A stretch of 64,000 bases of DNA from Fictibacillus arsenicus (GTDB taxonomy: Bacteria > Bacillota > Bacilli > Bacillales > Fictibacillaceae): positions 2,728,001-2,792,000 of the forward strand of contig NZ_CP016761.1 of assembly GCF_001642935.1 (NCBI RefSeq), read 5' to 3'. Below are positions 1 to 64,000 of this stretch, piece by piece; within the stretch, counting starts at the first letter, position 1; every line of letters starts with the position of its first letter. A program made the translations under genes and the position numbers. The notes beneath the pieces were generated by a model, which was not told the origin of the DNA, did no database searches, and saw only the letters and a list, made by a program, of their open reading frames with translations.

Positions 1-701
1 CCAACAGCTGCTCCCAGCACGTCTGCAAGTTCTTGAAGAGGCTTAAATCCATCTTCAGATTTCACTCCGCGTCCGCCAGCAACGATAATCTTTGCTTCTG
101 ATAAGTCAACACCTGTAGAAGCTTTGCGAACGACTTCTTTAACAATCGTTCTTAGATTCTTAATTTCAATAGATACAGATTTTACTTCTCCAGAACGTGA
201 TTCGTCTTTCTCTAATGGTGCGATATTGTTTGGACGAATTGTAACAAAGATTAGTCCATCATTGATTAATTTCTTTTCGAATGCTTTTCCTGAATATACT
301 GGACGTGTAAACACAGTATTTTCACCCGCTTGTTCCAATCCAGTTACATCTGAGATCAGACCGGATTCTAAACGTGCTGCAAGTCTTGGTGATAAATCTT
401 TTCCTAGTGATGTATGTCCGAAAACAATTGCTTCCGGTTTTTCTTCATCGATAATTTGTTTCAAAGCTTGATAGTAGCCATCTGTCGTATAGTTTGCGAG
501 CTTTTCATTTTCCGCTGTAAGTACACGATCAGCCCCGTAATGAATTAATTCATTTGCAAGAGATTGTACAGAGTCGCCGCACAATACAGCAAATACTTCT
601 CCCCCGCCTGAAATTTCTTTTGCTGCTGCAATCGCTTCAAATGATACGTTACGCAATGCACCGTCACGAGATTCTGCAAGTACTAAAACTTTTTTTGCCA
701 T
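1..701 (-). CDS. etfA: Electron transfer flavoprotein alpha subunit (partial, 3' end outside window)
   Basis: ETF-alpha takes electrons from acyl-CoA dehydrogenases during beta-oxidation and passes them to the quinone pool. The visible 233 residues start MAKKVLVLAESRDG and include the N-terminal Rossmann-like domain. The segment ending IIVAGGRGVKSEDGF, where the FAD-binding C-terminal domain begins, runs off the window edge. The ATG is preceded by AAGGAGGAG and lies 12 nt after the etfB stop, so the two subunits are co-transcribed. It is the last visible gene of the fadR-fadB-etfB-etfA unit. The C-terminal FAD domain cannot be checked here. Confidence 0.95.
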   Translation of the reverse strand, partial: MAKKVLVLAESRDGALRNVSFEAIAAAKEISGGGEVFAVLCGDSVQSLANELIHYGADRVLTAENEKLANYTTDGYYQALKQIIDEEKPEAIVFGHTSLGKDLSPRLAARLESGLISDVTGLEQAGENTVFTRPVYSGKAFEKKLINDGLIFVTIRPNNIAPLEKDESRSGEVKSVSIEIKNLRTIVKEVVRKASTGVDLSEAKIIVAGGRGVKSEDGFKPLQELADVLGAAV

Positions 702-713
702 GATGACTCCTCC

Positions 714-1484
714 TTATATAACCTTTGCTTCGTTTCTTAACAGAGATACAAGTTCTTTCACTTGATCTGCTGTGTCACCAGATAAGATTTTTCCAGCTTC
801 CTTTTTAGGAGGAAGATAAATTTCTACTGTTTTTGTTTTAGCTTCTACATCGTCTTCATCAATATCAAGATCATCAAGCTCTAATGTTTCAAGGGGCTTT
901 TTCTTAGCTTTCATAATCCCTGGAAGCGATGGGTAGCGCGGCTCATTCAAGCCTTGCTGTGCTGTCACCAGTAACGGAAGAGAAGTTTCAATCTTTTCTA
1001 GATCTCCTTCTACGTCGCGCTCAATATTTACAGTTGTACCGTTAATTTCAATTTTAGTTATCGTAGTTACATGAGGAATATCAAGCAGTTCTGCTAAACG
1101 CGGACCCACTTGTCCAGTTCCGTTATCAATCGCTACATTTCCGCCTAAAATGATGTCATATTCTTTATCTTTAAAATATGCAGCTAAAACGGAAGAAGTT
1201 GTGAACTGGTCCTGGCTGTCTAAGTCTTCGTTTGAAATAAGCACAGCTTGATCGGCACCCATAGCCAAAGCTGTACGAAGCTCTTTCTCAGAGTCTTCAT
1301 CGCCCACAGTTACAACTGTAACGGTTCCGCCATGTGCATCTTTTAATGTGATCGCTTCTTCAATCGCATACTCGTCATAAGGATTGATGATAAATTCAGC
1401 ACTGTCTTCGGAAATTTTATTATTTGTAACCGAGATCTTTTCTTCTGTATCAAAAGTACGTTTTAAAATAACAAAAATATTCAT
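714..1484 (-). CDS. etfB: Electron transfer flavoprotein beta subunit
   Basis: The beta subunit forms the ETF heterodimer with EtfA and carries AMP in most bacteria. The 256-aa length is typical. The ETF-beta signature is visible near residues 155-200 (IERDVEGDLEKIETSLPLL, then EPRYPSLPGIMKAKKK). The start ATG has an AGGAGGGG site at good spacing. It sits between an enoyl-CoA hydratase gene and etfA, so it belongs to the beta-oxidation operon and probably shares its FadR control. Confidence 0.96.
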   Translation of the reverse strand: MNIFVILKRTFDTEEKISVTNNKISEDSAEFIINPYDEYAIEEAITLKDAHGGTVTVVTVGDEDSEKELRTALAMGADQAVLISNEDLDSQDQFTTSSVLAAYFKDKEYDIILGGNVAIDNGTGQVGPRLAELLDIPHVTTITKIEINGTTVNIERDVEGDLEKIETSLPLLVTAQQGLNEPRYPSLPGIMKAKKKPLETLELDDLDIDEDDVEAKTKTVEIYLPPKKEAGKILSGDTADQVKELVSLLRNEAKVI

Positions 1485-1500
1485 TATTTACCCCTCCTAA

Positions 1501-2274
1501 TTATCGGTCCTGAAATACAGGCTTTCTTTTTTCTATGAATGCTTGGATCCCCTCTTGGCCATCATGGCTTTTAAAAGCTTTTCCAAACAATTCCTGTTCT
1601 TTCTCTGCGCCCTTTTCATAGAGACCATGTTTAGCATAATTCAGTAATTCTAATGTGTATTTAATGGATACAGCACTTTTTTCTGAAAAGCTCTCTGCCA
1701 TTTTGTAAGCCTTTTCAAAAAGTTCTTCAGCTGGACAGGAGTCATTCGCTAATCCAAAAGATACAGCTTCTTTTCCTGAGATAGGCTGGCTGGATAAGAG
1801 CATCTCACATGCTTTCGGAACACCTACTAACTGAGGCAGCCTTTGAGTTCCTGCAAATCCTGGAATTAGACCTAGAGTCAGTTCCGGAAGACCAAGCTTT
1901 GCATCTTCTGCAACTAGTCTGATATGACAGCTCATCGCCAGTTCCAGACCGCCGCCGAGAGCTGCTCCGTGAATTGCAGCAATAACCGGTTTTGAAAATT
2001 GTTCAATACGGTTAAAAACGTCCTGGCCTTTCTTACCAAGCATAGCAAAACCTTTTTCATCAGGAACTTCCGTGAATTCCTTTATATCTGCTCCCGCTGA
2101 GAAAAAACGCCCTTCTCCAAGAATAACTACTGATTTTATCGAGTTGTCATTTTCTATTTGATCCAATGCTCCGTCAATTTCTTCGATCACACCGGTTGAA
2201 AGGGCATTAGCAGGTGCTCGGTTAAGCTTTATTGAGGCTACTTTACCTTGCTTTTCAACTTGTAAATAATTCAC
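1501..2274 (-). CDS. fadB: Enoyl-CoA hydratase/isomerase family protein
   Basis: A crotonase-fold enzyme of 257 aa, expected to hydrate trans-2-enoyl-CoA in beta-oxidation. The oxyanion-hole segments are visible as GRFFSAGADIKEF and AIHGAALGGGLELAMSCHIR, with the catalytic-region glutamates in LPELTLGLIPGFAGTQRLPQ. The GTG start is chosen because GAGGAGG lies just upstream and the product then begins with NYLQVEKQGKV. A longer reading frame running back into fadR is an artefact. It lies 25 nt after fadR and 17 nt before etfB. The name follows the B. subtilis lcfA-fadR-fadB-etfB-etfA order. Confidence 0.92.
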   Translation of the reverse strand: MNYLQVEKQGKVASIKLNRAPANALSTGVIEEIDGALDQIENDNSIKSVVILGEGRFFSAGADIKEFTEVPDEKGFAMLGKKGQDVFNRIEQFSKPVIAAIHGAALGGGLELAMSCHIRLVAEDAKLGLPELTLGLIPGFAGTQRLPQLVGVPKACEMLLSSQPISGKEAVSFGLANDSCPAEELFEKAYKMAESFSEKSAVSIKYTLELLNYAKHGLYEKGAEKEQELFGKAFKSHDGQEGIQAFIEKRKPVFQDR

Positions 2275-2299
2275 TTTATCAAACCTCCTCAAGAACGTT

Positions 2300-2899
2300 T
2301 TATTCTGTCTGTGCACATCTGACTGCCAGACCATTAACGAGCATTTGATGAACGGGGCCGGAAAGAGCGGGGAGATCATATCGATGATCATTCATTACCC
2401 AGTTGGTAGCCGTTTCATCTATTGTTCCGAAAATCATCTGTCGAGCAAGCCTGTAATCCATATCTCTTACAAACACACCTTCATTCATGCCATCGGTCAG
2501 TATGGAATCTATTAAGTTTAAATACCTCTTTAATACTTCCCCTATTTTTGCCCGAAGCTGTCTGTTTGTCTGGCGCAGCTCTAATTGCGTTACGATAGAT
2601 AATTCGTAATCTGCAGTTAATTGCTTAAAGTGCATCTCGACGAGTGTTCTCAGTTTTTCAATCGCCGAATCATTGCTTCTGAGCTCATTTTCTGTTTTTT
2701 CGATAAAGGTCCCCATTTTCTCATTAAAAACAGAAACAAGCAGATCTTCTTTGTTCTTAAAATAAAGATAAATGGTGCCATCTGCGACACCTGCTTCTTT
2801 CGCTATCTTTGAAACCTGGGATTGATGGTAGCCGTGTTCTGCAATGACATTAACAGCAGCATCAATTATTTTTTCGTATTTTGGACCTTTTCGTTTCAT
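2300..2899 (-). CDS. fadR: TetR-family fatty-acid regulator FadR
   Basis: A 199-aa repressor expected to release DNA on binding long-chain acyl-CoA and so de-repress beta-oxidation genes. The N-terminal TetR helix-turn-helix covers about residues 8-55 (EKIIDAAVNVIAEHGYHQ, then GVADGTIYLYFKNKEDL). The rest is the helical ligand domain. The start MKRKGPKYEKI follows a TGAGGCGA site; a longer frame would begin inside the operator region. A near-perfect FadR operator overlaps its own promoter, so it is probably autoregulated together with fadB-etfBA. Unlike B. subtilis, lcfA upstream is separated by a terminator and a repeat. Confidence 0.95.
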   Translation of the reverse strand: MKRKGPKYEKIIDAAVNVIAEHGYHQSQVSKIAKEAGVADGTIYLYFKNKEDLLVSVFNEKMGTFIEKTENELRSNDSAIEKLRTLVEMHFKQLTADYELSIVTQLELRQTNRQLRAKIGEVLKRYLNLIDSILTDGMNEGVFVRDMDYRLARQMIFGTIDETATNWVMNDHRYDLPALSGPVHQMLVNGLAVRCAQTE

Positions 2900-2941
2900 A
2901 ACTATCGCCTCATTTGTGTATAGCACAACCATATAAAAAAA

Positions 2942-2959
2942 TGAATGATTGTTCATTCA
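2942..2959. promoter_or_regulatory. FadR operator upstream of fadR
   Basis: The site TGAATGATTGTTCATTCA is an 18-bp inverted repeat that closely matches the known Bacillus FadR operator form TGAATGAnTAnTCATTCA. It lies directly downstream of the predicted -10 box and covers the likely transcription start, which fits repression of fadR-fadB-etfB-etfA. Confidence 0.9.
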
Positions 2960-2961
2960 TA

Positions 2962-2991
2962 ATTGTAAAACAAATCTTTCTTTTCTGTCAA
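2962..2991 (-). promoter_or_regulatory. Predicted sigma-A promoter of fadR operon
   Basis: On the minus strand TTGACA is followed after 18 bp by TACAAT. The FadR operator begins three bases beyond the -10 box. This gives fadR-fadB-etfBA its own promoter, independent of lcfA read-through. Confidence 0.7.
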
Positions 2992-3054
2992 TTTCATTAT
3001 GTCATTTTTTTATCTATGTTGACAAGCAGGAAGTTTTTAAAAGGCTGATTTCAC

Positions 3055-3237
3055 AAACTTTGTTGCTTTGGGTAGTGGTTGATTTCCGTTCCAGGTGCTC
3101 GCTTTCCGCGGGGCGTGCGGTGAGCCCCCTAGGCTATTCAAGCCTGCCGGGGTCTCACCTGTCCCGCTGATCCCTCAGGAGTCTCGCACCTTGCGCTCCA
3201 ATCAACTTGTCAAACGAACTGTCTCAACAAAATTCAT
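3055..3237 (-). repeat. Intergenic palindromic element, copy A (core-only type)
   Basis: One of nine related elements in the window. Read on the minus strand it begins with the shared end AGTTGATTGGAGCGCAAGG, carries GGTGAGACC...GGGGCTCACCGC internally, and ends AGCGAGCACCTGGAACGG followed by AAATCAACC. An outer inverted repeat based on TTGTTGCTTTG is visible on the right side and weaker on the left. It lies between the lcfA terminator and the fadR promoter. Short open frames across it are not genes. Confidence 0.9.
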
Positions 3238-3292
3238 TAAGAAAGAATCCTTTTGCGGATGCTTGGATCCCGCAGGGAGTTCTACCCAAAAC

Positions 3293-3316
3293 AAAAACCG
3301 CACAATGGCGGTTTTT
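3293..3316 (-). terminator. Terminator after lcfA
   Basis: The hairpin AAAAACCGC/GCGGTTTTT with a 6-nt loop and T-runs lies 10 bases past the lcfA stop. It should separate lcfA transcription from fadR. Confidence 0.8.
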
Positions 3317-3325
3317 AAAAGTGAA

Positions 3326-5011
3326 TCAGTTGTTTTGTTTTGCTTTTTCCCGCTCTTCTTCAAGAAGGACTCTTCTCAGAATCTTTCCTACCATCGTTTT
3401 AGGCAGTTCATCTCTAAATTCATAAAGTCTCGGCACTTTAAATGATGCCAGATGTTCACGGCAATATTTATTCAGCTCTTCTTCTGTACACTCGGCTCCA
3501 TCTTTAAGTACAACAAAAGCTTTTACGGTCTCACCTCGATATTCATCAGGTACACCAACGACTACAGCTTCTTTTACACTTTCATGCTCGTATAGAACCT
3601 CTTCGACTTCACGAGGATAAATATTAAAGCCGCCCGCAATGATAAGGTCTTTTTTGCGATCAACAATGTAAAAGTAGCCTCTTTCATCCATGTAGCCCAT
3701 ATCACCCGTAATAAGCCAGTCGTCTCTAAAAACAGAAGCTGTTTCTTCAGGCTGATTCCAGTACCCTTTCATAACTTGAGGACCTCTTACAGCCAGTTCG
3801 CCGATCTCACCTGGTTCTGCCCATTCACCAGTTTCGGCAGATATAATAGCTGCTTCAGTATTCGGCCAAGGCATACCGATGCTTCCTTTTACCTGCTCTC
3901 CATAAATTAAATTTGCATGGGTTACTGGAGAAGCTTCAGTTAGACCATAACCTTCAACTAATGAACCCGAAATAACAGCCTGAAACTTTTCCTGAACTTC
4001 TAAAGGCAAAGCTGCTGAACCGCTTATACAAGCCTGGATGGAAGAAAGGTCATATTTCTTTAAATCCGGATGGTTCAAAAGTGCAATATACATGGTCGGA
4101 GCACCAGGAAATAGTGTTGGGCGTTCTTTATGAATCGTTTTCAAAACTTGTGCCGGATCGAATCGAGGAAGGATAATCATCTGCGCCTTCGTAATGATTC
4201 CTAAATTCATCACACAAGTCATCCCATACACATGGAAAAACGGCAGAGCCCCAAGTATCTTTTCTTTTCCATCACGATTCTTAAACATCCACGCGTTGCA
4301 TTGCAAAGCATTGACGACAAGGTTTTTATGCGTAAGCATTACGCCTTTTGCAGGCCCTGTTGTTCCGCCAGTATACTGTAATAAAGCCAAATCTTCATCA
4401 GGGGAGATGCTGACTTCAGGCTTAATTGGCTTTGAACGCTTAAGCATTTCTGTAAAAGAATGAACTTCATGATTATAAGAAATGTTGACGACAACCGTTG
4501 GATTTTGCCTTTTTTGCACAAACGGGTAAAGCAGGTTTTTAGGAAATGGCAAATAGTCTTTGATACCTGTTATTATTACGTGCTCAACACTGGTATCATT
4601 CCTTACAGCAGATATTCTTCCAAAGAGCAGATCCAAGCTGACGATCACCTTTGCTCCACTGTCTGAAAGCTGATGGCGCAGCTCTCTTTCCGTATAAAGA
4701 GGGTTCGTCTGGACAACTATCCCGCCTAAGAACAAAGTACCGTAATAAGCAATTACCGCCTGAGGGCAGTTTGGCAGCATGATCGCTACGCGGTCCCCTT
4801 TTTTCACTCCTAGGGCTGAAAGTGAATGTGCAAACCGCAAAGAGCTTTCATACAGTTCACCGAACGTTAGAGTCTTGCCTAAAAAATGAACAGCAGTATT
4901 GTCTTTTTTCTGTTCTGCTGCTTCTTCTAAATACGCGAATAAAGGTTTGCTGTCGTAATCAAGATGTCCCGGAATTTCACTTGGGTAACTGTTAAGCCAC
5001 CTTCTTTCCAC
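3326..5011 (-). CDS. lcfA: Long-chain fatty-acid-CoA ligase
   Basis: An ANL-superfamily enzyme of about 561 aa that activates fatty acids with ATP and CoA for beta-oxidation. The AMP-binding P-loop motif YTGGTTGPAKGVMLTHKN, the motif GYGLTEASPV, the ITGDMGYMDERGYFYIVDRK hinge region and the C-terminal lysine segment PKTMVGKILRRVL are all visible. The GTG start (ERRWLNSYPSEIPG) is preferred because AGGAGG lies 8 nt upstream. An ATG two codons earlier would sit only 2 nt from the ribosome binding site. No FadR-type operator is visible in its 5' region, and it ends in its own terminator, unlike the operon layout in B. subtilis. Confidence 0.95.
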   Translation of the reverse strand: MERRWLNSYPSEIPGHLDYDSKPLFAYLEEAAEQKKDNTAVHFLGKTLTFGELYESSLRFAHSLSALGVKKGDRVAIMLPNCPQAVIAYYGTLFLGGIVVQTNPLYTERELRHQLSDSGAKVIVSLDLLFGRISAVRNDTSVEHVIITGIKDYLPFPKNLLYPFVQKRQNPTVVVNISYNHEVHSFTEMLKRSKPIKPEVSISPDEDLALLQYTGGTTGPAKGVMLTHKNLVVNALQCNAWMFKNRDGKEKILGALPFFHVYGMTCVMNLGIITKAQMIILPRFDPAQVLKTIHKERPTLFPGAPTMYIALLNHPDLKKYDLSSIQACISGSAALPLEVQEKFQAVISGSLVEGYGLTEASPVTHANLIYGEQVKGSIGMPWPNTEAAIISAETGEWAEPGEIGELAVRGPQVMKGYWNQPEETASVFRDDWLITGDMGYMDERGYFYIVDRKKDLIIAGGFNIYPREVEEVLYEHESVKEAVVVGVPDEYRGETVKAFVVLKDGAECTEEELNKYCREHLASFKVPRLYEFRDELPKTMVGKILRRVLLEEEREKAKQNN

Positions 5012-5142
5012 TTGCATCTCCTCCTTTAATTCACGCCTTCCTTCAAAAATTTCTATATCTTTATTCCTATTATATTGAAAACGTATACAATTTTATATAC
5101 TTTTTTAAAAATTAAAAATAATCGGTAAAATTTCAGCCAAAA

Positions 5143-5175
5143 AAATCCAGACCCTATATAGAAAGGTCTGGATTT
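5143..5175 (-). terminator. Terminator after the yshE unit
   Basis: The stem AAATCCAGACC/GGTCTGGATTT has an 11-nt loop and a run of T on the minus strand. It lies directly after the 27-residue membrane peptide gene, so mutS2, yshE and the peptide likely end here. Confidence 0.85.
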
Positions 5176-5178
5176 TAA

Positions 5179-5262
5179 TCATGTGAAAAATAATAAATAA
5201 ACAAAACCTGCAGCAATAAATATGCCGCTTAGAACAAAAAGCACTTTAAATAACGTTTCCAT
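5179..5262 (-). CDS. Small single-pass membrane peptide (27 aa)
   Basis: A 27-codon frame starts ATG after GAAGGGA at good spacing and reads METLFKVLFVLSG then IFIAAGFVYLLFFT before TGA. The product is almost entirely one hydrophobic helix with a short charged N-terminus. It begins 15 nt after the yshE stop and ends 4 nt before a strong terminator, so it is transcribed as the last gene of that unit. I do not recognise a family. The good ribosome binding site and the tight fit between stop and terminator argue for a real small protein, perhaps working with the membrane protein YshE. Conservation is unknown. Confidence 0.6.
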   Translation of the reverse strand: METLFKVLFVLSGIFIAAGFVYLLFFT

Positions 5263-5277
5263 ATTTTATCCCTTCAA

Positions 5278-5682
5278 CTATTCAATGCCTTCACCAATAA
5301 CAAACGAAAGACCGACTGATATAACCATCGAAATAAAACCTACAGCTCTGTTATCATTTTCAATTTCTTTATCGATCTGGAATTTTGGCGTTAAAAATTC
5401 ATAAATAAAATAACCGATTAAAAGCAAAACGAATCCAAATATTCCCCACATGACCATCATCAGCAAAGAGTCGTTCTGGGAAATTGAATATCGAAAAATA
5501 TTTGCGATTCCAAAAATCTTCCCGCCTGTTGCCATTGCAACTGAAAGATTTCCGTTTTTAATTTCAACCCAGTTCTTATAACGGGTCACAAGCTCGAATA
5601 CAGCTAAAAACAGGACCATACAAAGTACAACAACACTATAGTTTGCTGCTGTTTTTAAAAAAGCGTTTTCCATAAAATCCAT
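5278..5682 (-). CDS. yshE: DUF350 family membrane protein
   Basis: A 134-aa protein with about four hydrophobic segments (roughly residues 15-32, 48-65, 75-95 and 113-130), typical of DUF350. The function is not established. The ATG has AAAAGGGGA at good spacing. It lies between mutS2 and lcfA, exactly as yshE does in B. subtilis. Its start is 87 nt past mutS2, and it is followed by a 27-residue membrane peptide gene. It may be co-transcribed with mutS2. Confidence 0.85.
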   Translation of the reverse strand: MDFMENAFLKTAANYSVVVLCMVLFLAVFELVTRYKNWVEIKNGNLSVAMATGGKIFGIANIFRYSISQNDSLLMMVMWGIFGFVLLLIGYFIYEFLTPKFQIDKEIENDNRAVGFISMVISVGLSFVIGEGIE

Positions 5683-5769
5683 CGGCAGTTCCCCTTTTAG
5701 ATGGCTTTTTTATATATTAGGCTTATTTCATAAATACCTCAGAGCAAGTGAATCAGCATTTCCTCTGGA

Positions 5770-8127
5770 TTATTTTAACACAGCTACTGTTACTCCGCCT
5801 CCCCCTTCACCAGCGGCACCCATTCTTGTGGACTTTACATTGCGATGAGATTTTAATAGCTCTTGTACGCCTTTACGTAGCGCTCCAGTACCCTTGCCAT
5901 GAATGATATACACTTGGTTAAAACCTGCCATCATGGCTTCATCTAAATATCTGTCGACCTCAAGCATCGCGTCTTCATACCTTTTACCTCTTAAGTCCAG
6001 TTCTGGGCGTGAAGAATCATTTGAACCTGTTACTTTTACAAATGAACGCGGTTCAGGTTTTGGTTTATATTCTTTTATCCATTCCAAATCACGTTCTGAT
6101 ACATTCATTTTTAAGATACCGATTTGCACTTGATACTCGCTGCTGCTGACTTTTTCAACGATGTGTCCTTTTTGGCCGACACTTAACACTCTTACTTCAT
6201 CACCAGGAACATATTCTTTCTTAGTGGATGCAGCTTTCGGTTTCTTATTCTTCGTCCTTGATTTTGGAACAGCTTCTTCCAATCTCTTTTTTGCTTCAAT
6301 CAGTTTATGCTCTTTGATCTGTCCGCCTGATTTTTGAAGTTCACGAATTTCAACAATAATCTCTTCAGCTGTTTCCCGTGCTTTTTCAACAGCTCGCTCT
6401 GCTTCTTCTTTCGCCTTCTGATACAGCCGTTCTTTCTCATTTTGATAATGCTCTAACTCGCGTTCAAGATCAGCTTTGATCGCTTCGGCTTCTTTTCTTT
6501 TAATTTCAGCTTCTTGCATCTCTTTTTCTGCTTGTTTGCGGTTATCTTCAAGAGATCGGATCATATTGTCAATTTTATTTTCGTCTTCACTTATCTGAGA
6601 TCTAGCTGAATCGATAATATCTTGACGCAAACCGAGTCTTTTTGATATTTCGAAAGCATTGCTTCGTCCTGGAACGCCGACTAACAGCCTGTAAGTTGGA
6701 CGCAATGTCTGTACATCAAACTCTACTGAGGCATTCATAACGCCTTCGCGGTTGTAAGCATAGGCTTTCAATTCACTGTAATGTGTTGTCGCTACAACGC
6801 GAGCTCCTCTTGCAAATACAAAATCCAGAATAGAAATCGCAAGCGCGGCACCTTCTTGCGGATCTGTTCCTGCACCGAGTTCATCAAACAGGACAAGAGA
6901 TTCATAATCCAGCTTGTTTAAGATATCAACAATGTTAACCATGTGGGATGAGAATGTACTCAACGACTGTTCGATAGACTGCTCATCGCCGATATCTGCA
7001 AAAATAGTTTTAAAGACAGCCATCTCAGATTCTTCCTGTGCTGGAATCTGCAATCCGCATTGGGCCATTAATGTAAGTAGACCGATCGTTTTTAAAGTAA
7101 CGGTCTTCCCTCCTGTATTTGGACCGGTAATAACAAGAGATTGATACTCTCCTCCCAGCTTTACACTCGTTGGAACCACTGTCTCCTGATCCAGCAGCGG
7201 ATGTCTTCCGTTATAGAGAGAAATAAAGCCTTTGTCATTCATAATCGGTCTTGTACATTTTAGTTCATTTGCGAAGCGCGCTTTTGCTAATATAAAGTCA
7301 ACCTCTGCTAACACATCCACGTTCAGGAGAATATCATCAGCTGTTTCAGCAACTTGTGCAGTGAGCTCTCTTAATATTTTCTCTATTTCACGTGTTTCTT
7401 TCGCTTTTGCTTCTTTCACCTGATTATTTATAGTTACGACTGATTGCGGTTCAATGAATAACGTAGCGCCGCTGGCAGACTGGTCATGAACCATACCGCC
7501 AAAGTTCCCTCTGTACTCTTGTTTAACAGGAATAACAAATCTATCATTACGGATCGTTATGATAGAATCTGACAGCATCTTTTGATAGCTTGAAGACCTG
7601 ACGATTGATTCAAGCTTTTCTCTGACTCTAGCTTCGAAGGTACGGAGCTGCTGGCGTATTGTTCTTAGCTCTGTGCTCGCACTATCCATCATATTTCCGT
7701 GGTCATCTATGCAATTTTTAATAGACTGTTCAACTTCCTGCAATGGAATGATCTGTTCGGCAGCATTTTTCAAGATATGAAGCTCGATGCCATCTTCCAC
7801 TAACCCCTCTATAAAACGTTTAAATCTCCTGCCGCCATAAAGAGTTGAGGCAATATCCATCAAGTCTTCCTCGTTTAAAAGACTCCCGATTTTCGAGCGT
7901 TTTACGTTTGAACGAATATCAAATATCCCGCCAAAAGGAACCTGTCCTCTTAGACGGAGTACTTTTACACCTTCATCTGTCGCTTCTTGTGCGGCGTTCA
8001 CTTCTTTAAGTTCAGTTAAAGGAACAAGAGCTTCAATCTTATTTATTCCTAATGAACAGCTTGCATGTTTTTTTAATCTTTCAATTACTTTTTTCAATTC
8101 TAAAACTCGCAACATTTTTTCTTGCAT
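5770..8127 (-). CDS. mutS2: Endonuclease MutS2 with Smr domain
   Basis: A MutS2 homologue of 785 aa. The family is linked to suppression of homologous recombination and, in B. subtilis, to rescue of collided ribosomes. The MutS-type ATPase is at about residues 325-520 ([17 protein letters not shown] Walker [20 protein letters not shown] Walker B). A long charged coiled coil follows at about 520-630. The C-terminal Smr nuclease domain is at about 710-785 ([26 protein letters not shown]). All expected parts are intact. AGGAGGAAG precedes the ATG. It lies 32 nt downstream of polX and likely shares its transcript. Confidence 0.97.
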
Positions 8128-8159
8128 GTTAAACTTCCTCCTGCTCCGAGGATATAGAG

Positions 8160-9875
8160 CTATTTTTTACGGTTTATATAGGTTTCAAATTCTTTTAAGG
8201 TCATAGTATTTATTACAGAACTTTTTTTAATAAAACCTTTTCGTGCTACCGCAGCCCCAATCTCCATATGTTTCATCGTTTCTTTGTAATGTGCATCCGT
8301 ATTAATAGCAATCTTCACACCTAGCTCCTGTGCTTTCCTTAGCCAGTCTGGCGATAGATCAAGTCTGTTTGGATTAGCGTTTAACTCAATTGCGGTATCT
8401 GTTTCATATGCAAGCTGAAGCAACATATCCACATCAACATCATAGCCTGTTCTTCGGCCGATCAGGCGCCCAGTCGGATGAGCAATTAAATCTACATTTT
8501 TGTGATCGAGCGCCGTTTTTAAACGTTTCATGATCTTACTCTGATCTTGTGAAAAAGCAGAATGGATACTCGCAATAACAAAATCCATCTCATCGAGAAG
8601 ATCATCATCATAGTCTAGTGTACCATCTGGTAATATATCCATTTCAATACCAGCAAATATTTTGAAGTCTTTATATTTTTCGTTCAGCTTATCAATCTCT
8701 TTCCGCTGCATGCGTATCCTCTCTGGAGTGAGTCCGTTTGCCACTCGCAGATACTGTGAATGATCTGTAATAGCCATGAACTCATATCCAAGGCTCCTTG
8801 CTTCATCAGCCATTTCCTCTATCGAGAATGCGCCGTCACTCCAAGTAGAATGCAGATGCAGATCTCCTTTAATATCCGATAATTGAACAAACTCATAATC
8901 TTCCATCAGAAGTTCGATTTCTTCACCAGTTTCTCTCGCTTCTGGCGGTATCCAATTCAACCCGAAATGCGCGTAAAATTCTTCTTCGGTTTTAAACGTT
9001 AGAACTTCACCTGTCTCTGTATTTTCAACACCGTATTCGCTTATCTTTTCTCCCCTGGTTTTAGCCAGCTGCCTCATTTTAACGTTATGTTCCATTGAAC
9101 CTGTAAAATGATGCAGTGTCGTTGCGAATTGCTCCGGTTCAACGATTCTAAAATCTACTGAAACAGCCATTTTCTCTCCTAATACGAGTGAAACCTTCGT
9201 TTCTCCGCTTGCAATGACATCCATAACTCCATGCAAGTTTAGTAGCTGTTCTTTCACTTTTCCAGGATTTTTTGAAGAAATAATAAAATCAAGATCTTTA
9301 ATCGTTTCCCGGTACCGTCTTAGACTTCCTGCTCTTGAGAATTTTTCAACATGCTTCATCTTTTCCAGCTGCGCCTCTATACTTTCAGCTATTGGAAGCA
9401 TATAAGCGATGGGGAGTCTTTCAGGTCTTTTTCCAATATCGTCTAATGAAGCAAGAATCTTCTCTTCTGTCTTTGCTCCAAATCCTGCAAGCTCTCTTAC
9501 TTTACCTGCAGTACAAGCTTCTTTTAATGTTTCGATATTAGTTACGCCCAGCTCCGAGTAAAGTTTCGCAATCTTTTTTCCGCCCAAATTAGGCACTTGT
9601 AATAATGTAATAAGTTCAGAGGGTACTTTTTCCTGAAGTTCAATAAGTAATTCAGATTCACCTTTATCCATCATTTCGATAATAACGGCAGCCGTTCCTT
9701 TGCCAATGCCTTTTATTTTCGAAACATCTTCTATTTGATCCATCGTTCGCTCATCACCTTCAAGAGCATTTGCTGCTTTTCGGTAAGCGGAAACTTTAAA
9801 AGAATTTTCTCCTAGAATTTCGAGATAAAGAGCAATTTGTTCTAACGCACGTACGATTTCTTTTTTATTAGCCAT
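8160..9875 (-). CDS. polX: DNA polymerase/3'-5' exonuclease PolX
   Basis: A family X DNA polymerase of 571 aa fused to a PHP phosphoesterase, acting in base-excision repair. The N-terminus has helix-hairpin-helix segments ([28 protein letters not shown]). The nucleotidyl-transfer site [17 protein letters not shown] is near residue 180. The PHP domain begins at about residue 330 ([20 protein letters not shown]) and continues through IASIHSAF and INTDAHYKE. The ATG ([13 protein letters not shown]) follows AAAGGGAG. A longer frame would run into an upstream repeat and is rejected. It is separated from cvpA by a terminator and repeat copy B, so it needs its own promoter. Confidence 0.96.
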
Positions 9876-9903
9876 AATGTACTCCCTTTCTATCAATCTT
9901 GAA

Positions 9904-10070
9904 CGACTTTGGAAGTAGTTGATTTCCGTTACAGGCGCTCCCTTTCCAGGGTGAGTGCTCCTGCGTCTGCAAGTCAATCCTCCTGAAGCTGGCTTCCGTC
10001 GCATGCCTTGCGAGACGTATTTTCAGGTAGTTGGCACGCACCTTGCACTCCAATCAACTTGCATTGAAGA
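9904..10070 (-). repeat. Intergenic palindromic element, copy B (GGCATGCGACG-module type)
   Basis: On the minus strand it starts with AAGTTGATTGGAGTGCAAGG and ends AACGGAAATCAACTAC. The middle is the module CGTGCCAACTACCTGA...GCAAGGCATGCGACG...GACGCAGGAGCAC, shared with copies D and H. The GGTGAGACTCC/GGAGGCTCACC part found in the core-only copies is missing, so this copy is deleted internally relative to D and H. It lies just upstream of the polX ribosome binding site. Confidence 0.88.
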
Positions 10071-10116
10071 AAATGAACAAAAAATAATAACCTTCTAGAT
10101 AAGAGCTTTAATAAAA

Positions 10117-10142
10117 AAACTTCTCCAAGGAGGGAGAAGTTT
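10117..10142 (-). terminator. Terminator overlapping cvpA stop
   Basis: The 10-bp stem AAACTTCTCC/GGAGAAGTTT with a 6-nt loop is followed by a T-run on the minus strand. Its first stem base overlaps the last base of the cvpA stop codon. It should end the zapA-cvpA transcript. Confidence 0.85.
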
Positions 10143-10678
10143 TACGCCATATGTTTCATCCACATTTCCTTAACTGACTCAGAAAATACGGGGGTGTTTT
10201 TGACCATTCCCTGTGCAATCCATGAATTATCATAATGCGCCTGAAATGATTCGATAGGCACTAATGTTGCGATATACAGTAAAATAAATACGATCAGATA
10301 AACTTCTACAAAACCTAACAGTCCGCCAAGCCATCTGTTTGCAGTATGCAATATCGGCAAATGTGCAAGAAAATCCAGCATTGAGCCTAATATCTGAAGA
10401 ATGATTTTTGTTGCAAAGAACAATATGGCAAAAGCGATCGCATTGTAATAGGCTTGCTCGAGTGAGATGCTATTAAGTAATAAAGAGGCAGAACCCTCAT
10501 TTGAAGAAGGATACGGAATCCACAGCTCAAGCTTAGGAGCCAGATCATCATAATACAGATAAGCAACGATATATGCTGCGATAAATCCGATCAAATGTAC
10601 GAGCTGCATAATAAACCCGCGTTTTAATCCGATCAAAAAGCCACCCAATAATACAATAAACAGAATTAAATCCAGCAT
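10142..10678 (-). CDS. yshB: CvpA family membrane protein YshB
   Basis: A 178-aa membrane protein of the CvpA family (colicin V production-type, function unclear) with four predicted helices: about 3-20, 27-45, 78-100 and 118-140. It starts MLDLILFIVLLGG, one base after the zapA stop, with AAAGAGGAAAG inside the zapA end as ribosome binding site. A slightly longer frame overlapping zapA is less likely. The zapA-yshB pair matches the B. subtilis yshA-yshB order and ends in a strong terminator. Confidence 0.9.
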   Translation of the reverse strand: MLDLILFIVLLGGFLIGLKRGFIMQLVHLIGFIAAYIVAYLYYDDLAPKLELWIPYPSSNEGSASLLLNSISLEQAYYNAIAFAILFFATKIILQILGSMLDFLAHLPILHTANRWLGGLLGFVEVYLIVFILLYIATLVPIESFQAHYDNSWIAQGMVKNTPVFSESVKEMWMKHMA

Positions 10679-10679
10679 G

Positions 10680-10943
10680 TTAACTTTCCTCTTTTCCAAT
10701 TCTTTGTTGCAATTTTTTCAGCTCTTCTTTAATCTTTAAATATTCACTCATTGTATTTACCGCTGTTAGTACAGCGAGTTGTTTCGAATCAAGAAACCGG
10801 TTATGAGACTGAATTTCTCTCATTTTTAAATCTACTTTATCAGCTACTAAATGAATGTGGCTGGAAGGTTCGGTCCCTGCAATTACATAACGCTGTCCAT
10901 AGATCTCGACCGTCGTACGGTTTTTATTTTTGTCTTCCGCCAC
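10680..10943 (-). CDS. zapA: Cell division protein ZapA
   Basis: A protein of 87 aa that promotes FtsZ bundling at the division site. The N-terminal ZapA head is visible (RTTVEIYGQRYVIAGTE, then VADKVDLKMREI), followed by a C-terminal coiled coil (about residues 50-85, MSEYLKIKEELKKLQQRI). It is divergent from rnhC across about 150 bp that must hold both promoters. It is translationally close to the downstream CvpA-family gene. Length and position match B. subtilis ZapA (YshA). Confidence 0.95.
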   Translation of the reverse strand: MAEDKNKNRTTVEIYGQRYVIAGTEPSSHIHLVADKVDLKMREIQSHNRFLDSKQLAVLTAVNTMSEYLKIKEELKKLQQRIGKEES

Positions 10944-11097
10944 GAAAAAACCTCCTCGTCATAAAAAGGATCGATCATTAGATGAATACTCTAATCTACA
11001 TCTTATCAAATATCTTACATAGTTGAAAATATTTCTGTTCATTTCTAGAGAAATTTTGATATATTTGGAAATCTAATCACTTTAGGGGGCATTTATT

Positions 11098-12042
11098 ATG
11101 GCTCATGTTGTAAAAAAAATGACGAATACCGAAATCTTAGCAATGAAAAAAGATCTAGCTCATGCCGTTCAGGATAAAACTCCGCCTGGTGCTGTCTTTA
11201 CCGCCAAACTCCCGGATTGTACAGTGACAGCTTACAATTCCGGAAAGGTACTGTTTCAAGGAAAAGGAGCAGAAGAAGCTTCTCAAAAATTTTCAGGTCT
11301 AGTCTCACCATCTAAAGTAAAAAGCAAAACATCTAAACCCCCTCATCGTTATGCACCGCCCCAAAATGCTGCAGAATTATCGATGATCGGAAGCGATGAG
11401 GTTGGTACAGGCGATTATTTCGGACCAATGACAGTTGCCGCAGCTTATGTATCACGCGATCAGCTTGAATTGGTAAGGGAACTAGGCGTTAAAGATTCCA
11501 AGCATTTAAACGATAAGCAGATTGTTCAGATTGCGAAAGAACTTATTCACACAGTTCCCTATTCTCTTCTTGTACTTAATAACGAGAAATACAATGAGCT
11601 TCAGCAAAAAGGAATGACTCAAGGAAAAATAAAGGCGATCCTGCATAACCGCGCTCTTCAAAATGTGAAGGCTAAGATAGAAGGATCAGAGATCGAAGGG
11701 ATATTAGTAGATCAGTTTTGCGAACCCGGTGTGTATTTTAACTACTTAACGAAAGAGAAAAACCTTCTAAAAGAAGGCATCTATTTTGCTACAAAAGGTG
11801 AATCTATTCATCTTGCAGTGGCTGCAGCATCTATTTTAGCAAGATACAGCTTTTTAAAGGAAATGGATAAACTCGGAGCACGATTTAACACTGTTATCCC
11901 AAAAGGTGCCGGACCTCATGTTGATGTGAAAGCGGCTGAACTAGCAGAAAAGTTTGGGGAATCCGTTTTTGATACAGCAACAAAAAAACATTTTGCAAAC
12001 ACTCAAAAGGCGTTGAATCTGTTGAAAAAAAAGCGATTATGA
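11098..12042 (+). CDS. rnhC: Ribonuclease HIII
   Basis: A 314-aa RNase HIII that cleaves RNA in RNA-DNA hybrids and is important for removing R-loops. The N-terminal TBP-like substrate-binding domain spans about residues 1-90. The catalytic core begins at about 95 with the signature IGSDEVGTGDYFGP; further acidic residues are in LGVKDSKHLND and LVDQF. The ATG has AGGGGG at about 7 nt. It is one of the few plus-strand genes, divergent from zapA and convergent with pheT. Confidence 0.96.
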   Translation: MAHVVKKMTNTEILAMKKDLAHAVQDKTPPGAVFTAKLPDCTVTAYNSGKVLFQGKGAEEASQKFSGLVSPSKVKSKTSKPPHRYAPPQNAAELSMIGSDEVGTGDYFGPMTVAAAYVSRDQLELVRELGVKDSKHLNDKQIVQIAKELIHTVPYSLLVLNNEKYNELQQKGMTQGKIKAILHNRALQNVKAKIEGSEIEGILVDQFCEPGVYFNYLTKEKNLLKEGIYFATKGESIHLAVAAASILARYSFLKEMDKLGARFNTVIPKGAGPHVDVKAAELAEKFGESVFDTATKKHFANTQKALNLLKKKRL

Positions 12043-12100
12043 TCTGCATTTTAGGCAGCAACAATGGTTTGAGGCGTAATCCGTTATGGCATGGGGCTGT

Positions 12101-12265
12101 GATGCTTGAAAATATGCGTCTGGGGCGGTCGTGTAGGGATAATGGGTGAAACTCGACGGCGTTCGGTTGAAACTAGGCCGCATTGGGGTGAAACGTGTAC
12201 TTGTTCGGGTGTAAGTCCAAAATACTGGGCGAACGTGTAATAAATAAAAGAACACGTACCGTAAA
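12101..12265 (-). repeat. 21-bp-period array, GGGTGAAAC type, copy 1
   Basis: On the plus strand the motif GGGTGAAAC or a variant recurs at 12144, 12165, 12186, 12207 and 12227, i.e. steps of 21, 21, 21 and 20 bp. Decayed units extend to the left. The right end GAACGTGTAATAAATAAAAG followed by AACACGTACCGTA is identical in inverted orientation to the end of the second array near 23.25 kb. It lies between rnhC and a bidirectional terminator. A 72-codon open frame crosses it but has no ribosome binding site and is not in the same phase as in copy 2, so I treat this as non-coding. Confidence 0.85.
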
Positions 12266-12293
12266 AGCTTTAAATGAATACTAAATCAAATAA

Positions 12294-12323
12294 AAACTGG
12301 CTTGCATGGAAGCAAGCCAGTTT
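12294..12323. terminator. Bidirectional terminator between rnhC and pheT
   Basis: The 12-bp perfect stem AAACTGGCTTGC/GCAAGCCAGTTT has a 6-nt loop, with A-runs on the left and T-rich sequence on the right. It can end both rnhC (plus) and pheT (minus). Repeat copy C therefore lies inside the pheT transcript. Confidence 0.9.
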
Positions 12324-12343
12324 CTTTTTATTTTCGGCTCTTA

Positions 12344-12541
12344 TCTAAAAGATTGTTGCTATTGGTCATTTTTTCATTATCTTCACTGATAAGTTGATTG
12401 GAGTGCAAGGTGCGAGACTCCGGCGGGATCAGGGTGACAGGTGAGACTCCTAATGGTGCATTCCGCCAAGGAGGCTCACCGCACGCCCCGCCGAAAGCGA
12501 GCATCCTGTAACGGAAATCAACTACTTTCAAAAACAACAAA
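12344..12541 (+). repeat. Intergenic palindromic element, copy C (core-only type)
   Basis: It starts AAGTTGATTGGAGTGCAAGG and ends CGGAAATCAACTAC, with the internal pair GGTGAGACTCC/GGAGGCTCACC. The outer inverted repeat AGATTGTTGCT...AACAACAAAG is present. It lies in the 3' untranslated region of pheT, between the stop codon and the terminator. Confidence 0.9.
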
Positions 12542-12556
12542 GAAAACAGCCTACTT

Positions 12557-14980
12557 TTATTTTCTTAACTGCGCTCCAAAGTGTTCTTCTAAACTTTTTA
12601 GAACACGATTGTGTGCTGTTACAACTTCTTCGTCAGTCAATGTACGTTCTGGATCAAAGTATTTTAAAGAGAAAGCAAGTGATTTCTTTCCTTCTTCCAT
12701 CTTCTCTCCTTGATACAGATCAAACAAATTCACTTCTTTTAGCAGTTCACCGCCGGCAGCTTGAATCACTGTGAATAGATCGCCTGCAGGCAAATCTTGG
12801 TCAACGACTAAAGCAATGTCACGAGTGATCGAAGGATAACGCGGCAATGTCTTATATACCATTTGCTCTGTATCTGCTTCAATCAGATTCGTTGCGTTCA
12901 GCTCGAACACGTAAGTGTCTTTTAGATCCAATTCGATTTGAAGTGCTGGGTGAAGCTGACCTACAAGCCCAACTGGAATACCATCCAGTTTTACAACCGC
13001 CGTTCTTCCAGGGTGCATGTTTTCAATCTCACCTGACTCATACGTAATGCGTTCAGAAAGATTCAATTCACTCATTAGACCTTCTAAGATCCCTTTTATA
13101 ACATAGAAATCTGCTGTTTTTCTTTCGCCTTGCCACAAGTGTTCGTTGAATACTCCTGTTACTGCTCCTGAAACAAATACGTATTCTTCAGGAAGATCGT
13201 TTAGAACTTCCTGACGGTTAATGAAAACTGATCCCATTTCATAAACTGCCAAATCTTCCATAGAGCGATTCCGATTATATTGAAGCACTTCCAGAAGCTG
13301 AGGCAATAAACTCATACGTAAAGTACTGCGCTCTTCACTCATCGGATGAGCAACTGAGATTGGGTAGACTGCATCTTCAGTATATGAGAAATGCGTAGAC
13401 TTTTCTGGCGTTGTCAATGCGTAAGTTACTGCCTGATAAAGGCCAGCTCCTTCTAAATACTTACGGATCTCACGGCGCTTAGCCTGACTTGCTGTTAAGC
13501 CTCCAGGACGAGCCTCTGATAAAAGGTATGTCGTAGGAATGCGATCGTATCCATAAATCCGCCCAACTTCTTCAATTAAATCAGCCTCGATCGTAATATC
13601 AGGTCTTCTAGTAGGAACAACAACTTCAAATACACCGTTTGACTCTTTGTAAGAAAAACCTAAACGATCAAAAATAGCAGCAGTCTGTTCAGATGTGATA
13701 GTCGTTCCAAGCAGATTATTCATTCTGGAAACATCCATTTTTACAGTATACGTATTCACTTCGCGTTTTCCAGCTTCTACGATTCCATCTGCTACTTTAC
13801 CGCCAGCTAGTTCAGCCATTAAACCTGCTGCTCTTTTCGCTGCTGCATAAACACGGTTGCGGTCGATTCCTTTTTCATACCTTGAACTTGCTTCACTTCG
13901 CAAGCCTAGATCCTTTGAAGCTGCTCTCACACGGCTTGAAGCGAAATATGCTGCTTCTAGGAGCACGTTCGTTGTATCATTTTGCACTTCACTAGTTGCT
14001 CCACCCATAACACCAGCAACTGCAATCGGCTCTTTGCCATTAGTAATTACTAAGTGAGTATCCTTCAATGATCGATCCTGATCATCGAGTGTCTGAATTT
14101 GTTCACCTTCTGCAGCACGCCGAACAACAATCTCCTTTGAACCAAGGCGGTTGTAGTCAAATGCGTGAAGCGGCTGGCCATATTCAAGAAGTACATAGTT
14201 TGTAATATCAACAATATTATTGATCGGGCGAATTCCTGAAGCCATTAAACGATTCTGCATCCATAATGGAGATGGTCCGATTTTAACATCACGAATGATC
14301 ATCGCCCCATAATAAGGATTGTCTTCTAAATTTTCAATGCTTACCGAAATAAAATCTTCAGCTGTCTCTTCGGAAGCCATGATCGATGTATCTGGAAGTT
14401 TAACGTCTTGCTCTAGAATAGCGGCTACTTCATAAGCAACACCTAAAACGTTAAGGCAATCTGCGCGGTTTGGCGTAAGACCAAGCTCCAGCACGTGGTC
14501 ATTCAAGTTTAAATATTCCAAAGCATCGCTCCCTGGCTCTGCATCAGAAGGCATCACAAAAATTCCTGAAGAATACTCTTTTGGAACAAGCTTTGTGTCA
14601 ACTCCAAGCTCCTGCAGGGAACAGATCATTCCAAGGGATTCTTCACCGCGAAGCTTTGCTTTTTTAATTTTGAAGTTCCCAGGCAGTACTGCTCCAGGAA
14701 CTGCTACTGCTACCTTTTGTCCTTGAGCAACATTCGGTGCGCCGCAAACGATCTGAGAAACTTCCCCTTTTCCGATATCAACTTTACAGACTCTCAGCTT
14801 ATCAGCATTTGGATGTTGTATACACTCTTGTACATACCCGACAACAACTCCGCTGATCCCTTTATTCAAGGATTCAACCATTTCAACTTCGATACCGCTC
14901 TTCGTTATTTTATCCGCTAGTTCAGACGGACTGATTTCTACATTTACATACTCTTTTAGCCAGTTATAAGAAATTAGCAT
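12557..14980 (-). CDS. pheT: Phenylalanyl-tRNA synthetase beta subunit
   Basis: The beta subunit of the tetrameric (alpha-beta)2 enzyme that charges tRNA-Phe, 807 aa. In order: an N-terminal tRNA-binding OB domain (about 40-150, VVGYVQECIQHPNADKLRVC), B3/B4 editing domain (about 210-400), B5 DNA-binding-like domain (about 405-475), the synthetase-like core, and the C-terminal anticodon-binding ferredoxin fold (YPSITRDIALVVDQD). The ATG follows GGGAGG at 9 nt; a TTG one codon earlier is a less likely start. It lies 18 nt after pheS in one operon under a Phe T-box. Confidence 0.97.
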   Translation of the reverse strand: MLISYNWLKEYVNVEISPSELADKITKSGIEVEMVESLNKGISGVVVGYVQECIQHPNADKLRVCKVDIGKGEVSQIVCGAPNVAQGQKVAVAVPGAVLPGNFKIKKAKLRGEESLGMICSLQELGVDTKLVPKEYSSGIFVMPSDAEPGSDALEYLNLNDHVLELGLTPNRADCLNVLGVAYEVAAILEQDVKLPDTSIMASEETAEDFISVSIENLEDNPYYGAMIIRDVKIGPSPLWMQNRLMASGIRPINNIVDITNYVLLEYGQPLHAFDYNRLGSKEIVVRRAAEGEQIQTLDDQDRSLKDTHLVITNGKEPIAVAGVMGGATSEVQNDTTNVLLEAAYFASSRVRAASKDLGLRSEASSRYEKGIDRNRVYAAAKRAAGLMAELAGGKVADGIVEAGKREVNTYTVKMDVSRMNNLLGTTITSEQTAAIFDRLGFSYKESNGVFEVVVPTRRPDITIEADLIEEVGRIYGYDRIPTTYLLSEARPGGLTASQAKRREIRKYLEGAGLYQAVTYALTTPEKSTHFSYTEDAVYPISVAHPMSEERSTLRMSLLPQLLEVLQYNRNRSMEDLAVYEMGSVFINRQEVLNDLPEEYVFVSGAVTGVFNEHLWQGERKTADFYVIKGILEGLMSELNLSERITYESGEIENMHPGRTAVVKLDGIPVGLVGQLHPALQIELDLKDTYVFELNATNLIEADTEQMVYKTLPRYPSITRDIALVVDQDLPAGDLFTVIQAAGGELLKEVNLFDLYQGEKMEEGKKSLAFSLKYFDPERTLTDEEVVTAHNRVLKSLEEHFGAQLRK

Positions 14981-14998
14981 CAAATTTTCCCTCCCTAA

Positions 14999-16033
14999 TT
15001 ATGCATTTTTGAATTGTTTTAAGAACCGGATATCATTCGCATAAAAATGGCGGATATCATCTATGCCGTATTTAAGCATTGCGATTCGCTCAGGTCCCAT
15101 ACCAAATGCAAAACCTGTATACTTCTTAGAATCAAAACCTGCCATCTCAAGAACGTTCGGATGAACCATACCTGCTCCTAAAATTTCAATCCATCCTGTC
15201 TGTTTACAGATAGAACATCCTTTTCCGCTGCATTTAAAACAAGAAATGTCCATTTCTACAGACGGTTCTGTAAACGGGAAAAAGCTAGGGCGCAAACGAA
15301 TCTTTCGGTCTTCACCAAACATTTTTTTCGCGAACGTTTCAAGAACACCTTTTAAGTCGCTTAAACGCACGTTCTGATCAACCACAAGCCCTTCAATCTG
15401 CATGAATTGATGAGAATGTGTAGCATCATCGTTATCTCTTCGATAAACCTTCCCTGGAGAGATGATTTTCACAGGGCCTTGACCTTCATGTTTTTCCATC
15501 GTACGAGCTTGAACCGGTGAAGTCTGTGTTCTTAGTAAGATGTCTTCCGTAATAAAGAAAGAATCTTGCATGTCTCGAGCCGGATGGCCTTTAGGGAGAT
15601 TAAGAGCCTCGAAATTATAATAATCTGTCTCAACCTCTGGACCTTCTGCAATTGTAAAACCCATACTCAGGAACAAGTCTTCTATTTCGGTTACAACTGC
15701 TGTCAGCGGATGCGCATTTCCTTGTTTTACAGGTCTGCCAGGTAAAGAAACATCAATTGTTTCCTTCGCAAGCTTCTCAGAAATCGCAGCATTTTCTAAT
15801 TCTGTCTGCTTTTTATCTAGTTCCAGCTGAATGCTGTCACGCACTTCATTCGCATACGCACCGATCACCGGTCTTTCTTCTGCAGACAATTTCCCCATTC
15901 CCTTTAAAACTTCAGTAATGGGTCCTTTTTTTCCTAGGTAAGCTACCTTAACAGCTTGAATGTCTTTAAGATCATGACTTTGATTGATTTTTTCGATCGC
16001 TTCTACTTTTAGTGCTTCTAAACGGTCTTTCAA
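14999..16033 (-). CDS. pheS: Phenylalanyl-tRNA synthetase alpha subunit
   Basis: The catalytic subunit of PheRS, 344 aa, same as in B. subtilis. It has an N-terminal coiled coil (about 1-85), then the class II core with motif 2 ([20 protein letters not shown]) and motif 3 ([14 protein letters not shown]). The TTG start is chosen because AAGGAGGGG lies 6 nt upstream and the product begins [12 protein letters not shown] longer ATG frame would enter the T-box terminator. Expression is expected to respond to uncharged tRNA-Phe through the leader. Confidence 0.96.
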
Positions 16034-16056
16034 GTACAACCCCTCCTTAAAAATAT

Positions 16057-16290
16057 AAAAACTCCTCATCCAATAAGGGACGAGGAGTTCGCGGTACCAC
16101 CCAATTTAACAATGAAAATACACTGTTCACTTCATTTAAATAACGGCTCTTCACCGGCCAGCCCTACTCATAATGTTCAGGTGGCAACTCAGGAGTGAAT
16201 TCAATAATACCTACCAAAGAAATGCTTTCAGTCCAGGACATTTCCTCCCTTTTTGGCGGATTGATTATTTACTCTTCTCCATCTGCGTTT
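16057..16290 (-). promoter_or_regulatory. T-box riboswitch (tRNA-Phe) in pheST leader
   Basis: The T-box sequence GGGTGGTACCGCG is visible on the minus strand. It is followed by a terminator formed by AACTCCTCGTCC and GGATGAGGAGTT with a T-run just before pheS. The base of Stem I pairs GGAG (near 16280) with CTCC (near 16192). The specifier loop reads GAA-TTC-A, putting a TTC (Phe) codon at 16199-16197 on the minus strand. AGAGTA lies on the opposite side of the loop, as usual. Specifier and regulated gene agree. Confidence 0.92.
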
Positions 16291-16376
16291 TTTCAATCTA
16301 TTCATTATTCATCTTTTTCATTATATATGAAAAAAATCAAGAATTGCAACGAATCTCATATAAAAACAAGAAAACA

Positions 16377-17141
16377 TCATCTTTTGCGCTGAAGCTCATA
16401 TAGAAGAATGCCCGTTGCAACAGAAACGTTAAGTGACTCTGCTTGACCAAAAATTGGAATCTTCACATTAATCGAGGATTCTTCTTGGAACATCTCTTGA
16501 ACACCTTGTCCTTCATTTCCTACGATAAGTGCGAATCCATTCATCTCAGGCAGCTCTCTCATATCAACTGCCTCTTGCAGGGATGTTGAAATCACAGGAA
16601 CATCTTCAGCTTTACATTCTGTTATTATTTCTTTAAGATCGGCTTTTATAATTGGCAAATGAAACAGTGACCCTTGAGTAGAACGAACTGTCTTACCATT
16701 ATAAAGATCTGCTGTACCTTCACCTAAGAAAACCCCATCAAGACCTGCACTGTCTGCAGTACGAATGATCGTTCCTAGGTTCCCTGGATCTTGAACGCCA
16801 TCAATCAGCAAATAGCGTCCATTTCTTTTAATTCGTTCTTCGGGCTGTTCCATCATTTCGCACACAGCAATAATACCTTGAGGTTTTTCTGTTTCAGAAA
16901 GCTGTTTCATTAACTTTGCCGGAACAGACCACAACGTGAATTTCTCTTTAAGCCATTCTTCTTTAATATTAAAATTTTCTTCAATAATGACATGCTGAAG
17001 TTTGGCACCAAAGGAAATTGCTTCTTCAATAAGATGAGGACCCTCCAGCAGGAAAGTACCTGTTTTTTCTCTTTCTTTTCTTGTATGCAGTTTTTTCCAT
17101 TGCTTTAACGAAGCGTTGGAGTCGGATTCGATGTGCTTCAT
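16377..17141 (-). CDS. ysgA: TrmH/SpoU-family RNA 2'-O-methyltransferase YsgA
   Basis: A SPOUT-class methyltransferase of 254 aa, probably acting on rRNA or tRNA; the target is unknown. The N-terminal substrate-binding domain ends at about residue 95. The SPOUT knot shows motif 1 (VQDPGNLGTIIRTADSAG), motif 2 (LIVGNEGQGV) and motif 3 (IPIFGQAESLNVSVATGILLY in part). AAAGGAG precedes the ATG. It lies between pheS and sspI as in B. subtilis. Confidence 0.9.
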   Translation of the reverse strand: MKHIESDSNASLKQWKKLHTRKEREKTGTFLLEGPHLIEEAISFGAKLQHVIIEENFNIKEEWLKEKFTLWSVPAKLMKQLSETEKPQGIIAVCEMMEQPEERIKRNGRYLLIDGVQDPGNLGTIIRTADSAGLDGVFLGEGTADLYNGKTVRSTQGSLFHLPIIKADLKEIITECKAEDVPVISTSLQEAVDMRELPEMNGFALIVGNEGQGVQEMFQEESSINVKIPIFGQAESLNVSVATGILLYELQRKR

Positions 17142-17180
17142 AGTAAGTACTCCTTTAAATCATAAATATTTATTAATTTT

Positions 17181-17211
17181 TTCATAAAACAAGTTCAGAA
17201 CGTGCACACTA
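17181..17211 (+). promoter_or_regulatory. Possible sigma-G promoter of sspI
   Basis: CACACTA, one mismatch from the sigma-G -10 consensus CATACTA, lies 18 bp after TTCATA, a partial match to TGAATA. It is about 33 bp upstream of sspI, a forespore-expressed gene family. The -35 match is weak. Confidence 0.4.
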
Positions 17212-17244
17212 AAAAAAGAAAAATATTAACAGAGGTGCTTATCC

Positions 17245-17451
17245 ATGAATCTTGACTTAAGAAAAGCTGTATTGCATAACGTTACAGGCAACAATAAAGA
17301 ACAATTGCAAGATACGATCGTTGATGCCATCGAGAGCGGAGAAGAAAAAATGCTTCCTGGTCTAGGTGTCCTTTTCGAAGTAATCTGGAAAAATTCAGAC
17401 GAACAAAAGAAGGAAGAAATCTTGACAACTTTATCAAACGGCTTAAAATAA
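17245..17451 (+). CDS. sspI: Small acid-soluble spore protein I
   Basis: A minor SASP of 68 aa made in the forespore. The sequence ([17 protein letters not shown], then [19 protein letters not shown]) is characteristic of SspI. It is followed at once by a terminator, so it is monocistronic. It is divergent from ysgA, the B. subtilis arrangement. It confirms a spore-forming organism. Confidence 0.95.
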
Positions 17452-17478
17452 AACCCGGTCTTTCCGGGTTTTTATTTT
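17451..17478 (+). terminator. Terminator after sspI
   Basis: The stem AACCCGG/CCGGGTT with loop TCTTT and a following T-run begins at the sspI stop codon. Confidence 0.85.
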
Positions 17479-17521
17479 GATCTATTTACGCAAACTTTTT
17501 TAAATAGCGATTTTTTCCTAA

Positions 17522-18022
17522 TTAATACCCCGAATCCTGACGCTCGTGATTTACAGCATTCTTCTCGAAGTAAGCTGCTTCAATCTCTTGAAACGAAAAT
17601 CCAAGCTTTACACCTAATCCCAAAAATTCATTCAAAAATAAATAAAATTCTTGGTTCGGTAAACTTTTTGACCCCCACTGATAAAGAGAAAGAAACAGGT
17701 GGTTTAACTCTATCTTGTCCATCTTTTCTGTAAGTTCAACCTCATTAGGCAATTCTATTTCTGTAAAATCTAGTTCCAGTCCAATCGATAAAACAAAATG
17801 CAGTCCGTCTACATATTCTTCTAAGATTACTTCTTTTTCAGATGCTGGACGTTTACTCCAATATTTAAAGCATCTTGTTTCGTTGGCAAGCTCCCCTAGC
17901 TCAACAAGAAATGCTAATCTTCTCTGATCAGATAATGAAACATTTTCAAGGTTATGTTCTTTTACGATTCGTGTGTTTAATTCATTCTGCATGGAAAAAA
18001 GTTTTTCAATTTTCACGTTCAT
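17522..18022 (-). CDS. Dimeric dUTPase/MazG-like nucleotide pyrophosphohydrolase
   Basis: A 166-aa all-alpha protein resembling the dimeric dUTPase family, which hydrolyses dUTP to dUMP and keeps uracil out of DNA. Conserved acidic pieces are visible: LVELGELANETRCFKYW with E..E near residue 45, and EEYVDGLHF with E..D near residue 70, the metal-binding pattern. AGGCAGGGG abuts the annotated ATG; a GTG two codons later has better spacing and may be the true start. No neighbour defines its role further. Confidence 0.82.
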   Translation of the reverse strand: MNVKIEKLFSMQNELNTRIVKEHNLENVSLSDQRRLAFLVELGELANETRCFKYWSKRPASEKEVILEEYVDGLHFVLSIGLELDFTEIELPNEVELTEKMDKIELNHLFLSLYQWGSKSLPNQEFYLFLNEFLGLGVKLGFSFQEIEAAYFEKNAVNHERQDSGY

Positions 18023-18054
18023 CCCCTGCCTTTCATTCCTAAGCTATTATAACG

Positions 18055-18220
18055 TTATCTTGTCATACATTCGAGGATGAATTTTCGAAACAGCTGATAG
18101 CCGATATTGTTTGTCGAAAAATGCAAACTCGCGGCTTTATTACTTAAACTCGCGGGATTCTTATCGATTCTCGCGGAAATTAACATGAAAATTTCAGGGA
18201 TTACTTATAAAATTTTTTAG
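18055..18220 (-). repeat. 21-bp-period array, CTCGCGG type (decaying)
   Basis: CTCGCGG occurs at 18128, 18149 and 18170, exactly 21 bp apart. Degraded units continue in phase (TTCAGGG near 18192, TTTTAGG near 18212). On the minus strand a 43-codon open frame crosses the array (MLISARIDKNPASLSNK, then AASLHFSTNNIGYQLF) with a 7-residue period, but no ribosome binding site precedes its ATG. I call this a non-coding array; a small protein cannot be excluded. Confidence 0.75.
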
Positions 18221-18260
18221 GATTATCATTTATCTACTACATATGTGAACCTTTTCATCA

Positions 18261-18292
18261 TAAAAAGCGCATGCCTCATGCAGGCATGCGCT
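18261..18292 (-). terminator. Terminator overlapping the VTT-protein stop codon
   Basis: The 10-bp stem AGCGCATGCC/GGCATGCGCT has the TGA stop codon of the upstream gene in its loop (loop TCATGCA), then TTTTTA on the minus strand. The 5' stem arm is coding sequence. Confidence 0.85.
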
Positions 18293-18878
18293 GTTTTTCT
18301 CTATTTTCCGCCTCTTCCTCAAAAAACTCACTCCATTTTATAACCCATTCTTTCCGTCTTAGCAAATAAAACAGGACTGAAAGCACAACAAGCAACAAGG
18401 CTGAAGTTATTAGAGATAGGGAGAGCATTATAGATCCGAAAGATGAGTAAAAAATGGCGATGGGAATATTTGAGATGATGCTTGCTTTTGTATATTCTTT
18501 AAAATTTGACGAAATTTCAATTAAACAAAGACTTAACAGATGAAAATGCATGAATGGAATCATCTTTAAGATGGCAATCTGACCGACTGAAAAAGGCATT
18601 CTTTTACCGATCCATTTTCTTTGAAGTCTTTTTATTTTTTTCATAAGCTTTGGCATACTTTTCATCCCGAAATAAAAGAGTACACTCGACAGGGTAATGC
18701 CGATGACAGAATACAAAGTGCCTGCTACTGCACCGAATAAAATCCCTCCTGTAAGACAGATCAAGCCGACTGGCAAGAAAAAAAATTGCCTGAACGCTTG
18801 TAAAAGGATAAAGAGCAAAGGGGCAAAAATCCCGCTGAACTTAAGGACTTCCATGTAAACACTAGTACCCTCTAACAC
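18276..18878 (-). CDS. TVP38/TMEM64 (VTT/DedA-like) membrane protein
   Basis: A 200-aa integral membrane protein with about five hydrophobic segments and the VTT-domain pieces FRQFFFLPVGLICLTGG and FGAVAGTLYSVIG. Members are linked to lipid flipping or membrane homeostasis; the substrate is unknown here. The GTG start (LEGTSVYMEVLKF) is chosen because GGGGAGG lies 6 nt upstream. A longer ATG frame lacks a ribosome binding site. It is divergent from cydA. The stop codon sits in the loop of its terminator. Confidence 0.82.
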   Translation of the reverse strand: MLEGTSVYMEVLKFSGIFAPLLFILLQAFRQFFFLPVGLICLTGGILFGAVAGTLYSVIGITLSSVLFYFGMKSMPKLMKKIKRLQRKWIGKRMPFSVGQIAILKMIPFMHFHLLSLCLIEISSNFKEYTKASIISNIPIAIFYSSFGSIMLSLSLITSALLLVVLSVLFYLLRRKEWVIKWSEFFEEEAENREKQRMPA

Positions 18879-19021
18879 GCCGCACCTCCCCTTTAAGTCA
18901 ACATATGACAGCAGACGAGCACTGTATGACAATTTTATCGCGTGAATAAACCCTAGTTCTTTATGACACCTTAAACATAGATTGTTTGTTTACATAGTTT
19001 TATTTTTTAGGAGGATTCGGC

Positions 19022-20362
19022 ATGGACACAGTTGTATTAGCGAGAGCGTTTTTTGGCACATCACTCGGATTTCATATCATTTTTGCTACCCTCGGTGTTG
19101 GTCTTCCATTAATGATTGTTATCGCAGAAATCATCCACCAAGTAAAAGGAGACAATGACTATGCCATAATGGCAAAACGCTGGACTAAGGCGTTTGCTGT
19201 TTTATTAGGAGTTGCTATCCCATCTGGAACTATAGTAGGTGTCCAGCTTTCTTTACTTTGGCCTGGGTTCATGGAAATCGTAGGTAAAGTAATCTCATTG
19301 CCATTTCAGATTGAAATATTTGCTTTTTTCTTAGAAGCTCTTTTCATGTCAATCTATGTGTATGCTGCTGACAGGCTTCCAAGGTACTTCCGCCTGATCT
19401 CTGTTTTCTTTGTTGCCTTTGGGGCTGTTGCTTCAGCTATTCTCATTACTGCGGTAAATACATGGATGAATACGCCTGACGGCTTTAAGATTAAGCCAGA
19501 TGGCACGATCTATGATGTTCATCCATGGGACGCATTCTTTAACCCGAGTTTCGTATCTTCTGCGTTCCACGTAGCGATTACTGCTTATATGACAGGTGCT
19601 TTCGCTGTAGCATCAGTAGCCGCATTCAAACTATTGAAAAAGCGTTCTGACCGGGAACGAGCTTATCACCTTAAAGGATTGTTCATGTCTCTTGCGGTTG
19701 CTTTTACGATGAGTTTCGTATCTGCTTTATCAGGGCATCACTCGGCGCAGATTCTTCATCAGTATTCTCCTGAGAAACTAGCAGCTGCGGAAGGTTTATT
19801 TGAAACACAGCGATATGCACCTCTGGCGATTGGCGGTTTCACCGATCCGAAGACAGAAGAAGTAAAATACGGCATCGAAATTCCTTGGGCATTGAGCTGG
19901 CTTGCAGCAGGAAAGTTTGATACAGAAGTAAAAGGTTTGTATGAATTCCCCCGGGAAACATGGCCGCCATTTTACGTGCATACTTTATTTAACTTAATGG
20001 TGGGCATTGGAACACTTTTGTTAGGACTTGCAGGAATCACATTGTTGTATTGGTGGTTCTTTATTAAGAAAAGGGGCAAACCTTTCCCTAAATGGCTGCT
20101 ATGGTCTCTCGTTTTATCTGGTCCGCTTTCCATGCTGTGCATTGAATTTGGCTGGGTATTCAGCTGCAGCGGCAGACAGCCATGGACCATTTACAGAGTT
20201 CAGACAACTGCAGAAGCTGCCACAAGGAATGAAAATCTCGGAATGCTTTTTCTCTTGTTTTTACTTTTGTATGCTCTATTAAGTGTTTTGACGATTTTAA
20301 TATTGACTGCTTATTTCAAACGCAATCCAGTGTCTAAAGATATGGATAAACTATACGGATAG
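19022..20362 (+). CDS. cydA: Cytochrome bd-type quinol oxidase subunit I (YthA-like)
   Basis: Subunit I of a bd-type terminal oxidase, 446 aa and about nine membrane helices. Seen: the N-terminal heme histidine (GTSLGFH), the paired glutamates FQIEIFAFFLEALF, the mid-protein histidine SSAFHVAITAY, quinol-loop residues PEKLAAAEG, the heme b558 methionine region NLMVGIGTLLL, and the signature GRQPW. The Q-loop is short. The residues before GRQPW are FSCS instead of the usual T-E-x; the glutamate known in E. coli as a heme b595 ligand is therefore absent. AGGAGG precedes the ATG. It lies 17 nt upstream of cydB. The pair is closer to ythAB than to the classical cydAB. Confidence 0.9.
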   Translation: MDTVVLARAFFGTSLGFHIIFATLGVGLPLMIVIAEIIHQVKGDNDYAIMAKRWTKAFAVLLGVAIPSGTIVGVQLSLLWPGFMEIVGKVISLPFQIEIFAFFLEALFMSIYVYAADRLPRYFRLISVFFVAFGAVASAILITAVNTWMNTPDGFKIKPDGTIYDVHPWDAFFNPSFVSSAFHVAITAYMTGAFAVASVAAFKLLKKRSDRERAYHLKGLFMSLAVAFTMSFVSALSGHHSAQILHQYSPEKLAAAEGLFETQRYAPLAIGGFTDPKTEEVKYGIEIPWALSWLAAGKFDTEVKGLYEFPRETWPPFYVHTLFNLMVGIGTLLLGLAGITLLYWWFFIKKRGKPFPKWLLWSLVLSGPLSMLCIEFGWVFSCSGRQPWTIYRVQTTAEAATRNENLGMLFLLFLLLYALLSVLTILILTAYFKRNPVSKDMDKLYG

Positions 20363-20379
20363 GAAGGAGGGTAATGGGT

Positions 20380-21405
20380 ATGAGTGAAGAGGTACTTGCG
20401 ATACTCATCATGTGGAGCTTCATCTTTGTCTACAGTATTTTTGGCTCGATTGATTTTGGCGCAGGATTTTGGGCGATGGTTTATAACAATCACAAAACAA
20501 TGGCAGGAAAGATCGCAAACCGTTTTCTTTCGCCGACATGGGAGATAACGAATACTTTTCTTGTCCTTTTGGTTGTAGCGTTCGTAGGGTTCTTTCCAAA
20601 AGGTGCCTATACGCTTGGAACTGTAATGCTTGTCCCAGTATCGCTGATCTTATTTTTTCTGGCTATCCGGAGTGCATTTATGGTATTTTCCTATTCTGTA
20701 CAAGGCTATCGGAAGACGATGTTTTTTATTTCAGGAATTTCAGGGCTATTAATCCCTTCCCTGCTAATCGCAGTACTTCCTATTTCACAGGGAGGATTTA
20801 TCAGTGTTGATGGAGAGACACAAAGCCTTTTATTAGGAAAGCTTTTTTCCAGTCCTACTTTATATCTGTACGTGGTATTCGGACTGACTTCCGAGCTGTA
20901 TCTATCTTCGCTTTTTTTAGCTGACTATTCGCGTGTTTCCAATAGAGAGGATGCCTATCGGCTATATCGCGGAAATGCGATATTTCTTGGACCGCTGACA
21001 CTGTTATCCGCTCTATTCACTCTTTTATTTATGGCGCCAGAAGCTGGCTGGCTTGTTGACAACCTTATGGATCAAAAAATATGGTTCATTTTATCATTAA
21101 TCGCATTCTGCATCGCCTATGGCTCTCTTTGGTGGCCAAAACAAAACCGCCCAGGGATTGGACGGCCAAGGTTTACACTGCTCGCAACAGTATTACAATA
21201 TGGGCTGGCAAGCGTCGGATATGGACTAGCACATCTGCCATATATCGTCTATCCTGATCTAACCATCTATGAGGCTTTCACTGCAACAGAAACTTTCTAC
21301 TCATTAATGATTATGTATATAGTAGGTCTCGCCATATTAACACCAGGTTTCTATGTTTTCTGGCGGCTATTCTTAAAAGACAAACGATATTTGCAGCAGG
21401 ATTAA
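20380..21405 (+). CDS. cydB: Cytochrome bd-type oxidase subunit II (YthB-like)
   Basis: Subunit II of the bd-type oxidase, about 341 aa and eight or nine hydrophobic helices. The start MSEEVLAILIMW is chosen over an ATG two codons earlier, which is too close to GGAAGGAGGG. The N-terminal motif YSIFGSIDFGAGFWAM corresponds to the family's Y-x-x-L-D-G-F-D-L-G region but diverges from it. PTWEITNTFLV replaces the usual W-D-G-N-E-V-W, so the acidic position is Glu rather than Asp. No cydCD exporter genes are nearby. Confidence 0.88.
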   Translation: MSEEVLAILIMWSFIFVYSIFGSIDFGAGFWAMVYNNHKTMAGKIANRFLSPTWEITNTFLVLLVVAFVGFFPKGAYTLGTVMLVPVSLILFFLAIRSAFMVFSYSVQGYRKTMFFISGISGLLIPSLLIAVLPISQGGFISVDGETQSLLLGKLFSSPTLYLYVVFGLTSELYLSSLFLADYSRVSNREDAYRLYRGNAIFLGPLTLLSALFTLLFMAPEAGWLVDNLMDQKIWFILSLIAFCIAYGSLWWPKQNRPGIGRPRFTLLATVLQYGLASVGYGLAHLPYIVYPDLTIYEAFTATETFYSLMIMYIVGLAILTPGFYVFWRLFLKDKRYLQQD

Positions 21406-21409
21406 TATT

Positions 21410-21661
21410 CTACAAAAACCAACCTGCGATAACAGTAATAAAAATACTTAGAACCGGCAAGCCGTTACGAAATGACGGATGCTTCGTTTTGTGGCGGAAT
21501 TTCTTCATCGCAAGCCACATACCAGGAGCTCCTCCAGCAATAGCAAGCATCCATAGTCTTGATTCAGGCGTACGCCAATTTCCTTCTTGTGCATATAATT
21601 TGTCTTTTTTCATGACCAAGTAAGCAACTGTATTCATTATGATCAAATATAAGATTAACAC
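21410..21661 (-). CDS. ysdA: DUF1294 membrane protein YsdA
   Basis: An 83-aa membrane protein with DUF1294 features (MKKDKLYAQEGNWRTPE, then AIAGGAPGMWLAMKKFRHKT) and hydrophobic ends. The function is unknown. A GTG start follows AAAGGAAATGGG. It lies after rplT and its terminator, the place of ysdA in B. subtilis. It is convergent with cydB, with only 4 bp between stops. Confidence 0.85.
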   Translation of the reverse strand: MLILYLIIMNTVAYLVMKKDKLYAQEGNWRTPESRLWMLAIAGGAPGMWLAMKKFRHKTKHPSFRNGLPVLSIFITVIAGWFL

Positions 21662-21689
21662 CTTTTTCCCATTTCCTTTCAGAATGTAA

Positions 21690-21726
21690 AAAAGATCATC
21701 TCCATCAATTGAGGAAATGATCTTTT
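21690..21726 (-). terminator. Terminator after rplT
   Basis: The stem AAAAGATCATCTCC/GGAAATGATCTTTT with a 9-nt loop and T-run on the minus strand. It ends the infC-rpmI-rplT transcript before ysdA. Confidence 0.85.
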
Positions 21727-21739
21727 CTTTTAGTCAAAT

Positions 21740-22099
21740 TTAAGCTTTTAGGCTGTCTTTTGCTTTTGAAGCCAATTCTGCGAAAGCTTTTTCGTCAGTA
21801 ATTGCGATTTCAGAAAGCATCTTACGGTTGATGTCGATACCCGCAAGTTTAAGACCGTGCATTAAACGGCTGTAAGAAAGACCGTTTGTGCGTGCAGCAG
21901 CGTTGATACGAGTGATCCAAAGCTTACGGAAGTCACGCTTCTTTTGACGACGGTCACGGTAAGCGTACATTAAAGATTTGAATACTTGTTGTTGTGCTAC
22001 TTTAAATAATTTATGTTTGGAACCGAAATAGCCTTTAGCTAGCTTAAGAACTTTTTTACGACGACGACGTGTTACATAGCCACCTTTTACTCTTGGCAT
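21740..22099 (-). CDS. rplT: 50S ribosomal protein L20
   Basis: A 119-aa assembly protein that binds 23S rRNA and also controls its own operon through the leader RNA. The basic N-terminus ([19 protein letters not shown]) and the globular domain ([20 protein letters not shown]) are canonical. AGGAGG precedes the ATG. It is the last gene of infC-rpmI-rplT. Confidence 0.99.
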
Positions 22100-22138
22100 A
22101 TTAAAAACCTCCTATTTTTAAATCAACTTATCGTATGA

Positions 22139-22342
22139 TTAACGTTTTTTGTAAGTTAACAATGTACGGATACGCTTGTAGTCACCACTGTTAACAAGTT
22201 TCGCTTTGCGAAGCTTACGCTTAGCTTTCGTAGACTTGTTAGCAAACAAGTGACTTGTATAAGCGCTCGCACGCTTTAATTTACCTGATCCAGTTTTTCT
22301 AAAGCGCTTTGCAGCACCTTTATGAGTTTTCATTTTAGGCAT
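22139..22342 (-). CDS. rpmI: 50S ribosomal protein L35
   Basis: A basic 67-aa large-subunit protein beginning [20 protein letters not shown], the L35 signature. GGGAGG precedes the ATG. It lies 23 nt after infC and 39 nt before rplT, the standard order. Confidence 0.98.
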
Positions 22343-22365
22343 AATGGTTACCTCCCTGGTAAAAA

Positions 22366-22881
22366 TTATTTTTCGGCTTTAGGTGCTAGGATAAGAAACA
22401 TGCTTCGGCCTTCCATTTTTGGTGATGTTTCCACCGTAGAAAGATCTTCACATTCTTTCGCTAATTTCTCCAATACCGTTTTTCCGATTTGAGAATGAGT
22501 GATTGCACGTCCACGGAAACGAATACTTGCCTTTACTTTGTCGCCTTTTTCAAGGAACTTACGAGCATTTCTAAGCTTCGTATTGAAGTCGTTTTCCTCA
22601 ATTGTTGGACTTAAACGAATTTCTTTAGTCGTAATGACTTTTTGATTTTTTCGTGCTTCTCGATCTTTACGCTGTTGCTCGTATTTAAACTTACCGTAGT
22701 CCATTATACGACATACTGGCGGTTTAGCAGTTGCAGCAACGAGTACAAGGTCAAGATTTGCGTTTGCCGCAAGGTCTAAAGCTTCCTGTCTTGTTTTAAT
22801 GCCAAGCTGGCTTCCATCAGGACCGATTAAGCGTACCTCACGTGCACGAATGCCTTCATTGACAGACATGTCCTTACTAAT
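22366..22881 (-). CDS. infC: Translation initiation factor IF-3 (AUU start)
   Basis: IF-3 binds the 30S subunit and checks start-codon pairing; 171 aa here. The N-terminal domain ([20 protein letters not shown]) and C-terminal domain ([28 protein letters not shown]) are complete. The start is read as ATT: GGAGGTGA lies 6 nt before ATT-AGT-AAG-GAC, giving (M)[15 protein letters not shown], which aligns with known IF-3 N-termini. The ATG four codons later has no ribosome binding site. A rare AUU start lets IF-3 repress its own synthesis, as known in other bacteria. The operon has an L20 leader. Confidence 0.95.
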
Positions 22882-22929
22882 AGTAAGTCACCTCCAAATT
22901 TTTTCAGTGAGTGTTAAAAACACCCGACT

Positions 22930-23092
22930 TGTTATTTCTGCAAATAAAAAAAGCGTCGGCGCATATATCACCCACACGTAAACCGGCTATGTACTAATAA
23001 CATGCCTGAATTCCATCTACCCATCAACAGCCAATTATAGGCGTCGAATCAGGTGAGAAGCGGGTGCTTCTGCTTGTTTGATGCTTAAGCTT
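22930..23092 (-). ncRNA. L20 leader (ribosomal protein autoregulatory element)
   Basis: The minus-strand leader upstream of infC contains the L20-leader stretches AAGCAGAAGCACCCGCTTCT, ACCTGATTCGACGCCTATA, TTGATGGGTAGATGGAATTC, CAGGCATGTTATTAGTACAT and AGCCGGTTTACGTGTGGG, then a GC-rich stem with a T-run (GCGCCGACGC then TTTTTTT). This resembles the known Bacillus element that attenuates infC-rpmI-rplT when L20 is in excess. Boundaries are approximate. Confidence 0.88.
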
Positions 23093-23110
23093 ATTTTATT
23101 AACCTTACAT

Positions 23111-23140
23111 ACTATAACATATTGGTGTGAAATGTGTCAA
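23111..23140 (-). promoter_or_regulatory. Sigma-A promoter of infC operon
   Basis: On the minus strand TTGACA and TATAGT are separated by 18 bp, just upstream of the L20 leader. Confidence 0.75.
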
Positions 23141-23237
23141 ACAGCAAATGTAATAAGCAACGAAATTAATTTTACTTCGTTTTGAAATGTAATGCAAGAG
23201 TTTTTTTAGAGAGTGAAGAAAAAAAGCATTTTTGTTA

Positions 23238-23408
23238 ATGGATGTACGGTACGTGTTCTTTTATTTATTACACGTTCACCCCGTACAAGAACAGTTTAAC
23301 CCATTCGAACTCACGTTTCACCCCAACGCGGCCGAGTTTCACCCAAAGATCACTCTGTTTCACCCGGCGGCTCCTCATTTTCGCCCGGTGATCTATATAC
23401 CAATATGA
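23238..23408 (+). repeat. 21-bp-period array, GTTTCACCC type, copy 2
   Basis: GTTTCACCC-type motifs on the plus strand fall at 23294, 23315, 23336, 23357 and 23378, exactly 21 bp apart, with a first unit ending in phase at 23281. The left end, around GGTACGTGTTCTTTTATTTA then TTACACGTTC, is the inverted equivalent of the end of the 12.1 kb array. A 56-codon frame crosses it (MDVRYVFFYLLHVHP start; FHPNAAE, FHPKITL, FHPAAPH heptads) but lacks a ribosome binding site, and its phase differs from copy 1. It lies between the infC promoter and thrS. Confidence 0.87.
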
Positions 23409-23454
23409 ATTCCACTAAAAAATACTCCTTTTTGTAACACTTAAACAAAAATAG

Positions 23455-23503
23455 AAAAGCCGACGCCAAAAAAATGGTATCTTTTGGGTCAGCTTCTTTT
23501 TAA
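23455..23503 (-). terminator. Terminator after thrS
   Basis: The minus strand forms GAAGCTGACCCAAAAG with TTTTTTTGGCGTCGGCTT, an imperfect long stem followed by TTTT. It lies directly after the thrS stop. Confidence 0.75.
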
Positions 23504-23505
23504 AA

Positions 23506-25416
23506 TTATCTTTTTTCGTTAATTTGAGCTAGAATCTTGTCTCTAAAATCTTCATAAGAAACTGTTTCTGATTTTTGCTCGCCATATTTACGAACGTTTA
23601 CAGCATTGTCTTCAATTTCTTTATCGCCTAGAACGAGCATGTAAGGGATCTTCTTCATTTGAGCTTCACGGATCTTATAACCCATCTTCTCATTTCTTGT
23701 GTCGATTTCAACACGTACCGCATGTTCTTTCAAGTCTTCTTGCAGTTTATACGCGTATTCGTTATGAACATCAGATACAGGGATCAGCTTCACTTGTACG
23801 GGTGCCAGCCAAGTTGGGAATGCACCTGCAAAATGCTCGACTAAAATTCCTAAGAAACGGTCGATCGAACCATAGATCGCACGGTGAATAACGACCGGAC
23901 GAACCTTTTGGTTATTTTCATCTACGTAAGTAAGGTCGAACTTTTCAGGCATCTGGAAATCCAGCTGAATTGTTGCGCACTGATGACTTCTCTTAAGTGC
24001 ATCTTTAATGTGGAAGTCGATTTTCGGACCATAGAATGCGCCGTCACCTTCGTTAAGGTGATAGTTCATACCCAGATCTTCTAATACATTCTTCAATGCA
24101 CCTTCAGCTTGTTCCCATAAACGGTCATCACCCATAGAATCTTCAGGACGAGTTGAAAGTTCTACTGAGTACTCAAAACCGAATGTGCTGTAAATTTTAT
24201 CAACTAACTTAAATACGTTTTTAATTTCACTTTCAATCTGTTGTGGTGTTACAAAAATATGTGCGTCATCCTGGCAGAAAGTACGTACACGGATCATACC
24301 ATTTAATGCACCGCTGTATTCGTGGCGGTGTACCTGGCCAAATTCAGCCATACGTACTGGCAGGTCTCTGTAAGAGTGAAGCTTATTTTTAAAGATAAGC
24401 ATATGGCCTGGGCAGTTCATCGGCTTCATCGCGAACTTTGTATCATCTACTTCAGAGAAATACATGTTTTCGTGATAGTGATCCCAGTGCCCGGATTGCT
24501 CCCATAGGCGCTGATTCATCATAAATGGTGTACGCACTTCATCATAATCAACTTGACGCTGAAGTTCACGCGAGAAATTTTCAAGCTCTGTACGAATTGT
24601 TTGACCGTTCGGAAGATAGAAAGGCATTCCAGGCGCTTCTTCTGAGAACATGAAGAGTTCTAATTCTTTTCCAAGTTTACGGTGATCACGTTTTTGTGCT
24701 TCTTCAATAAAGTGCAGATACTCATCAAGATCTTTTTGGCTTAAGAATGCAGATCCATAGATACGCTGAAGCATTTGGTTGTCACTGTCTCCGCGCCAGT
24801 AAGCTCCAGAGATGCTCATTAGTTTATAGGCTTTGATTTTACCAGTTGAAGGTACATGCGGTCCGCGGCAAAGGTCAAAGAACTCACCTTGTTCATAGAT
24901 CGTAATTTTTTCTCCTTCAGGAAGGTCACGGATCAATTCAAGTTTTAAATGATCATTTAATTTCTCATAAATTTCAAGAGCTTCTTCACGAGTTACTTCT
25001 TTACGGACGATCGGAAGATTCTCATTAACAATTTTTTTCATTTCTTTTTCAATCGCAGGAAGGTCTTCTGGTGTTAAATTATGAGACATGTCTACATCAT
25101 AATAAAAACCGTTATCGATCACCGGGCCGATTCCAAGCTTTACATCTGGATACAAACGCTTTAGCGCTTGAGCGAGCAAGTGAGCGTTAGAGTGTCTAGT
25201 CATCTCAAGACCTTCTTGTGAATCCTGCATTACGATCTCAATCGATGCATCTTCTTCAATCGGGCGTGAAAAGTCATACAATTGCCCGTTTACTTTTCCT
25301 GCTACAGCTTTTTTCTTTAAGCTAGGGCTGATACTTTCAGCAACTTGTTCTGAAGTTACTCCTTTTGGAAATTCCTTGAGCGATCCGTCTGGGAATGTAA
25401 TTGAAATTGACGACAT
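23506..25416 (-). CDS. thrS: Threonyl-tRNA synthetase
   Basis: A class II synthetase of 636 aa. It has an N-terminal TGS domain (ISITFPDGSLKEFPKGVTSE), an editing domain with zinc-type residues (TRHSNAHLLAQALKRLY), the catalytic core with the zinc ligands (MNCPGHMLIFK, HRHEYSGALNGMIRVR), and the anticodon-binding domain (about 530-636). AAAGGAGATG is 6 nt before the chosen ATG (MSSISITF); an ATG three codons earlier overlaps the ribosome binding site. It is controlled by a T-box leader. Confidence 0.97.
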   Translation of the reverse strand: MSSISITFPDGSLKEFPKGVTSEQVAESISPSLKKKAVAGKVNGQLYDFSRPIEEDASIEIVMQDSQEGLEMTRHSNAHLLAQALKRLYPDVKLGIGPVIDNGFYYDVDMSHNLTPEDLPAIEKEMKKIVNENLPIVRKEVTREEALEIYEKLNDHLKLELIRDLPEGEKITIYEQGEFFDLCRGPHVPSTGKIKAYKLMSISGAYWRGDSDNQMLQRIYGSAFLSQKDLDEYLHFIEEAQKRDHRKLGKELELFMFSEEAPGMPFYLPNGQTIRTELENFSRELQRQVDYDEVRTPFMMNQRLWEQSGHWDHYHENMYFSEVDDTKFAMKPMNCPGHMLIFKNKLHSYRDLPVRMAEFGQVHRHEYSGALNGMIRVRTFCQDDAHIFVTPQQIESEIKNVFKLVDKIYSTFGFEYSVELSTRPEDSMGDDRLWEQAEGALKNVLEDLGMNYHLNEGDGAFYGPKIDFHIKDALKRSHQCATIQLDFQMPEKFDLTYVDENNQKVRPVVIHRAIYGSIDRFLGILVEHFAGAFPTWLAPVQVKLIPVSDVHNEYAYKLQEDLKEHAVRVEIDTRNEKMGYKIREAQMKKIPYMLVLGDKEIEDNAVNVRKYGEQKSETVSYEDFRDKILAQINEKR

Positions 25417-25447
25417 AAAAAACATCTCCTTTTATTTATATAAAACA

Positions 25448-25690
25448 AAAAACACCCGTCCCTATAGAAGGGACGAGTGATTATCTCGTGGTTCCACCCT
25501 TGTTCCGCAAAATAATAATAAATTACGGCACTCGGACAGGATAACGGACTGCTGCCGTCAGCGATTACTTAAAGTTTCACCGCTGAAGTTCCAAGGTGGT
25601 AAAGCAATTTTTCGTGTTAGGAAGCTTTCAGCCGTAACTTCCCTCTCTAAAAACCGTAAAAGCTGCTTCATGTCCTTATCAATACTGATT
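25448..25690 (-). promoter_or_regulatory. T-box riboswitch (tRNA-Thr) in thrS leader
   Basis: The T-box sequence AGGGTGGAACCACGAG is visible at about 25500-25485 on the minus strand. It is followed by the terminator stem CACTCGTCCCTTC/GGGACGGGTGTT and a T-run. The downstream gene implies tRNA-Thr; an ACC triplet in TTTACCACCTTGG is a candidate specifier, but I could not fix the Stem I fold by eye. Confidence 0.88.
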
Positions 25691-25755
25691 AAATGATAAA
25701 ATTATAAACTTATTATATGCAGTCATCTATCAAAAAGCAAGAGGCCAATGACAGT

Positions 25756-26625
25756 TTATGACTTTTTTTTATACGGATACGGGTTACCCTTTAAAGACAT
25801 CTTCTCAATTGGTGATATTATAACCTTCTCTTGAAAAATATTCTTTACCGTTTGCAGAAGCGGGTGATCCATATCATATGCATAAATCCGGGCAGATGAA
25901 GGAGCTAATCCGATTAAAGGTCCGAGGAGTCGTTCATCTAAGTTAACGGCATTCGTTAATTTCATTGCCCTATCATGCAAGTTCTTTAGTTCAGTTTTTG
26001 ATAGCTGATTTTGCTGTTCATCAAATATAACTACATTCTCATAATCAAATATAATTACAATATCATTTTTAAAAATAGATTTTTGTTTTGATAAGCACGT
26101 ACGTAATTGTTCAATAAATAATTGATACTCAAGCTCTAATTTATATTCATCAATAGCACATTCAACAATCCTAAGCAAAGTTGCTAAATAATCTTTAAGA
26201 CGAAACTTTAAAAACGCTTCAAACTCTAAGAAGTTTCTTTTTTCAGCTAAGATAGACTTCCACTGACCTCGTATGAGTCCACTCAGACATGGCAAGCTTT
26301 TGACCTCTGGGATCCCTTCGATTTCCCCTAAGATAATGCTCTTAGATATTGAAAATATTTCCTTCTGTTCAGCAGAGTCGCTATAAAAAAAGGCATGTTC
26401 AATCATTTCCTTTAAACAAATATCTTCTACCTTATTCCTTGTAAATTCCGTTAACACATCCAAAATGAATTCTTTATTATCATGTATGTGCAGTTCAAGA
26501 ATTTTTGAAGAAGCATCAGATAATTTGGCAAAGGAAGGGTTAATTTTAAATTTGACTGCCGTCCGGATCATTTTTTTTAGGACAGCGATTCCGTCAGACG
26601 GGTGTGAAAAAGCGATCGTGATCAA
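25756..26625 (-). CDS. ytxC: Sporulation-associated protein YtxC
   Basis: A 289-aa protein resembling the YtxC family, found in spore formers and placed upstream of thrS in B. subtilis as here. The biochemical function is unknown. The TTG start is preferred since GGGGGGGA lies about 5 nt upstream and the product begins ITIAFSHPSDG; an in-frame ATG further upstream has no such site. No signal peptide or clear membrane helix is seen. The C-terminus (SLKGNPYPYKKKS) is basic. Confidence 0.82.
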   Translation of the reverse strand: MITIAFSHPSDGIAVLKKMIRTAVKFKINPSFAKLSDASSKILELHIHDNKEFILDVLTEFTRNKVEDICLKEMIEHAFFYSDSAEQKEIFSISKSIILGEIEGIPEVKSLPCLSGLIRGQWKSILAEKRNFLEFEAFLKFRLKDYLATLLRIVECAIDEYKLELEYQLFIEQLRTCLSKQKSIFKNDIVIIFDYENVVIFDEQQNQLSKTELKNLHDRAMKLTNAVNLDERLLGPLIGLAPSSARIYAYDMDHPLLQTVKNIFQEKVIISPIEKMSLKGNPYPYKKKS

Positions 26626-26702
26626 GCAAGTCCCCCCCATATAAAATCTCAATAATACAATATATGGGACCAGGTCTTAAAAAATGTTACCTAAACAAGT
26701 AA

Positions 26703-26729
26703 AAAACAACCCGGAAACCGAGTTGTTTA
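26703..26729 (-). terminator. Terminator after ABC permease gene
   Basis: The stem AAACAACCCGG/CCGAGTTGTTT with loop AAA overlaps the permease stop and is followed by a T-run on the minus strand. It shows that no ATPase gene follows in the same transcript. Confidence 0.85.
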
Positions 26730-27383
26730 ATCATAAACAAATTTTCGTTCAATTTTGGAAAGGATATAAGCCATACCGAGAGTCAGAATTAAATACATGA
26801 GAGCTGCAGTCATGTATGGTTCCCAAGGCCGATAATACTGGCCCATCATTGCCCGGGCATAATACATTAATTCTGGTGTAGCAATGATGGATACGAGTGA
26901 TGAATCTTTTATTAATACTATAAATTCGTTTCCAAGAGGCGGTATCATTCTTCTCGAAGCTTGAGGAAGTATAACATGTTTCATAGCTTGTACATGATTC
27001 ATTCCTAATGACCTTGCTGCTTCCATCTGGCCTTTATCGATTGACTGAATTCCAGCCCGGAAAATCTCTGCAATGTAAGCCGCTGCATTTAACGACAATG
27101 CTAAAACACTGGAAACAAAAACATTAGGCGGTTTCATAATAAGCGGCATTAGAGCTGAATGAATCAGTAAAATCTGAACAAGCAATGGAGTTCCCCGAAA
27201 GAAGCTGATGTACCAGTTACAAGGCAAGTTAATGAGAGGCTGTTTCGTCATTTTCCCTAATCCGATAAACAGGCCCAATATCGTTCCAAACAGTATGGCC
27301 AGCAATGAAAGCTGTATCGTTACCCATGTCCCTTTTAAAAACAGGGGCATGTAGTTTCCTATGATTTGTAAAGAATAATCCAT
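26727..27383 (-). CDS. Polar amino-acid ABC transporter permease
   Basis: A HisM/GlnP-type inner-membrane permease of 218 aa with five hydrophobic segments. The EAA loop is clear: EAARSLGMNHVQAMKHVILP at about residues 140-160. RGTPLLVQ is the usual N-terminal family motif. It follows the binding protein gene by 18 nt. No ATP-binding subunit is encoded on either side; a terminator follows and the upstream DNA is a pseudogene. It probably borrows an ATPase encoded elsewhere. Confidence 0.92.
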   Translation of the reverse strand: MDYSLQIIGNYMPLFLKGTWVTIQLSLLAILFGTILGLFIGLGKMTKQPLINLPCNWYISFFRGTPLLVQILLIHSALMPLIMKPPNVFVSSVLALSLNAAAYIAEIFRAGIQSIDKGQMEAARSLGMNHVQAMKHVILPQASRRMIPPLGNEFIVLIKDSSLVSIIATPELMYYARAMMGQYYRPWEPYMTAALMYLILTLGMAYILSKIERKFVYD

Positions 27384-27401
27384 GCAGACCTCCAGAGAAT
27401 A

Positions 27402-28178
27402 TTATTGTTTCAATGCATCTACATTCGGTTCTTCACCAAACCATTTTTTATAGATATCAGCATACTTGCCATCTTCAATAACTTTTTTCATAGCTTTATT
27501 GATTTCTTCCTGATGCTTACCGTCTTTTGGAAAAATTATGCCGTAGAACTCACTTTCAAAGTTTTCCTTATCAGAAATCGTTACAAGCTTTTTGTCCGGA
27601 TTATTTTTTGCATATTCCTGAACAACAGCATTGTCTGCGACTACCGCTTCCACTTCCCCATTTAAAAGGGCTTGTATCGCCAGTGTATTATTATCAAATT
27701 TTTTGATGTTCTCGTTAGCCCCGAACATTTTCTCCAAAGCTTCCTGCCCTGTTGTACCATTTTGAACGCTTACTTTTTTACCTTCCAGATCTTTTGCGCT
27801 TTTTATTGACGTTCCTTCTTTAGCAAGAATCATATTGATAGATTCAAAATATGGTGAAGAAAAATCGTACGTTTTCTTTCTGTCATCATTAATTGTAATA
27901 GCAGAAATACCTGCATCCACCTCATCATTCTGAAGCGCAATAAATAACGGCTCCCAGCCTGTGTTCTTCATTTCGTATTCGAGACCAGCCTCTTTCATTA
28001 CCGCATCAAGCAAGTCCGCATCGAAACCAACAATCTTGTCCCCATCCAAAGATTCGAAAGGGGCGTATGCTGCATCTGTTCCGATTGTTAATTTATCCCC
28101 AGAACCAGCTCCGCAGGCTACTAGGAATACTGCAGATAACCCGATGACACCCATTTTTAATTTCTGTTTCATGTTCAT
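27402..28178 (-). CDS. Amino-acid ABC transporter substrate-binding lipoprotein
   Basis: An extracellular solute-binding protein (family 3) of 258 aa. The signal peptide ends in the lipobox LVAC (Cys22), so the mature protein is lipid-anchored. Binding-fold motifs: IGTDAAYAPFESLDGDKIVG, DVDAGISAITI-type segment (EVDAGISAITINDDRKKTY), and EAVVADNAVV. The ligand is probably a polar or basic amino acid; it cannot be fixed from sequence. Its ribosome binding site AAAGGGGGAA lies in the remains of an oxidase gene, so this operon abuts the decayed locus. Confidence 0.93.
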   Translation of the reverse strand: MNMKQKLKMGVIGLSAVFLVACGAGSGDKLTIGTDAAYAPFESLDGDKIVGFDADLLDAVMKEAGLEYEMKNTGWEPLFIALQNDEVDAGISAITINDDRKKTYDFSSPYFESINMILAKEGTSIKSAKDLEGKKVSVQNGTTGQEALEKMFGANENIKKFDNNTLAIQALLNGEVEAVVADNAVVQEYAKNNPDKKLVTISDKENFESEFYGIIFPKDGKHQEEINKAMKKVIEDGKYADIYKKWFGEEPNVDALKQ

Positions 28179-28289
28179 TACTTCATTTCCCCCTTTATTC
28201 TAAATATTCTTATATTATACACAAAATTTTTAATATAAGGAAAATTCAAATAATAATTCACGTAGAAAAAGATTCCAATTTTTTTGAGA

Positions 28290-29615
28290 TCTCCTTGGGG
28301 ATGGTCTGAGTAAGTCGTATAGGCCGTTCTGCGAGGTGCTCCAAACAAACCTACTAAATGCATTGCACCGGACATAAATGCCATACCTACCGTCCACATG
28401 ATTGTTTGAATGATTCCAAGTTTATTCATTTGCGGTGTTATAGTTCTGCCACTCAGATACGGATATTCCGAAAAAGGTAAGAGCAACTGTTGAAGCAACA
28501 GTTAGATGAAAATGTCCGGTTACCCATAAGGTATTATGAATAACCTGGTTTAATTGATGGCTCGCGTTAATGATTCCCCCCGCTCCTGCAGGAATAAAAA
28601 TCAGCATTCCCATCATTGGTGCAAAAAAGCGTACATCTTTCCAAGGCAAAACTTTAAACCATCCAAAAAGTCCTTTAGCGCCTTTTTTTCTTCCTGCTGT
28701 TTCAAAAACGGCAAACATTGAAAATGCAGTCATTAACGAAGGAACAATTACCATAAATGTAAGGACTACTTGGAAAAACTTCTATGAATGCGAGATACCA
28801 GGCTCTAAAAGCTGATGGTGAAAGCCTACAGGAATACTGAATAAAAGAAAGAGTACAAAAGATAACCTTGCTAATGCATCACTGAATATTTTCCCTCCAA
28901 TAATTTTAGGGATTACCACATACCAGCACATATACGCTGGAAGAAGCCAGAAATACACGAGCGGATGTCCAAAATACCAAAACAGCGTTCTGCTGATTAA
29001 TATATCAATTTTATCTACCCAGCCTATCGACCAAGGAATGAACTGAAGAATTACTGTTGCTGCAACGCCTAAAGTTGCGATGAACCATAAAGCCATCGTC
29101 ATTACAGCCATGTAACTAAAAAGAGGAGACAGCTTGCTGTTCGTTCTTCTCTTCCAAATATAATACTGATTCCACATAGAGAAAGCGCAAAGCCAGCTTC
29201 CCACCACTACATGAACAAGTGCTACATAAAACCATGGTGATGCCTGCAGCGGAGCGTAGAACGTATAAAGTACAGTTGCTTTGTTCAGGAGAATAAATAT
29301 GGTTGCCAATATTGTTCCGAAAGTCATCATTGTAAATCCAAGCCATCCTGTTCTTCTCGGAACATCATAAAGTGCTCCCATCGTTTTGCTTATTCCGGCA
29401 TATAAAAAACCAACAATAAAAAAAGTGGTAAAAATAAGTGCTAATAAAACACCATGAGCAGTTAATAGTTGATAATATCCGATAGAAAGCGGAAGCTCGA
29501 TTGTACCGCTTCTAACCAATGTCTGTAAAAGACCTGCTATGGCACCAATAAATAGTGCAATAAAACTGACACTTAAAAAACCAAGACTTAACTGTGCATC
29601 TCTTTTATCAATCAT
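28290..29615 (-). pseudogene. cbaA: ba3-type cytochrome c oxidase subunit I (broken)
   Basis: The sequence resembles heme-copper oxidase subunit I of the ba3/CbaA type. The first heme histidine (LLTAHGVLLAL), the cross-linked HPLVYFW, the copper GFHHQ and the HFH heme ligands are all recognisable. It is broken three times. First, an in-frame TAG at 28784-28782 replaces a Trp expected in GISHS-W-KFFQVV. Second, a deletion of about 13-14 nt near 28460 shifts the frame between FFGIS and LSGRTITPQMNK. Third, homology stops after the segment ending YSDHPQ, so about 100 C-terminal residues are missing. It starts at ATG 29615 with GGAGGTGA and overlaps the subunit II stop. Confidence 0.92.
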
Positions 29616-30084
29616 GATGTCACCTCCAAAGTTACCGCCATTACTTGATGACCAACTCCACAATATTCATTACATAAAATAAGATATTTGCCTGGCTTAT
29701 CAAATGTATATGAAATTTTACTCACATACCCCGGCGTTACCATCATGATGAATTTGTTGCAGGGATTTGAAAACCGTGAACAACATCTGTGCTCGTCACT
29801 TTAAAATGAACTGTAGAACCTTTCGGAACAGTCATTCTAGAAGGTGTAAATGTGAAAGCCTGAGCTAGCATGACTGCTTCATATATATTGTCTCCTATCT
29901 TCGTCAGAGCTGGTTTATCGAACGGTGCCGTTAAGGTTGCTTTTTTTGGATCTATTGTTTCCATGTGACTTGGAGGCTGATTGCCCATTGCATAGGCTGA
30001 AACACCTACAATTAATAAAAAGATTGTTAAACACACTGCTCCAGACCAAAGCCAGATTTTCTCGTATTTATGAATATGCATCAT
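29612..30084 (-). pseudogene. cbaB: ba3-type oxidase subunit II, CuA protein (frameshifted)
   Basis: A membrane-anchored CuA subunit. One N-terminal helix (IWLWSGAVCLTIFLLIVGV) is followed by a cupredoxin domain. Reading breaks after HGFQIPATN, where five bases replace the expected six before MMVTPGY. The other frame then continues with KYLILCNEYCGVGHQVM, the CuA ligand motif, and stops at TGA overlapping the subunit I ATG. One small indel near 29750 therefore inactivates an otherwise complete gene. GGAGG precedes the ATG pair. Confidence 0.9.
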
Positions 30085-30093
30085 TAAAACCTC

Positions 30094-30240
30094 CTATCTA
30101 GATAGATACAGCAAGTAAACTGCTGCCCATGACAAAACGATAAACAATCCTACACCCATAACCGAAAGAAGAGTTCCTAACAATTCTTTTTCCTTTTTCA
30201 CCTTTATTTTTTCTTTAGTCTTTCTTTGCAGCTGCGGCAT
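30094..30240 (-). CDS. Cytochrome c oxidase subunit IIa-like small membrane protein
   Basis: A 48-aa protein reading MPQLQRKTKEKIKVKKEKEL then a single helix (GTLLSVMGVGLFIVLSWAAV) ending YLLYLSR. A charged N-terminus and one helix ending near W-A-A-V-Y are typical of the IIa subunit of ba3 oxidases. AGGAGG lies 7 nt before the chosen ATG; an ATG two codons earlier is too close. It precedes the broken subunit II gene by 9 nt. The frame is intact, but its partners are pseudogenes. Confidence 0.8.
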   Translation of the reverse strand: MPQLQRKTKEKIKVKKEKELLGTLLSVMGVGLFIVLSWAAVYLLYLSR

Positions 30241-30286
30241 CCTCATTCCTCCTTAAGTTTCACACTTAAAGAATAAGCGCAATAAA

Positions 30287-30323
30287 AAAATACCGCTGTG
30301 ACAAATGTCATAACGGTATTTTA
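30287..30323. terminator. Hairpin upstream of the oxidase remnant
   Basis: The stem AAAATACCG/CGGTATTTT, extended through TGTGACA/TGTCATA, has A and T runs outside and could terminate in either direction. It isolates the oxidase locus from repeat copy D and mqnC. Confidence 0.6.
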
Positions 30324-30338
30324 TATGCTTCTTTTCTA

Positions 30339-30612
30339 AGGGATTGTTGCTTTGCGCTTTTCGATTCTAATCATTTGCAAGTTGATTGGAGCGTAAGGTG
30401 CGTGCCTGCTACCTGAGAAACTACTTGCAAGGCATGCGACGAGAAAGCCCACATCGGTAGCATTTACTTGTAGACGCAGGAGCAAGGGTACTTAATGAAG
30501 CGGTCAGGTCGAGACTCCTAATGGCGCAAAGCGGCAGGAGGCTCACCGCACGCCCCGTGGAAAGCGAGCAGCCTGGAGCGGAAATCAACTACTTTCAAAA
30601 GTAACAATGTAT
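30339..30612 (+). repeat. Intergenic palindromic element, copy D (core plus GGCATGCGACG module)
   Basis: The ends AAGTTGATTGGAGCGTAAGG and GAGCGGAAATCAACTAC match the family. The core pair around GAGACTCCTAATGGCGC and AGGAGGCTCACCGC is present. An inserted module of about 90 bp (CGTGCCTGCTACCTGA, GCAAGGCATGCGACG, GTAGACGCAGGAGCAA) is shared with copies B and H. The outer repeat GATTGTTGCTTT...AAAAGTAACAATG is visible. It lies in the gap after the mqnC terminator. Confidence 0.9.
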
Positions 30613-30694
30613 GCGAAAAAAACGCTGCAGCTGAAAGAAATGAATAAACTCCGATTAATTAACCACAAACTCTAGGAATGGGCAAAAAAAATAA

Positions 30695-30735
30695 AAACAC
30701 CTGACTCTAGTTTATTGAAACAGTGTCAGGTGTTT
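30695..30735 (-). terminator. Terminator after mqnC
   Basis: The stem AAACACCTGAC/GTCAGGTGTTT with a long loop and a T-rich tail on the minus strand, 5 nt past the mqnC stop. Confidence 0.85.
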
Positions 30736-30739
30736 ATCA

Positions 30740-31846
30740 TTAGTTTTGCATAACAAAATCTTTTTCTGCATTTTCTTCATCTTGGAAAACACGAAGAACT
30801 TCATATTTCGTATTTCTCTGAGCAGGAATTTTCCCTGCTTCACGAATAAGACGCAACGTTAAGTTTGTATTTACTTTATGTGTAGTTCCAGCAGCAGAAA
30901 CAACATTCTCCTCCATCATCGTGCTTCCAAAGTCGTTGCAGCCGTAATGAAGAGATTTTTTACCGACTTCTGGTCCCATCGTTACCCATGAAGATTGGAA
31001 GTTTGGAATGTTATCCAAGAAAATTCGTGAAATGGCTACGTTCTTCAGATATTCTCTTGGCGTTGTTTTCTCTGCTTTCATATTTGTGTTATCCGGCTGG
31101 AAAGTCCACGAAATAAAAGCTAGGAAACAATTCGTTTCATCCTGAGCATCGCGTACTCTCTGTAAATGAAGCGCTCTTTCTTCAAAAGTTTCCCCAAATC
31201 CAATTACCATCGTAGCAGTTGAATGCAAACCAACTTTCTTAGCCGTTTTCATACATTCAATCCACTCTGTCCATGAACCTTTTAGTCTACTGATCTTTTT
31301 GCGCGTACGATCGTCAAGAATCTCTGCTCCTCCGCCTGGAAGTGAGTCAAGACCCGCTTCTTTTAGTTCACGAAGGACTTCTTCTAAAGATAATCCTGAT
31401 ACTTCAACCATCTTCCAAACTTCAGCTGGTGAGAATGAATGCATGGTAATATCAAAACGCTTTTTAATCTCTCGCAATAAATCTGTATAATAGCTAAACG
31501 GCAGGTTGGGATTCGTCCCGCCTTGCATTAGAATTTCTGTACCCCCTACATCAACTGTCTCTTGGATCTTTTGAAAAATCACTTCATCATCAAGCACATA
31601 TCCTTCTTCACTTCCAGGAGGACGGTAAAAGGCACAAAATCTGCAATATGTATCACAAAAATTAGTGTAGTTTACGTTGCGTCCGATCACAAAAGTAGTG
31701 ACAGGTTCTGGGTGCCACCTTTTCATAATGATGTCAGCAACTTCACCCATTCGCTCCACTTCATCACTTTCATATAGTTTAACTGCATCTTCTACAGATA
31801 AACGTTCTCCATCTAATGCTTTTTGTAATATTGATTCAATACTCAT
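30740..31846 (-). CDS. mqnC: Cyclic dehypoxanthinyl futalosine synthase (radical SAM)
   Basis: A 368-aa radical SAM enzyme of the futalosine route to menaquinone that cyclises dehypoxanthine futalosine. The cluster motif CDTYCRFC is near residue 65. The MqnC/CofH features RNVNYTNFC, MQGGTNPNLPFSYY, ITMHSFSPAEV and LDSLPGGGAEIL are visible. The ATG (MSIESILQKALDG) follows GGAGG; a TTG two codons earlier is unlikely. The gene is alone, with a terminator behind it. B. subtilis uses the Men pathway and lacks this gene, so its presence is notable. An isolated family member with another role cannot be excluded. Confidence 0.88.
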   Translation of the reverse strand: MSIESILQKALDGERLSVEDAVKLYESDEVERMGEVADIIMKRWHPEPVTTFVIGRNVNYTNFCDTYCRFCAFYRPPGSEEGYVLDDEVIFQKIQETVDVGGTEILMQGGTNPNLPFSYYTDLLREIKKRFDITMHSFSPAEVWKMVEVSGLSLEEVLRELKEAGLDSLPGGGAEILDDRTRKKISRLKGSWTEWIECMKTAKKVGLHSTATMVIGFGETFEERALHLQRVRDAQDETNCFLAFISWTFQPDNTNMKAEKTTPREYLKNVAISRIFLDNIPNFQSSWVTMGPEVGKKSLHYGCNDFGSTMMEENVVSAAGTTHKVNTNLTLRLIREAGKIPAQRNTKYEVLRVFQDEENAEKDFVMQN

Positions 31847-31944
31847 CGGCAACCTCCGAATCGATTTATTATGTACTTATCCTATCATATTTTGATAGAA
31901 GAGACAGCTTTGTACGATAAAGAAAAAGAAAAACAGCATAAAAA

Positions 31945-31975
31945 AGACATCTGCCCGCATAACGGACAGATGTCT
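31945..31975 (-). terminator. Terminator after dnaI
   Basis: The stem AGACATCTGCCC/GGACAGATGTCT, one mismatch, followed by TTTTTT on the minus strand, directly after the dnaI stop. Confidence 0.88.
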
Positions 31976-31976
31976 A

Positions 31977-32921
31977 TTAGAATTCATCTCTGAAATTTTT
32001 ATTGCCGCCCATGAAAACAGGAGAACTTAAGTGCTTAATACGTTCCATGATTCTTAGAGCTTTAACTTCATCAAGGCCGCCCTTTTGCGAGTATGATAAA
32101 TGCTGCTGCAGCATGTCATAATCACAATTTGACGTATAAAGAGTTGGAAGTTTTTCCATCATTCTATACTGAAGGATGACTCCAATAATCTCATCACGAA
32201 CCCAGTTCGTCATGTTCTCAGCTCCGATATCATCAAGCATCAGTACTGGAACAGTTTTTAAGAGCTCCATTTTCGTATCAAAACTTCCATCAGAGAGAGA
32301 TTGCTTCATCTCTCGTAAGAATTCCGGTGTATGAACCATCAGTGAATGAATTCCTTTTTCAGCCAGCCCATTCGCGATTGCCCCAAGAAGATATGTTTTT
32401 CCCACACCAAACTTTCCATAAAAATAAATGCCTTTTAGAGGCTGGTTGGTCCCTGCCATCTGTACGAATTCATAAGCTTTAGAAATCGCATTTCGTCTTG
32501 TATCATCAATGCTATGTTTATAAAGACGGTCAAATGTAGCACCAAGTATCTCTTTCGGTATAAAATAACTCTTTATGAGCGAGGCCATCGATTTTTTATG
32601 TTCATCATGTAACTTCAGTTCGCAAGGCTTATATCGTAATTCCACAGTCTGTCTCACTCTTGTAAGTTCAGATCTATAACCCTGCATCAAGTTTGGGCAT
32701 CTATCTAAACCAGGACAATTGCTGCATGCCTGCTGTTCATTTTTGAATGTATAAAAACTAGATAATAATTTATCTGCATGGGCATCTGAAATATCAGGGT
32801 TTTCTCTTAAAAAACGCATCACTTTTGGATCTGTAAGGACTTGTTGTTTCATTAATTCGTATTTTTCCTGAAATTTTTCAAATCCCGGCATTTGCTTAAC
32901 AGATTCCTTTATTGATTCCAC
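31977..32921 (-). CDS. dnaI: Primosomal helicase loader DnaI
   Basis: An AAA+ ATPase of 314 aa that loads the replicative helicase DnaC in Firmicutes. The N-terminal helicase-binding domain holds zinc ligands (CSNCPGLDRCPN). The AAA+ domain shows Walker A GKFGVGKTY at about residue 170, Walker B LMLDDIGAE and a sensor in LYTSNCD. A GTG start follows AAGGGGGGA. It begins 12 nt after dnaB and ends at a terminator, forming the dnaB-dnaI pair. Confidence 0.96.
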   Translation of the reverse strand: MESIKESVKQMPGFEKFQEKYELMKQQVLTDPKVMRFLRENPDISDAHADKLLSSFYTFKNEQQACSNCPGLDRCPNLMQGYRSELTRVRQTVELRYKPCELKLHDEHKKSMASLIKSYFIPKEILGATFDRLYKHSIDDTRRNAISKAYEFVQMAGTNQPLKGIYFYGKFGVGKTYLLGAIANGLAEKGIHSLMVHTPEFLREMKQSLSDGSFDTKMELLKTVPVLMLDDIGAENMTNWVRDEIIGVILQYRMMEKLPTLYTSNCDYDMLQQHLSYSQKGGLDEVKALRIMERIKHLSSPVFMGGNKNFRDEF

Positions 32922-32933
32922 GTTAATCCCCCC

Positions 32934-34316
32934 TTATTTCGAATTATTTAACAAGCTTTCAAGCCATTTTCGATTTTCGTCTTCGTTTGTAGAGCTGTTC
33001 TCATCCTCTTTTGCCGGATTTGTTTCTGGCTTCAGCCAATCTGGAACAGACACATTTGGCTTTTGATTTCCATTATAAAACTTAGGTTTTGATGTCTTCT
33101 TTTCTTGCCACTCTTTTGATTTTCTTTTTTCATCCCGCGCGAGCGCCATTGCTTCTGGCACCGTCTGTACTTTTTTCCGCGCCCAATGTGATGCAATTCG
33201 TTCTATTAGACCCTTTGCAAGTTTCATATCATTACCGGACAAAACATAATCCAATAGAACATTCGTTACACCCGGTGTTAAATTTTGATCAAGCATACAA
33301 TAGGCAACAAGCTTCAAATCAACTTCAGAAGGAGTGGTTCCGCTATAATCTTCTAATAAACGAAACGGTGATACTTCTTCAAAGTATTTAATAAGCTCTT
33401 CTTCTTGTGATTTGGGTTCCATCCCTTGAAGTGCTTTAAGGTGAACGGGCTGTGTTCTTAATGCTAACACAGGCAGACCTTCTTCGTGTTCAAAGCGATA
33501 CCATTTTTGAATCTCTCTGCGCAGATTTTCAACATTGATTTCTCCTGTTGAATAATAAACGTTTTGTATTTGTCTGCTCATATCCATTGGTTCAAGCTGA
33601 TAGATATACGCTAGTTTATAGATCGATTCTTTTAGTTTAGGAGTTATAACTTCTTTAGGCACTACAAATGTCGAGATTTGGTTAACCATTGCTTCAAAAT
33701 CAAAGTCTGTCTCACCAAAGGTAACTTTACCCTGCACTCCTTTTTCTAAAAAAGATACATTTTCGGAAACAACGTTCTCATTGATCTCAGAATAACTTTT
33801 TGATGTCATTTCAGAAGGATGCAAAGAAGTGAAAACATCGCTAAATGAAGCTGTTACTTCAGTAAAACCAGATGAATCTGCTTGCGGAATTAAAAATGAT
33901 TCCCTTATCTCATTAAACTTTGTTTGTCCAAGACGGTTGAATAAATAGATGCTAAGAAAACCATCTGTGAAAAAAGCTTTTGGAGAAAGCGGCAGCTGCA
34001 GTTCATATATATATTCCCGGGAGCTCTCACCATCTTTTTTCAGCGTTTTTAATAATCCAATCGCTTCAAGCTTTTTTCTTCCTGATAAAATATCTTTTAA
34101 AGAAAATTGCGTTATATTCATGAGATGCTGATGCTTTTTGGATTGATGATTCATTTTAGCTTCGCACCATAAAGTTAAGTATAAGCTGTGAGCAAATGCT
34201 CCAATTAATGGCTGATAGAGCAAAGTCAGTACGTTTTGATCTACCTCATTCAATACGCCTTTGCTCTGGACGGAATAAGTATCAACGGGCACTACTTCCT
34301 GAAAATGTACCGTCAT
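32934..34316 (-). CDS. dnaB: Replication initiation/membrane attachment protein DnaB
   Basis: The Firmicutes DnaB primosome protein (not the helicase), 460 aa, that works with DnaD and DnaI at oriC and restart forks. Two winged-helix/DnaD-like regions are expected; NVYYSTGEINVENLRREIQK and the C-terminal helical segment (PGVTNVLLDYVLSGND) fit. The linker near the end is polar. The ATG (MTVHFQEVVPVDTYS) lies 7 nt after AAAGGGTG; an upstream GTG overlaps that site. It lies between nrdR and dnaI as in B. subtilis. Confidence 0.92.
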   Translation of the reverse strand: MTVHFQEVVPVDTYSVQSKGVLNEVDQNVLTLLYQPLIGAFAHSLYLTLWCEAKMNHQSKKHQHLMNITQFSLKDILSGRKKLEAIGLLKTLKKDGESSREYIYELQLPLSPKAFFTDGFLSIYLFNRLGQTKFNEIRESFLIPQADSSGFTEVTASFSDVFTSLHPSEMTSKSYSEINENVVSENVSFLEKGVQGKVTFGETDFDFEAMVNQISTFVVPKEVITPKLKESIYKLAYIYQLEPMDMSRQIQNVYYSTGEINVENLRREIQKWYRFEHEEGLPVLALRTQPVHLKALQGMEPKSQEEELIKYFEEVSPFRLLEDYSGTTPSEVDLKLVAYCMLDQNLTPGVTNVLLDYVLSGNDMKLAKGLIERIASHWARKKVQTVPEAMALARDEKRKSKEWQEKKTSKPKFYNGNQKPNVSVPDWLKPETNPAKEDENSSTNEDENRKWLESLLNNSK

Positions 34317-34363
34317 CGTTTTCACCCTTTATATACATAAAATTCTCTTACTATGAAAGAAAC

Positions 34364-34394
34364 TTGGCTGACGTTTCGTTTATACGTCAGCCAA
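34364..34394. terminator. Hairpin between nrdR and dnaB
   Basis: The perfect 10-bp stem TTGGCTGACG/CGTCAGCCAA is followed on the minus strand only by TTTC-rich sequence. It could be a weak terminator of nrdR or an attenuator before dnaB. Confidence 0.45.
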
Positions 34395-34445
34395 AGTTGC
34401 ACTATTACGATAATAAAAGAGCGTTATAGCTGTTCAACTGAAGCT

Positions 34446-34907
34446 TTAACGCTCATCTTTGTTAATCAGTTCCTTTAGTTCTTGTATAAATACATTAATA
34501 TCTTTAAATTGGCGATAAACAGAGGCGAATCTTACATATGCTACCTCATCAGTTTTTGAAAGATGTTCCATTACCTGTTCTCCAACTGCTGTACTGGAAA
34601 TCTCGGACGCTCCGCTGTTTCTCAGTTCTTTTTCGATATTATCCACTATATTTTCAAGTGTTTCTAAGGGGACAGGTCTTTTTTCACAAGCTTTAATAAG
34701 CCCTCTAAGAATCTTTTCGCGGCTGAATTCTTCTCTCTCTCCGCCCTTTTTAACAATGATTAGCGGTGTTTGTTCTACCGTTTCAAATGTAGTAAATCTA
34801 TAGCTGCAATCTTCACATTCCCGTCTTCGGCGAATAGACCGGCCGCTATGAACAGGTCTGGAATCAAGCACTTTTGTTCCATTATGCTGGCAAGAAGGAC
34901 ACCTCAT
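34446..34907 (-). CDS. nrdR: Ribonucleotide reductase repressor NrdR
   Basis: An ATP/dATP-sensing zinc repressor of ribonucleotide reductase genes, 153 aa. The zinc ribbon is [16 protein letters not shown] with C-E-D-C further on. The ATP-cone covers about residues 48-138 ([19 protein letters not shown]). The start MRCPSC has GGGGATGA upstream; longer frames add residues before the zinc ribbon. It is placed before dnaB-dnaI as in B. subtilis. Confidence 0.96.
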
Positions 34908-34979
34908 TGTAATCATCCCCAAAAAATTTTCTATTCTATCTCTATCTTAAAGAAAAGGGAGGTTTGTGACAAGCTATTC

Positions 34980-35375
34980 CTATAAATTTTCAGCCATAGA
35001 TGTCCCCAAAAACGGAAGTCTCTGTTTTAAAATTTCATATATGCTTGTAATCAGACGCTGATTGTTTCCAAAATTAAAAGGAAGAGCAGACTCTGTTGAA
35101 ACATTTAGATCTACTGCCGTATGATTATGTCTTACTGTCACTACACTGACTACAACAAATGCATTTTTGGGCTGTCTTACTTCAAATGTCGCTTCTCCCC
35201 TTTCCTCAGAAAACCCAAGCTCTGTAAAGTTCGTGTCTTCATCCAAAATTTGTTTTATAACATTCATCACTTCAGCCTTGTTAGCTTTAAAGTAATGGGT
35301 CCGAAGCCTTTCGTCCACATGCAGTTCACTCGTTTCCGCGTGATTTTCCATTAGATTTTGAAACTTTCTAAACAT
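34980..35375 (-). CDS. Conserved cytosolic protein of unknown function
   Basis: A 131-aa soluble protein without signal peptide or membrane helix, starting MFRKFQNLMENHAE after GGAGG. I do not recognise a characterised domain. The C-terminal half (AFVVVSVVTVRHNHTAVDL, FNFGNNQRLITSIYEIL) looks like an alpha/beta fold. It lies upstream of nrdR and might be co-transcribed, though 72 bp separate them. Function unknown. Confidence 0.7.
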   Translation of the reverse strand: MFRKFQNLMENHAETSELHVDERLRTHYFKANKAEVMNVIKQILDEDTNFTELGFSEERGEATFEVRQPKNAFVVVSVVTVRHNHTAVDLNVSTESALPFNFGNNQRLITSIYEILKQRLPFLGTSMAENL

Positions 35376-35440
35376 AACAAACCTCCAAAACGACATAATT
35401 TGTAACGTATTATTCCCTATTTTATATAAAATAAAGGTTA

Positions 35441-35695
35441 ATTCTAAAACATTGTTGCTTTTGATTCATTTCTTCTTTGACAAGTTGATTGGAGTGTAAG
35501 GTGCGAGACTCCTCGAAAATGAAAAATCACATTTTCTTCGTGCGAGGTAACGCTGTCGATGCCTTCCTTGTCCTGCGGGATCAGCGGGACAGGTGAGACA
35601 CAGCAGGTGCAAAACGCAAAGGTGGCTCACCGCACTCCCCGCGGAAAGCGAGCACCTGAAACGGAAATCAACCACTTTCAAGAACAACACTGAAT
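35441..35695 (+). repeat. Intergenic palindromic element, copy E (core plus AAATCACATTTTC module)
   Basis: Family ends CAAGTTGATTGGAGTGTAAG and AACGGAAATCAACC are present. After GAGACTCCT there is an inserted module of about 60 bp (CGAAAATGAAAAATCACATT, TTCTTCGTGCGAGG, CTGTCGATGCCTTCCTTGTC) shared with copy F, then the core GCGGGATCAGCGGGACAGG. Outer repeat ATTGTTGCTTTTGA...TTTCAAGAACAACAC. It lies between the speD terminator and the next gene's start. An 89-codon frame across it is spurious. Confidence 0.9.
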
Positions 35696-35718
35696 TCAAA
35701 AACAGCCAAAATAAAAAA

Positions 35719-35740
35719 GAGGTGTGAAATTTCACACCTC
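35719..35740 (-). terminator. Terminator after speD
   Basis: The perfect 22-bp palindrome GAGGTGTGAAATTTCACACC followed by TC, then TTTTTT on the minus strand, 20 nt past the speD stop. Confidence 0.85.
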
Positions 35741-35759
35741 GTTTAAATTCTGTTTTAAA

Positions 35760-36143
35760 TTATTGAGCTGTAACTTTTGATTTGGCAACGGCAATCGGAC
35801 CCATTCCGCGTGGAACTTCCAGATTTTCACGTTTTTTAGCGCCTAATGCTTCTGAAATGTAATCAGCAGCTACGTTAGGATCAATTCGATCTCCACACGT
35901 ATAAACATCAATACTTGCATAACCATGCTCAGGAAAACTGTGAATAGTTAGATGAGATTCAGAAATAATAACTACTCCACTTACACCGTGCGGAGCAAAT
36001 TTATGAAAAGCAACCTCACGAATTTCTGCACCTGCTTTCAATGCAGCATCTACGAAAGTCTCTTCAATAAACTTCATGTCATTTAATTTTTCAGAATCAC
36101 AACCCCATAACTCAGCAATTACGTGTCTTCCCATTGTATCCAT
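35760..36143 (-). CDS. speD: S-adenosylmethionine decarboxylase proenzyme
   Basis: A 127-aa prokaryotic SAM decarboxylase making the aminopropyl donor for spermidine. The self-processing site is [15 protein letters not shown], where the serine becomes the pyruvoyl group. CGDRIDPN follows as in the family. The start [14 protein letters not shown] is chosen with GGGGGA 8 nt upstream; an ATG two codons earlier is too close and longer frames enter a structured leader. It sits downstream of gapB as in B. subtilis. Confidence 0.96.
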
Positions 36144-36164
36144 TAGCATAGTCCCCCTTTTAAA

Positions 36165-36240
36165 AATAATCATGCCTTCAAGCATGCGGTATCGAACATC
36201 TACCACGGGGGCAAGTTAGTCCAGAGAGGTCCTAACCCTT
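36165..36240 (-). promoter_or_regulatory. Structured leader of speD, possible attenuator
   Basis: On the minus strand GTTAGGACC...GGACTAAC forms one hairpin. GCATGCTTGAAGGCATG forms a second and is followed by ATTATTTTT just before the ribosome binding site. The second hairpin plus T-rich tract resembles a weak intrinsic terminator in the 5' leader. No known riboswitch consensus is recognised. Confidence 0.35.
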
Positions 36241-36383
36241 TAAGTAGCATTCAATGCCTTAATTTGCTTTATTTGAAGTTCACGAAACATAGTATACTTC
36301 TTTTAAAATTGATTTGCAATAATTCTGGGTAAATTTTTTCAATAGTTTTTTTCAACAAAAAAGCATATCTATGCTAAACATAA

Positions 36384-36413
36384 AAAAGCCGGGAAATTTT
36401 CCCGGCTCCTTAT
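36384..36413 (-). terminator. Terminator after gapB
   Basis: The stem AGCCGGGAAA/TTTTCCCGGCT with TTTTTT on the minus strand, 20 nt past the gapB stop. Confidence 0.9.
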
Positions 36414-36431
36414 ATTAACCTTCATTCATCT

Positions 36432-37475
36432 TTATGAAACGGAAGCGTTTTTCTCTACTGGCACTTTGCTGTTAAGTGCAAAAGCTACATGTTTCGCTAA
36501 ATCTACAACACGGCAAGAATAGCCCCACTCATTGTCATACCATGCCAATACCTTGACTTTATTTCCATCCATCACCATAGTCGATAGACCATCAACGATA
36601 GAAGAGTTTTCATTTCCGTTATAATCAATTGAAACTAAAGGCAGGTCACTATATTCTAATACGCCTTTCATTGATCCCTCTGCTGCTGATTGGAATGCAT
36701 GATTCACTTGGTCTTTTGATACAGGAGTTTTCAATTCTACAACCACATCAACTAAAGATACATTTGGTGTTGGAACTCTAAGTGCCATTCCATTTAGTTT
36801 GCCTTCTAGATGAGGAAGAACTTTAGCAATTGCTTTAGCTGCTCCTGTTGAAGTAGGAATAATGGATGTTCCGCAAGCACGGGCACGTCTAAGGTCCTTG
36901 TGCGGGTTATCTATATTTTTTTGATCATTTGTATATGCATGAACCGTTGTCATCATACCGGATTGAACACCAAACTGGTCGTCAAGCACTTTTATAACAG
37001 GCGCAAGGCAGTTTGTAGTACAAGAAGCATTTGAAATAATATGATGTTCTGACGAAATGTAATCGCTGTCATTTACGCCCATAACAATCGTAATATCTTC
37101 ATTCTTGCCTGGAGCTGTAATGATTACCTTTTTAGCACCGGCTTCAATATGAAGTCCTGCAGTTTCCTGAGATACAAATTTACCTGTTGCTTCAATTACT
37201 ATATCAATTCCGAGATCACCCCAAGGCAACTCACGAGGGTCACGGGAATTCACTAAAACAACTTTTTTTCCATTAACAAAAAGGGCATCTTCTGCAGCTA
37301 CAACATCTCCTGGAAAAGTCCCATGTATGGAATCGTATTTAACCATATGAGCAAGTGTTTCTGCTGGATAGCTGGCATTAACAGCTACAACCTCAAAATC
37401 ATCATTCTCCATCATTTTGCGGAAGACCATTCTTCCGATTCTCCCCAAGCCATTAATTGCAATTTTTGCTTTCAT
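36432..37475 (-). CDS. gapB: Glyceraldehyde-3-phosphate dehydrogenase, GapB type
   Basis: GAPDH of 347 aa, probably the anabolic NADP-preferring form used in gluconeogenesis. The Rossmann motif INGLGRIGRMVFRK and catalytic cysteine in NASCTTNCLAP are intact. AVNASYPAETLAH replaces the Asp that NAD-specific enzymes carry after the second strand, which supports NADP use. Position between speD and coaE equals B. subtilis gapB. In B. subtilis this gene is repressed by CcpN; no site was identified here. Confidence 0.95.
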   Translation of the reverse strand: MKAKIAINGLGRIGRMVFRKMMENDDFEVVAVNASYPAETLAHMVKYDSIHGTFPGDVVAAEDALFVNGKKVVLVNSRDPRELPWGDLGIDIVIEATGKFVSQETAGLHIEAGAKKVIITAPGKNEDITIVMGVNDSDYISSEHHIISNASCTTNCLAPVIKVLDDQFGVQSGMMTTVHAYTNDQKNIDNPHKDLRRARACGTSIIPTSTGAAKAIAKVLPHLEGKLNGMALRVPTPNVSLVDVVVELKTPVSKDQVNHAFQSAAEGSMKGVLEYSDLPLVSIDYNGNENSSIVDGLSTMVMDGNKVKVLAWYDNEWGYSCRVVDLAKHVAFALNSKVPVEKNASVS

Positions 37476-37617
37476 GAAGCTGCTCCTTCCAATGTGTTAT
37501 ACTCTTTAAGGTTTCTATCTGCAATTAGTATATCATAATAACCCTCAAAAAGAACATACTTTTATTGAAATTAGGCAAAAAAGGGGCATGAATTTGTGAA
37601 ATTAAAAGCTGTTTCCG

Positions 37618-37870
37618 TAAACATTGTTGAATTTGAAAGTTGTTAATTTCCGTTGCAGTGGCTCGCTTTACGCAGGGCGTGCGGTGAGCCCACTCCGTAC
37701 TGCGTACATCGAGTGGTCTCACCTGCCCCGCTCGTCCTGCAGGACAAGGAAAGCTTCGACAGCGATACATCGCACGAAGAAAATGTGATTTTCCATTTTC
37801 GAGGAGTCTCGCCCTTCCGCTCCAATTAACTAATCAATGAAGAACTTTTGAAAATCTCTCAGCAGCAACC
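37618..37870 (-). repeat. Intergenic palindromic element, copy F (core plus AAATCACATTTTC module)
   Basis: On the minus strand it begins TTAGTTAATTGGAGCGGAAG and ends CAACGGAAATTAACAAC. Both ends carry the compensating change ATT to AAT inside the terminal repeat (GTTAATT/AATTAAC instead of GTTGATT/AATCAAC), which keeps pairing. The module AAATGGAAAATCACATTTTC...GTCGAAGC...CCTTGTCCTG matches copy E. It lies between coaE and gapB. Confidence 0.88.
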
Positions 37871-37894
37871 ATCTTTTAGAAATGCGTCAATAAA

Positions 37895-37924
37895 AAAACA
37901 GACCTATTTCATAAAGTCTGTTTT
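37895..37924 (-). terminator. Terminator overlapping coaE stop
   Basis: The stem AAAACAGAC/GTCTGTTTT with a 12-nt loop overlaps the end of coaE and is followed by TTTT on the minus strand. Confidence 0.8.
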
Positions 37925-38509
37925 CTTAACTTCTTGAAGAAGTCTAAGTAATTTTTGTTTCAAATCTTCTTTTGTACCATTATTCTCAATCACAACATCA
38001 GCTAATTCTTTTTTCTCATCAATCGGCATCTGAGACTTTATTCTTGAAACAGCTTGTTCCTCTGTATACCCATCCCGCTCCATCAAACGCTTAAGCTGTA
38101 TGTCTGGATGAGTATAAATTAGCCATGTTTCATCTACCATGTGAGTAAGTTTACTTTCAAATAATAAAGGGATATCCATGATTACTAAAGGATTGCCGTC
38201 GCTCAAATGCAGTTCAGCTTGTTTTTTCATTTCTGACCGCACAGCAGGATGCACGATTTCATTCAGCTTTAGCCGTTTCTCAGAGTTATTAAATATAATT
38301 TCTCCTAGTTTTGCCCTGTTTAAGGTCTTGTCAGAAAGAAGAACGTCATCTCCAAAAAAAGCGACTATTTTTTCGTAAGCTTCTTTTCCAGGCATTACTA
38401 CTTCCCTTGCAATAATATCAGCGTCGATGACAGGTATTCCTTGTTCGTTTAAGATAAGACTGGCTGTAGATTTCCCGGTTGCGATTCCGCCTGTTAATCC
38501 AATAATCAA
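37904..38509 (-). CDS. coaE: Dephospho-CoA kinase
   Basis: The last enzyme of CoA synthesis, 201 aa. The P-loop GLTGGIATGKST is at the N-terminus, with PVIDADIIAREVV and VMDIPLLFE typical of CoaE. The TTG start is preferred: AGGAGG lies 7 nt upstream and the product begins IIGLTGGIATGKS. Longer frames overlap ytaF. It starts 14 nt after ytaF and likely shares the mutM-ytaF-coaE transcript. Confidence 0.95.
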   Translation of the reverse strand: MIIGLTGGIATGKSTASLILNEQGIPVIDADIIAREVVMPGKEAYEKIVAFFGDDVLLSDKTLNRAKLGEIIFNNSEKRLKLNEIVHPAVRSEMKKQAELHLSDGNPLVIMDIPLLFESKLTHMVDETWLIYTHPDIQLKRLMERDGYTEEQAVSRIKSQMPIDEKKELADVVIENNGTKEDLKQKLLRLLQEVKKTDFMK

Positions 38510-38523
38510 TGGTTTTCCTCCTG

Positions 38524-39156
38524 TTACATTCTTAATAAACCCATTACAATCAGTAAAATACCTGGTAGAACTGATAACCGTTTCATCCAATTCGTTTTAT
38601 TAAAAAAATATAACCCTAATGCCATACCGCCCCATAAGAACAGAGCACTCATAACTGCAATTGACACTGTGGTCAAAAGAGGCGAAAGATCAATTAACGC
38701 AGCTCCAATTCCTGCTCCAAAAGCATCAAGCGACAAAGCTATTCCCAGCAGAACTGCTTCCCAGCCAGTAATGGAACCAGATTTATCTATATCAGCCATG
38801 ACTGGTTTTTTTAGAATGTGAATGACGATTCCTAATGATTTTATTTCGAATAGCACTAAATTTTTTGGTTCTGTATCAATGTTTTCTTTCTCTGGTAAAA
38901 AAACCTGCCATAGAGAGTAGATTCCGATTCCAAGAAGAATTAAGCCGCCTAAAACTTCACCTGTTTTTTGAGTAATAAACTTTTCTAAGGTAAATCCGAG
39001 GAACATTGAAAATAAAAAGGTAACAGCTGAACATATTGCGATGATTAATATGGAGCGAAAAGGAATTTTAATGGATTTCATTCCATACGTTAATCCGGCT
39101 CCAAAACTGTCCAGGCTGACGGCCAGTGCCAGTAATACAAATGAGTAAGCCACCAT
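38524..39156 (-). CDS. ytaF: Sporulation membrane protein YtaF
   Basis: A 210-aa membrane protein with six hydrophobic segments in two similar halves. Each half has the manganese-exporter-like motif (LAVSLDSFGAGLTYG near residue 12 and IALSLDAFGAGIGAAL near residue 138), suggesting a MntP/YtaF-type cation transporter fold. Between the halves lies DIDKSGSITGWEA, an EF-hand-like Asp-rich loop. GGAGTACAGGG precedes the ATG. The role in sporulation is inferred from the family name only. Confidence 0.88.
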   Translation of the reverse strand: MVAYSFVLLALAVSLDSFGAGLTYGMKSIKIPFRSILIIAICSAVTFLFSMFLGFTLEKFITQKTGEVLGGLILLGIGIYSLWQVFLPEKENIDTEPKNLVLFEIKSLGIVIHILKKPVMADIDKSGSITGWEAVLLGIALSLDAFGAGIGAALIDLSPLLTTVSIAVMSALFLWGGMALGLYFFNKTNWMKRLSVLPGILLIVMGLLRM

Positions 39157-39216
39157 GTCCCTGTACTCCTTTCAATTAACGGTAAATGCAGTATATGAAA
39201 GGAGTATAAAATTGGT

Positions 39217-40038
39217 TTATTTTTGACAGTTCTTACATATGTGAGTGCCTCTTCCTGCTACAACCATGCGTTCGATCTCATTCCCACAGATACGGCAAGG
39301 CTCACTCTTTCTTCCATACACAAACAATTTCAGCTGAAAGCCTCCAGTTTCACCCATCGAATTCGTATACGAACGGATCGTACTTCCACCATGTTTTACC
39401 GCTTCAGCTAAAATATCCGTAATAGCATTCTTTAATTTTTTTAGCTTGTGTATAGATAATTCATTAGCAGGTGTTTCAGGATGAATTTTCGCTTTAAATA
39501 ATACTTCATCGACATAGATGTTTCCGATGCCTGCAATGAATGTCTGATCCAGGAGCACTGCTTTAATGCTGCGTTTTGTCTTGAAAAATAATTTTTTCAT
39601 GAGTCCCGCGGTAAGGGAATCAGATAGCGGCTCAACACCTAATGAGCTTAGCGGAAGGTGATTTTCTTCAGTTCCTTTAGGATATAGGTGCATTGTACCG
39701 AATTTACGGACGTCTCTATACCTGAGTTCCGTTCCGTCTGTAAAAGAAAAGATAACATGAGTATGCTTGTCAGGTGGTTCTTCCTTATTGAACAGTCCAT
39801 ATTTACCTTCCATCCTCAGATGAGAAACAAGAGAATCTTCATTTAGATGAAAAATTAAAAACTTCCCTCTCCTGTACACTTCTTCAAAACTCTGACCTTT
39901 AAGCCTTAAAATAAACTCTTCTGGTACAGGATGCTTGATGATATTATCCCAATAAATTTTTATATCTTTAATAACTTTCCCTGGTAAAAATCGATTAAGA
40001 GTATTTTTCACATTTTCTACTTCAGGTAATTCAGGCAC
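39217..40038 (-). CDS. mutM: Formamidopyrimidine-DNA glycosylase
   Basis: A base-excision repair glycosylase/AP lyase (Fpg) of 273 aa removing 8-oxoguanine. The catalytic N-terminal proline requires the protein to begin MPELPEVENV; this fixes the GTG start and excludes the four-codon longer frame. The lysine segment YRRGKFL and the C-terminal zinc finger (CRICGNEIERMVV, ICKNC) are present. It lies downstream of polA and before ytaF. Confidence 0.96.
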   Translation of the reverse strand: MPELPEVENVKNTLNRFLPGKVIKDIKIYWDNIIKHPVPEEFILRLKGQSFEEVYRRGKFLIFHLNEDSLVSHLRMEGKYGLFNKEEPPDKHTHVIFSFTDGTELRYRDVRKFGTMHLYPKGTEENHLPLSSLGVEPLSDSLTAGLMKKLFFKTKRSIKAVLLDQTFIAGIGNIYVDEVLFKAKIHPETPANELSIHKLKKLKNAITDILAEAVKHGGSTIRSYTNSMGETGGFQLKLFVYGRKSEPCRICGNEIERMVVAGRGTHICKNCQK

Positions 40039-40062
40039 GAGTTTCACCACACTTTACTATGA

Positions 40063-40094
40063 AAAACAGCACCCCATAGAACGGGGATGCTGTC
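40063..40094 (-). terminator. Terminator between polA and mutM
   Basis: ACAGCATCCCCGT pairs with GGGGTGCTGTTTTT on the minus strand after the polA stop. A downstream promoter for mutM would then be needed, or partial read-through. Confidence 0.7.
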
Positions 40095-40101
40095 TTATTA
40101 T

Positions 40102-42738
40102 TTATTTCGCTTCATACCACGAATCGCCCCAGCTTACATCCACTTTAAGAGGCACATCGAGTTGAACAGCCTGTTCCATAACTTCACAGACAATTTCCTT
40201 CAGTTTTTCAATCTCTTGTTCTGGAGCTTCAAAAATCAATTCATCATGAACAGTTAACAGCATTTTTGCTTCTAGATTTTCGTCACTGAGACGTTTATCC
40301 ATATCAACCATTGCTTTCTTAATGATATCGGCCGCTGTGCCTTGAATAGGAGTATTCATGGCAGTGCGCTCAGCAAAGCTTCGCAAATTGAAATTTCTGC
40401 TGTTGATCTCCGGCAAGTAGCGGCGTCGATGAAGCAATGTAGAAACGTATCCGTTTTGTTTAGCTTCAGCAATACTATCCTTCATATATTGCTGTACACC
40501 CGGGAAGCTCTCCAGATAGGACTTAATAAATTCACCAGCTTCTTTTCTGGTTATCCCTAAGCTTTGAGATAATCCATAATCACTGATTCCATAAACGATA
40601 CCAAAGTTAACAGCTTTCGCACGTCTTCGCATTTCAGATGTCACTTCATCTTGATTAACATGAAAAACATCCATGGCTGTTTTTGTATGAACATCCATCT
40701 CGCTTTGGAAAGCCTCCATCAGATTTTCATCCTGGGATATATGGGCCAGTACACGAAGCTCGATCTGAGAGTAATCCGCAGCCAGTATTTTCCATCCAGG
40801 CTGAGATGGTACAAAAGCATGTCTGATTTTTCTTCCTGCTTCCAGACGAATTGGTATGTTCTGCAGGTTCGGATCGATCGAACTAAGACGTCCTGTCTGA
40901 GCCAGCACTTGATTAAAACGAGTATGAATTCTCCCTGTATCTTCATGAACAACTTTTAACAAACCTTCAATATAAGTTGATCTTAGTTTACCTAACTGGC
41001 GGTATATTAAAATTTTATTGATTATCTCATGTTTGCCTTCTAATTTTTCTAAAACATCAACGGAGGTAGAATAACCTGTTTTTGTTTTTTTAATTGCTGG
41101 CAGATTTAATTTTTCAAAAAGAATCTCCCCAAGCTGTTTTGGGGAATTAATATTGAACGAAACGCCTGCAAGTTCATGTATATCTTTTTCAAGCATAGAA
41201 AGCTGTGCTTCTAAGTCAGTGCCCATTTCTCTCAGGGTATCTGCTTTTACCTTTACACCGATCTCTTCCATTTTAGCAAGTACTAAAGATAATGGCATCT
41301 CTAAATCATAGAACAAGTTGCTTTGTTCATTTTCTTTTAATTTGTCTGCTAATAGATCAGTTAAAATGAAGATAGCATGTGCTTTTCGGCTAAGGTGCTC
41401 TGCCAGAATATCTTCTTCAGGCAGTTTTTTCTTTGCCCCTTTTCCGTATACCTTTTCATTTGAGTCAACGGTTAGCTTTCCATACTGCTTAGCAACATCA
41501 GCCACTTCATCTAATGACTCCGATGGATTCAACAGATAAGAAGCAAGCTGGCTATCAAATTCGATGCCATTTAATTGAATCCCTTGTCTTTTTAAAGCAA
41601 CGTGAGCTCTTTTAGCATCAAACATTCTCTTCTTTTGATTATTATCTTCCAGCCACTCTTTAAATTCATTTGAACCTTTAGCAAGACTTGATGAAATATA
41701 ATACGTTCCGTTGTTATTGCTTATCGCATAACCTTGAATGTCAGCTTTATGATAATCCTCAGTCAGCGTTTCAACAATCAATGCGGATGGATTCTGCAGC
41801 ATTTCAGCATCAATGGAAGAAACCATCTGAAAATTAAGTTCTTCTTTTTCGGTCTCTGGAAGAAGTTCTTCATCTCCGCCTAGGCGTTCCAAAAGAGATT
41901 GGAAACCGAGTTCTTTAAACAACGGAAATACAGAGGAATTTTCATACCCTTCGTAGTTCGTATCTTCTAATCCAAGCTCGATTGGTGCTTCCTTTGTAAT
42001 TGTTGCAAGCTCTTTACTCATTAATGCCTGATCTTTATTTTCTGTTAACCGTTCTTTTAATTTGGCCCCTGAAATCTGATCGATCGACTCCAGCACTTTT
42101 TCTACAGAGCCATATTCTTTAATGAGCTTAATAGCCGTTTTCTCACCTACTCCCGGAACACCTGGAATATTATCTGAAGGATCGCCCATAAGACCTTTCA
42201 TATCAATAATTTGATCGGGAGTAATTCCATATCGCTCGTTTACTTGTTCAACTGTATAAGCTTCTACTTCAGTTATACCTTTTCTCGTCAGAACCACTTC
42301 AACATCAGGCGTTACGAGCTGAAGCAAATCTTTATCCCCTGTAAATACTTTTACATCCCAATTGCCATCTGCAGCACTAGAAGCAAGTGTTCCGATGATA
42401 TCATCCGCTTCATAATTCTCAAGTTCATATCTTTTAATCTTAAAAGCATCCAGCAGCTGTCTAATAAAAGGGAACTGCTCAGAAAGCTCAGGCGGTGTTT
42501 TTTGACGGCCGCCCTTATATTCACCAAACGTCTTATGGCGAAAAGTCGTTTTCCCCGCATCAAAAGCCACCAGCATATGCGAGGGCTTCTCATCTTCTAA
42601 AATCTTAAGAAGCATTTGTGTAAAACCATAAACAGCATTCGTATAAACACCTTTATCATTGTTTAACAGCGGTAAAGCAAAAAAAGCTCTATATGCAATA
42701 CTATTTCCGTCTACCAAAACTAATTTATTTTTTCCCAA
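40102..42738 (-). CDS. polA: DNA polymerase I
   Basis: A family A polymerase of 878 aa for Okazaki fragment processing and repair. The N-terminal 5' nuclease domain spans about 1-290 (YEADDIIGTLAS, GDPSDNIPGVPGVGEKTA). The middle 3'-5' exonuclease domain lacks the D-x-E motif (SALIVETLTEDY), so it is probably without proofreading, as in B. stearothermophilus. The polymerase motifs A (DYSQIELRVLAH), B (RRAKAVNFGIVYGI) and C (LLTVHDELIFE) are intact. The TTG start has GGAGG 8 nt upstream. Confidence 0.97.
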   Translation of the reverse strand: MGKNKLVLVDGNSIAYRAFFALPLLNNDKGVYTNAVYGFTQMLLKILEDEKPSHMLVAFDAGKTTFRHKTFGEYKGGRQKTPPELSEQFPFIRQLLDAFKIKRYELENYEADDIIGTLASSAADGNWDVKVFTGDKDLLQLVTPDVEVVLTRKGITEVEAYTVEQVNERYGITPDQIIDMKGLMGDPSDNIPGVPGVGEKTAIKLIKEYGSVEKVLESIDQISGAKLKERLTENKDQALMSKELATITKEAPIELGLEDTNYEGYENSSVFPLFKELGFQSLLERLGGDEELLPETEKEELNFQMVSSIDAEMLQNPSALIVETLTEDYHKADIQGYAISNNNGTYYISSSLAKGSNEFKEWLEDNNQKKRMFDAKRAHVALKRQGIQLNGIEFDSQLASYLLNPSESLDEVADVAKQYGKLTVDSNEKVYGKGAKKKLPEEDILAEHLSRKAHAIFILTDLLADKLKENEQSNLFYDLEMPLSLVLAKMEEIGVKVKADTLREMGTDLEAQLSMLEKDIHELAGVSFNINSPKQLGEILFEKLNLPAIKKTKTGYSTSVDVLEKLEGKHEIINKILIYRQLGKLRSTYIEGLLKVVHEDTGRIHTRFNQVLAQTGRLSSIDPNLQNIPIRLEAGRKIRHAFVPSQPGWKILAADYSQIELRVLAHISQDENLMEAFQSEMDVHTKTAMDVFHVNQDEVTSEMRRRAKAVNFGIVYGISDYGLSQSLGITRKEAGEFIKSYLESFPGVQQYMKDSIAEAKQNGYVSTLLHRRRYLPEINSRNFNLRSFAERTAMNTPIQGTAADIIKKAMVDMDKRLSDENLEAKMLLTVHDELIFEAPEQEIEKLKEIVCEVMEQAVQLDVPLKVDVSWGDSWYEAK

Positions 42739-42864
42739 GTCCGTTACCTCCTGAGGACATTTCTCTATTTTCTATTGTATCATGACGGCTAAAAGAAACA
42801 AAAAAGAAGAAACGGTGTATATATGGATTGGAAGTTTACGATGAGATTCGATGCTTATCAATCT

Positions 42865-42900
42865 ACAAAAAAAAGGCGAGAATCCATGGAGGACTCTCGC
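42865..42900 (-). terminator. Terminator after phoR
   Basis: The stem GCGAGAGTCC/GGATTCTCGC with loop TCCAT and TTTTTTTT on the minus strand, between phoR and polA. Confidence 0.85.
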
Positions 42901-42984
42901 TAAGGGGGTACTGAAAAAGGATACTTTTATAGTACGGTTTAACTATTAATTAAAGAAAACAGCGGTGTAAAGGAATTGTAAATC

Positions 42985-44718
42985 TTATAACTCTAACTTT
43001 TTGGGAAAGCGAATAATGAATTGAGAACCTTCTCCAATCTTACTTTCTACCTTTATTGTACCGTGGTGCGCTTCTACTAGATGCTTTACGATAGCAAGCC
43101 CCAGACCTGTTCCGCCAGAGTTCCTGCTTCTTGCTTTATCAACTCGATAGAACCGTTCAAATATTCGGGGGATCTCACTTTCTTTAATACCTATTCCTGT
43201 ATCTTTAACAGTCAGCTTCACATGTTCTTTCTTTTCTTCTACATTTACAGATACTGATCCATCTGCAGGTGTATAGTTGAGACTGTTAGATACGAGATTA
43301 ATGATAATTTGCTTTAGACGCGGGGCATCCCCGTCCATCATCGGATAACCAGAAACGGATAATGAAAGTGTGATATTTTTCTTTTCAGCTTTTGGTAGTA
43401 ATATCTCTATTGTTTCTTTAACCAAATCTTCGAGGTTAACTTTCTGCACATCCAAGTGGAATCCTTGCTCACTTTTTGAAAGATCCAGCAAGTCTTGTAT
43501 CAAAGCTTGAAGACGGTCACTCTCATTCAAAATAATCGTTAAAAATTTATTACGAAATTCTTGATTTTCTCCTGCTCCATCTAAAAGGGTTTCAGCAAAA
43601 CCTTTTAAAGAGGTAATCGGGGTTTTCAGTTCATGAGATACGTTCGCAACAAAATCTTTTCTGACCTGTTCCAGCTTCTTCAATTCAGTTATATCGTGAA
43701 ACACGAGTACTATACCCCTAAGCTTACCTTTCACATCTAAGACTGGAGCACTGTATACTTCAAAGTGTTTTCGTTCAATATGAATCGGAATGACTACATT
43801 CTTTTTAACGTTCTTTTCGGTTAAATATGTTTCTTTAACGATATCTTTAATTTCTGCATGCGGGAAAACTTCGTAAAACAAGTGACCTGTCCAATAGTCA
43901 GCATGCTCTTTAAATAATTCTTTGAATGCTTTATTCACCAGGTTAATGTATCCATTCGAATCAATCAAAATCAATCCGCTGCCCATATTTTCAATCAATG
44001 TTATTAGCCTGTCATGCTGTGACTCTTGAGACTTCGTCATTTTTTCAAGATTTCGTGCCAGAACATTAAGTGAATAGTTCAGTTCCCCAATATCTTCACC
44101 GTAATATTCGTATGTTCTAGCTTTAAAATTTCCTTTAGCAAGCTCTTTTGCAGTTTGTGTTGCTTCTTCAACTGGCCGGACAATTTTATGAATAACCTTT
44201 ATAGATACATATAGGATAATGACAAAACATATTAGAAAACCAATAGACATCATAATCCAGATGGATCTTTCAGCAGCTTCTGCTGCACCTTCTGGAATAG
44301 CTAACTGTATATAGCCGGGATTTTCTTTTTGCTTTCGCTCGAGCGTATAATAAATTTTACCGCTCTCATTTTTTTGAACCAGTTCATTATCAGAAGATTG
44401 CTTTTTTGGATAATAGGACGACATGTTTCTAGGACTATTTCCATCTGAAGTATATTTAACGTTCCAGTTCGAATCAAGAACATAAATTTCTCCATTTAAA
44501 TCCTTTGACGCATATCTTAATAGCCTTTTAATGGTTGCAGGCTCTTCTTCAGTATTTAAGACCTGTTCAATTAACCCTAACTCTCCCGCATAAAACTGCA
44601 TTCTTTTTTCTTTAACACTGTGATGAACAATGTTGCCCATAATGAGTGCAAGGAGTATAAATACCAGTAAAATCCCGAGTAAAAAAAACGTGAGTACCCG
44701 GTTTTTAAATTCGTTCAT
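42985..44718 (-). CDS. phoR: Phosphate-starvation sensor histidine kinase PhoR
   Basis: A membrane-bound kinase of 577 aa. N-terminal helix about 10-30, extracytoplasmic domain about 32-148, second helix about 150-172, HAMP about 173-225, PAS about 235-345, HisKA with VSHELKTPITSLKGF at about 360, and the HATPase domain with NLVSNSLNYTP and DTGIGIKESEIPRIFERFYR. It shares one base with the phoP stop (TAATG), so translation is coupled. Confidence 0.95.
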   Translation of the reverse strand: MNEFKNRVLTFFLLGILLVFILLALIMGNIVHHSVKEKRMQFYAGELGLIEQVLNTEEEPATIKRLLRYASKDLNGEIYVLDSNWNVKYTSDGNSPRNMSSYYPKKQSSDNELVQKNESGKIYYTLERKQKENPGYIQLAIPEGAAEAAERSIWIMMSIGFLICFVIILYVSIKVIHKIVRPVEEATQTAKELAKGNFKARTYEYYGEDIGELNYSLNVLARNLEKMTKSQESQHDRLITLIENMGSGLILIDSNGYINLVNKAFKELFKEHADYWTGHLFYEVFPHAEIKDIVKETYLTEKNVKKNVVIPIHIERKHFEVYSAPVLDVKGKLRGIVLVFHDITELKKLEQVRKDFVANVSHELKTPITSLKGFAETLLDGAGENQEFRNKFLTIILNESDRLQALIQDLLDLSKSEQGFHLDVQKVNLEDLVKETIEILLPKAEKKNITLSLSVSGYPMMDGDAPRLKQIIINLVSNSLNYTPADGSVSVNVEEKKEHVKLTVKDTGIGIKESEIPRIFERFYRVDKARSRNSGGTGLGLAIVKHLVEAHHGTIKVESKIGEGSQFIIRFPKKLEL

Positions 44719-45431
44719 TATTGAGGCTCCTCTAATTTATACCCTAGTCCTCTTATCGTTTTAATATAGATCGGCTTTCTTGTATTCATCTCAATTTTCT
44801 CCCGAAGATGGCTGATATGAACATCCACAATTCTGGTATCTCCGACAAAATCATAGTTCCAGACAGCTGACAAAAGTTGTTCCCTAGAAAGAACCCGCCC
44901 TTTATGTCTCGCAAGGTACACTAGCAATTCAAATTCTTTTGGTGTTAATTCCAGCGCTTTCTCTTTAAAATACGCTTCATAATTTTCAGGGTAAATATCT
45001 ACCTCTCCAATTTGAAGATGTTCCACTTCATCTTTTTTATGTTTTTCTGCACCAGGTTCCGCTGCTGCAGTCCGGCGGAGAATCGCCTTCACTCGTGCAA
45101 CTACTTCTCTTGGACTGAATGGTTTTGTCATATAGTCATCAGCGCCTAATTCAAGACCGAGCACTTTATCAAATTCATCATCTTTAGCTGTCAGCATAAG
45201 AATTGGAATGTTTAATTTTTTTGAGCGCAGCTCTTTGCAGACTTCCAGCCCGTCCATTTCTGGAAGCATTAGATCTAGTATGATCAGGTCAGGAATTTCG
45301 CTTTCTGCTTTTTCTAGTCCGTTTTTGCCATCCATTGCTGTTACTACTTGGAATCCTGCTTGTTCTAGATTGAATTGCAACAATGTTGAAATTGAAATTT
45401 CATCTTCTACAACGAGTAACTTTTGGCTCAT
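44718..45431 (-). CDS. phoP: Phosphate regulon response regulator PhoP
   Basis: An OmpR-type regulator of 237 aa. The receiver domain has the phospho-acceptor Asp in LIILDLMLPEMDG and the conserved lysine in TKPFSPREV. The C-terminal winged helix (about 137-235) ends TIRGLGYKLEEPQ. It controls phosphate-starvation genes with PhoR. Upstream lies repeat copy G; no mdh read-through is expected because of terminators. Confidence 0.95.
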   Translation of the reverse strand: MSQKLLVVEDEISISTLLQFNLEQAGFQVVTAMDGKNGLEKAESEIPDLIILDLMLPEMDGLEVCKELRSKKLNIPILMLTAKDDEFDKVLGLELGADDYMTKPFSPREVVARVKAILRRTAAAEPGAEKHKKDEVEHLQIGEVDIYPENYEAYFKEKALELTPKEFELLVYLARHKGRVLSREQLLSAVWNYDFVGDTRIVDVHISHLREKIEMNTRKPIYIKTIRGLGYKLEEPQ

Positions 45432-45574
45432 TCAAATTCCCACCTTTATAGCGACTTTTACAAATTTATCATACTATGTTTTTGTTAGTGTGTACAAAAA
45501 ACGATAAATTTTCATACTTGCTTAACATTTTCTTTACATATTTTTTACATTCACAATTCTGTTTTTCTTAATCT

Positions 45575-45756
45575 TTGTTGTTTTATAAGGCATTGTCATC
45601 GCTGAATAGTTGATTTGAGCGTAAGGTGTGAGACTCCTGCGGGACAGGCGGGCAGGTGAGACACTTATAAGTGAAACGTACGAATGTGGCTCACCGCCTG
45701 CCCCGCGGAAAGCGAGCACCTGGAGCGGAAATCAACCGCTTTAATTAGCAATAAAG
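45575..45756 (+). repeat. Intergenic palindromic element, copy G (core-only type)
   Basis: The ends TAGTTGATTTGAGCGTAAGG and GGAGCGGAAATCAACC flank the core GGCAGGTGAGACAC/GTGGCTCACCGCC. The outer inverted repeat is degraded. It lies between phoP and the MaoC-like gene, upstream of the phoP promoter region. Confidence 0.88.
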
Positions 45757-45789
45757 CACTACGAAACAACCTTCACAAAAAAAAATAAA

Positions 45790-45809
45790 ACCCTTTCTTC
45801 AGAAAGGGT
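45790..45809 (-). terminator. Terminator after MaoC-like gene
   Basis: The stem ACCCTTTC/GAAAGGGT with loop TTCA and a long T-rich run on the minus strand, at the gene's stop. Confidence 0.88.
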
Positions 45810-45810
45810 C

Positions 45811-46287
45811 TTAAAAATTATCCATCGTATTTGATGTAATGGGTTTTGGCGGATATGGAGGGCAAACTTGAAGTTCTGCGTACAAAACTTCAGCCCCTTC
45901 TTCATTTTTTGCAGCTGCTTTCATAGCAACCAAATGATTATCCCTGTCTACTTCTGTAATTTCAAACAAGAATGTTAGTTTTGAATAATGATATACGGGT
46001 TTTACAAAATGAAAGTTTGATTGTGTAATTGAGCTTCCTGGGCCAGGCAGGTATTTTGATACTGCCGAAGTTACCATCCCCATCAGCATAATTTGCGGTA
46101 CTATAGGCTTTTTAAATGGTGTAAGTGTCGCATAATCATGCTGTATAAAGAGAGGGTTGTTATCGTTTGTTAACCCTAGATAAAGCAAAAGGTCTTTATC
46201 TTCAATCGTTTCTTGCATCTCGAGTTTCTCTCCGGCCTGGATTTCATTAATTTTCCTGCCAAGCTTTCTCTTTTTTCCGATCAGCAC
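45811..46287 (-). CDS. MaoC-like hot-dog fold dehydratase
   Basis: A 158-aa protein with MaoC/R-specific enoyl-CoA hydratase features: YLGLTNDNNPLFIQHDYA matches the catalytic D-x-N-P-x-H region, with Asn and Asp/His positions present (NDNNPLFIQHD). The substrate is unknown; a fatty-acid or PHA-related enoyl thioester is possible. The GTG start follows AAGGGGGAA. A strong cre-type site overlaps its 5' untranslated region, so catabolite control is likely. It is separated from mdh by a terminator. Confidence 0.78.
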   Translation of the reverse strand: MLIGKKRKLGRKINEIQAGEKLEMQETIEDKDLLLYLGLTNDNNPLFIQHDYATLTPFKKPIVPQIMLMGMVTSAVSKYLPGPGSSITQSNFHFVKPVYHYSKLTFLFEITEVDRDNHLVAMKAAAKNEEGAEVLYAELQVCPPYPPKPITSNTMDNF

Positions 46288-46303
46288 TTTAGTTCCCCCT
46301 TAA

Positions 46304-46318
46304 TGTTAACGCTTTCAT
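46304..46318. promoter_or_regulatory. Catabolite-responsive element (cre) upstream of MaoC-like gene
   Basis: ATGAAAGCGTTAACA on the minus strand fits the CcpA consensus WTGNAANCGNWNNCW at every position. It lies 17 bp upstream of the start codon, a position suited to repression by blocking transcription. Confidence 0.75.
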
Positions 46319-46330
46319 TGTAATAGGAGA

Positions 46331-46358
46331 AAAGATTCGGGACAAGCTCCCGAATCTT
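46331..46358 (-). terminator. Terminator after mdh
   Basis: The perfect 11-bp stem AAGATTCGGGA/TCCCGAATCTT with loop CAAGC, immediately after the mdh stop; the trailing T-run on the minus strand is short. Confidence 0.75.
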
Positions 46359-46366
46359 CTTTTTCA

Positions 46367-47305
46367 TTATGCCAGAACTTTCATTACAGCCTTTACAGAT
46401 TCTGCTGATTGATCAAGTGCAGATTTTTCTTCAACTGTTAGCTCTAATTCAATGATTTCTTCTAGACCGTTGCCGCCTAGGATTGTTGGTACTCCAAGGC
46501 AAATTCCGTTATAGCCATATTCACCTTCTAAGTAGGCGATTGAAGGAAGTACTCTGCGCTGATCCTTCACGATGGCTTCAACCATTTCAACTAATGAAGC
46601 CGCTGGTGCATAATAAGCAGATCCGTTGCCTAATAAGTTAACGATTTCACCGCCGCCTTTACGCGTGCGCTCAACAATTGCGTCCAGACGTTCTTTTGAG
46701 ATTAATTTTTCTAAAGGAATACCACCCGCATAAGAGTAGCGGACTAAAGGAACCATGTCATCACCATGTCCGCCAAGAACGAAACCAGTTACGTCTTTTA
46801 CAGAAAGGTTTAACTCCATAGCAACAAAAGTACGGAAACGAGCTGTATCAAGAATTCCAGATTGACCGATTACACGCTGTTTAGGGAACCCAGACTCTTT
46901 TAACACAGTATAAGTCATGGCATCAACTGGATTTGTTAATACGATAATTGTACAGTCAGGAGAATGTTTAACGATTTCCTTTGTAACACTCTTCATGATT
47001 CCCGCATTCGTATTGACAAGATCATCTCGGCTCATACCAGGTTTGCGTGCGATACCAGCAGTGATAACTACAACATCAGAACCAGCTGTATCAGCGTAAT
47101 CGCTAGTACCCGTAATGGCAGCGTCAAAACCTTGAACAGGACTTGCTTCCATCATGTCGAGCGCTTTCCCTTTTGTCGGGTTCTCCATTTGAGGAATATC
47201 AACTAATACGACATCCCCGATTTCTTTTTGCCCTAAAATGAAAGCAGTTGTTGCCCCGGTAAATCCTCCACCAATAACTGAAATCTTTTTACGCTTGTTA
47301 GCCAT
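46367..47305 (-). CDS. mdh: Malate dehydrogenase
   Basis: NAD-dependent malate dehydrogenase of the LDH-like type, 312 aa. The nucleotide-binding [15 protein letters not shown] and NAD-selecting Asp (VVLVDIPQ) are at the N-terminus. The catalytic histidine is in [12 protein letters not shown], and the substrate arginines in [17 protein letters not shown] precedes the ATG. It is the third gene of citZ-icd-mdh. A cre-like stretch around AGAAAACGTTTACT lies in its 5' region. Confidence 0.97.
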
Positions 47306-47383
47306 GTCATTCCCTCCAGAAACATTATAGAAAACGTTTACTAAACTAAATTCAGCAAAGCCCCTAATTAAAGGGGCCGTTGC

Positions 47384-48652
47384 TTACATATTTTTAATTA
47401 GTTCGTCTGCAAACTCAGAACATTTAACTTCTGTAGCACCATCCATCAAACGTGCAAAGTCATATGTTACTACTTTACTTGCAATTGTATGTTCCATAGA
47501 TGAAAGAACTAGTTTAGCTGCTTCTCCCCACCCTAAGTGTTCTAACATTAGTACACCTGAAAGGATTACAGATGAAGGGTTTACTTTATCAAGACCTGCA
47601 TACTTCGGTGCAGTACCGTGAGTTGCTTCAAAAATAGCATGTCCTGTTTCGTAATTGATGTTTGCTCCAGGAGCAATTCCGATTCCGCCAACTTGAGCAG
47701 CAAGAGCATCAGAAATATAGTCACCGTTCAGGTTCATTGTTGCTACTACGTCAAATTCAGCTGGACGAGTAAGAATCTGCTGTAAGAAGATATCAGCGAT
47801 TGAATCCTTAACGATGATCTTGCCTGCAGCTTCTGCATCAGCTTGTGCTTTGTCAGCTGCATCCTTGCCGCTTTCTTCAGCAATACGGTCATATTGAGCC
47901 CAAGTGAATACTTTGTCACCGAATTCAGCTTCTGCCAGCTCATAACCCCAGTTTTTAAAAGCTCCTTCAGTGTATTTCATGATGTTTCCTTTGTGAACAA
48001 GTGTTACACTCTTGCGGCCTTCGTTGATCGCATATTGGATCGCAGCACGCACTAGACGCTGTGTACCTTCAGAAGATACAGGCTTAATACCAATTCCTGA
48101 TGTTTCAGGGAAACGGATTTTGTTAACACCCATTTCATCTTGAAGGAATTGAATAAGCTTTTTCACTTCGTCAGAACCGCTCGCATATTCTATACCTGCA
48201 TAAATATCTTCAGTATTCTCACGGAAGATAACCATGTTAGTATCTTCAGGACGTTTTACCGGTGAAGGTACACCTTTGAAATATTGAACAGGACGTAAGC
48301 AAGTGAATAAATCTAATTCTTGTCTTAGTGCTACGTTTAGAGATCTGATTCCTCCGCCGACTGGTGTAGTTAAAGGTCCTTTAATCGCAATTATGTAATC
48401 ACGAATAACATCTAAAGTCTCTGATGGAAGCCATTCTCCCGTTTGGTTAAATGCTTTTTCTCCAGCAAGAACTTCTTTCCAAACAATCTTTTTCTCACCG
48501 TTATATGCTTTTTCAACAGCAGCTTCTAATACTCTTGAAGCAGCAGCCCAGATATCTGGTCCAGTTCCGTCACCTTCGATGAAAGGGATAATCGGCTGGT
48601 TTGGTACATTCAACACTCCGTTGTCAACTGTAATACGTTCTCCGTTAGACAT
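47384..48652 (-). CDS. icd: Isocitrate dehydrogenase (NADP)
   Basis: The TCA-cycle enzyme converting isocitrate to 2-oxoglutarate, 422 aa. [12 protein letters not shown] and the serine segment [11 protein letters not shown] match NADP-Icd; the C-terminal part has [16 protein letters not shown] and [15 protein letters not shown] precedes the ATG. It lies between citZ and mdh with about 110 and 78 bp gaps. A GC-rich hairpin after its stop (GGCCCCTTTAATTAGGGGCT) could reduce read-through into mdh. Confidence 0.97.
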
Positions 48653-48763
48653 TCTAAATTCCTCCTATTTCTGCAAATACATTTACCATACTAGTCTACT
48701 AAAAAACATAGTGAAAAGAGAAGAAGAATCCCTTCTCTTTTATAAATGATTGTTTTTTTTTGC

Positions 48764-49879
48764 TTATCTTTGCTCTAATGGAACGAATTGCTGCATATCA
48801 GGTCCGATATACTCAGCACGCGGACGGATCAGACGGTTATTTTCATACTGCTCCAAGATGTGTGCGATCCAGCCGGAAACACGGCTGATAGCAAAGATTG
48901 GCGTAAATAAATCATGATCAATACCCAGGCTGTGATAAACACTCGCAGAGTAGAAATCTACGTTTGGAAGCAAGCCTTTCTTTTGCTTTAACGTTTCATC
49001 AATCTTTACACTCATTGTATACCATTTTTCTTCACCAGTTATTGAAGTTAACTGCTTAGACATCTCACGCAAATGCTTCGCACGAGGATCTCCATTTTTG
49101 TATACACGGTGTCCAAAGCCCATAATCTTTTGCTTATTTTCAATAGCTTTATCCAAGTATGATTCAACGTTTGCTTCTTCACCGATCTCAGAAAGCATCT
49201 TCATAACTTGTTCATTTGCTCCGCCATGAAGCGGCCCTTTAAGAGCACCGATTGCAGCTGTGATTCCTGAGTAGATATCGGAAAGTGTCGCAACACATAC
49301 ACGTGCTGTGAAAGTAGAAGCATTTAATTCATGGTCTGCATGCAGTACAAGTGCCTTATTAAAAGCAGTTTCAGAAATTTCATCAGGTTCTTTACCTGTT
49401 AGCATATATAAGAAATTAGCAGCATAGCTTAACTCTTTTTTAGGAGATAAAGGATCTTTTCCATCTCTAATACGTGCAAATGCCGTAACTAGTGAAGCCA
49501 TTTGCGCCTGAAGACGGATGGCTTTTTTATAATTCCCTTCCGTAGACATATCCTCTGCATCCTTATCATACATCGCAAGTGTAGACACGATTGTACGCAA
49601 AACTGTCATTGGATGTGCGTTCTTCAAAGGAAGCGATTTCATTTGTTCCAACAATTCTGCAGGAAGCTCACTCGCTTCTGAAAGCTCTGTTTTAAACTCA
49701 TCTAATTCAGATTGGTTAGGCAGTTTACCATTCCAAAGCAAGTATACAACTTCCTCAAAAGTTGCATAATCAGCTAAGTCATCAATGCTATACCCTCTAT
49801 AGGTTAATACATCATCAATGATAGAGCTGACAGAAGATGTTGTTGCAACAATTCCTTCTAATCCTCTTGTAGCTGTCAT
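48764..49879 (-). CDS. citZ: Citrate synthase
   Basis: A type II-like short citrate synthase of 371 aa, the entry enzyme of the TCA cycle. Catalytic pieces are clear: the histidine in LKGPLHGGANEQVM, GFGHRVYKNGDPR, and the aspartate in LPNVDFYSASVYHSLG. GGAGAG precedes the ATG. It heads the citZ-icd-mdh cluster, with a good promoter about 150 bp upstream. In B. subtilis CcpC and CcpA control this operon; no CcpC box was fixed here. Confidence 0.97.
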   Translation of the reverse strand: MTATRGLEGIVATTSSVSSIIDDVLTYRGYSIDDLADYATFEEVVYLLWNGKLPNQSELDEFKTELSEASELPAELLEQMKSLPLKNAHPMTVLRTIVSTLAMYDKDAEDMSTEGNYKKAIRLQAQMASLVTAFARIRDGKDPLSPKKELSYAANFLYMLTGKEPDEISETAFNKALVLHADHELNASTFTARVCVATLSDIYSGITAAIGALKGPLHGGANEQVMKMLSEIGEEANVESYLDKAIENKQKIMGFGHRVYKNGDPRAKHLREMSKQLTSITGEEKWYTMSVKIDETLKQKKGLLPNVDFYSASVYHSLGIDHDLFTPIFAISRVSGWIAHILEQYENNRLIRPRAEYIGPDMQQFVPLEQR

Positions 49880-50026
49880 GGCTATCTCTCCTTTTTTTTT
49901 CTGTTATTCTCTCTTCTCCTTTAATTGTTTCATTTTTTTAAAAATAGAAAGAGCTTACATTTTTCTTCTCAAAAAAAGAGAGAAGAAAATGAAAGACTAT
50001 TTAAAGGAAATGGGACATACACATCA

Positions 50027-50055
50027 ATTATAAACAAAAATCTGATTTTTGTGAA
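50027..50055 (-). promoter_or_regulatory. Predicted sigma-A promoter of citZ
   Basis: TTCACA and TATAAT separated by 17 bp on the minus strand. The leader to the citZ start is about 140 nt and contains an AGAAGAAAA/TTTTCTTCT inverted repeat. Confidence 0.65.
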
Positions 50056-50088
50056 CGGATAACGCTTAATTCATGCTTATTAAGGTGA

Positions 50089-50547
50089 TTATGCTGTAAA
50101 CATTCCAACTATTTTCATGGCAAGATATGCAATGCCTGCACCAATTAACGGACCTACAGCAACTCCTTTAAAGAGTGCCACTGCAAGTATTGTACCAAAC
50201 ACTAAAGCAGCGGTAATATGCGGGTCATTTTGAAGCAGCACCAGCCCTCTGCTTGCGATCACAGCCACGAAAATACCCGATAGCAGTGCAATCCATGCAT
50301 AGAAAGAACGTAGTGATTCCTGCAGCTGTTTGTACCCGATATCACCTGTTGCAATAGGAATTAATACCGCTATCGTAATAATGGTGACTCCCCAATTTAT
50401 ACCTTTTTGCTGTATTACTGAAAACCATTTATCACCTAAACCAGTAAATTTTAACACTAATAAAAATACGATCGCGATCATGAGGGATTGGTTCTTTGCG
50501 GCCACCCCTATAATTAATAGACCAATTAAAAAAAGTAATGATTCCAT
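50089..50547 (-). CDS. ytwI: DUF441 membrane protein YtwI
   Basis: A 152-aa integral membrane protein with about four or five hydrophobic helices and the DUF441 pieces GVAAKNQSLMIAI and GINWGVTIITIAVLIPIATG. The function is unknown. AAAGGAA precedes the ATG. It is divergent from ytvI and upstream of citZ, as in B. subtilis. Confidence 0.88.
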   Translation of the reverse strand: MESLLFLIGLLIIGVAAKNQSLMIAIVFLLVLKFTGLGDKWFSVIQQKGINWGVTIITIAVLIPIATGDIGYKQLQESLRSFYAWIALLSGIFVAVIASRGLVLLQNDPHITAALVFGTILAVALFKGVAVGPLIGAGIAYLAMKIVGMFTA

Positions 50548-50594
50548 AAAAAATTCCTTTCTATTTTAAGTAACAAGAAAGCAGGTGATTAACC

Positions 50595-51710
50595 TTGCAG
50601 CCCTATATGGTACAGCGGATTATCCGCTTCAGTTATATTATTATAATTGCTGCCGCTCTTATTTTTACAAGCTATTATGTTTCCGCCATCCTTTATCCAT
50701 TTATTGCAGGTGCCTTAATTGCACTTATTATAAATCCATTTGTAGGATTTTTATCATATCGTTTTAAAATGAACAGGGCACTTGCTGTTATTATTTCGAT
50801 TATAGCTCTTCTCGGGCTACTGGTCTTAATTCTCACCTTGCTTATCCAGGAAATGATGACTGGATTTGCTTATATTGCTCATGAACTGCCTTCTTATATT
50901 CAGGAGCTTGTCTTTTATTTTGAGAATTACTTTAAAACCCAAGTACTCCCCCTCTATCATGATTTACTTTCTATATACAGTAAATTAGGTACTGATCAGA
51001 AAGAAACCGTGATGGATAACATAGAAAAAATCGGAACAGGTATCACAACGAACGTAACTGGCATTACGCAGGCTGTTATTAATAGTGTGTCATTGATGAT
51101 AGTGAGTTTGCCTACCTTTTTAACTGTATTTATTTTTTCTCTGCTGGCAGCATTTTTTATAAGTAAGGACTGGTATCGATTAACCGGTTTTTTAACAGGC
51201 ATCTTTCCTGAGAAACTTACGTTTACTGTTAAAACGGTATATTTCGAGCTTAGAAAAGCTCTATTTGGCTTTTTGAAAGCACAGCTGACTTTGATATCGA
51301 TAACAGCCTTCATCGTTTTAATCGGTCTTCTAATTCTGAGAATTGATTATGCCGTTACGATCTCTGTTTTGATAGGTGCTATCGATCTTCTTCCTTACTT
51401 AGGAACAGGAGCTGTTTTTCTCCCATGGATCGCATATTGCTTTTTAACTGGCAACTACACACTTACCATTGGGTTATCTATTCTTTATGGAGTTGTTGTT
51501 ATACAAAGGCAGGTCATGGAGCCAAAACTGCTTGCCCAAACGATAGGTTTGGATCCACTGGCTACATTAGCCGCACTATTTGCAGGATTTCAGCTGTTTG
51601 GATTCGTCGGTTTGATTATAGGTCCTGTCTTCCTAGTTGTTATCCGTGCATTATATGAAGCAAAATTCTTTCATGAAATCTATCAATTTATTATGAAACC
51701 AGTAAAATAA
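50595..51710 (+). CDS. ytvI: Sporulation membrane protein YtvI (AI-2E transporter family)
   Basis: A 371-aa protein of the AI-2E/PerM family with about seven or eight helices; FIFSLLAAFFISKDWYRL and ATLAALFAGFQLFGFVGLII are typical. The TTG start (QPYMVQRIIRFSY) is used with AGGTGA upstream. It is known as a sporulation-associated protein in B. subtilis; the transported substrate is unknown. It is convergent with fxsA across repeat copy H. Confidence 0.88.
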   Translation: MQPYMVQRIIRFSYIIIIAAALIFTSYYVSAILYPFIAGALIALIINPFVGFLSYRFKMNRALAVIISIIALLGLLVLILTLLIQEMMTGFAYIAHELPSYIQELVFYFENYFKTQVLPLYHDLLSIYSKLGTDQKETVMDNIEKIGTGITTNVTGITQAVINSVSLMIVSLPTFLTVFIFSLLAAFFISKDWYRLTGFLTGIFPEKLTFTVKTVYFELRKALFGFLKAQLTLISITAFIVLIGLLILRIDYAVTISVLIGAIDLLPYLGTGAVFLPWIAYCFLTGNYTLTIGLSILYGVVVIQRQVMEPKLLAQTIGLDPLATLAALFAGFQLFGFVGLIIGPVFLVVIRALYEAKFFHEIYQFIMKPVK

Positions 51711-51722
51711 ATATAAGCTAAT

Positions 51723-52015
51723 TTCTAAAAGATTGATGCTTTTGAACATTTTTTGTTGAGTCGGCTTCTTTGACTAGTTGATTGGAGAGCAAGGTGCGAG
51801 ACTCATGCGTGCCAACCACCTGAATATACTTCTTGCAAGGCATGCGACGAGGAACACGCTTCGATGCTGTTTTGCTTGTAGACACAGGAGCACACAAACT
51901 TCCTAGAGGTGAGACTCCTAATGGTGCAAAGCCCAAGGAGGCTCACCGCCAGCCCCGCGGAAAGCGAGCAACCTGGAGCGGAAATCAAATTCTACAAATA
52001 GCAACAATGCTTGCA
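51723..52015 (+). repeat. Intergenic palindromic element, copy H (core plus GGCATGCGACG module)
   Basis: The left end CTAGTTGATTGGAGAGCAAG is intact; the right end GAGCGGAAATCAAATTC has lost pairing. The module CGTGCCAACCACCTGA, GCAAGGCATGCGACG, GTAGACACAGGAGCAC matches copies B and D. The core pair GGTGAGACTCC/GGAGGCTCACC is kept. The outer repeat AAAAGATTGATGCTTTTGA...GCAACAATG is visible. It lies in the ytvI 3' untranslated region before the terminator. Confidence 0.9.
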
Positions 52016-52034
52016 AAAAACTGCCTAAATATAA

Positions 52035-52067
52035 AAAAGAACGTCTGCACGCTGCAGCGTTCTTTTT
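52035..52067. terminator. Bidirectional terminator between ytvI and fxsA
   Basis: AAAAGAACG pairs with CGTTCTTTTT across a loop that contains a further GCACGCTGC hairpin. A-runs and T-runs flank it, so both convergent genes can end here. Confidence 0.82.
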
Positions 52068-52080
52068 AAATAAAGGAAAT

Positions 52081-52476
52081 CTATGGCCGCCTAATAATAT
52101 AAAACTGCCCTGATTTTATTTTATTATAAAGTTTAGCTTTGAGCCAAATCTTCACTGCTTTTCGAATCGGAGGGAACAGCAGAGAGAATCCCGCAAAGTC
52201 TGTTAGAAATCCAGGTGTTAAGAGCAATGCACCACCTACTAGAATACAGGCACCGTCAAGGACTGCATCTCCTGGCATCTGGCCGCTTGCCATCTGCATT
52301 CTAATTTTGTTTATCGTCTCTGTTCCTTCTCTTTTTGCAAGAAAAGCTCCTATTATTCCTGTTAAAAAGATAATAGCTATAGTAGCTGGAATTCCGATAT
52401 ACTGTCCTGCAAAAATGAAAAGTCCAACTTCGATGGCTGGCACAAGAATAAAAATAAGCAATAAAATTCTAAACAT
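52081..52476 (-). CDS. fxsA: FxsA family membrane protein (YtzA)
   Basis: A 131-aa membrane protein of the FxsA family with an N-terminal pair of helices (ILLLIFILVPAIEVGLFIFA) and a further helix region containing LLTPGFLTDFAG, the family hallmark. In E. coli FxsA affects phage F exclusion; the native role is unknown. The start MFRILLLIF is chosen after GGTGA; a longer frame adds a hydrophilic stretch without ribosome binding site. It lies between pyk and ytvI as in B. subtilis. Confidence 0.88.
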   Translation of the reverse strand: MFRILLLIFILVPAIEVGLFIFAGQYIGIPATIAIIFLTGIIGAFLAKREGTETINKIRMQMASGQMPGDAVLDGACILVGGALLLTPGFLTDFAGFSLLFPPIRKAVKIWLKAKLYNKIKSGQFYIIRRP

Positions 52477-52569
52477 ACTATATTCACCGCTTTCACTCGA
52501 CAAAGAAAAGAGGGCATCTTCTTGTCTTGCTGCTTCTTTTTTTGTCTTTAATAGTACATGTTTACGTAT

Positions 52570-52600
52570 GAAAAAAGAGAAGGTTTCGGCCCTTCTCTTT
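52570..52600 (-). terminator. Terminator upstream of fxsA (pyk transcript end)
   Basis: The stem AAAGAGAAGG/CCTTCTCTTT with loop TTTCGGC and a T-run on the minus strand. Repeat copy I lies between the pyk stop and this terminator, so the repeat is probably transcribed. Confidence 0.85.
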
Positions 52601-52628
52601 ATATTTTAGCTTTTTTCTAAGAATCTTC

Positions 52629-52836
52629 TCTAAAAGATTGTTGCTTTTGAATAATTTGTTTCTTTCTCTTCTTTGGCAAGTTGATTGGAGCGCAAGGTGC
52701 GAGACTCCTGGGGGATCAGCGGGACAGGTGAGACACCTCAGGGCACAAAGCGCCGAGGAGGCTCACCGCACGCCCCCCGGAAAGCGAGCATCCTGGAGCG
52801 GAAATCAACGACTTTCAAGAGCAACAAAGTTTGCGG
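52629..52836 (+). repeat. Intergenic palindromic element, copy I (core-only type)
   Basis: The best-kept short copy. Ends AAGTTGATTGGAGCGCAAGG and GAGCGGAAATCAACGAC; core GACAGGTGAGACACC and GAGGAGGCTCACCGC; outer inverted repeat AAGATTGTTGCTTTTGAA...TTTCAAGAGCAACAAAG. It lies in the pyk 3' untranslated region. Confidence 0.92.
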
Positions 52837-52870
52837 AAACACCCTTCTCTAAAGCTATAAAACTTACTTA

Positions 52871-54628
52871 TTAGATTACATTCTTCCTGCCGTCATAAAT
52901 ATATCCAACTGATGCGTCGATCGTAATTTCCTGGCCATCAGTAAAAATGTCTGTCGCATTTTGAAGCCCGACGATTACAGGTATGCTCATAGATACTCCG
53001 CAAACAGCAGCATGGCTTGTAAGACCGCCTTCTTCTGTTATAACAGCAGCGGCTTTTTCAAATGCAGAGATCATATCACGATCGGTTCCAACCGTAACAA
53101 GTATTGCTCCTTTTGTCATTTTTTCAACAGCCTCTTTTGCTGTTTTCGCTATGACTACTTTACCTGACGCCGATGATTGTCCAATACCTTGCGCTTTAGC
53201 AAGTACATCTCCGATGATATGAACCTTCATCAAGTTTGTTGATCCAGATTCACCAACAGGAACTCCTGCCGTAATGACAACTAAGCTGCCATGCTTAACA
53301 GCGTCTGCTTTAAGTGCAGAATCAATCGCAACCTGGAACATTTCATCTGTCGTTGCTGCTTTCTCACCTAAAACCGGTGTAACACCCCACACTAACGCAA
53401 GCTTGCGGCAAACATCTTCATTGCTTGTTACAGCGATAATTGGTGCTTTTGGACGGTATTTTGATATCATGCGTGCAGTTTGACCTTTTTCTGTAGCAGT
53501 AATAACAGCATCAGCTTCTAAATTCAAAGCAGTAAATGAAACAGATTGTGAGATCGCATCTGTAATCGTTGTTTTGCTTTCCTTGCTCTTTGAAGATAGA
53601 AGGTTCTTATAATTTAATGAACTTTCAGCACGGCTTGCAATCTTATGCATCGTTAATACTGCTTCAACTGGATAGTTACCAGCTGCAGTTTCCCCAGATA
53701 ACATGATTGCATCTGTACCGTCAAAAATAGCGTTGGCTACGTCACTCGCTTCTGCGCGTGTCGGGCGCGGGTTGCGCTGCATAGAATCAAGCATCTGTGT
53801 CGCAGTAATAACCGGCTTTCCAAGTTCATTACACTTTTTTATAAGCATTTTTTGAACAAGCGGCACTTCTTCAGCTGGAATCTCAACACCTAAATCTCCG
53901 CGCGCTACCATCAAACCATCAGAAACAGCAAGAATTTCATCAATGTTTTCGACACCTTCTTGGTTCTCGATCTTAGGGATGATTTGAATATGATTAGCTT
54001 GATGTCTGTCCAAAATTTCACGGATTTCAAGAACATCTGTTGCACGGCGAACAAAAGATGCAGCAATAAAGTCAACACCTTGCTGAATTCCAAACTCAAT
54101 ATCCTTTGCATCTTTGTCTGTTATGCCAGGCAGCTTCACGCTGACATTAGGTACGTTAACACCTTTCTTGTTCTTTAAAGTTCCAGAGTTTAAAATTTTC
54201 GTAGTCAGTTCTTTGCTGCCGATCTCCATAACTTCAAGCTCAATAAGTCCATCATCAAGCAAGATTCTTGATCCTACTTCAACATCTTCAACAAGACCTG
54301 GATAGGTTACTGAAATCTTTTTATCATTTCCGATTACTTCTTCCATGGATATGATAAGTTCATTTCCAGCTACAAGCTCTGCAACTCCGCCTTCAAGTGT
54401 TTGAGTACGAATTTCTGGACCTTTTGTGTCTAAAAGAATAGCAACTGTTTTGCCAAGTTCTTTTGAGGCTTCACGGATATTTTTGATTCTTTGTCCATGC
54501 TCATCAAAATCACCGTGGGAAAAATTAAGACGGGAAACATTCATTCCAGCGTTCATTAAATCTTTTAGTTTATCAATGCTTTCGCTTGCCGGACCTATAG
54601 TACAAACGATTTTTGTTTTGCGCATCAT
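52871..54628 (-). CDS. pyk: Pyruvate kinase
   Basis: A glycolytic enzyme of 585 aa, including the extra C-terminal domain found in Bacillus. The N-terminus [17 protein letters not shown], the active-site region ([16 protein letters not shown]) and the signature [19 protein letters not shown] are present. The last 105 residues resemble a PEP-utiliser mobile domain with [14 protein letters not shown] is 8 nt before the ATG. It follows pfkA by 86 bp, the usual pfkA-pyk pair. Confidence 0.97.
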
Positions 54629-54714
54629 GTAAATGGCCTCCTGATTTTCTTATTCGCAAGAAGGCATCGTACAGACTGAAGATAAACATCAGCTATACGA
54701 TGCTATTTTGCGGG

Positions 54715-55704
<990 letters not shown>

Positions 55705-55751
55705 TTATTAAAATATCATGTTCAAATGTTGAACACAATAGACAACAATAG

Positions 55752-55789
55752 GCAAAAAAATGCACCCTTCCTATAGCGGAAGAGCACAT
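55752..55789 (-). terminator. Terminator after accA
   Basis: TGTGCTCTTCC pairs with GGAAGGGTGCA on the minus strand, with two mismatches, then TTTTTTT. It lies just past the accA stop. Confidence 0.75.
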
Positions 55790-55792
55790 TCC

Positions 55793-56770
55793 TTATTTAA
55801 CAACAATGGAATCGTTTACAAACCCAAATTGTCCGATATTTTTATATTTTTCATAACGCTGCTCAATTAATTCATCTTGAGACATTGAAAGTAAATTGTT
55901 CAATGAAGACTCTAAGACACTGTCAATTTCTTCTGCTTGACGTTTTGGATCTTTATGAGCTCCGCCTTTTACTTCTTCAATAATTTCATCAATAATTCCT
56001 AGCTCTTTTAAATCAGGAGCAGTTATTCTCATAGATTCAGCTGCTTTTTTGGCTAGTGAAGCATCTTTCCAGAGTATTGCAGCTGCCCCTTCTGGTGAGA
56101 TAACAGAATACGTAGAGTTCTCAAGCATGTGAACATAGTTACCCACACCAAGAGCTAATGCACCCCCGCTCCCGCCTTCTCCAATCACAATACAAATAAC
56201 AGGAACTGTTAATCCTGCCATTTCTACCAGATTGCGGGCGATCGCTTCACTCTGTCCTCGTTCTTCAGCCGCCTTACCAGGGTATGCACCCTTCGTATCG
56301 ATAAAACAAATGATCGGCCGATTAAACTTCTCAGCCTGTTTCATCAATCTTAAAGCTTTTCGATAACCTTCTGGATGAGGCATACCAAAGTTTCTGCGCA
56401 GATTTTCTTTTGTATCTTTTCCTCTCTGGTGCCCGATCACAGTAACTGGAAGACCTTTATAAAAAGCTACTCCTCCAACGATTGCTTCATCATCACCAAA
56501 TAGACGGTCTCCATGAAGTTCAATAAAGTCCGTGAATAAATAGCTGATATAATCAAGGGTAGTAGGGCGTTCAGCATGTCTGGCAATTTGTACACGATCC
56601 CATGGTTTCATCTCGGAATATGTGCTGTTTTCCAATCTAGAAAGCTTTTCCTCAAGTCTTTGAATTTCATCTGTAAGATCAATATCTTTCTCTTCCATAA
56701 AAGACTTTAATTCTGCTATTTTCTTTTCGAGTTCGTGTATCGGTCTTTCAAAATCTAGCTCTGCCGCCAT
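55793..56770 (-). CDS. accA: Acetyl-CoA carboxylase carboxyltransferase subunit alpha
   Basis: The alpha half of the carboxyltransferase that makes malonyl-CoA, 325 aa. A helical N-terminus ([20 protein letters not shown]) leads into the crotonase-like core with [19 protein letters not shown] and [24 protein letters not shown] lies inside the accD end, and only 2 nt separate the genes, so translation is coupled. The terminator follows. Confidence 0.97.
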
Positions 56771-56772
56771 GC

Positions 56773-57627
56773 TTAACCCCTCCCTTCTGAGTGAATCTTT
56801 AATAATGTACCCAGCGTTTTCTTCATATCGCTGCGGTGAATTACACCATCCAGCTGACCATGCTTCAATAAGAATTCTGCTGTCTGAAAATCATCCGGCA
56901 GTTCCTGTCTAATTGTCTGTTCAATGATTCTTCTGCCTGCAAACCCTATGAGTGCTTTTGGTTCGGCAAAGTTATAATCTCCTACTGATGCGAAGCTCGC
57001 TGAAACACCGCCAGTAGTCGGATGAGTCATAACGGAAATAAACAAAAGTCCCTTGTCACTGAGTTTCTTCAAAGCCACGCTTGTCTTCGCCATCTGCATA
57101 AGACTAAGAACGCCTTCTTGCATACGAGCGCCGCCTGAAGCAGTGAAGATGATAAAAGGATTTTCATTTTCGATGGCTTTCTCGATAGCACGTGTAATCT
57201 TCTCACCTACTACAGAACCCATGCTTCCCATTCTAAAACGGGAATCCATCACAGCCAGCGATACGTCCATACCACTTATTTGTCCTTCTCCTGTTACAAC
57301 TGCTTCATTGATTTTTGTTTTTTTTCGGTCACTCTCAAGTTTTTCAAGATAATCAGGAAACCCCAATGGATTCTTTGAAATCATATTTGCGTCATATTCA
57401 GTAAAAGTACCCTCATCTATCAGACTCGCTATTCTTTCCTGAGAAGACATCGAATAATGGTACTGACAGCCTTGGCATACAAGCAGGTTTTTCTTTAATT
57501 CTTTCGTGACCATAATGTGCTTGCATTCCGGACATTTACTCATAATCCCTTCTGGTACATCCTGTTTTACTTTACCAGTAGGAATTGTGGCATATTTTTT
57601 CTTTTTTACGAACAATCCTTTAATCAT
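56773..57627 (-). CDS. accD: Acetyl-CoA carboxylase carboxyltransferase subunit beta
   Basis: The beta half of the carboxyltransferase, 284 aa. The N-terminal zinc ribbon [16 protein letters not shown] with C-Q-G-C is at about residues 32-54; the core carries [12 protein letters not shown] and [14 protein letters not shown]. It is preceded by a GntR-family gene 16 nt upstream and followed by accA, so the carboxyltransferase genes lie in a maeB-gntR-accD-accA unit. Confidence 0.97.
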
Positions 57628-57643
57628 GAATGAATAACACCAC

Positions 57644-58291
57644 CTATTCGATTGCGTTTAGGGCATCGTTTTGTTTTGATAACAGATCCGTTAACTTTTG
57701 TGCATTCTTACCTGCAAGAAGAGAAAGAACTTCCTTGCAAAATTCTGGAGACCAATTTGAATCTGTTCCTTTTAATGATGACCCATAACCCGTAAGTTCC
57801 ACATATAAACGATAAAGAAGATGATTACCGCATGACTGAATTACATTTTTTTCGAATGCTTTACAGAGATTATTGATTTCTTGAGCGCTTTGTTCCATCT
57901 TCTGTATTAACTTCTCTAGTTTACTTATATCTAAAGAAGTGATTCTCATTGTTGCAAGTTCTATGCAGTCTTTAATGACTATATTTCGTGTTTCTTGCAG
58001 ATCGTGCCTGGCCTTTTCATCGTTAAGAATAAATGATGCGAGTACTTCTACCAGTCTGTGTCCTGTTGCCTCGCGAATAAAAGTACCCTCGCCTCTTCTC
58101 GTTTCGATCAAGCCAAGCAGCTCAAGAGCTCTTAAAGCTTCACGGACAGAAGATCTTCCTGCATTTAAGCGGTCACTGAGCTCTCTTTCTGAAGGGAGCT
58201 TGTCACCTGCTTTAAGACGGTCTTCCACAATAATGGCTTGAATTTTCTTTAAAATTTCAATATATACTTTTTCGGTAGGCTGGACAGACAT
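57644..58291 (-). CDS. GntR/FadR-family transcriptional regulator
   Basis: A 215-aa regulator. N-terminal GntR winged helix (about 8-75: [40 protein letters not shown]) and a helical FadR/FCD-type C-terminal domain (about 85-210). The start [14 protein letters not shown] has GGAGAGAGGA upstream and begins 21 nt after the malic-enzyme stop; a longer frame overlaps that gene. A perfect GTGGTC-A-GACCAC palindrome at the promoter of this same cluster is a likely binding site. The effector is unknown; an organic acid fits the context. Confidence 0.88.
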
Positions 58292-58311
58292 TCCTCTCTC
58301 CTTTACCGGTT

Positions 58312-59553
58312 TCATTCATCTTTTCCGATGATGGCAAGTCTCTTTGTCTTTTCAGCGATGTCTGCTGGATTCACACGAATTCTTGCTACACCTGTTTCCA
58401 TAGCTGCTGTTGCTACAGCTGCTGCTACCGCAGGAGCTACTCTTGGATCAAACGGAGCAGGAATAACATATTCTGCGCTTAATTCTATCGGATTAACAAG
58501 ACTTGCAATAGCATGAACCGCTGCAATTTTCATTTCTTCGTTTATATGAGTTGCTCGTACATCTAAAGCTCCACGGAAAATTCCCGGGAAAGCTAATACA
58601 TTGTTAACTTGGTTAGGGAAATCGGATCGGCCGGTCCCAATAACCATTGCACCTGCTTCACGTGCTTCGTGAGGCATAATTTCCGGGTTAGGATTAGCCA
58701 TTGCAAAAATGATTGGCTCTGGATTCATAGATTCCACCATAGATTTAGTCAGTGCACCTTCAACAGACACGCCTACAAAAACATCTGTACCACTAATCAC
58801 ATCAGCAAGAGTACCTTCTTGTTTTGTTCGATTAGTAAATGATGCAACTTCTGTTTTAACAGAATTCATACCAAATGGGCGCCCTTCATAAATAGCGCCT
58901 TTCGTATCACACATAATGATGTCTTTAACACCAAAGCGGTCTAATAATTTAATAATCGCAATACCAGCTGCACCTGCACCGTTTACGACTACTTTGATTT
59001 TAGACATTTCACGGCCGGTTAATTTCAGTGCGTTAACGAGACCTGCCAAGGTAACAATAGCGGTTCCGTGCTGATCATCGTGAAAGATAGGGATATTTGT
59101 TTCTTTTTTCAATCGTTCTTCAACTACAAAACAATTAGGTGCTGCAATATCTTCTAAATTCACACCGCCAAAAGTAGGCTCCAGCAGCTTAACCGTTTCA
59201 ACAATCTTATCCACGTCCGTTGTGCTTAAACAGATTGGAAAAGCATCAACGCCTGCGAAACTTTTAAACAATACTGCTTTTCCTTCCATAACAGGGAGAG
59301 CTGCTTCAGGACCAATATTGCCTAAACCTAATACAGCTGTTCCGTCTGAGACAACAGCTACAGTATTCCCTTTCATCGTATAATCATAGACTTTTGATTT
59401 GTCATCATAAATATCCTTACAAGGTTCTGCAACACCAGGAGAATAGGCAAGGCTTAAATCCTTTGCATTACGTACTGGCACCTTTGATTTTGATTCCAGT
59501 TTTCCTTGATGTGTTCTGTGCATGTGTAGAGCTTCTTCTCGTAAAGTAGACAT
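58312..59553 (-). CDS. maeB: NADP-dependent malic enzyme (YtsJ/MaeB type)
   Basis: A 413-aa short malic enzyme converting malate to pyruvate with CO2 and NAD(P)H. Active-site stretch VSDGTAVLGLGNIGP, EDIAAPNCF, and the Rossmann motif VVVNGAGAAGIAIIKLL are intact. Its place next to dnaE equals B. subtilis ytsJ. AGGAGATG precedes the ATG. A consensus promoter with a GntR-type operator just downstream lies in its 5' region, and it is followed at once by a GntR gene. Confidence 0.95.
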   Translation of the reverse strand: MSTLREEALHMHRTHQGKLESKSKVPVRNAKDLSLAYSPGVAEPCKDIYDDKSKVYDYTMKGNTVAVVSDGTAVLGLGNIGPEAALPVMEGKAVLFKSFAGVDAFPICLSTTDVDKIVETVKLLEPTFGGVNLEDIAAPNCFVVEERLKKETNIPIFHDDQHGTAIVTLAGLVNALKLTGREMSKIKVVVNGAGAAGIAIIKLLDRFGVKDIIMCDTKGAIYEGRPFGMNSVKTEVASFTNRTKQEGTLADVISGTDVFVGVSVEGALTKSMVESMNPEPIIFAMANPNPEIMPHEAREAGAMVIGTGRSDFPNQVNNVLAFPGIFRGALDVRATHINEEMKIAAVHAIASLVNPIELSAEYVIPAPFDPRVAPAVAAAVATAAMETGVARIRVNPADIAEKTKRLAIIGKDE

Positions 59554-59586
59554 CGTTTCATCTCCTAATGTTTTTATATTTAAGGT

Positions 59587-59662
59587 TGATGAGTCAAATT
59601 AGGAGGTGGTCAGACCACTGTTATTGACTCATCCATTATATCAAATGTTAACAAGCTGTAAA
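59587..59662 (-). promoter_or_regulatory. maeB promoter with nested palindromic operator
   Basis: On the minus strand TTTACA and TATAAT are separated by 17 bp (59662-59634). About 10-20 nt beyond the likely start lies GTGGTCTGACCAC, a 13-bp perfect palindrome of the TGGTC-n-GACCA type used by FadR-subfamily GntR proteins. It is enclosed by the longer inverted repeat GATGAGTCAA/TTGACTCATC. The whole could act as operator DNA or as an RNA stem. Confidence 0.8.
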
Positions 59663-59667
59663 GTTTT

Positions 59668-62600
59668 TTAATTTCTTTTAAATGCTATGTTACCTTCGCC
59701 TGCAACGGATTTAAGCTCCAAGAGCAAATCCTCTGTAGCATCAATCTTTTGTGAGATCTGAACTTTTTGTTTTGTTTCTTCATAGATCAAAACAACGGGA
59801 ATGTTTCCTATTGATTGATCCAATATTTGCTTGATCGCGTTCAAATATTCTGGTGAATGATGCTGTTTATCGATTTTGATAAACAAAGCAGCTTGCTCTT
59901 TTACTTTCAGTTCATGCAGCGGCTTGCATTTACTTATCAATACTTGCAATGCATCATTTCGCTGTTCAACACTTCCTTCCAAAAACAGTTGCTCTCCTTT
60001 TTGCAGAAGCCCATGATATGACTCGTACACTTTTGGGAAAACGACAGCCTCAATCTCACCGCTTTCATCACTTATTGAAAGAAAGGCCATTAGTTCTCCT
60101 TTTTTTGTTTTTATAACGCGGACTTTATCTATTAAAACACCAAGTCGTACAGAAGGGTTTTTTCCCTCAATACTAGCTATGTCAGTTGCTGTCCAGCTTT
60201 TAAGCACAGTGCGGAATCTTTCTAAAGGGTGTGATGAGAAGAAAAAACCTAATGATTCTTTCTCGAATTTCAGTTTCTCACTATCCTGAAAAGGCTGAAC
60301 ATGGACATAAGAAGGTTTAGGGAGATTAATATCATCATCAAACAGGTACATCTGATTTTTTCTCGATATTTCCTGAAATTCTTCTCCATATTCAATTGCT
60401 GTTTCGAGAGAAGCTAGCAATACAGCTCTATCTTCTCCTAAATCATCCATCGCTCCTGCAAAAATCAAAGACTCCAGTGTTCTTTTGTTCACAATTTTTT
60501 GGGGACACCGAGCGCATATATCAAATAGGTCTTGAAATGGCTCTTTTTTATTTTCCTGCATCAAGGTATGAATGGCATTTATTCCTACGTTTTTTATGGC
60601 CAAAAGACCAAAGCGGATTCCTGATTCTTCTGGTGTAAAAATTGCTGTACTCTTTTTAATAGAGGGAGGGAAAATCGGAACTCCCTTTTGCATCGATTCC
60701 TTAATATACTGATTTACTTTATCATGATTGCCAATAACGCTAGAAAGTAATGCTGCCATAAAATGAATCGGGTAATTTGCCTTTAAAAAGGCGAGCTGAT
60801 AAGCGATAACACTGTAAGCTACTGCATGGCTTCTTGGAAAACCATAATCAGCAAACCGTACAATCAGATCATATAAAGCATCTGCAGACTTTTCATCATA
60901 TCCCTGTTTTAAACAGCCTGCAACAAAATGTTCGCGTTCTTTCATTAAAATTTCACGCTTTTTCTTTCCTACTGCTCTTCTTAGCAGATCTGCTTCACCT
61001 AGTGTAAAGCCAGCTGCTTTTGTTGCGATCTGCATGATCTGTTCCTGGTATACGATAACTCCGTACGTGTTCTTTAAAATAGGTTCCAGATCAGGATGCA
61101 TGTACTCCACTGTTTTCAGTCCGTTTTTGCCAGCGATATAATCTGGTATGTTCTTCATAGGTCCTGGTCTGTATAAGGCATTGACAGCAACAATGTCTTC
61201 AAATTCAGTCGGCTTAAGCTGCTGCAGAACTTTTCGCATGCCATCCGATTCTAATTGAAAAACTCCTGTCGTGTCTCCTTGTGAAAGAAGTTCAAAAGTT
61301 TTTGGATCAGTAAACGATATTTCATTCAGATTGATCTTGATTTGTTCATTTTTTTCTATAGAATGCAAAATATTTTCGATTAATGAAAGATTGCGCAGAC
61401 CGAGAAAATCCATTTTCAATAGCCCGGCAGCTTCAAGCCACTCCATACTGTACTGAGTTAACGCAATTCCATCATGTCCTGTTTGCAAGGGAACCGTCTG
61501 CACAAGAGGGTTTCGGGAGAGTACCACCCCTGCAGCATGGGTTGAGGCATGCCTCGGAAGACTCTCAAGTTTCATCGCAATTTCAATAAGCTTTTTAACA
61601 CTTGGATCTGATTGAAACGCCTGCTGTAAACCATGTGATTCTTGTAATGCATTTTCTAAAGAGATTCCTGGTCTAGAAGGAATATTTTTCGCAGTTTGAT
61701 CAATCAGGCCCGGAGGCAAGTCCATTACTCTGCCTGCGTCTCTAACAGCAGCTCTTGCAGCAAGCGTACCGAAAGTAATAATTTGAGCTACATAATCTGT
61801 ACCGTACTTTTCCGCAACATACTTCAAAACTTCATCGCGGCGATTATCCGGGAAATCTATGTCAATATCAGGCATCGTAATCCGTTCAGGATTAAGAAAC
61901 CGTTCAAAAATGAGACTATGATGAATCGGATCCACATTGGTGATCTCAAGCACATATGCAACTAAAGATCCCGCAGCCGAACCTCTTCCAGGTCCGGTTA
62001 TCATCTTTACATCATGTGCATACTTCATAAAATCCCATACGATCAGGAAATAATCTTCAAAATTCATGTTCTTAATAGTATTAAGCTCATATTGGAGACG
62101 GTTTTCGATTTCAGGAGTCACCGTATCAAATCTATTCTTTACACCTTTTAAGCATAACTCTGTCAAATATTCAAAACTGTCTCTATCACCCGGAACAGGA
62201 TATTTCGGAAGTGCAATCTCTCCTAAAGTGAGCTCAAGGCTGCACATGTCCGCTAGTCTTTGAGTTTCTTCTAATACTTCAGATGAATGGGAGAATAACC
62301 TTTCCATTTCACTGTGAGATTTAAAATAAAATTCTCCTGTAGGCAGTTTATACCTGTCAGGATTATTTATCTTCTCTCCATTTTTGATGCAAACTAGAAC
62401 ATCATGAGCCTTTGCATCCTCTGCATGTAAATAATAGGTTTCATGCGCACAAAGGAGCGGAAGATTAAATTCTCTTGCAATGGACTGAAGTTGAAGGTTT
62501 AATGTTTTCTCAAAGCCTGTACCATGATCCTCCAGACCAATGTAGAAACGTTCCGGAAAAACATCTTGATAAAAACGAATACATCTTTCCAGCAAATTCG

Positions 62601-63051
62601 CTTTACTTCTTTCAGCGGAAAGATACTGTTGAATCTCCCCTTCTGGACCTGAAGATAAAGCAATCAGACCTTTAGAATGTATGGAAAGTTCTTCATGTGT
62701 TACAGGTGTGATATCTCCACCCTGCTTTGTTTGCATTAGTGTCGATAGCCTTAGCAGATTCTGATATCCTTCATTGTTTTGTGCATATAAAAGGATTTTA
62801 CTCCATTGTTCTGTATGTGAATCACTTTCTGAATCTGATTTTCTAATTTCCGCCTCTAAACCTAAAATTGGTTTTATACCCGCTTTTTTGCACGCCGTAT
62901 AAAATTTTAATGCTCCATACATATTGGCTTTATCTGTTAATGCCAATGCAGAAAAACCTGATTCAGCTGCTCGTTCTACAAGTGCGTCTATGCGGCAAGA
63001 ACTTTCGAGAAGAGAATACTCGCTATGTATATGCAGAGGAACAAATCCCAT
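59668..63051 (-). CDS. dnaE: DNA polymerase III subunit alpha DnaE
   Basis: The error-prone/lagging-strand replicative polymerase of Firmicutes, 1127 aa. N-terminal PHP domain (PLHIHSEYSLLESSCRIDAL, ALTDKANMYG) about 1-210, C-family palm with PDIDIDFPDNRRDEVLKY at about 385, helix-hairpin-helix region about 800-860 and an OB fold at the end (RLGVLIDKVRVIKTKKG). AAAGGAAGTGAAGG precedes the ATG. It is divergent from ytrH, with maeB behind it. Confidence 0.96.
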   Translation of the reverse strand: MGFVPLHIHSEYSLLESSCRIDALVERAAESGFSALALTDKANMYGALKFYTACKKAGIKPILGLEAEIRKSDSESDSHTEQWSKILLYAQNNEGYQNLLRLSTLMQTKQGGDITPVTHEELSIHSKGLIALSSGPEGEIQQYLSAERSKANLLERCIRFYQDVFPERFYIGLEDHGTGFEKTLNLQLQSIAREFNLPLLCAHETYYLHAEDAKAHDVLVCIKNGEKINNPDRYKLPTGEFYFKSHSEMERLFSHSSEVLEETQRLADMCSLELTLGEIALPKYPVPGDRDSFEYLTELCLKGVKNRFDTVTPEIENRLQYELNTIKNMNFEDYFLIVWDFMKYAHDVKMITGPGRGSAAGSLVAYVLEITNVDPIHHSLIFERFLNPERITMPDIDIDFPDNRRDEVLKYVAEKYGTDYVAQIITFGTLAARAAVRDAGRVMDLPPGLIDQTAKNIPSRPGISLENALQESHGLQQAFQSDPSVKKLIEIAMKLESLPRHASTHAAGVVLSRNPLVQTVPLQTGHDGIALTQYSMEWLEAAGLLKMDFLGLRNLSLIENILHSIEKNEQIKINLNEISFTDPKTFELLSQGDTTGVFQLESDGMRKVLQQLKPTEFEDIVAVNALYRPGPMKNIPDYIAGKNGLKTVEYMHPDLEPILKNTYGVIVYQEQIMQIATKAAGFTLGEADLLRRAVGKKKREILMKEREHFVAGCLKQGYDEKSADALYDLIVRFADYGFPRSHAVAYSVIAYQLAFLKANYPIHFMAALLSSVIGNHDKVNQYIKESMQKGVPIFPPSIKKSTAIFTPEESGIRFGLLAIKNVGINAIHTLMQENKKEPFQDLFDICARCPQKIVNKRTLESLIFAGAMDDLGEDRAVLLASLETAIEYGEEFQEISRKNQMYLFDDDINLPKPSYVHVQPFQDSEKLKFEKESLGFFFSSHPLERFRTVLKSWTATDIASIEGKNPSVRLGVLIDKVRVIKTKKGELMAFLSISDESGEIEAVVFPKVYESYHGLLQKGEQLFLEGSVEQRNDALQVLISKCKPLHELKVKEQAALFIKIDKQHHSPEYLNAIKQILDQSIGNIPVVLIYEETKQKVQISQKIDATEDLLLELKSVAGEGNIAFKRN

Positions 63052-63163
63052 ACCTTCACTTCCTTTTTTGCACCTATTTCCAACTCCATTATAGTATAGA
63101 AGTCAGAGTGTGTTAATGAAACAAGCTATGCGATTTCCGTTAAACTCTTTATCTGTAAAACGA

Positions 63164-63192
63164 GCATACTCTTCTTTTATTATCCATACATT
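63164..63192 (+). promoter_or_regulatory. Possible sigma-E promoter of ytrHI
   Basis: GCATACT and CATACATT are 14 bp apart; the second fits the sigma-E -10 form CATACANT and the first is one mismatch from a sigma-E -35. The start would fall almost at the ribosome binding site GAGGAGGG, giving a very short leader. ytrH and ytrI are sigma-E genes in B. subtilis. Confidence 0.55.
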
Positions 63193-63213
63193 GGATAATA
63201 GAGGAGGGTTCTC

Positions 63214-63546
63214 ATGGTACGCGATTTTTTTGCAAATATAATTCTTGATTTTGCTATTGCATTTGGTGTGCTTCTAGGAGGAGCGCTTATAGGCGGACTC
63301 GCAGCATTTCTTGTTGGAAAAGCCCCTATTCTCGAAATGATGGAACTGGCTAAAAAACTAAAAATCTGGGCAATCGTTGCAGCAATCGGAGGCACATTTG
63401 ATACCATATCAAACTTTGAAAGAAGCTTTGAAAATGGAGCAACTTTTGAGATTTTTAAGCAGCTCACCTATATCTTTGTTGCAATAGCAGGTGCTAATAC
63501 GGCAATTATATTAATTCAATGGCTAAGCCAGGAACAAATAGACTAA
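63214..63546 (+). CDS. ytrH: Sporulation membrane protein YtrH
   Basis: A 110-aa membrane protein with three hydrophobic segments (about 7-33, 50-65, 85-103) and the YtrH piece IGGTFDTISNFERSFENG. It is needed for proper spore formation in B. subtilis. GAGGAGGG precedes the ATG. Its TAA shares a base with the next ATG (TAATG), so ytrI is translationally coupled. Confidence 0.92.
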   Translation: MVRDFFANIILDFAIAFGVLLGGALIGGLAAFLVGKAPILEMMELAKKLKIWAIVAAIGGTFDTISNFERSFENGATFEIFKQLTYIFVAIAGANTAIILIQWLSQEQID

Positions 63547-64000
63547 TGAGGATTCCGCCGCTCTATCACCGAAAAGGCTATCAGCGTTTTTTTGCAGGAG
63601 TCGCCATCGGCTTCATCATCGGCTGGGCATTTTTCCTTTTTCAAGGCGGGTTAGCGCATGAACGACTAATTCATTTAGTAAAAGAACAAAAGTCAGAGTT
63701 AGATGATTACAAGAAAAAAAATGAAATTCTCACTTCTGATGATAAGAAAGCAAATGAAGAACTGGCAAAGAAATTCAAACTGCATGAAATTAATGTCCGT
63801 TTTTCAAATACCTCATCTGATAAATTATCTAACCTGACTAAGCTGCATTTAACAAAAGCAGTTGAGGATGATCTGGAGCATCTGATAGGTGAGGATACCG
63901 AGACAATCGCAAAAAGTCATGTTTTACTCGAACAAGCTATCGAAAATAAGCCGTTTCAGCTTGATGATGAACAAAAATACGAGGTGAAAATTGATCATTT
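63546..64000 (+). CDS. ytrI: Sporulation membrane protein YtrI (partial, 3' end outside window)
   Basis: The visible 151 residues begin MRIPPLYHRKGYQRF, followed by one membrane helix (GVAIGFIIGWAFFLFQGG) and a long charged, probably coiled-coil extracytoplasmic part (KEQKSELDDYKKKNEIL). This matches YtrI, the partner of YtrH in spore formation. The gene runs off the window. Confidence 0.88.
   Translation, partial: MRIPPLYHRKGYQRFFAGVAIGFIIGWAFFLFQGGLAHERLIHLVKEQKSELDDYKKKNEILTSDDKKANEELAKKFKLHEINVRFSNTSSDKLSNLTKLHLTKAVEDDLEHLIGEDTETIAKSHVLLEQAIENKPFQLDDEQKYEVKIDH

Follow-up and report, generated by a model that had tools for sequence, protein, structure and literature searches.

What are the evenly stepped short motifs between thrS and infC, and what could have kept their step? 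In the window, which is the whole 64-kb stretch of DNA that was analysed, six in-phase motifs span 23273-23386 between infC and thrS, and every start-to-start step is 21 bp (Table 1). The initial annotation described an exact 21-bp array with a further motif in phase at its left end. That unit is present (23273, CGTTCACCC) and the step is exact at this site, but the 9-mer GTTTCACCC itself is exact in only three of the six units, the remaining ones differing by one or two bases. The 12-bp spacers are mutually unrelated, as had been pointed out, and a repeat-family search at the array reported none. A simple tandem duplication is accordingly set aside, as is a simple tandem repeat or VNTR, since whole units are not alike. 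A motif-blind scan over five units gives the array a lag-21 score of 78/90, compared with maxima of 45-51 in 10 Markov shuffles of the window, and scanning the window at lags of 18, 19, 20, 22, 23, 24 and 30 gives scores of at most 52. Exact GTTTCACCC occurs six times in the window versus 0.36 expected. Two of these copies belong to a second array (12144-12263), located on the minus strand behind the plus-strand ORF 11098-12042 and with a predicted terminator after its core; another, at 39347, lies inside the long ORF 39217-40050 and is taken as a chance match. A candidate array of another type (18125-18230), behind another gene, scores 53/90, barely over the shuffle maximum of 51.

Table 1. 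Features of the window (positions in the 64-kb stretch)
Feature	Position	Strand	Sequence or remark
Array unit 1	23273..23281	+	CGTTCACCC
Array unit 2	23294..23302	+	GTTTAACCC
Array unit 3	23315..23323	+	GTTTCACCC
Array unit 4	23336..23344	+	GTTTCACCC
Array unit 5	23357..23365	+	GTTTCACCC
Array unit 6	23378..23386	+	TTTTCGCCC
Conserved core, 33 bp	23245..23277	+	TACGGTACGTGTTCTTTTATTTATTACACGTTC; imperfect dyad ACGTGT...ACACGT
Predicted intrinsic terminator of thrS	23447..23497 (ends approximate)	-	hairpin and T-run, -19.7 kcal/mol
Promoter-like site upstream of infC	23111..23140	-	TTGACA-18-TATAGT; 11/12 consensus match only
Second element copy	12144..12263	-	core 12231-12263, five units from 12144
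Candidate degenerate 21-bp array, other type	18125..18230		AAACTCGCGG-like; gap 18023-18275
Open frame, 58 codons	23232..23408	+	TTG start, FHP heptads; not a gene

The array belongs to a larger element made of a conserved 33-bp core (23245-23277), the right end of which overlaps unit 1, and usually six phased motifs of swappable type. In the own genome (4,055,461 bp, one contig), the core is found in 56 copies at up to three mismatches, while the reversed pattern, used as control, has no match. The main array types behind it are A (TTTCACCC) and B (TTTCGCTCA); type C (TTTCACGC) is rarer. Script classification of 32 own-genome copies gives 13 A, including one C-type copy (984119), 15 B with six units each, and four unclassified copies that were dropped before steps were counted. 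Steps in the A class are of 21 bp in 46 cases, of 20 bp in three and of 22 bp in one, and those in B copies are of 21 bp in 26 cases and of 20 bp in 49. A fixed step thus recurs in other copies, as the proposal of a phased array had implied; ‘exact 21’ holds for the window array, whereas the range across families is 20-22 bp. Six is the usual number of units, both in own-genome copies by a looser count (38/56, with 14 having fewer and four more) and in core copies of other genomes (45/70, with 14 having fewer and 11 more, several of the 11 resting on a skipped unit and being perhaps due to chance). A strict limit at six is ruled out by two copies, L057 and L093, with eight consecutive units each, those of L093 being B units followed by two A-like ones. 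A genome search for the core pattern elsewhere returned 68 stretches, every one from Fictibacillus; in 60 of them a phased array follows (score of at least 40), mostly B, with A and C also represented. The B motif is found in one of 299 sampled Bacilli genomes, namely the own genome, the only Fictibacillus of that sample. Two own-genome loci have an unusual composition: L354, at about 1.32 Mb, is a tandem pair of core elements (core-B6-core-C), and L363 (900876) has a core followed by a motif other than A, B or C (TCCACAA/TTTGGAC-like).

Phased arrays are not restricted to this core. A wider scan, for a 9-mer repeated in four units, the minimum detectable, covered 400 kb each of the own genome and of two other Fictibacillus genomes (G010 and G017). 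At exact steps between 12 and 44 bp, hits in non-ORF DNA number 25 for steps of 20 and 21 bp, with single hits for 39 and for 40 bp; the same array scan on Markov shuffles yields none. With one base of jitter, the three samples contribute 18, 10 and 12 arrays to the 20-22 bp class, and eight further step classes have zero or one. Outside the genus, four arrays of the 20-22 bp class occur in 33 stretches (640 kb) from other genomes of the order and class; 150 kb of Escherichia coli K-12 (16.8 kb non-ORF) contain no array. The motifs are diverse (TAATCTCACGAGA, ATCACATAATTT, CGTTGGATTA, ATTGAGTCT and others). Among 42 arrays from the three Fictibacillus sets and the window, 12 have four units, 18 five and 11 six, and one is a plain 20-bp VNTR of 17 units (L194 15962 in G010, TGAGCGATTCGAGAGGTTTA type, similar in sequence to the B sense motif). 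A further family, D (TACTGTCCACTT), is present in 10 of the 18 Fictibacillus genomes, with none in the own genome at the pattern and mismatches used; its commonest unit number is six (21/40 loci). At several loci (L236-L238, L242-L247, L264, L266, L270 and L271), compound units pair a phased ATTGGACAGATTA-like array with a D array in inverted orientation some 110 bp away, and their middle parts look alike by eye. Among the open-access papers listed, none was found to describe such arrays, and among the motif-string matches listed, TTGAGCGAAA appears in unrelated papers. Beyond what was initially annotated, the element is characterized by its 33-bp core, a norm of six units, many motif types and a preferred orientation at gene 3′ ends.

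Substitution rates between orthologues bear on function. In 18 syntenic pairs of the core family, 2.0% of sites differ in the core (10 changes in 503 compared sites), 3.5% in the motif, 13.8% in the spacers and 18.7% in the flanks; these rates favour conserved arrays, as 28 of 46 syntenic pairs with non-aligning arrays were excluded (several with a different motif type behind the same core, one being the tandem pair within the own genome). A looser count over 39 pairs gives 2.6, 9.1, 19.6 and 20.4%, in the same order. In family D, 50 orthologue pairs, which are not independent (38 of the 40 loci fall into 11 orthologue groups), show 3.7% change within the 12-bp motif, against 17.8% for the remaining nine bases and 16.0% for the flanks. 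The two bases preceding the motif, which to the eye are AA or TT in almost every case, change by about 3%. Steps at the 40 D loci are of 21 bp in 164/166 cases and of 42 bp in two, 20 and 22 bp having been permitted. Gap openings in D arrays number 28, of which 10 are of 21 bp, three of 20 or 23 bp and 15 of 1-2 bp; the last cancel out, as steps remain at 21. Compared with its sole orthologue at hand (G002, whose thrS-infC array has no 33-bp core), the window array has 1/51 changes in motifs, 6/60 in spacers and 20/339 in flanks. That motif and step are kept while spacers drift argues, at the sequence level, for a function of motif and spacing at each site rather than decay, and the initial suggestion of a decayed element is not supported, motif and core being conserved between orthologues.

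Conservation at individual sites goes together with exchange of the motif. A comparison by eye of the thrS-infC site in 18 Fictibacillus genomes, with most arrays also found by script, shows A units in the own genome and G002, ACTGTCCACTT in eight genomes (G003, G004, G005, G008, G009, G010, G012 and G015), AATCTGTCCAATT in G011 and G016, and ATTGAGTCT in G017. No array is seen in G001, G013 and G014, and none or a trace in G006 and G007; given its absence there, the array is dispensable at thrS in some sister species. Swaps of type behind a kept core include A/B (L002/L076 and L003/L072), A/C (L051/L063) and B/C (L079/L087). Recombination between two tandem cores, such as those of L354, would leave a single array and may be a route of motif switching. 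It is conceivable, although doubtful, that Fictibacillus and, less so, other Bacillales possess a class of addressable sites with fixed geometry (usually six sites at a step of 20-22 bp along one helix face) and interchangeable recognition words. On this view, words would vary among the arrays of a genome and be exchanged wholesale between species at syntenic places, the core being kept, as if a core-bound machine loaded changing readers onto gene 3′ ends.

In the window, the element is flanked on one side by the predicted thrS terminator, which sits between the thrS stop and the array (it comes from a custom script and is missed by a stricter pattern scan limited to loops of 3-8), and on the other by the L20 leader and the infC promoter-like site (23111-23140). 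The latter lies on the core side of the element, and shuffles of the region yield 1.5 such sites. The core was considered as a sigma-A promoter toward the array and rejected, as a scan of the plus strand of 23100-23560 found none. Known structured RNAs were rejected as well: at gathering score, Rfam matches in the window are the L20 leader and two T-box leaders on the minus strand (16073-16294 and 25466-25691), with none on the element. Other repeats in the window are a 24-bp repeat in two copies (26020-26066) within ORF 25756-26652 and, at 12399-12540, a repeat GAGACTCC...AAGGAGGCTCACCGCACGCCCCGCCGAAAGCGAGCATCCTG...GGAAATCAAC, also found next to several B arrays. The latter repeat is matched by no Rfam family at gathering score and is common in Bacillus genomes.

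Across genomes, 46 non-ORF arrays are distributed over co-directional (24), convergent (13) and divergent (3) gaps, with six unclassified; convergent and divergent gaps make up 13 and 22% of intergenic bases in the Fictibacillus samples. Orientation toward genes, which rests on crude ORF calls, is biased: the array-side gene points into the array in 29/32 core copies, in 36/48 with stricter ORF calls and more copies (eight of the 56 were missed by the script seed, which needs an unchanged right core arm), and in 34/37 D loci, corresponding to about 13 independent sites (three further D loci have no called gene on the array side). Between the inward-pointing gene and the array, a predicted terminator is present in 25/36 core copies; in the remaining 11, it is within the array (four), at or after the core (three) or not found (four), these counts covering array-bearing genes only. 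Element orientation also agrees with replication fork direction in 39/48 core copies, with the origin placed near base 1 because of genes there that we take to be guaB- and dacA-like. Both orientations fit in 32 copies, fork only in seven, gene only in four and neither in five. An orientation set by replication only was tried and is not cleanly separable from gene orientation, given the 32 copies that fit both. Gene orientation is symmetric in convergent pairs, and fork agreement among these is 15/18 (subset counted by hand), and eight of nine D arrays in G010 fit fork direction (hand count, same origin assumption).

Several readings other than protein binding have to be weighed. The initial annotation pointed to an open frame with FHP heptads; the frame exists and has 58 codons, and a small protein with heptad repeats (FHPxxxx) would be its product, the probability of which is close to nil. 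Spacer codons in the FHP frame of 13 arrays contain seven stops in 184 codons against 9.1 expected, and B arrays mix 20- and 21-bp steps, which breaks any reading frame; coding heptads are rejected on both grounds. With stops near expectation, the frame is best seen, from its sequence, as a by-product of the 21-bp step. Long ORFs also contain arrays (four, three and five per 400-kb sample), which do not enter the counts; these ORFs are perhaps spurious frames over arrays, or coiled-coil genes. It is very unlikely that the arrays are a neutral residue of tandem duplication, with the motif alone surviving by chance: units are indeed gained or lost between orthologues in steps of about 21 bp, but motif and spacer rates are about four- to five-fold apart in two motif families. 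No more credit is due to a sense RNA element in the 3′-UTR, serving stability or processing of the upstream mRNA. The location behind genes in a preferred orientation and the 11/36 copies with no predicted terminator before the array would suit it, whereas the array lies beyond a predicted terminator in the 25 others, and no Rfam family matches the element at gathering score. Improbable, to a lesser degree, is a signal in antisense RNA, whose C-rich and G-poor repeats would recruit Rho or another RNA-binding hexamer. The orientation suits antisense transcripts, C-richness on the antisense strand is shared by the A, B and D motifs, and six is the commonest unit number; yet a step of 20-22 bp would be superfluous for flexible RNA, most positions other than C in the D motif are as constrained as the C positions, and some families, ATTGAGTCT among them, lack this C-richness.

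A mobile or copied repeat (MITE-like or transposon-end-like), with motifs as recombinase or transposase sites and copies landing behind terminators, is the rival with most in its favour, although we consider it unlikely. One core is present in 56 copies, and single linkage at >80% identity over 161 bp groups 11 of 35 compared copies closely together. Also in favour are the tandem elements of L354, the syntenic sites at which the core is kept but the array differs, and the compound units of two inverted arrays with middles similar by eye at several loci. Selfish copies, however, would not be expected to preserve motif and core at single orthologous sites next to drifting spacers, nor to prefer one orientation toward genes, and the thrS-infC comparison by eye shows no target duplication or sharp insertion boundary; at this locus, no clean empty site was found. 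Spread as a mobile element and a function for the host may be compatible.

The explanation we prefer, tentatively and with slightly less than even confidence, is that of a cis-acting multi-site protein-binding array, cooperatively filled and acting as a polar roadblock. That the arrays are binding sites for protein is well supported by sequence patterns; the initial interpretation is partly sustained, in that its phased binding platform withstands both refuting conditions set for it, with a 20-21 bp step in other copies and a frame that is not coding. A single DNA face would offer a recognition motif of 9-14 bp at every second helical turn, usually six times, and in the window family the 33-bp core with its dyad would anchor the array. 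A DNA-binding protein would fill the sites cooperatively, and the filled array may then, by a weaker argument, form a roadblock halting RNA polymerases that arrive from the core side. Such polymerases would stem from read-through of a convergent neighbour or from antisense starts near the next promoter, and the roadblock would keep them from transcribing the gene in antisense and from meeting the replication fork head-on. With steps of 20-22 bp and none of 30-32, the arrays suggest proteins sitting next to one another along a single face of the double helix; neither an RNA nor a coding reading requires such a step. That six units are usual hints at a complex of preferred size, although eight occurs. 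As the core side faces the source of antisense, head-on transcription, it is tempting to see in the array a polar barrier that shields genes and forks; the arrays probably oppose transcription entering genes from behind, a point less secure than cooperative binding. Against this explanation, the many motif types per genome would call for many proteins or for one adaptable reader, 12/48 copies break the gene-orientation rule and 9/48 the fork rule, 11/36 lack a predicted terminator before the array, and some sister species do without the array at thrS.

If the roadblock explanation is right, the space behind genes would hold an overlooked, selected layer of chromosome organization, in soil bacteria that are harmless and readily grown. 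The geometry of the arrays predicts a cooperative protein filament, with orthologous arrays available as natural mutants; how recognition specificity turns over is a question raised by the change of motif type behind an unchanged core. For annotation, caution is advised, as the long open frames that arise from 21-bp arrays are not genes.

Known systems resemble these arrays in part. A CRISPR array was rejected, the motif being only 9-14 bp (not >20) and the spacers inherited and drifting between orthologues. In Beggiatoaceae, TAACTGA heptamers form direct repeats of 7-bp units that lie, for the most part, shortly before start codons, and related heptamers are rarely or never repeated (PMC4679880). 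The TAACTGA repeats differ from the present arrays in their 7-bp unit, single motif and start-codon side. REPs are palindromes, whereas the arrays here repeat in phase and in one direction, with spacers that are random and motifs of many types; in 23000-23700, no inverted repeats were found, and only the core has an imperfect dyad. The likeness to REP/BIME elements (see PMC3733652) lies in many dispersed intergenic copies at gene 3′ ends with proposed roles in supercoiling and termination. The location at 3′ ends is shared by the arrays (29/32, 36/48 and 34/37). A link to RAYT/REP was rejected: a RAYT-like PF01797 gene has a match in each of the 18 Fictibacillus genomes, and that of the own genome (L350 2808-3368) is single and divergent, with no core copy within 20 kb. 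In the 6 kb around it, there is one weak 21-bp hit (score 40, the threshold elsewhere being 43), and in the 1.6 kb around it no inverted repeats.

Plasmid iterons and centromere-like arrays are direct repeats about two turns apart with cooperative binding and replicon-specific motifs; the present arrays are unlike them in being dispersed over the chromosome behind genes. On Sal boxes behind mammalian rRNA genes, TTF-I is a terminator and a polar fork block; we know of no helical-step rule for these arrays, which are eukaryotic, have one motif and are confined to rDNA, unlike those described here. Sal-box arrays bound by TTF-I are nevertheless the closest functional model, as oriented sites behind a transcription unit (see PMC11358750). 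Judged by sequence, the Fictibacillus arrays are likewise oriented candidate sites behind transcription units.
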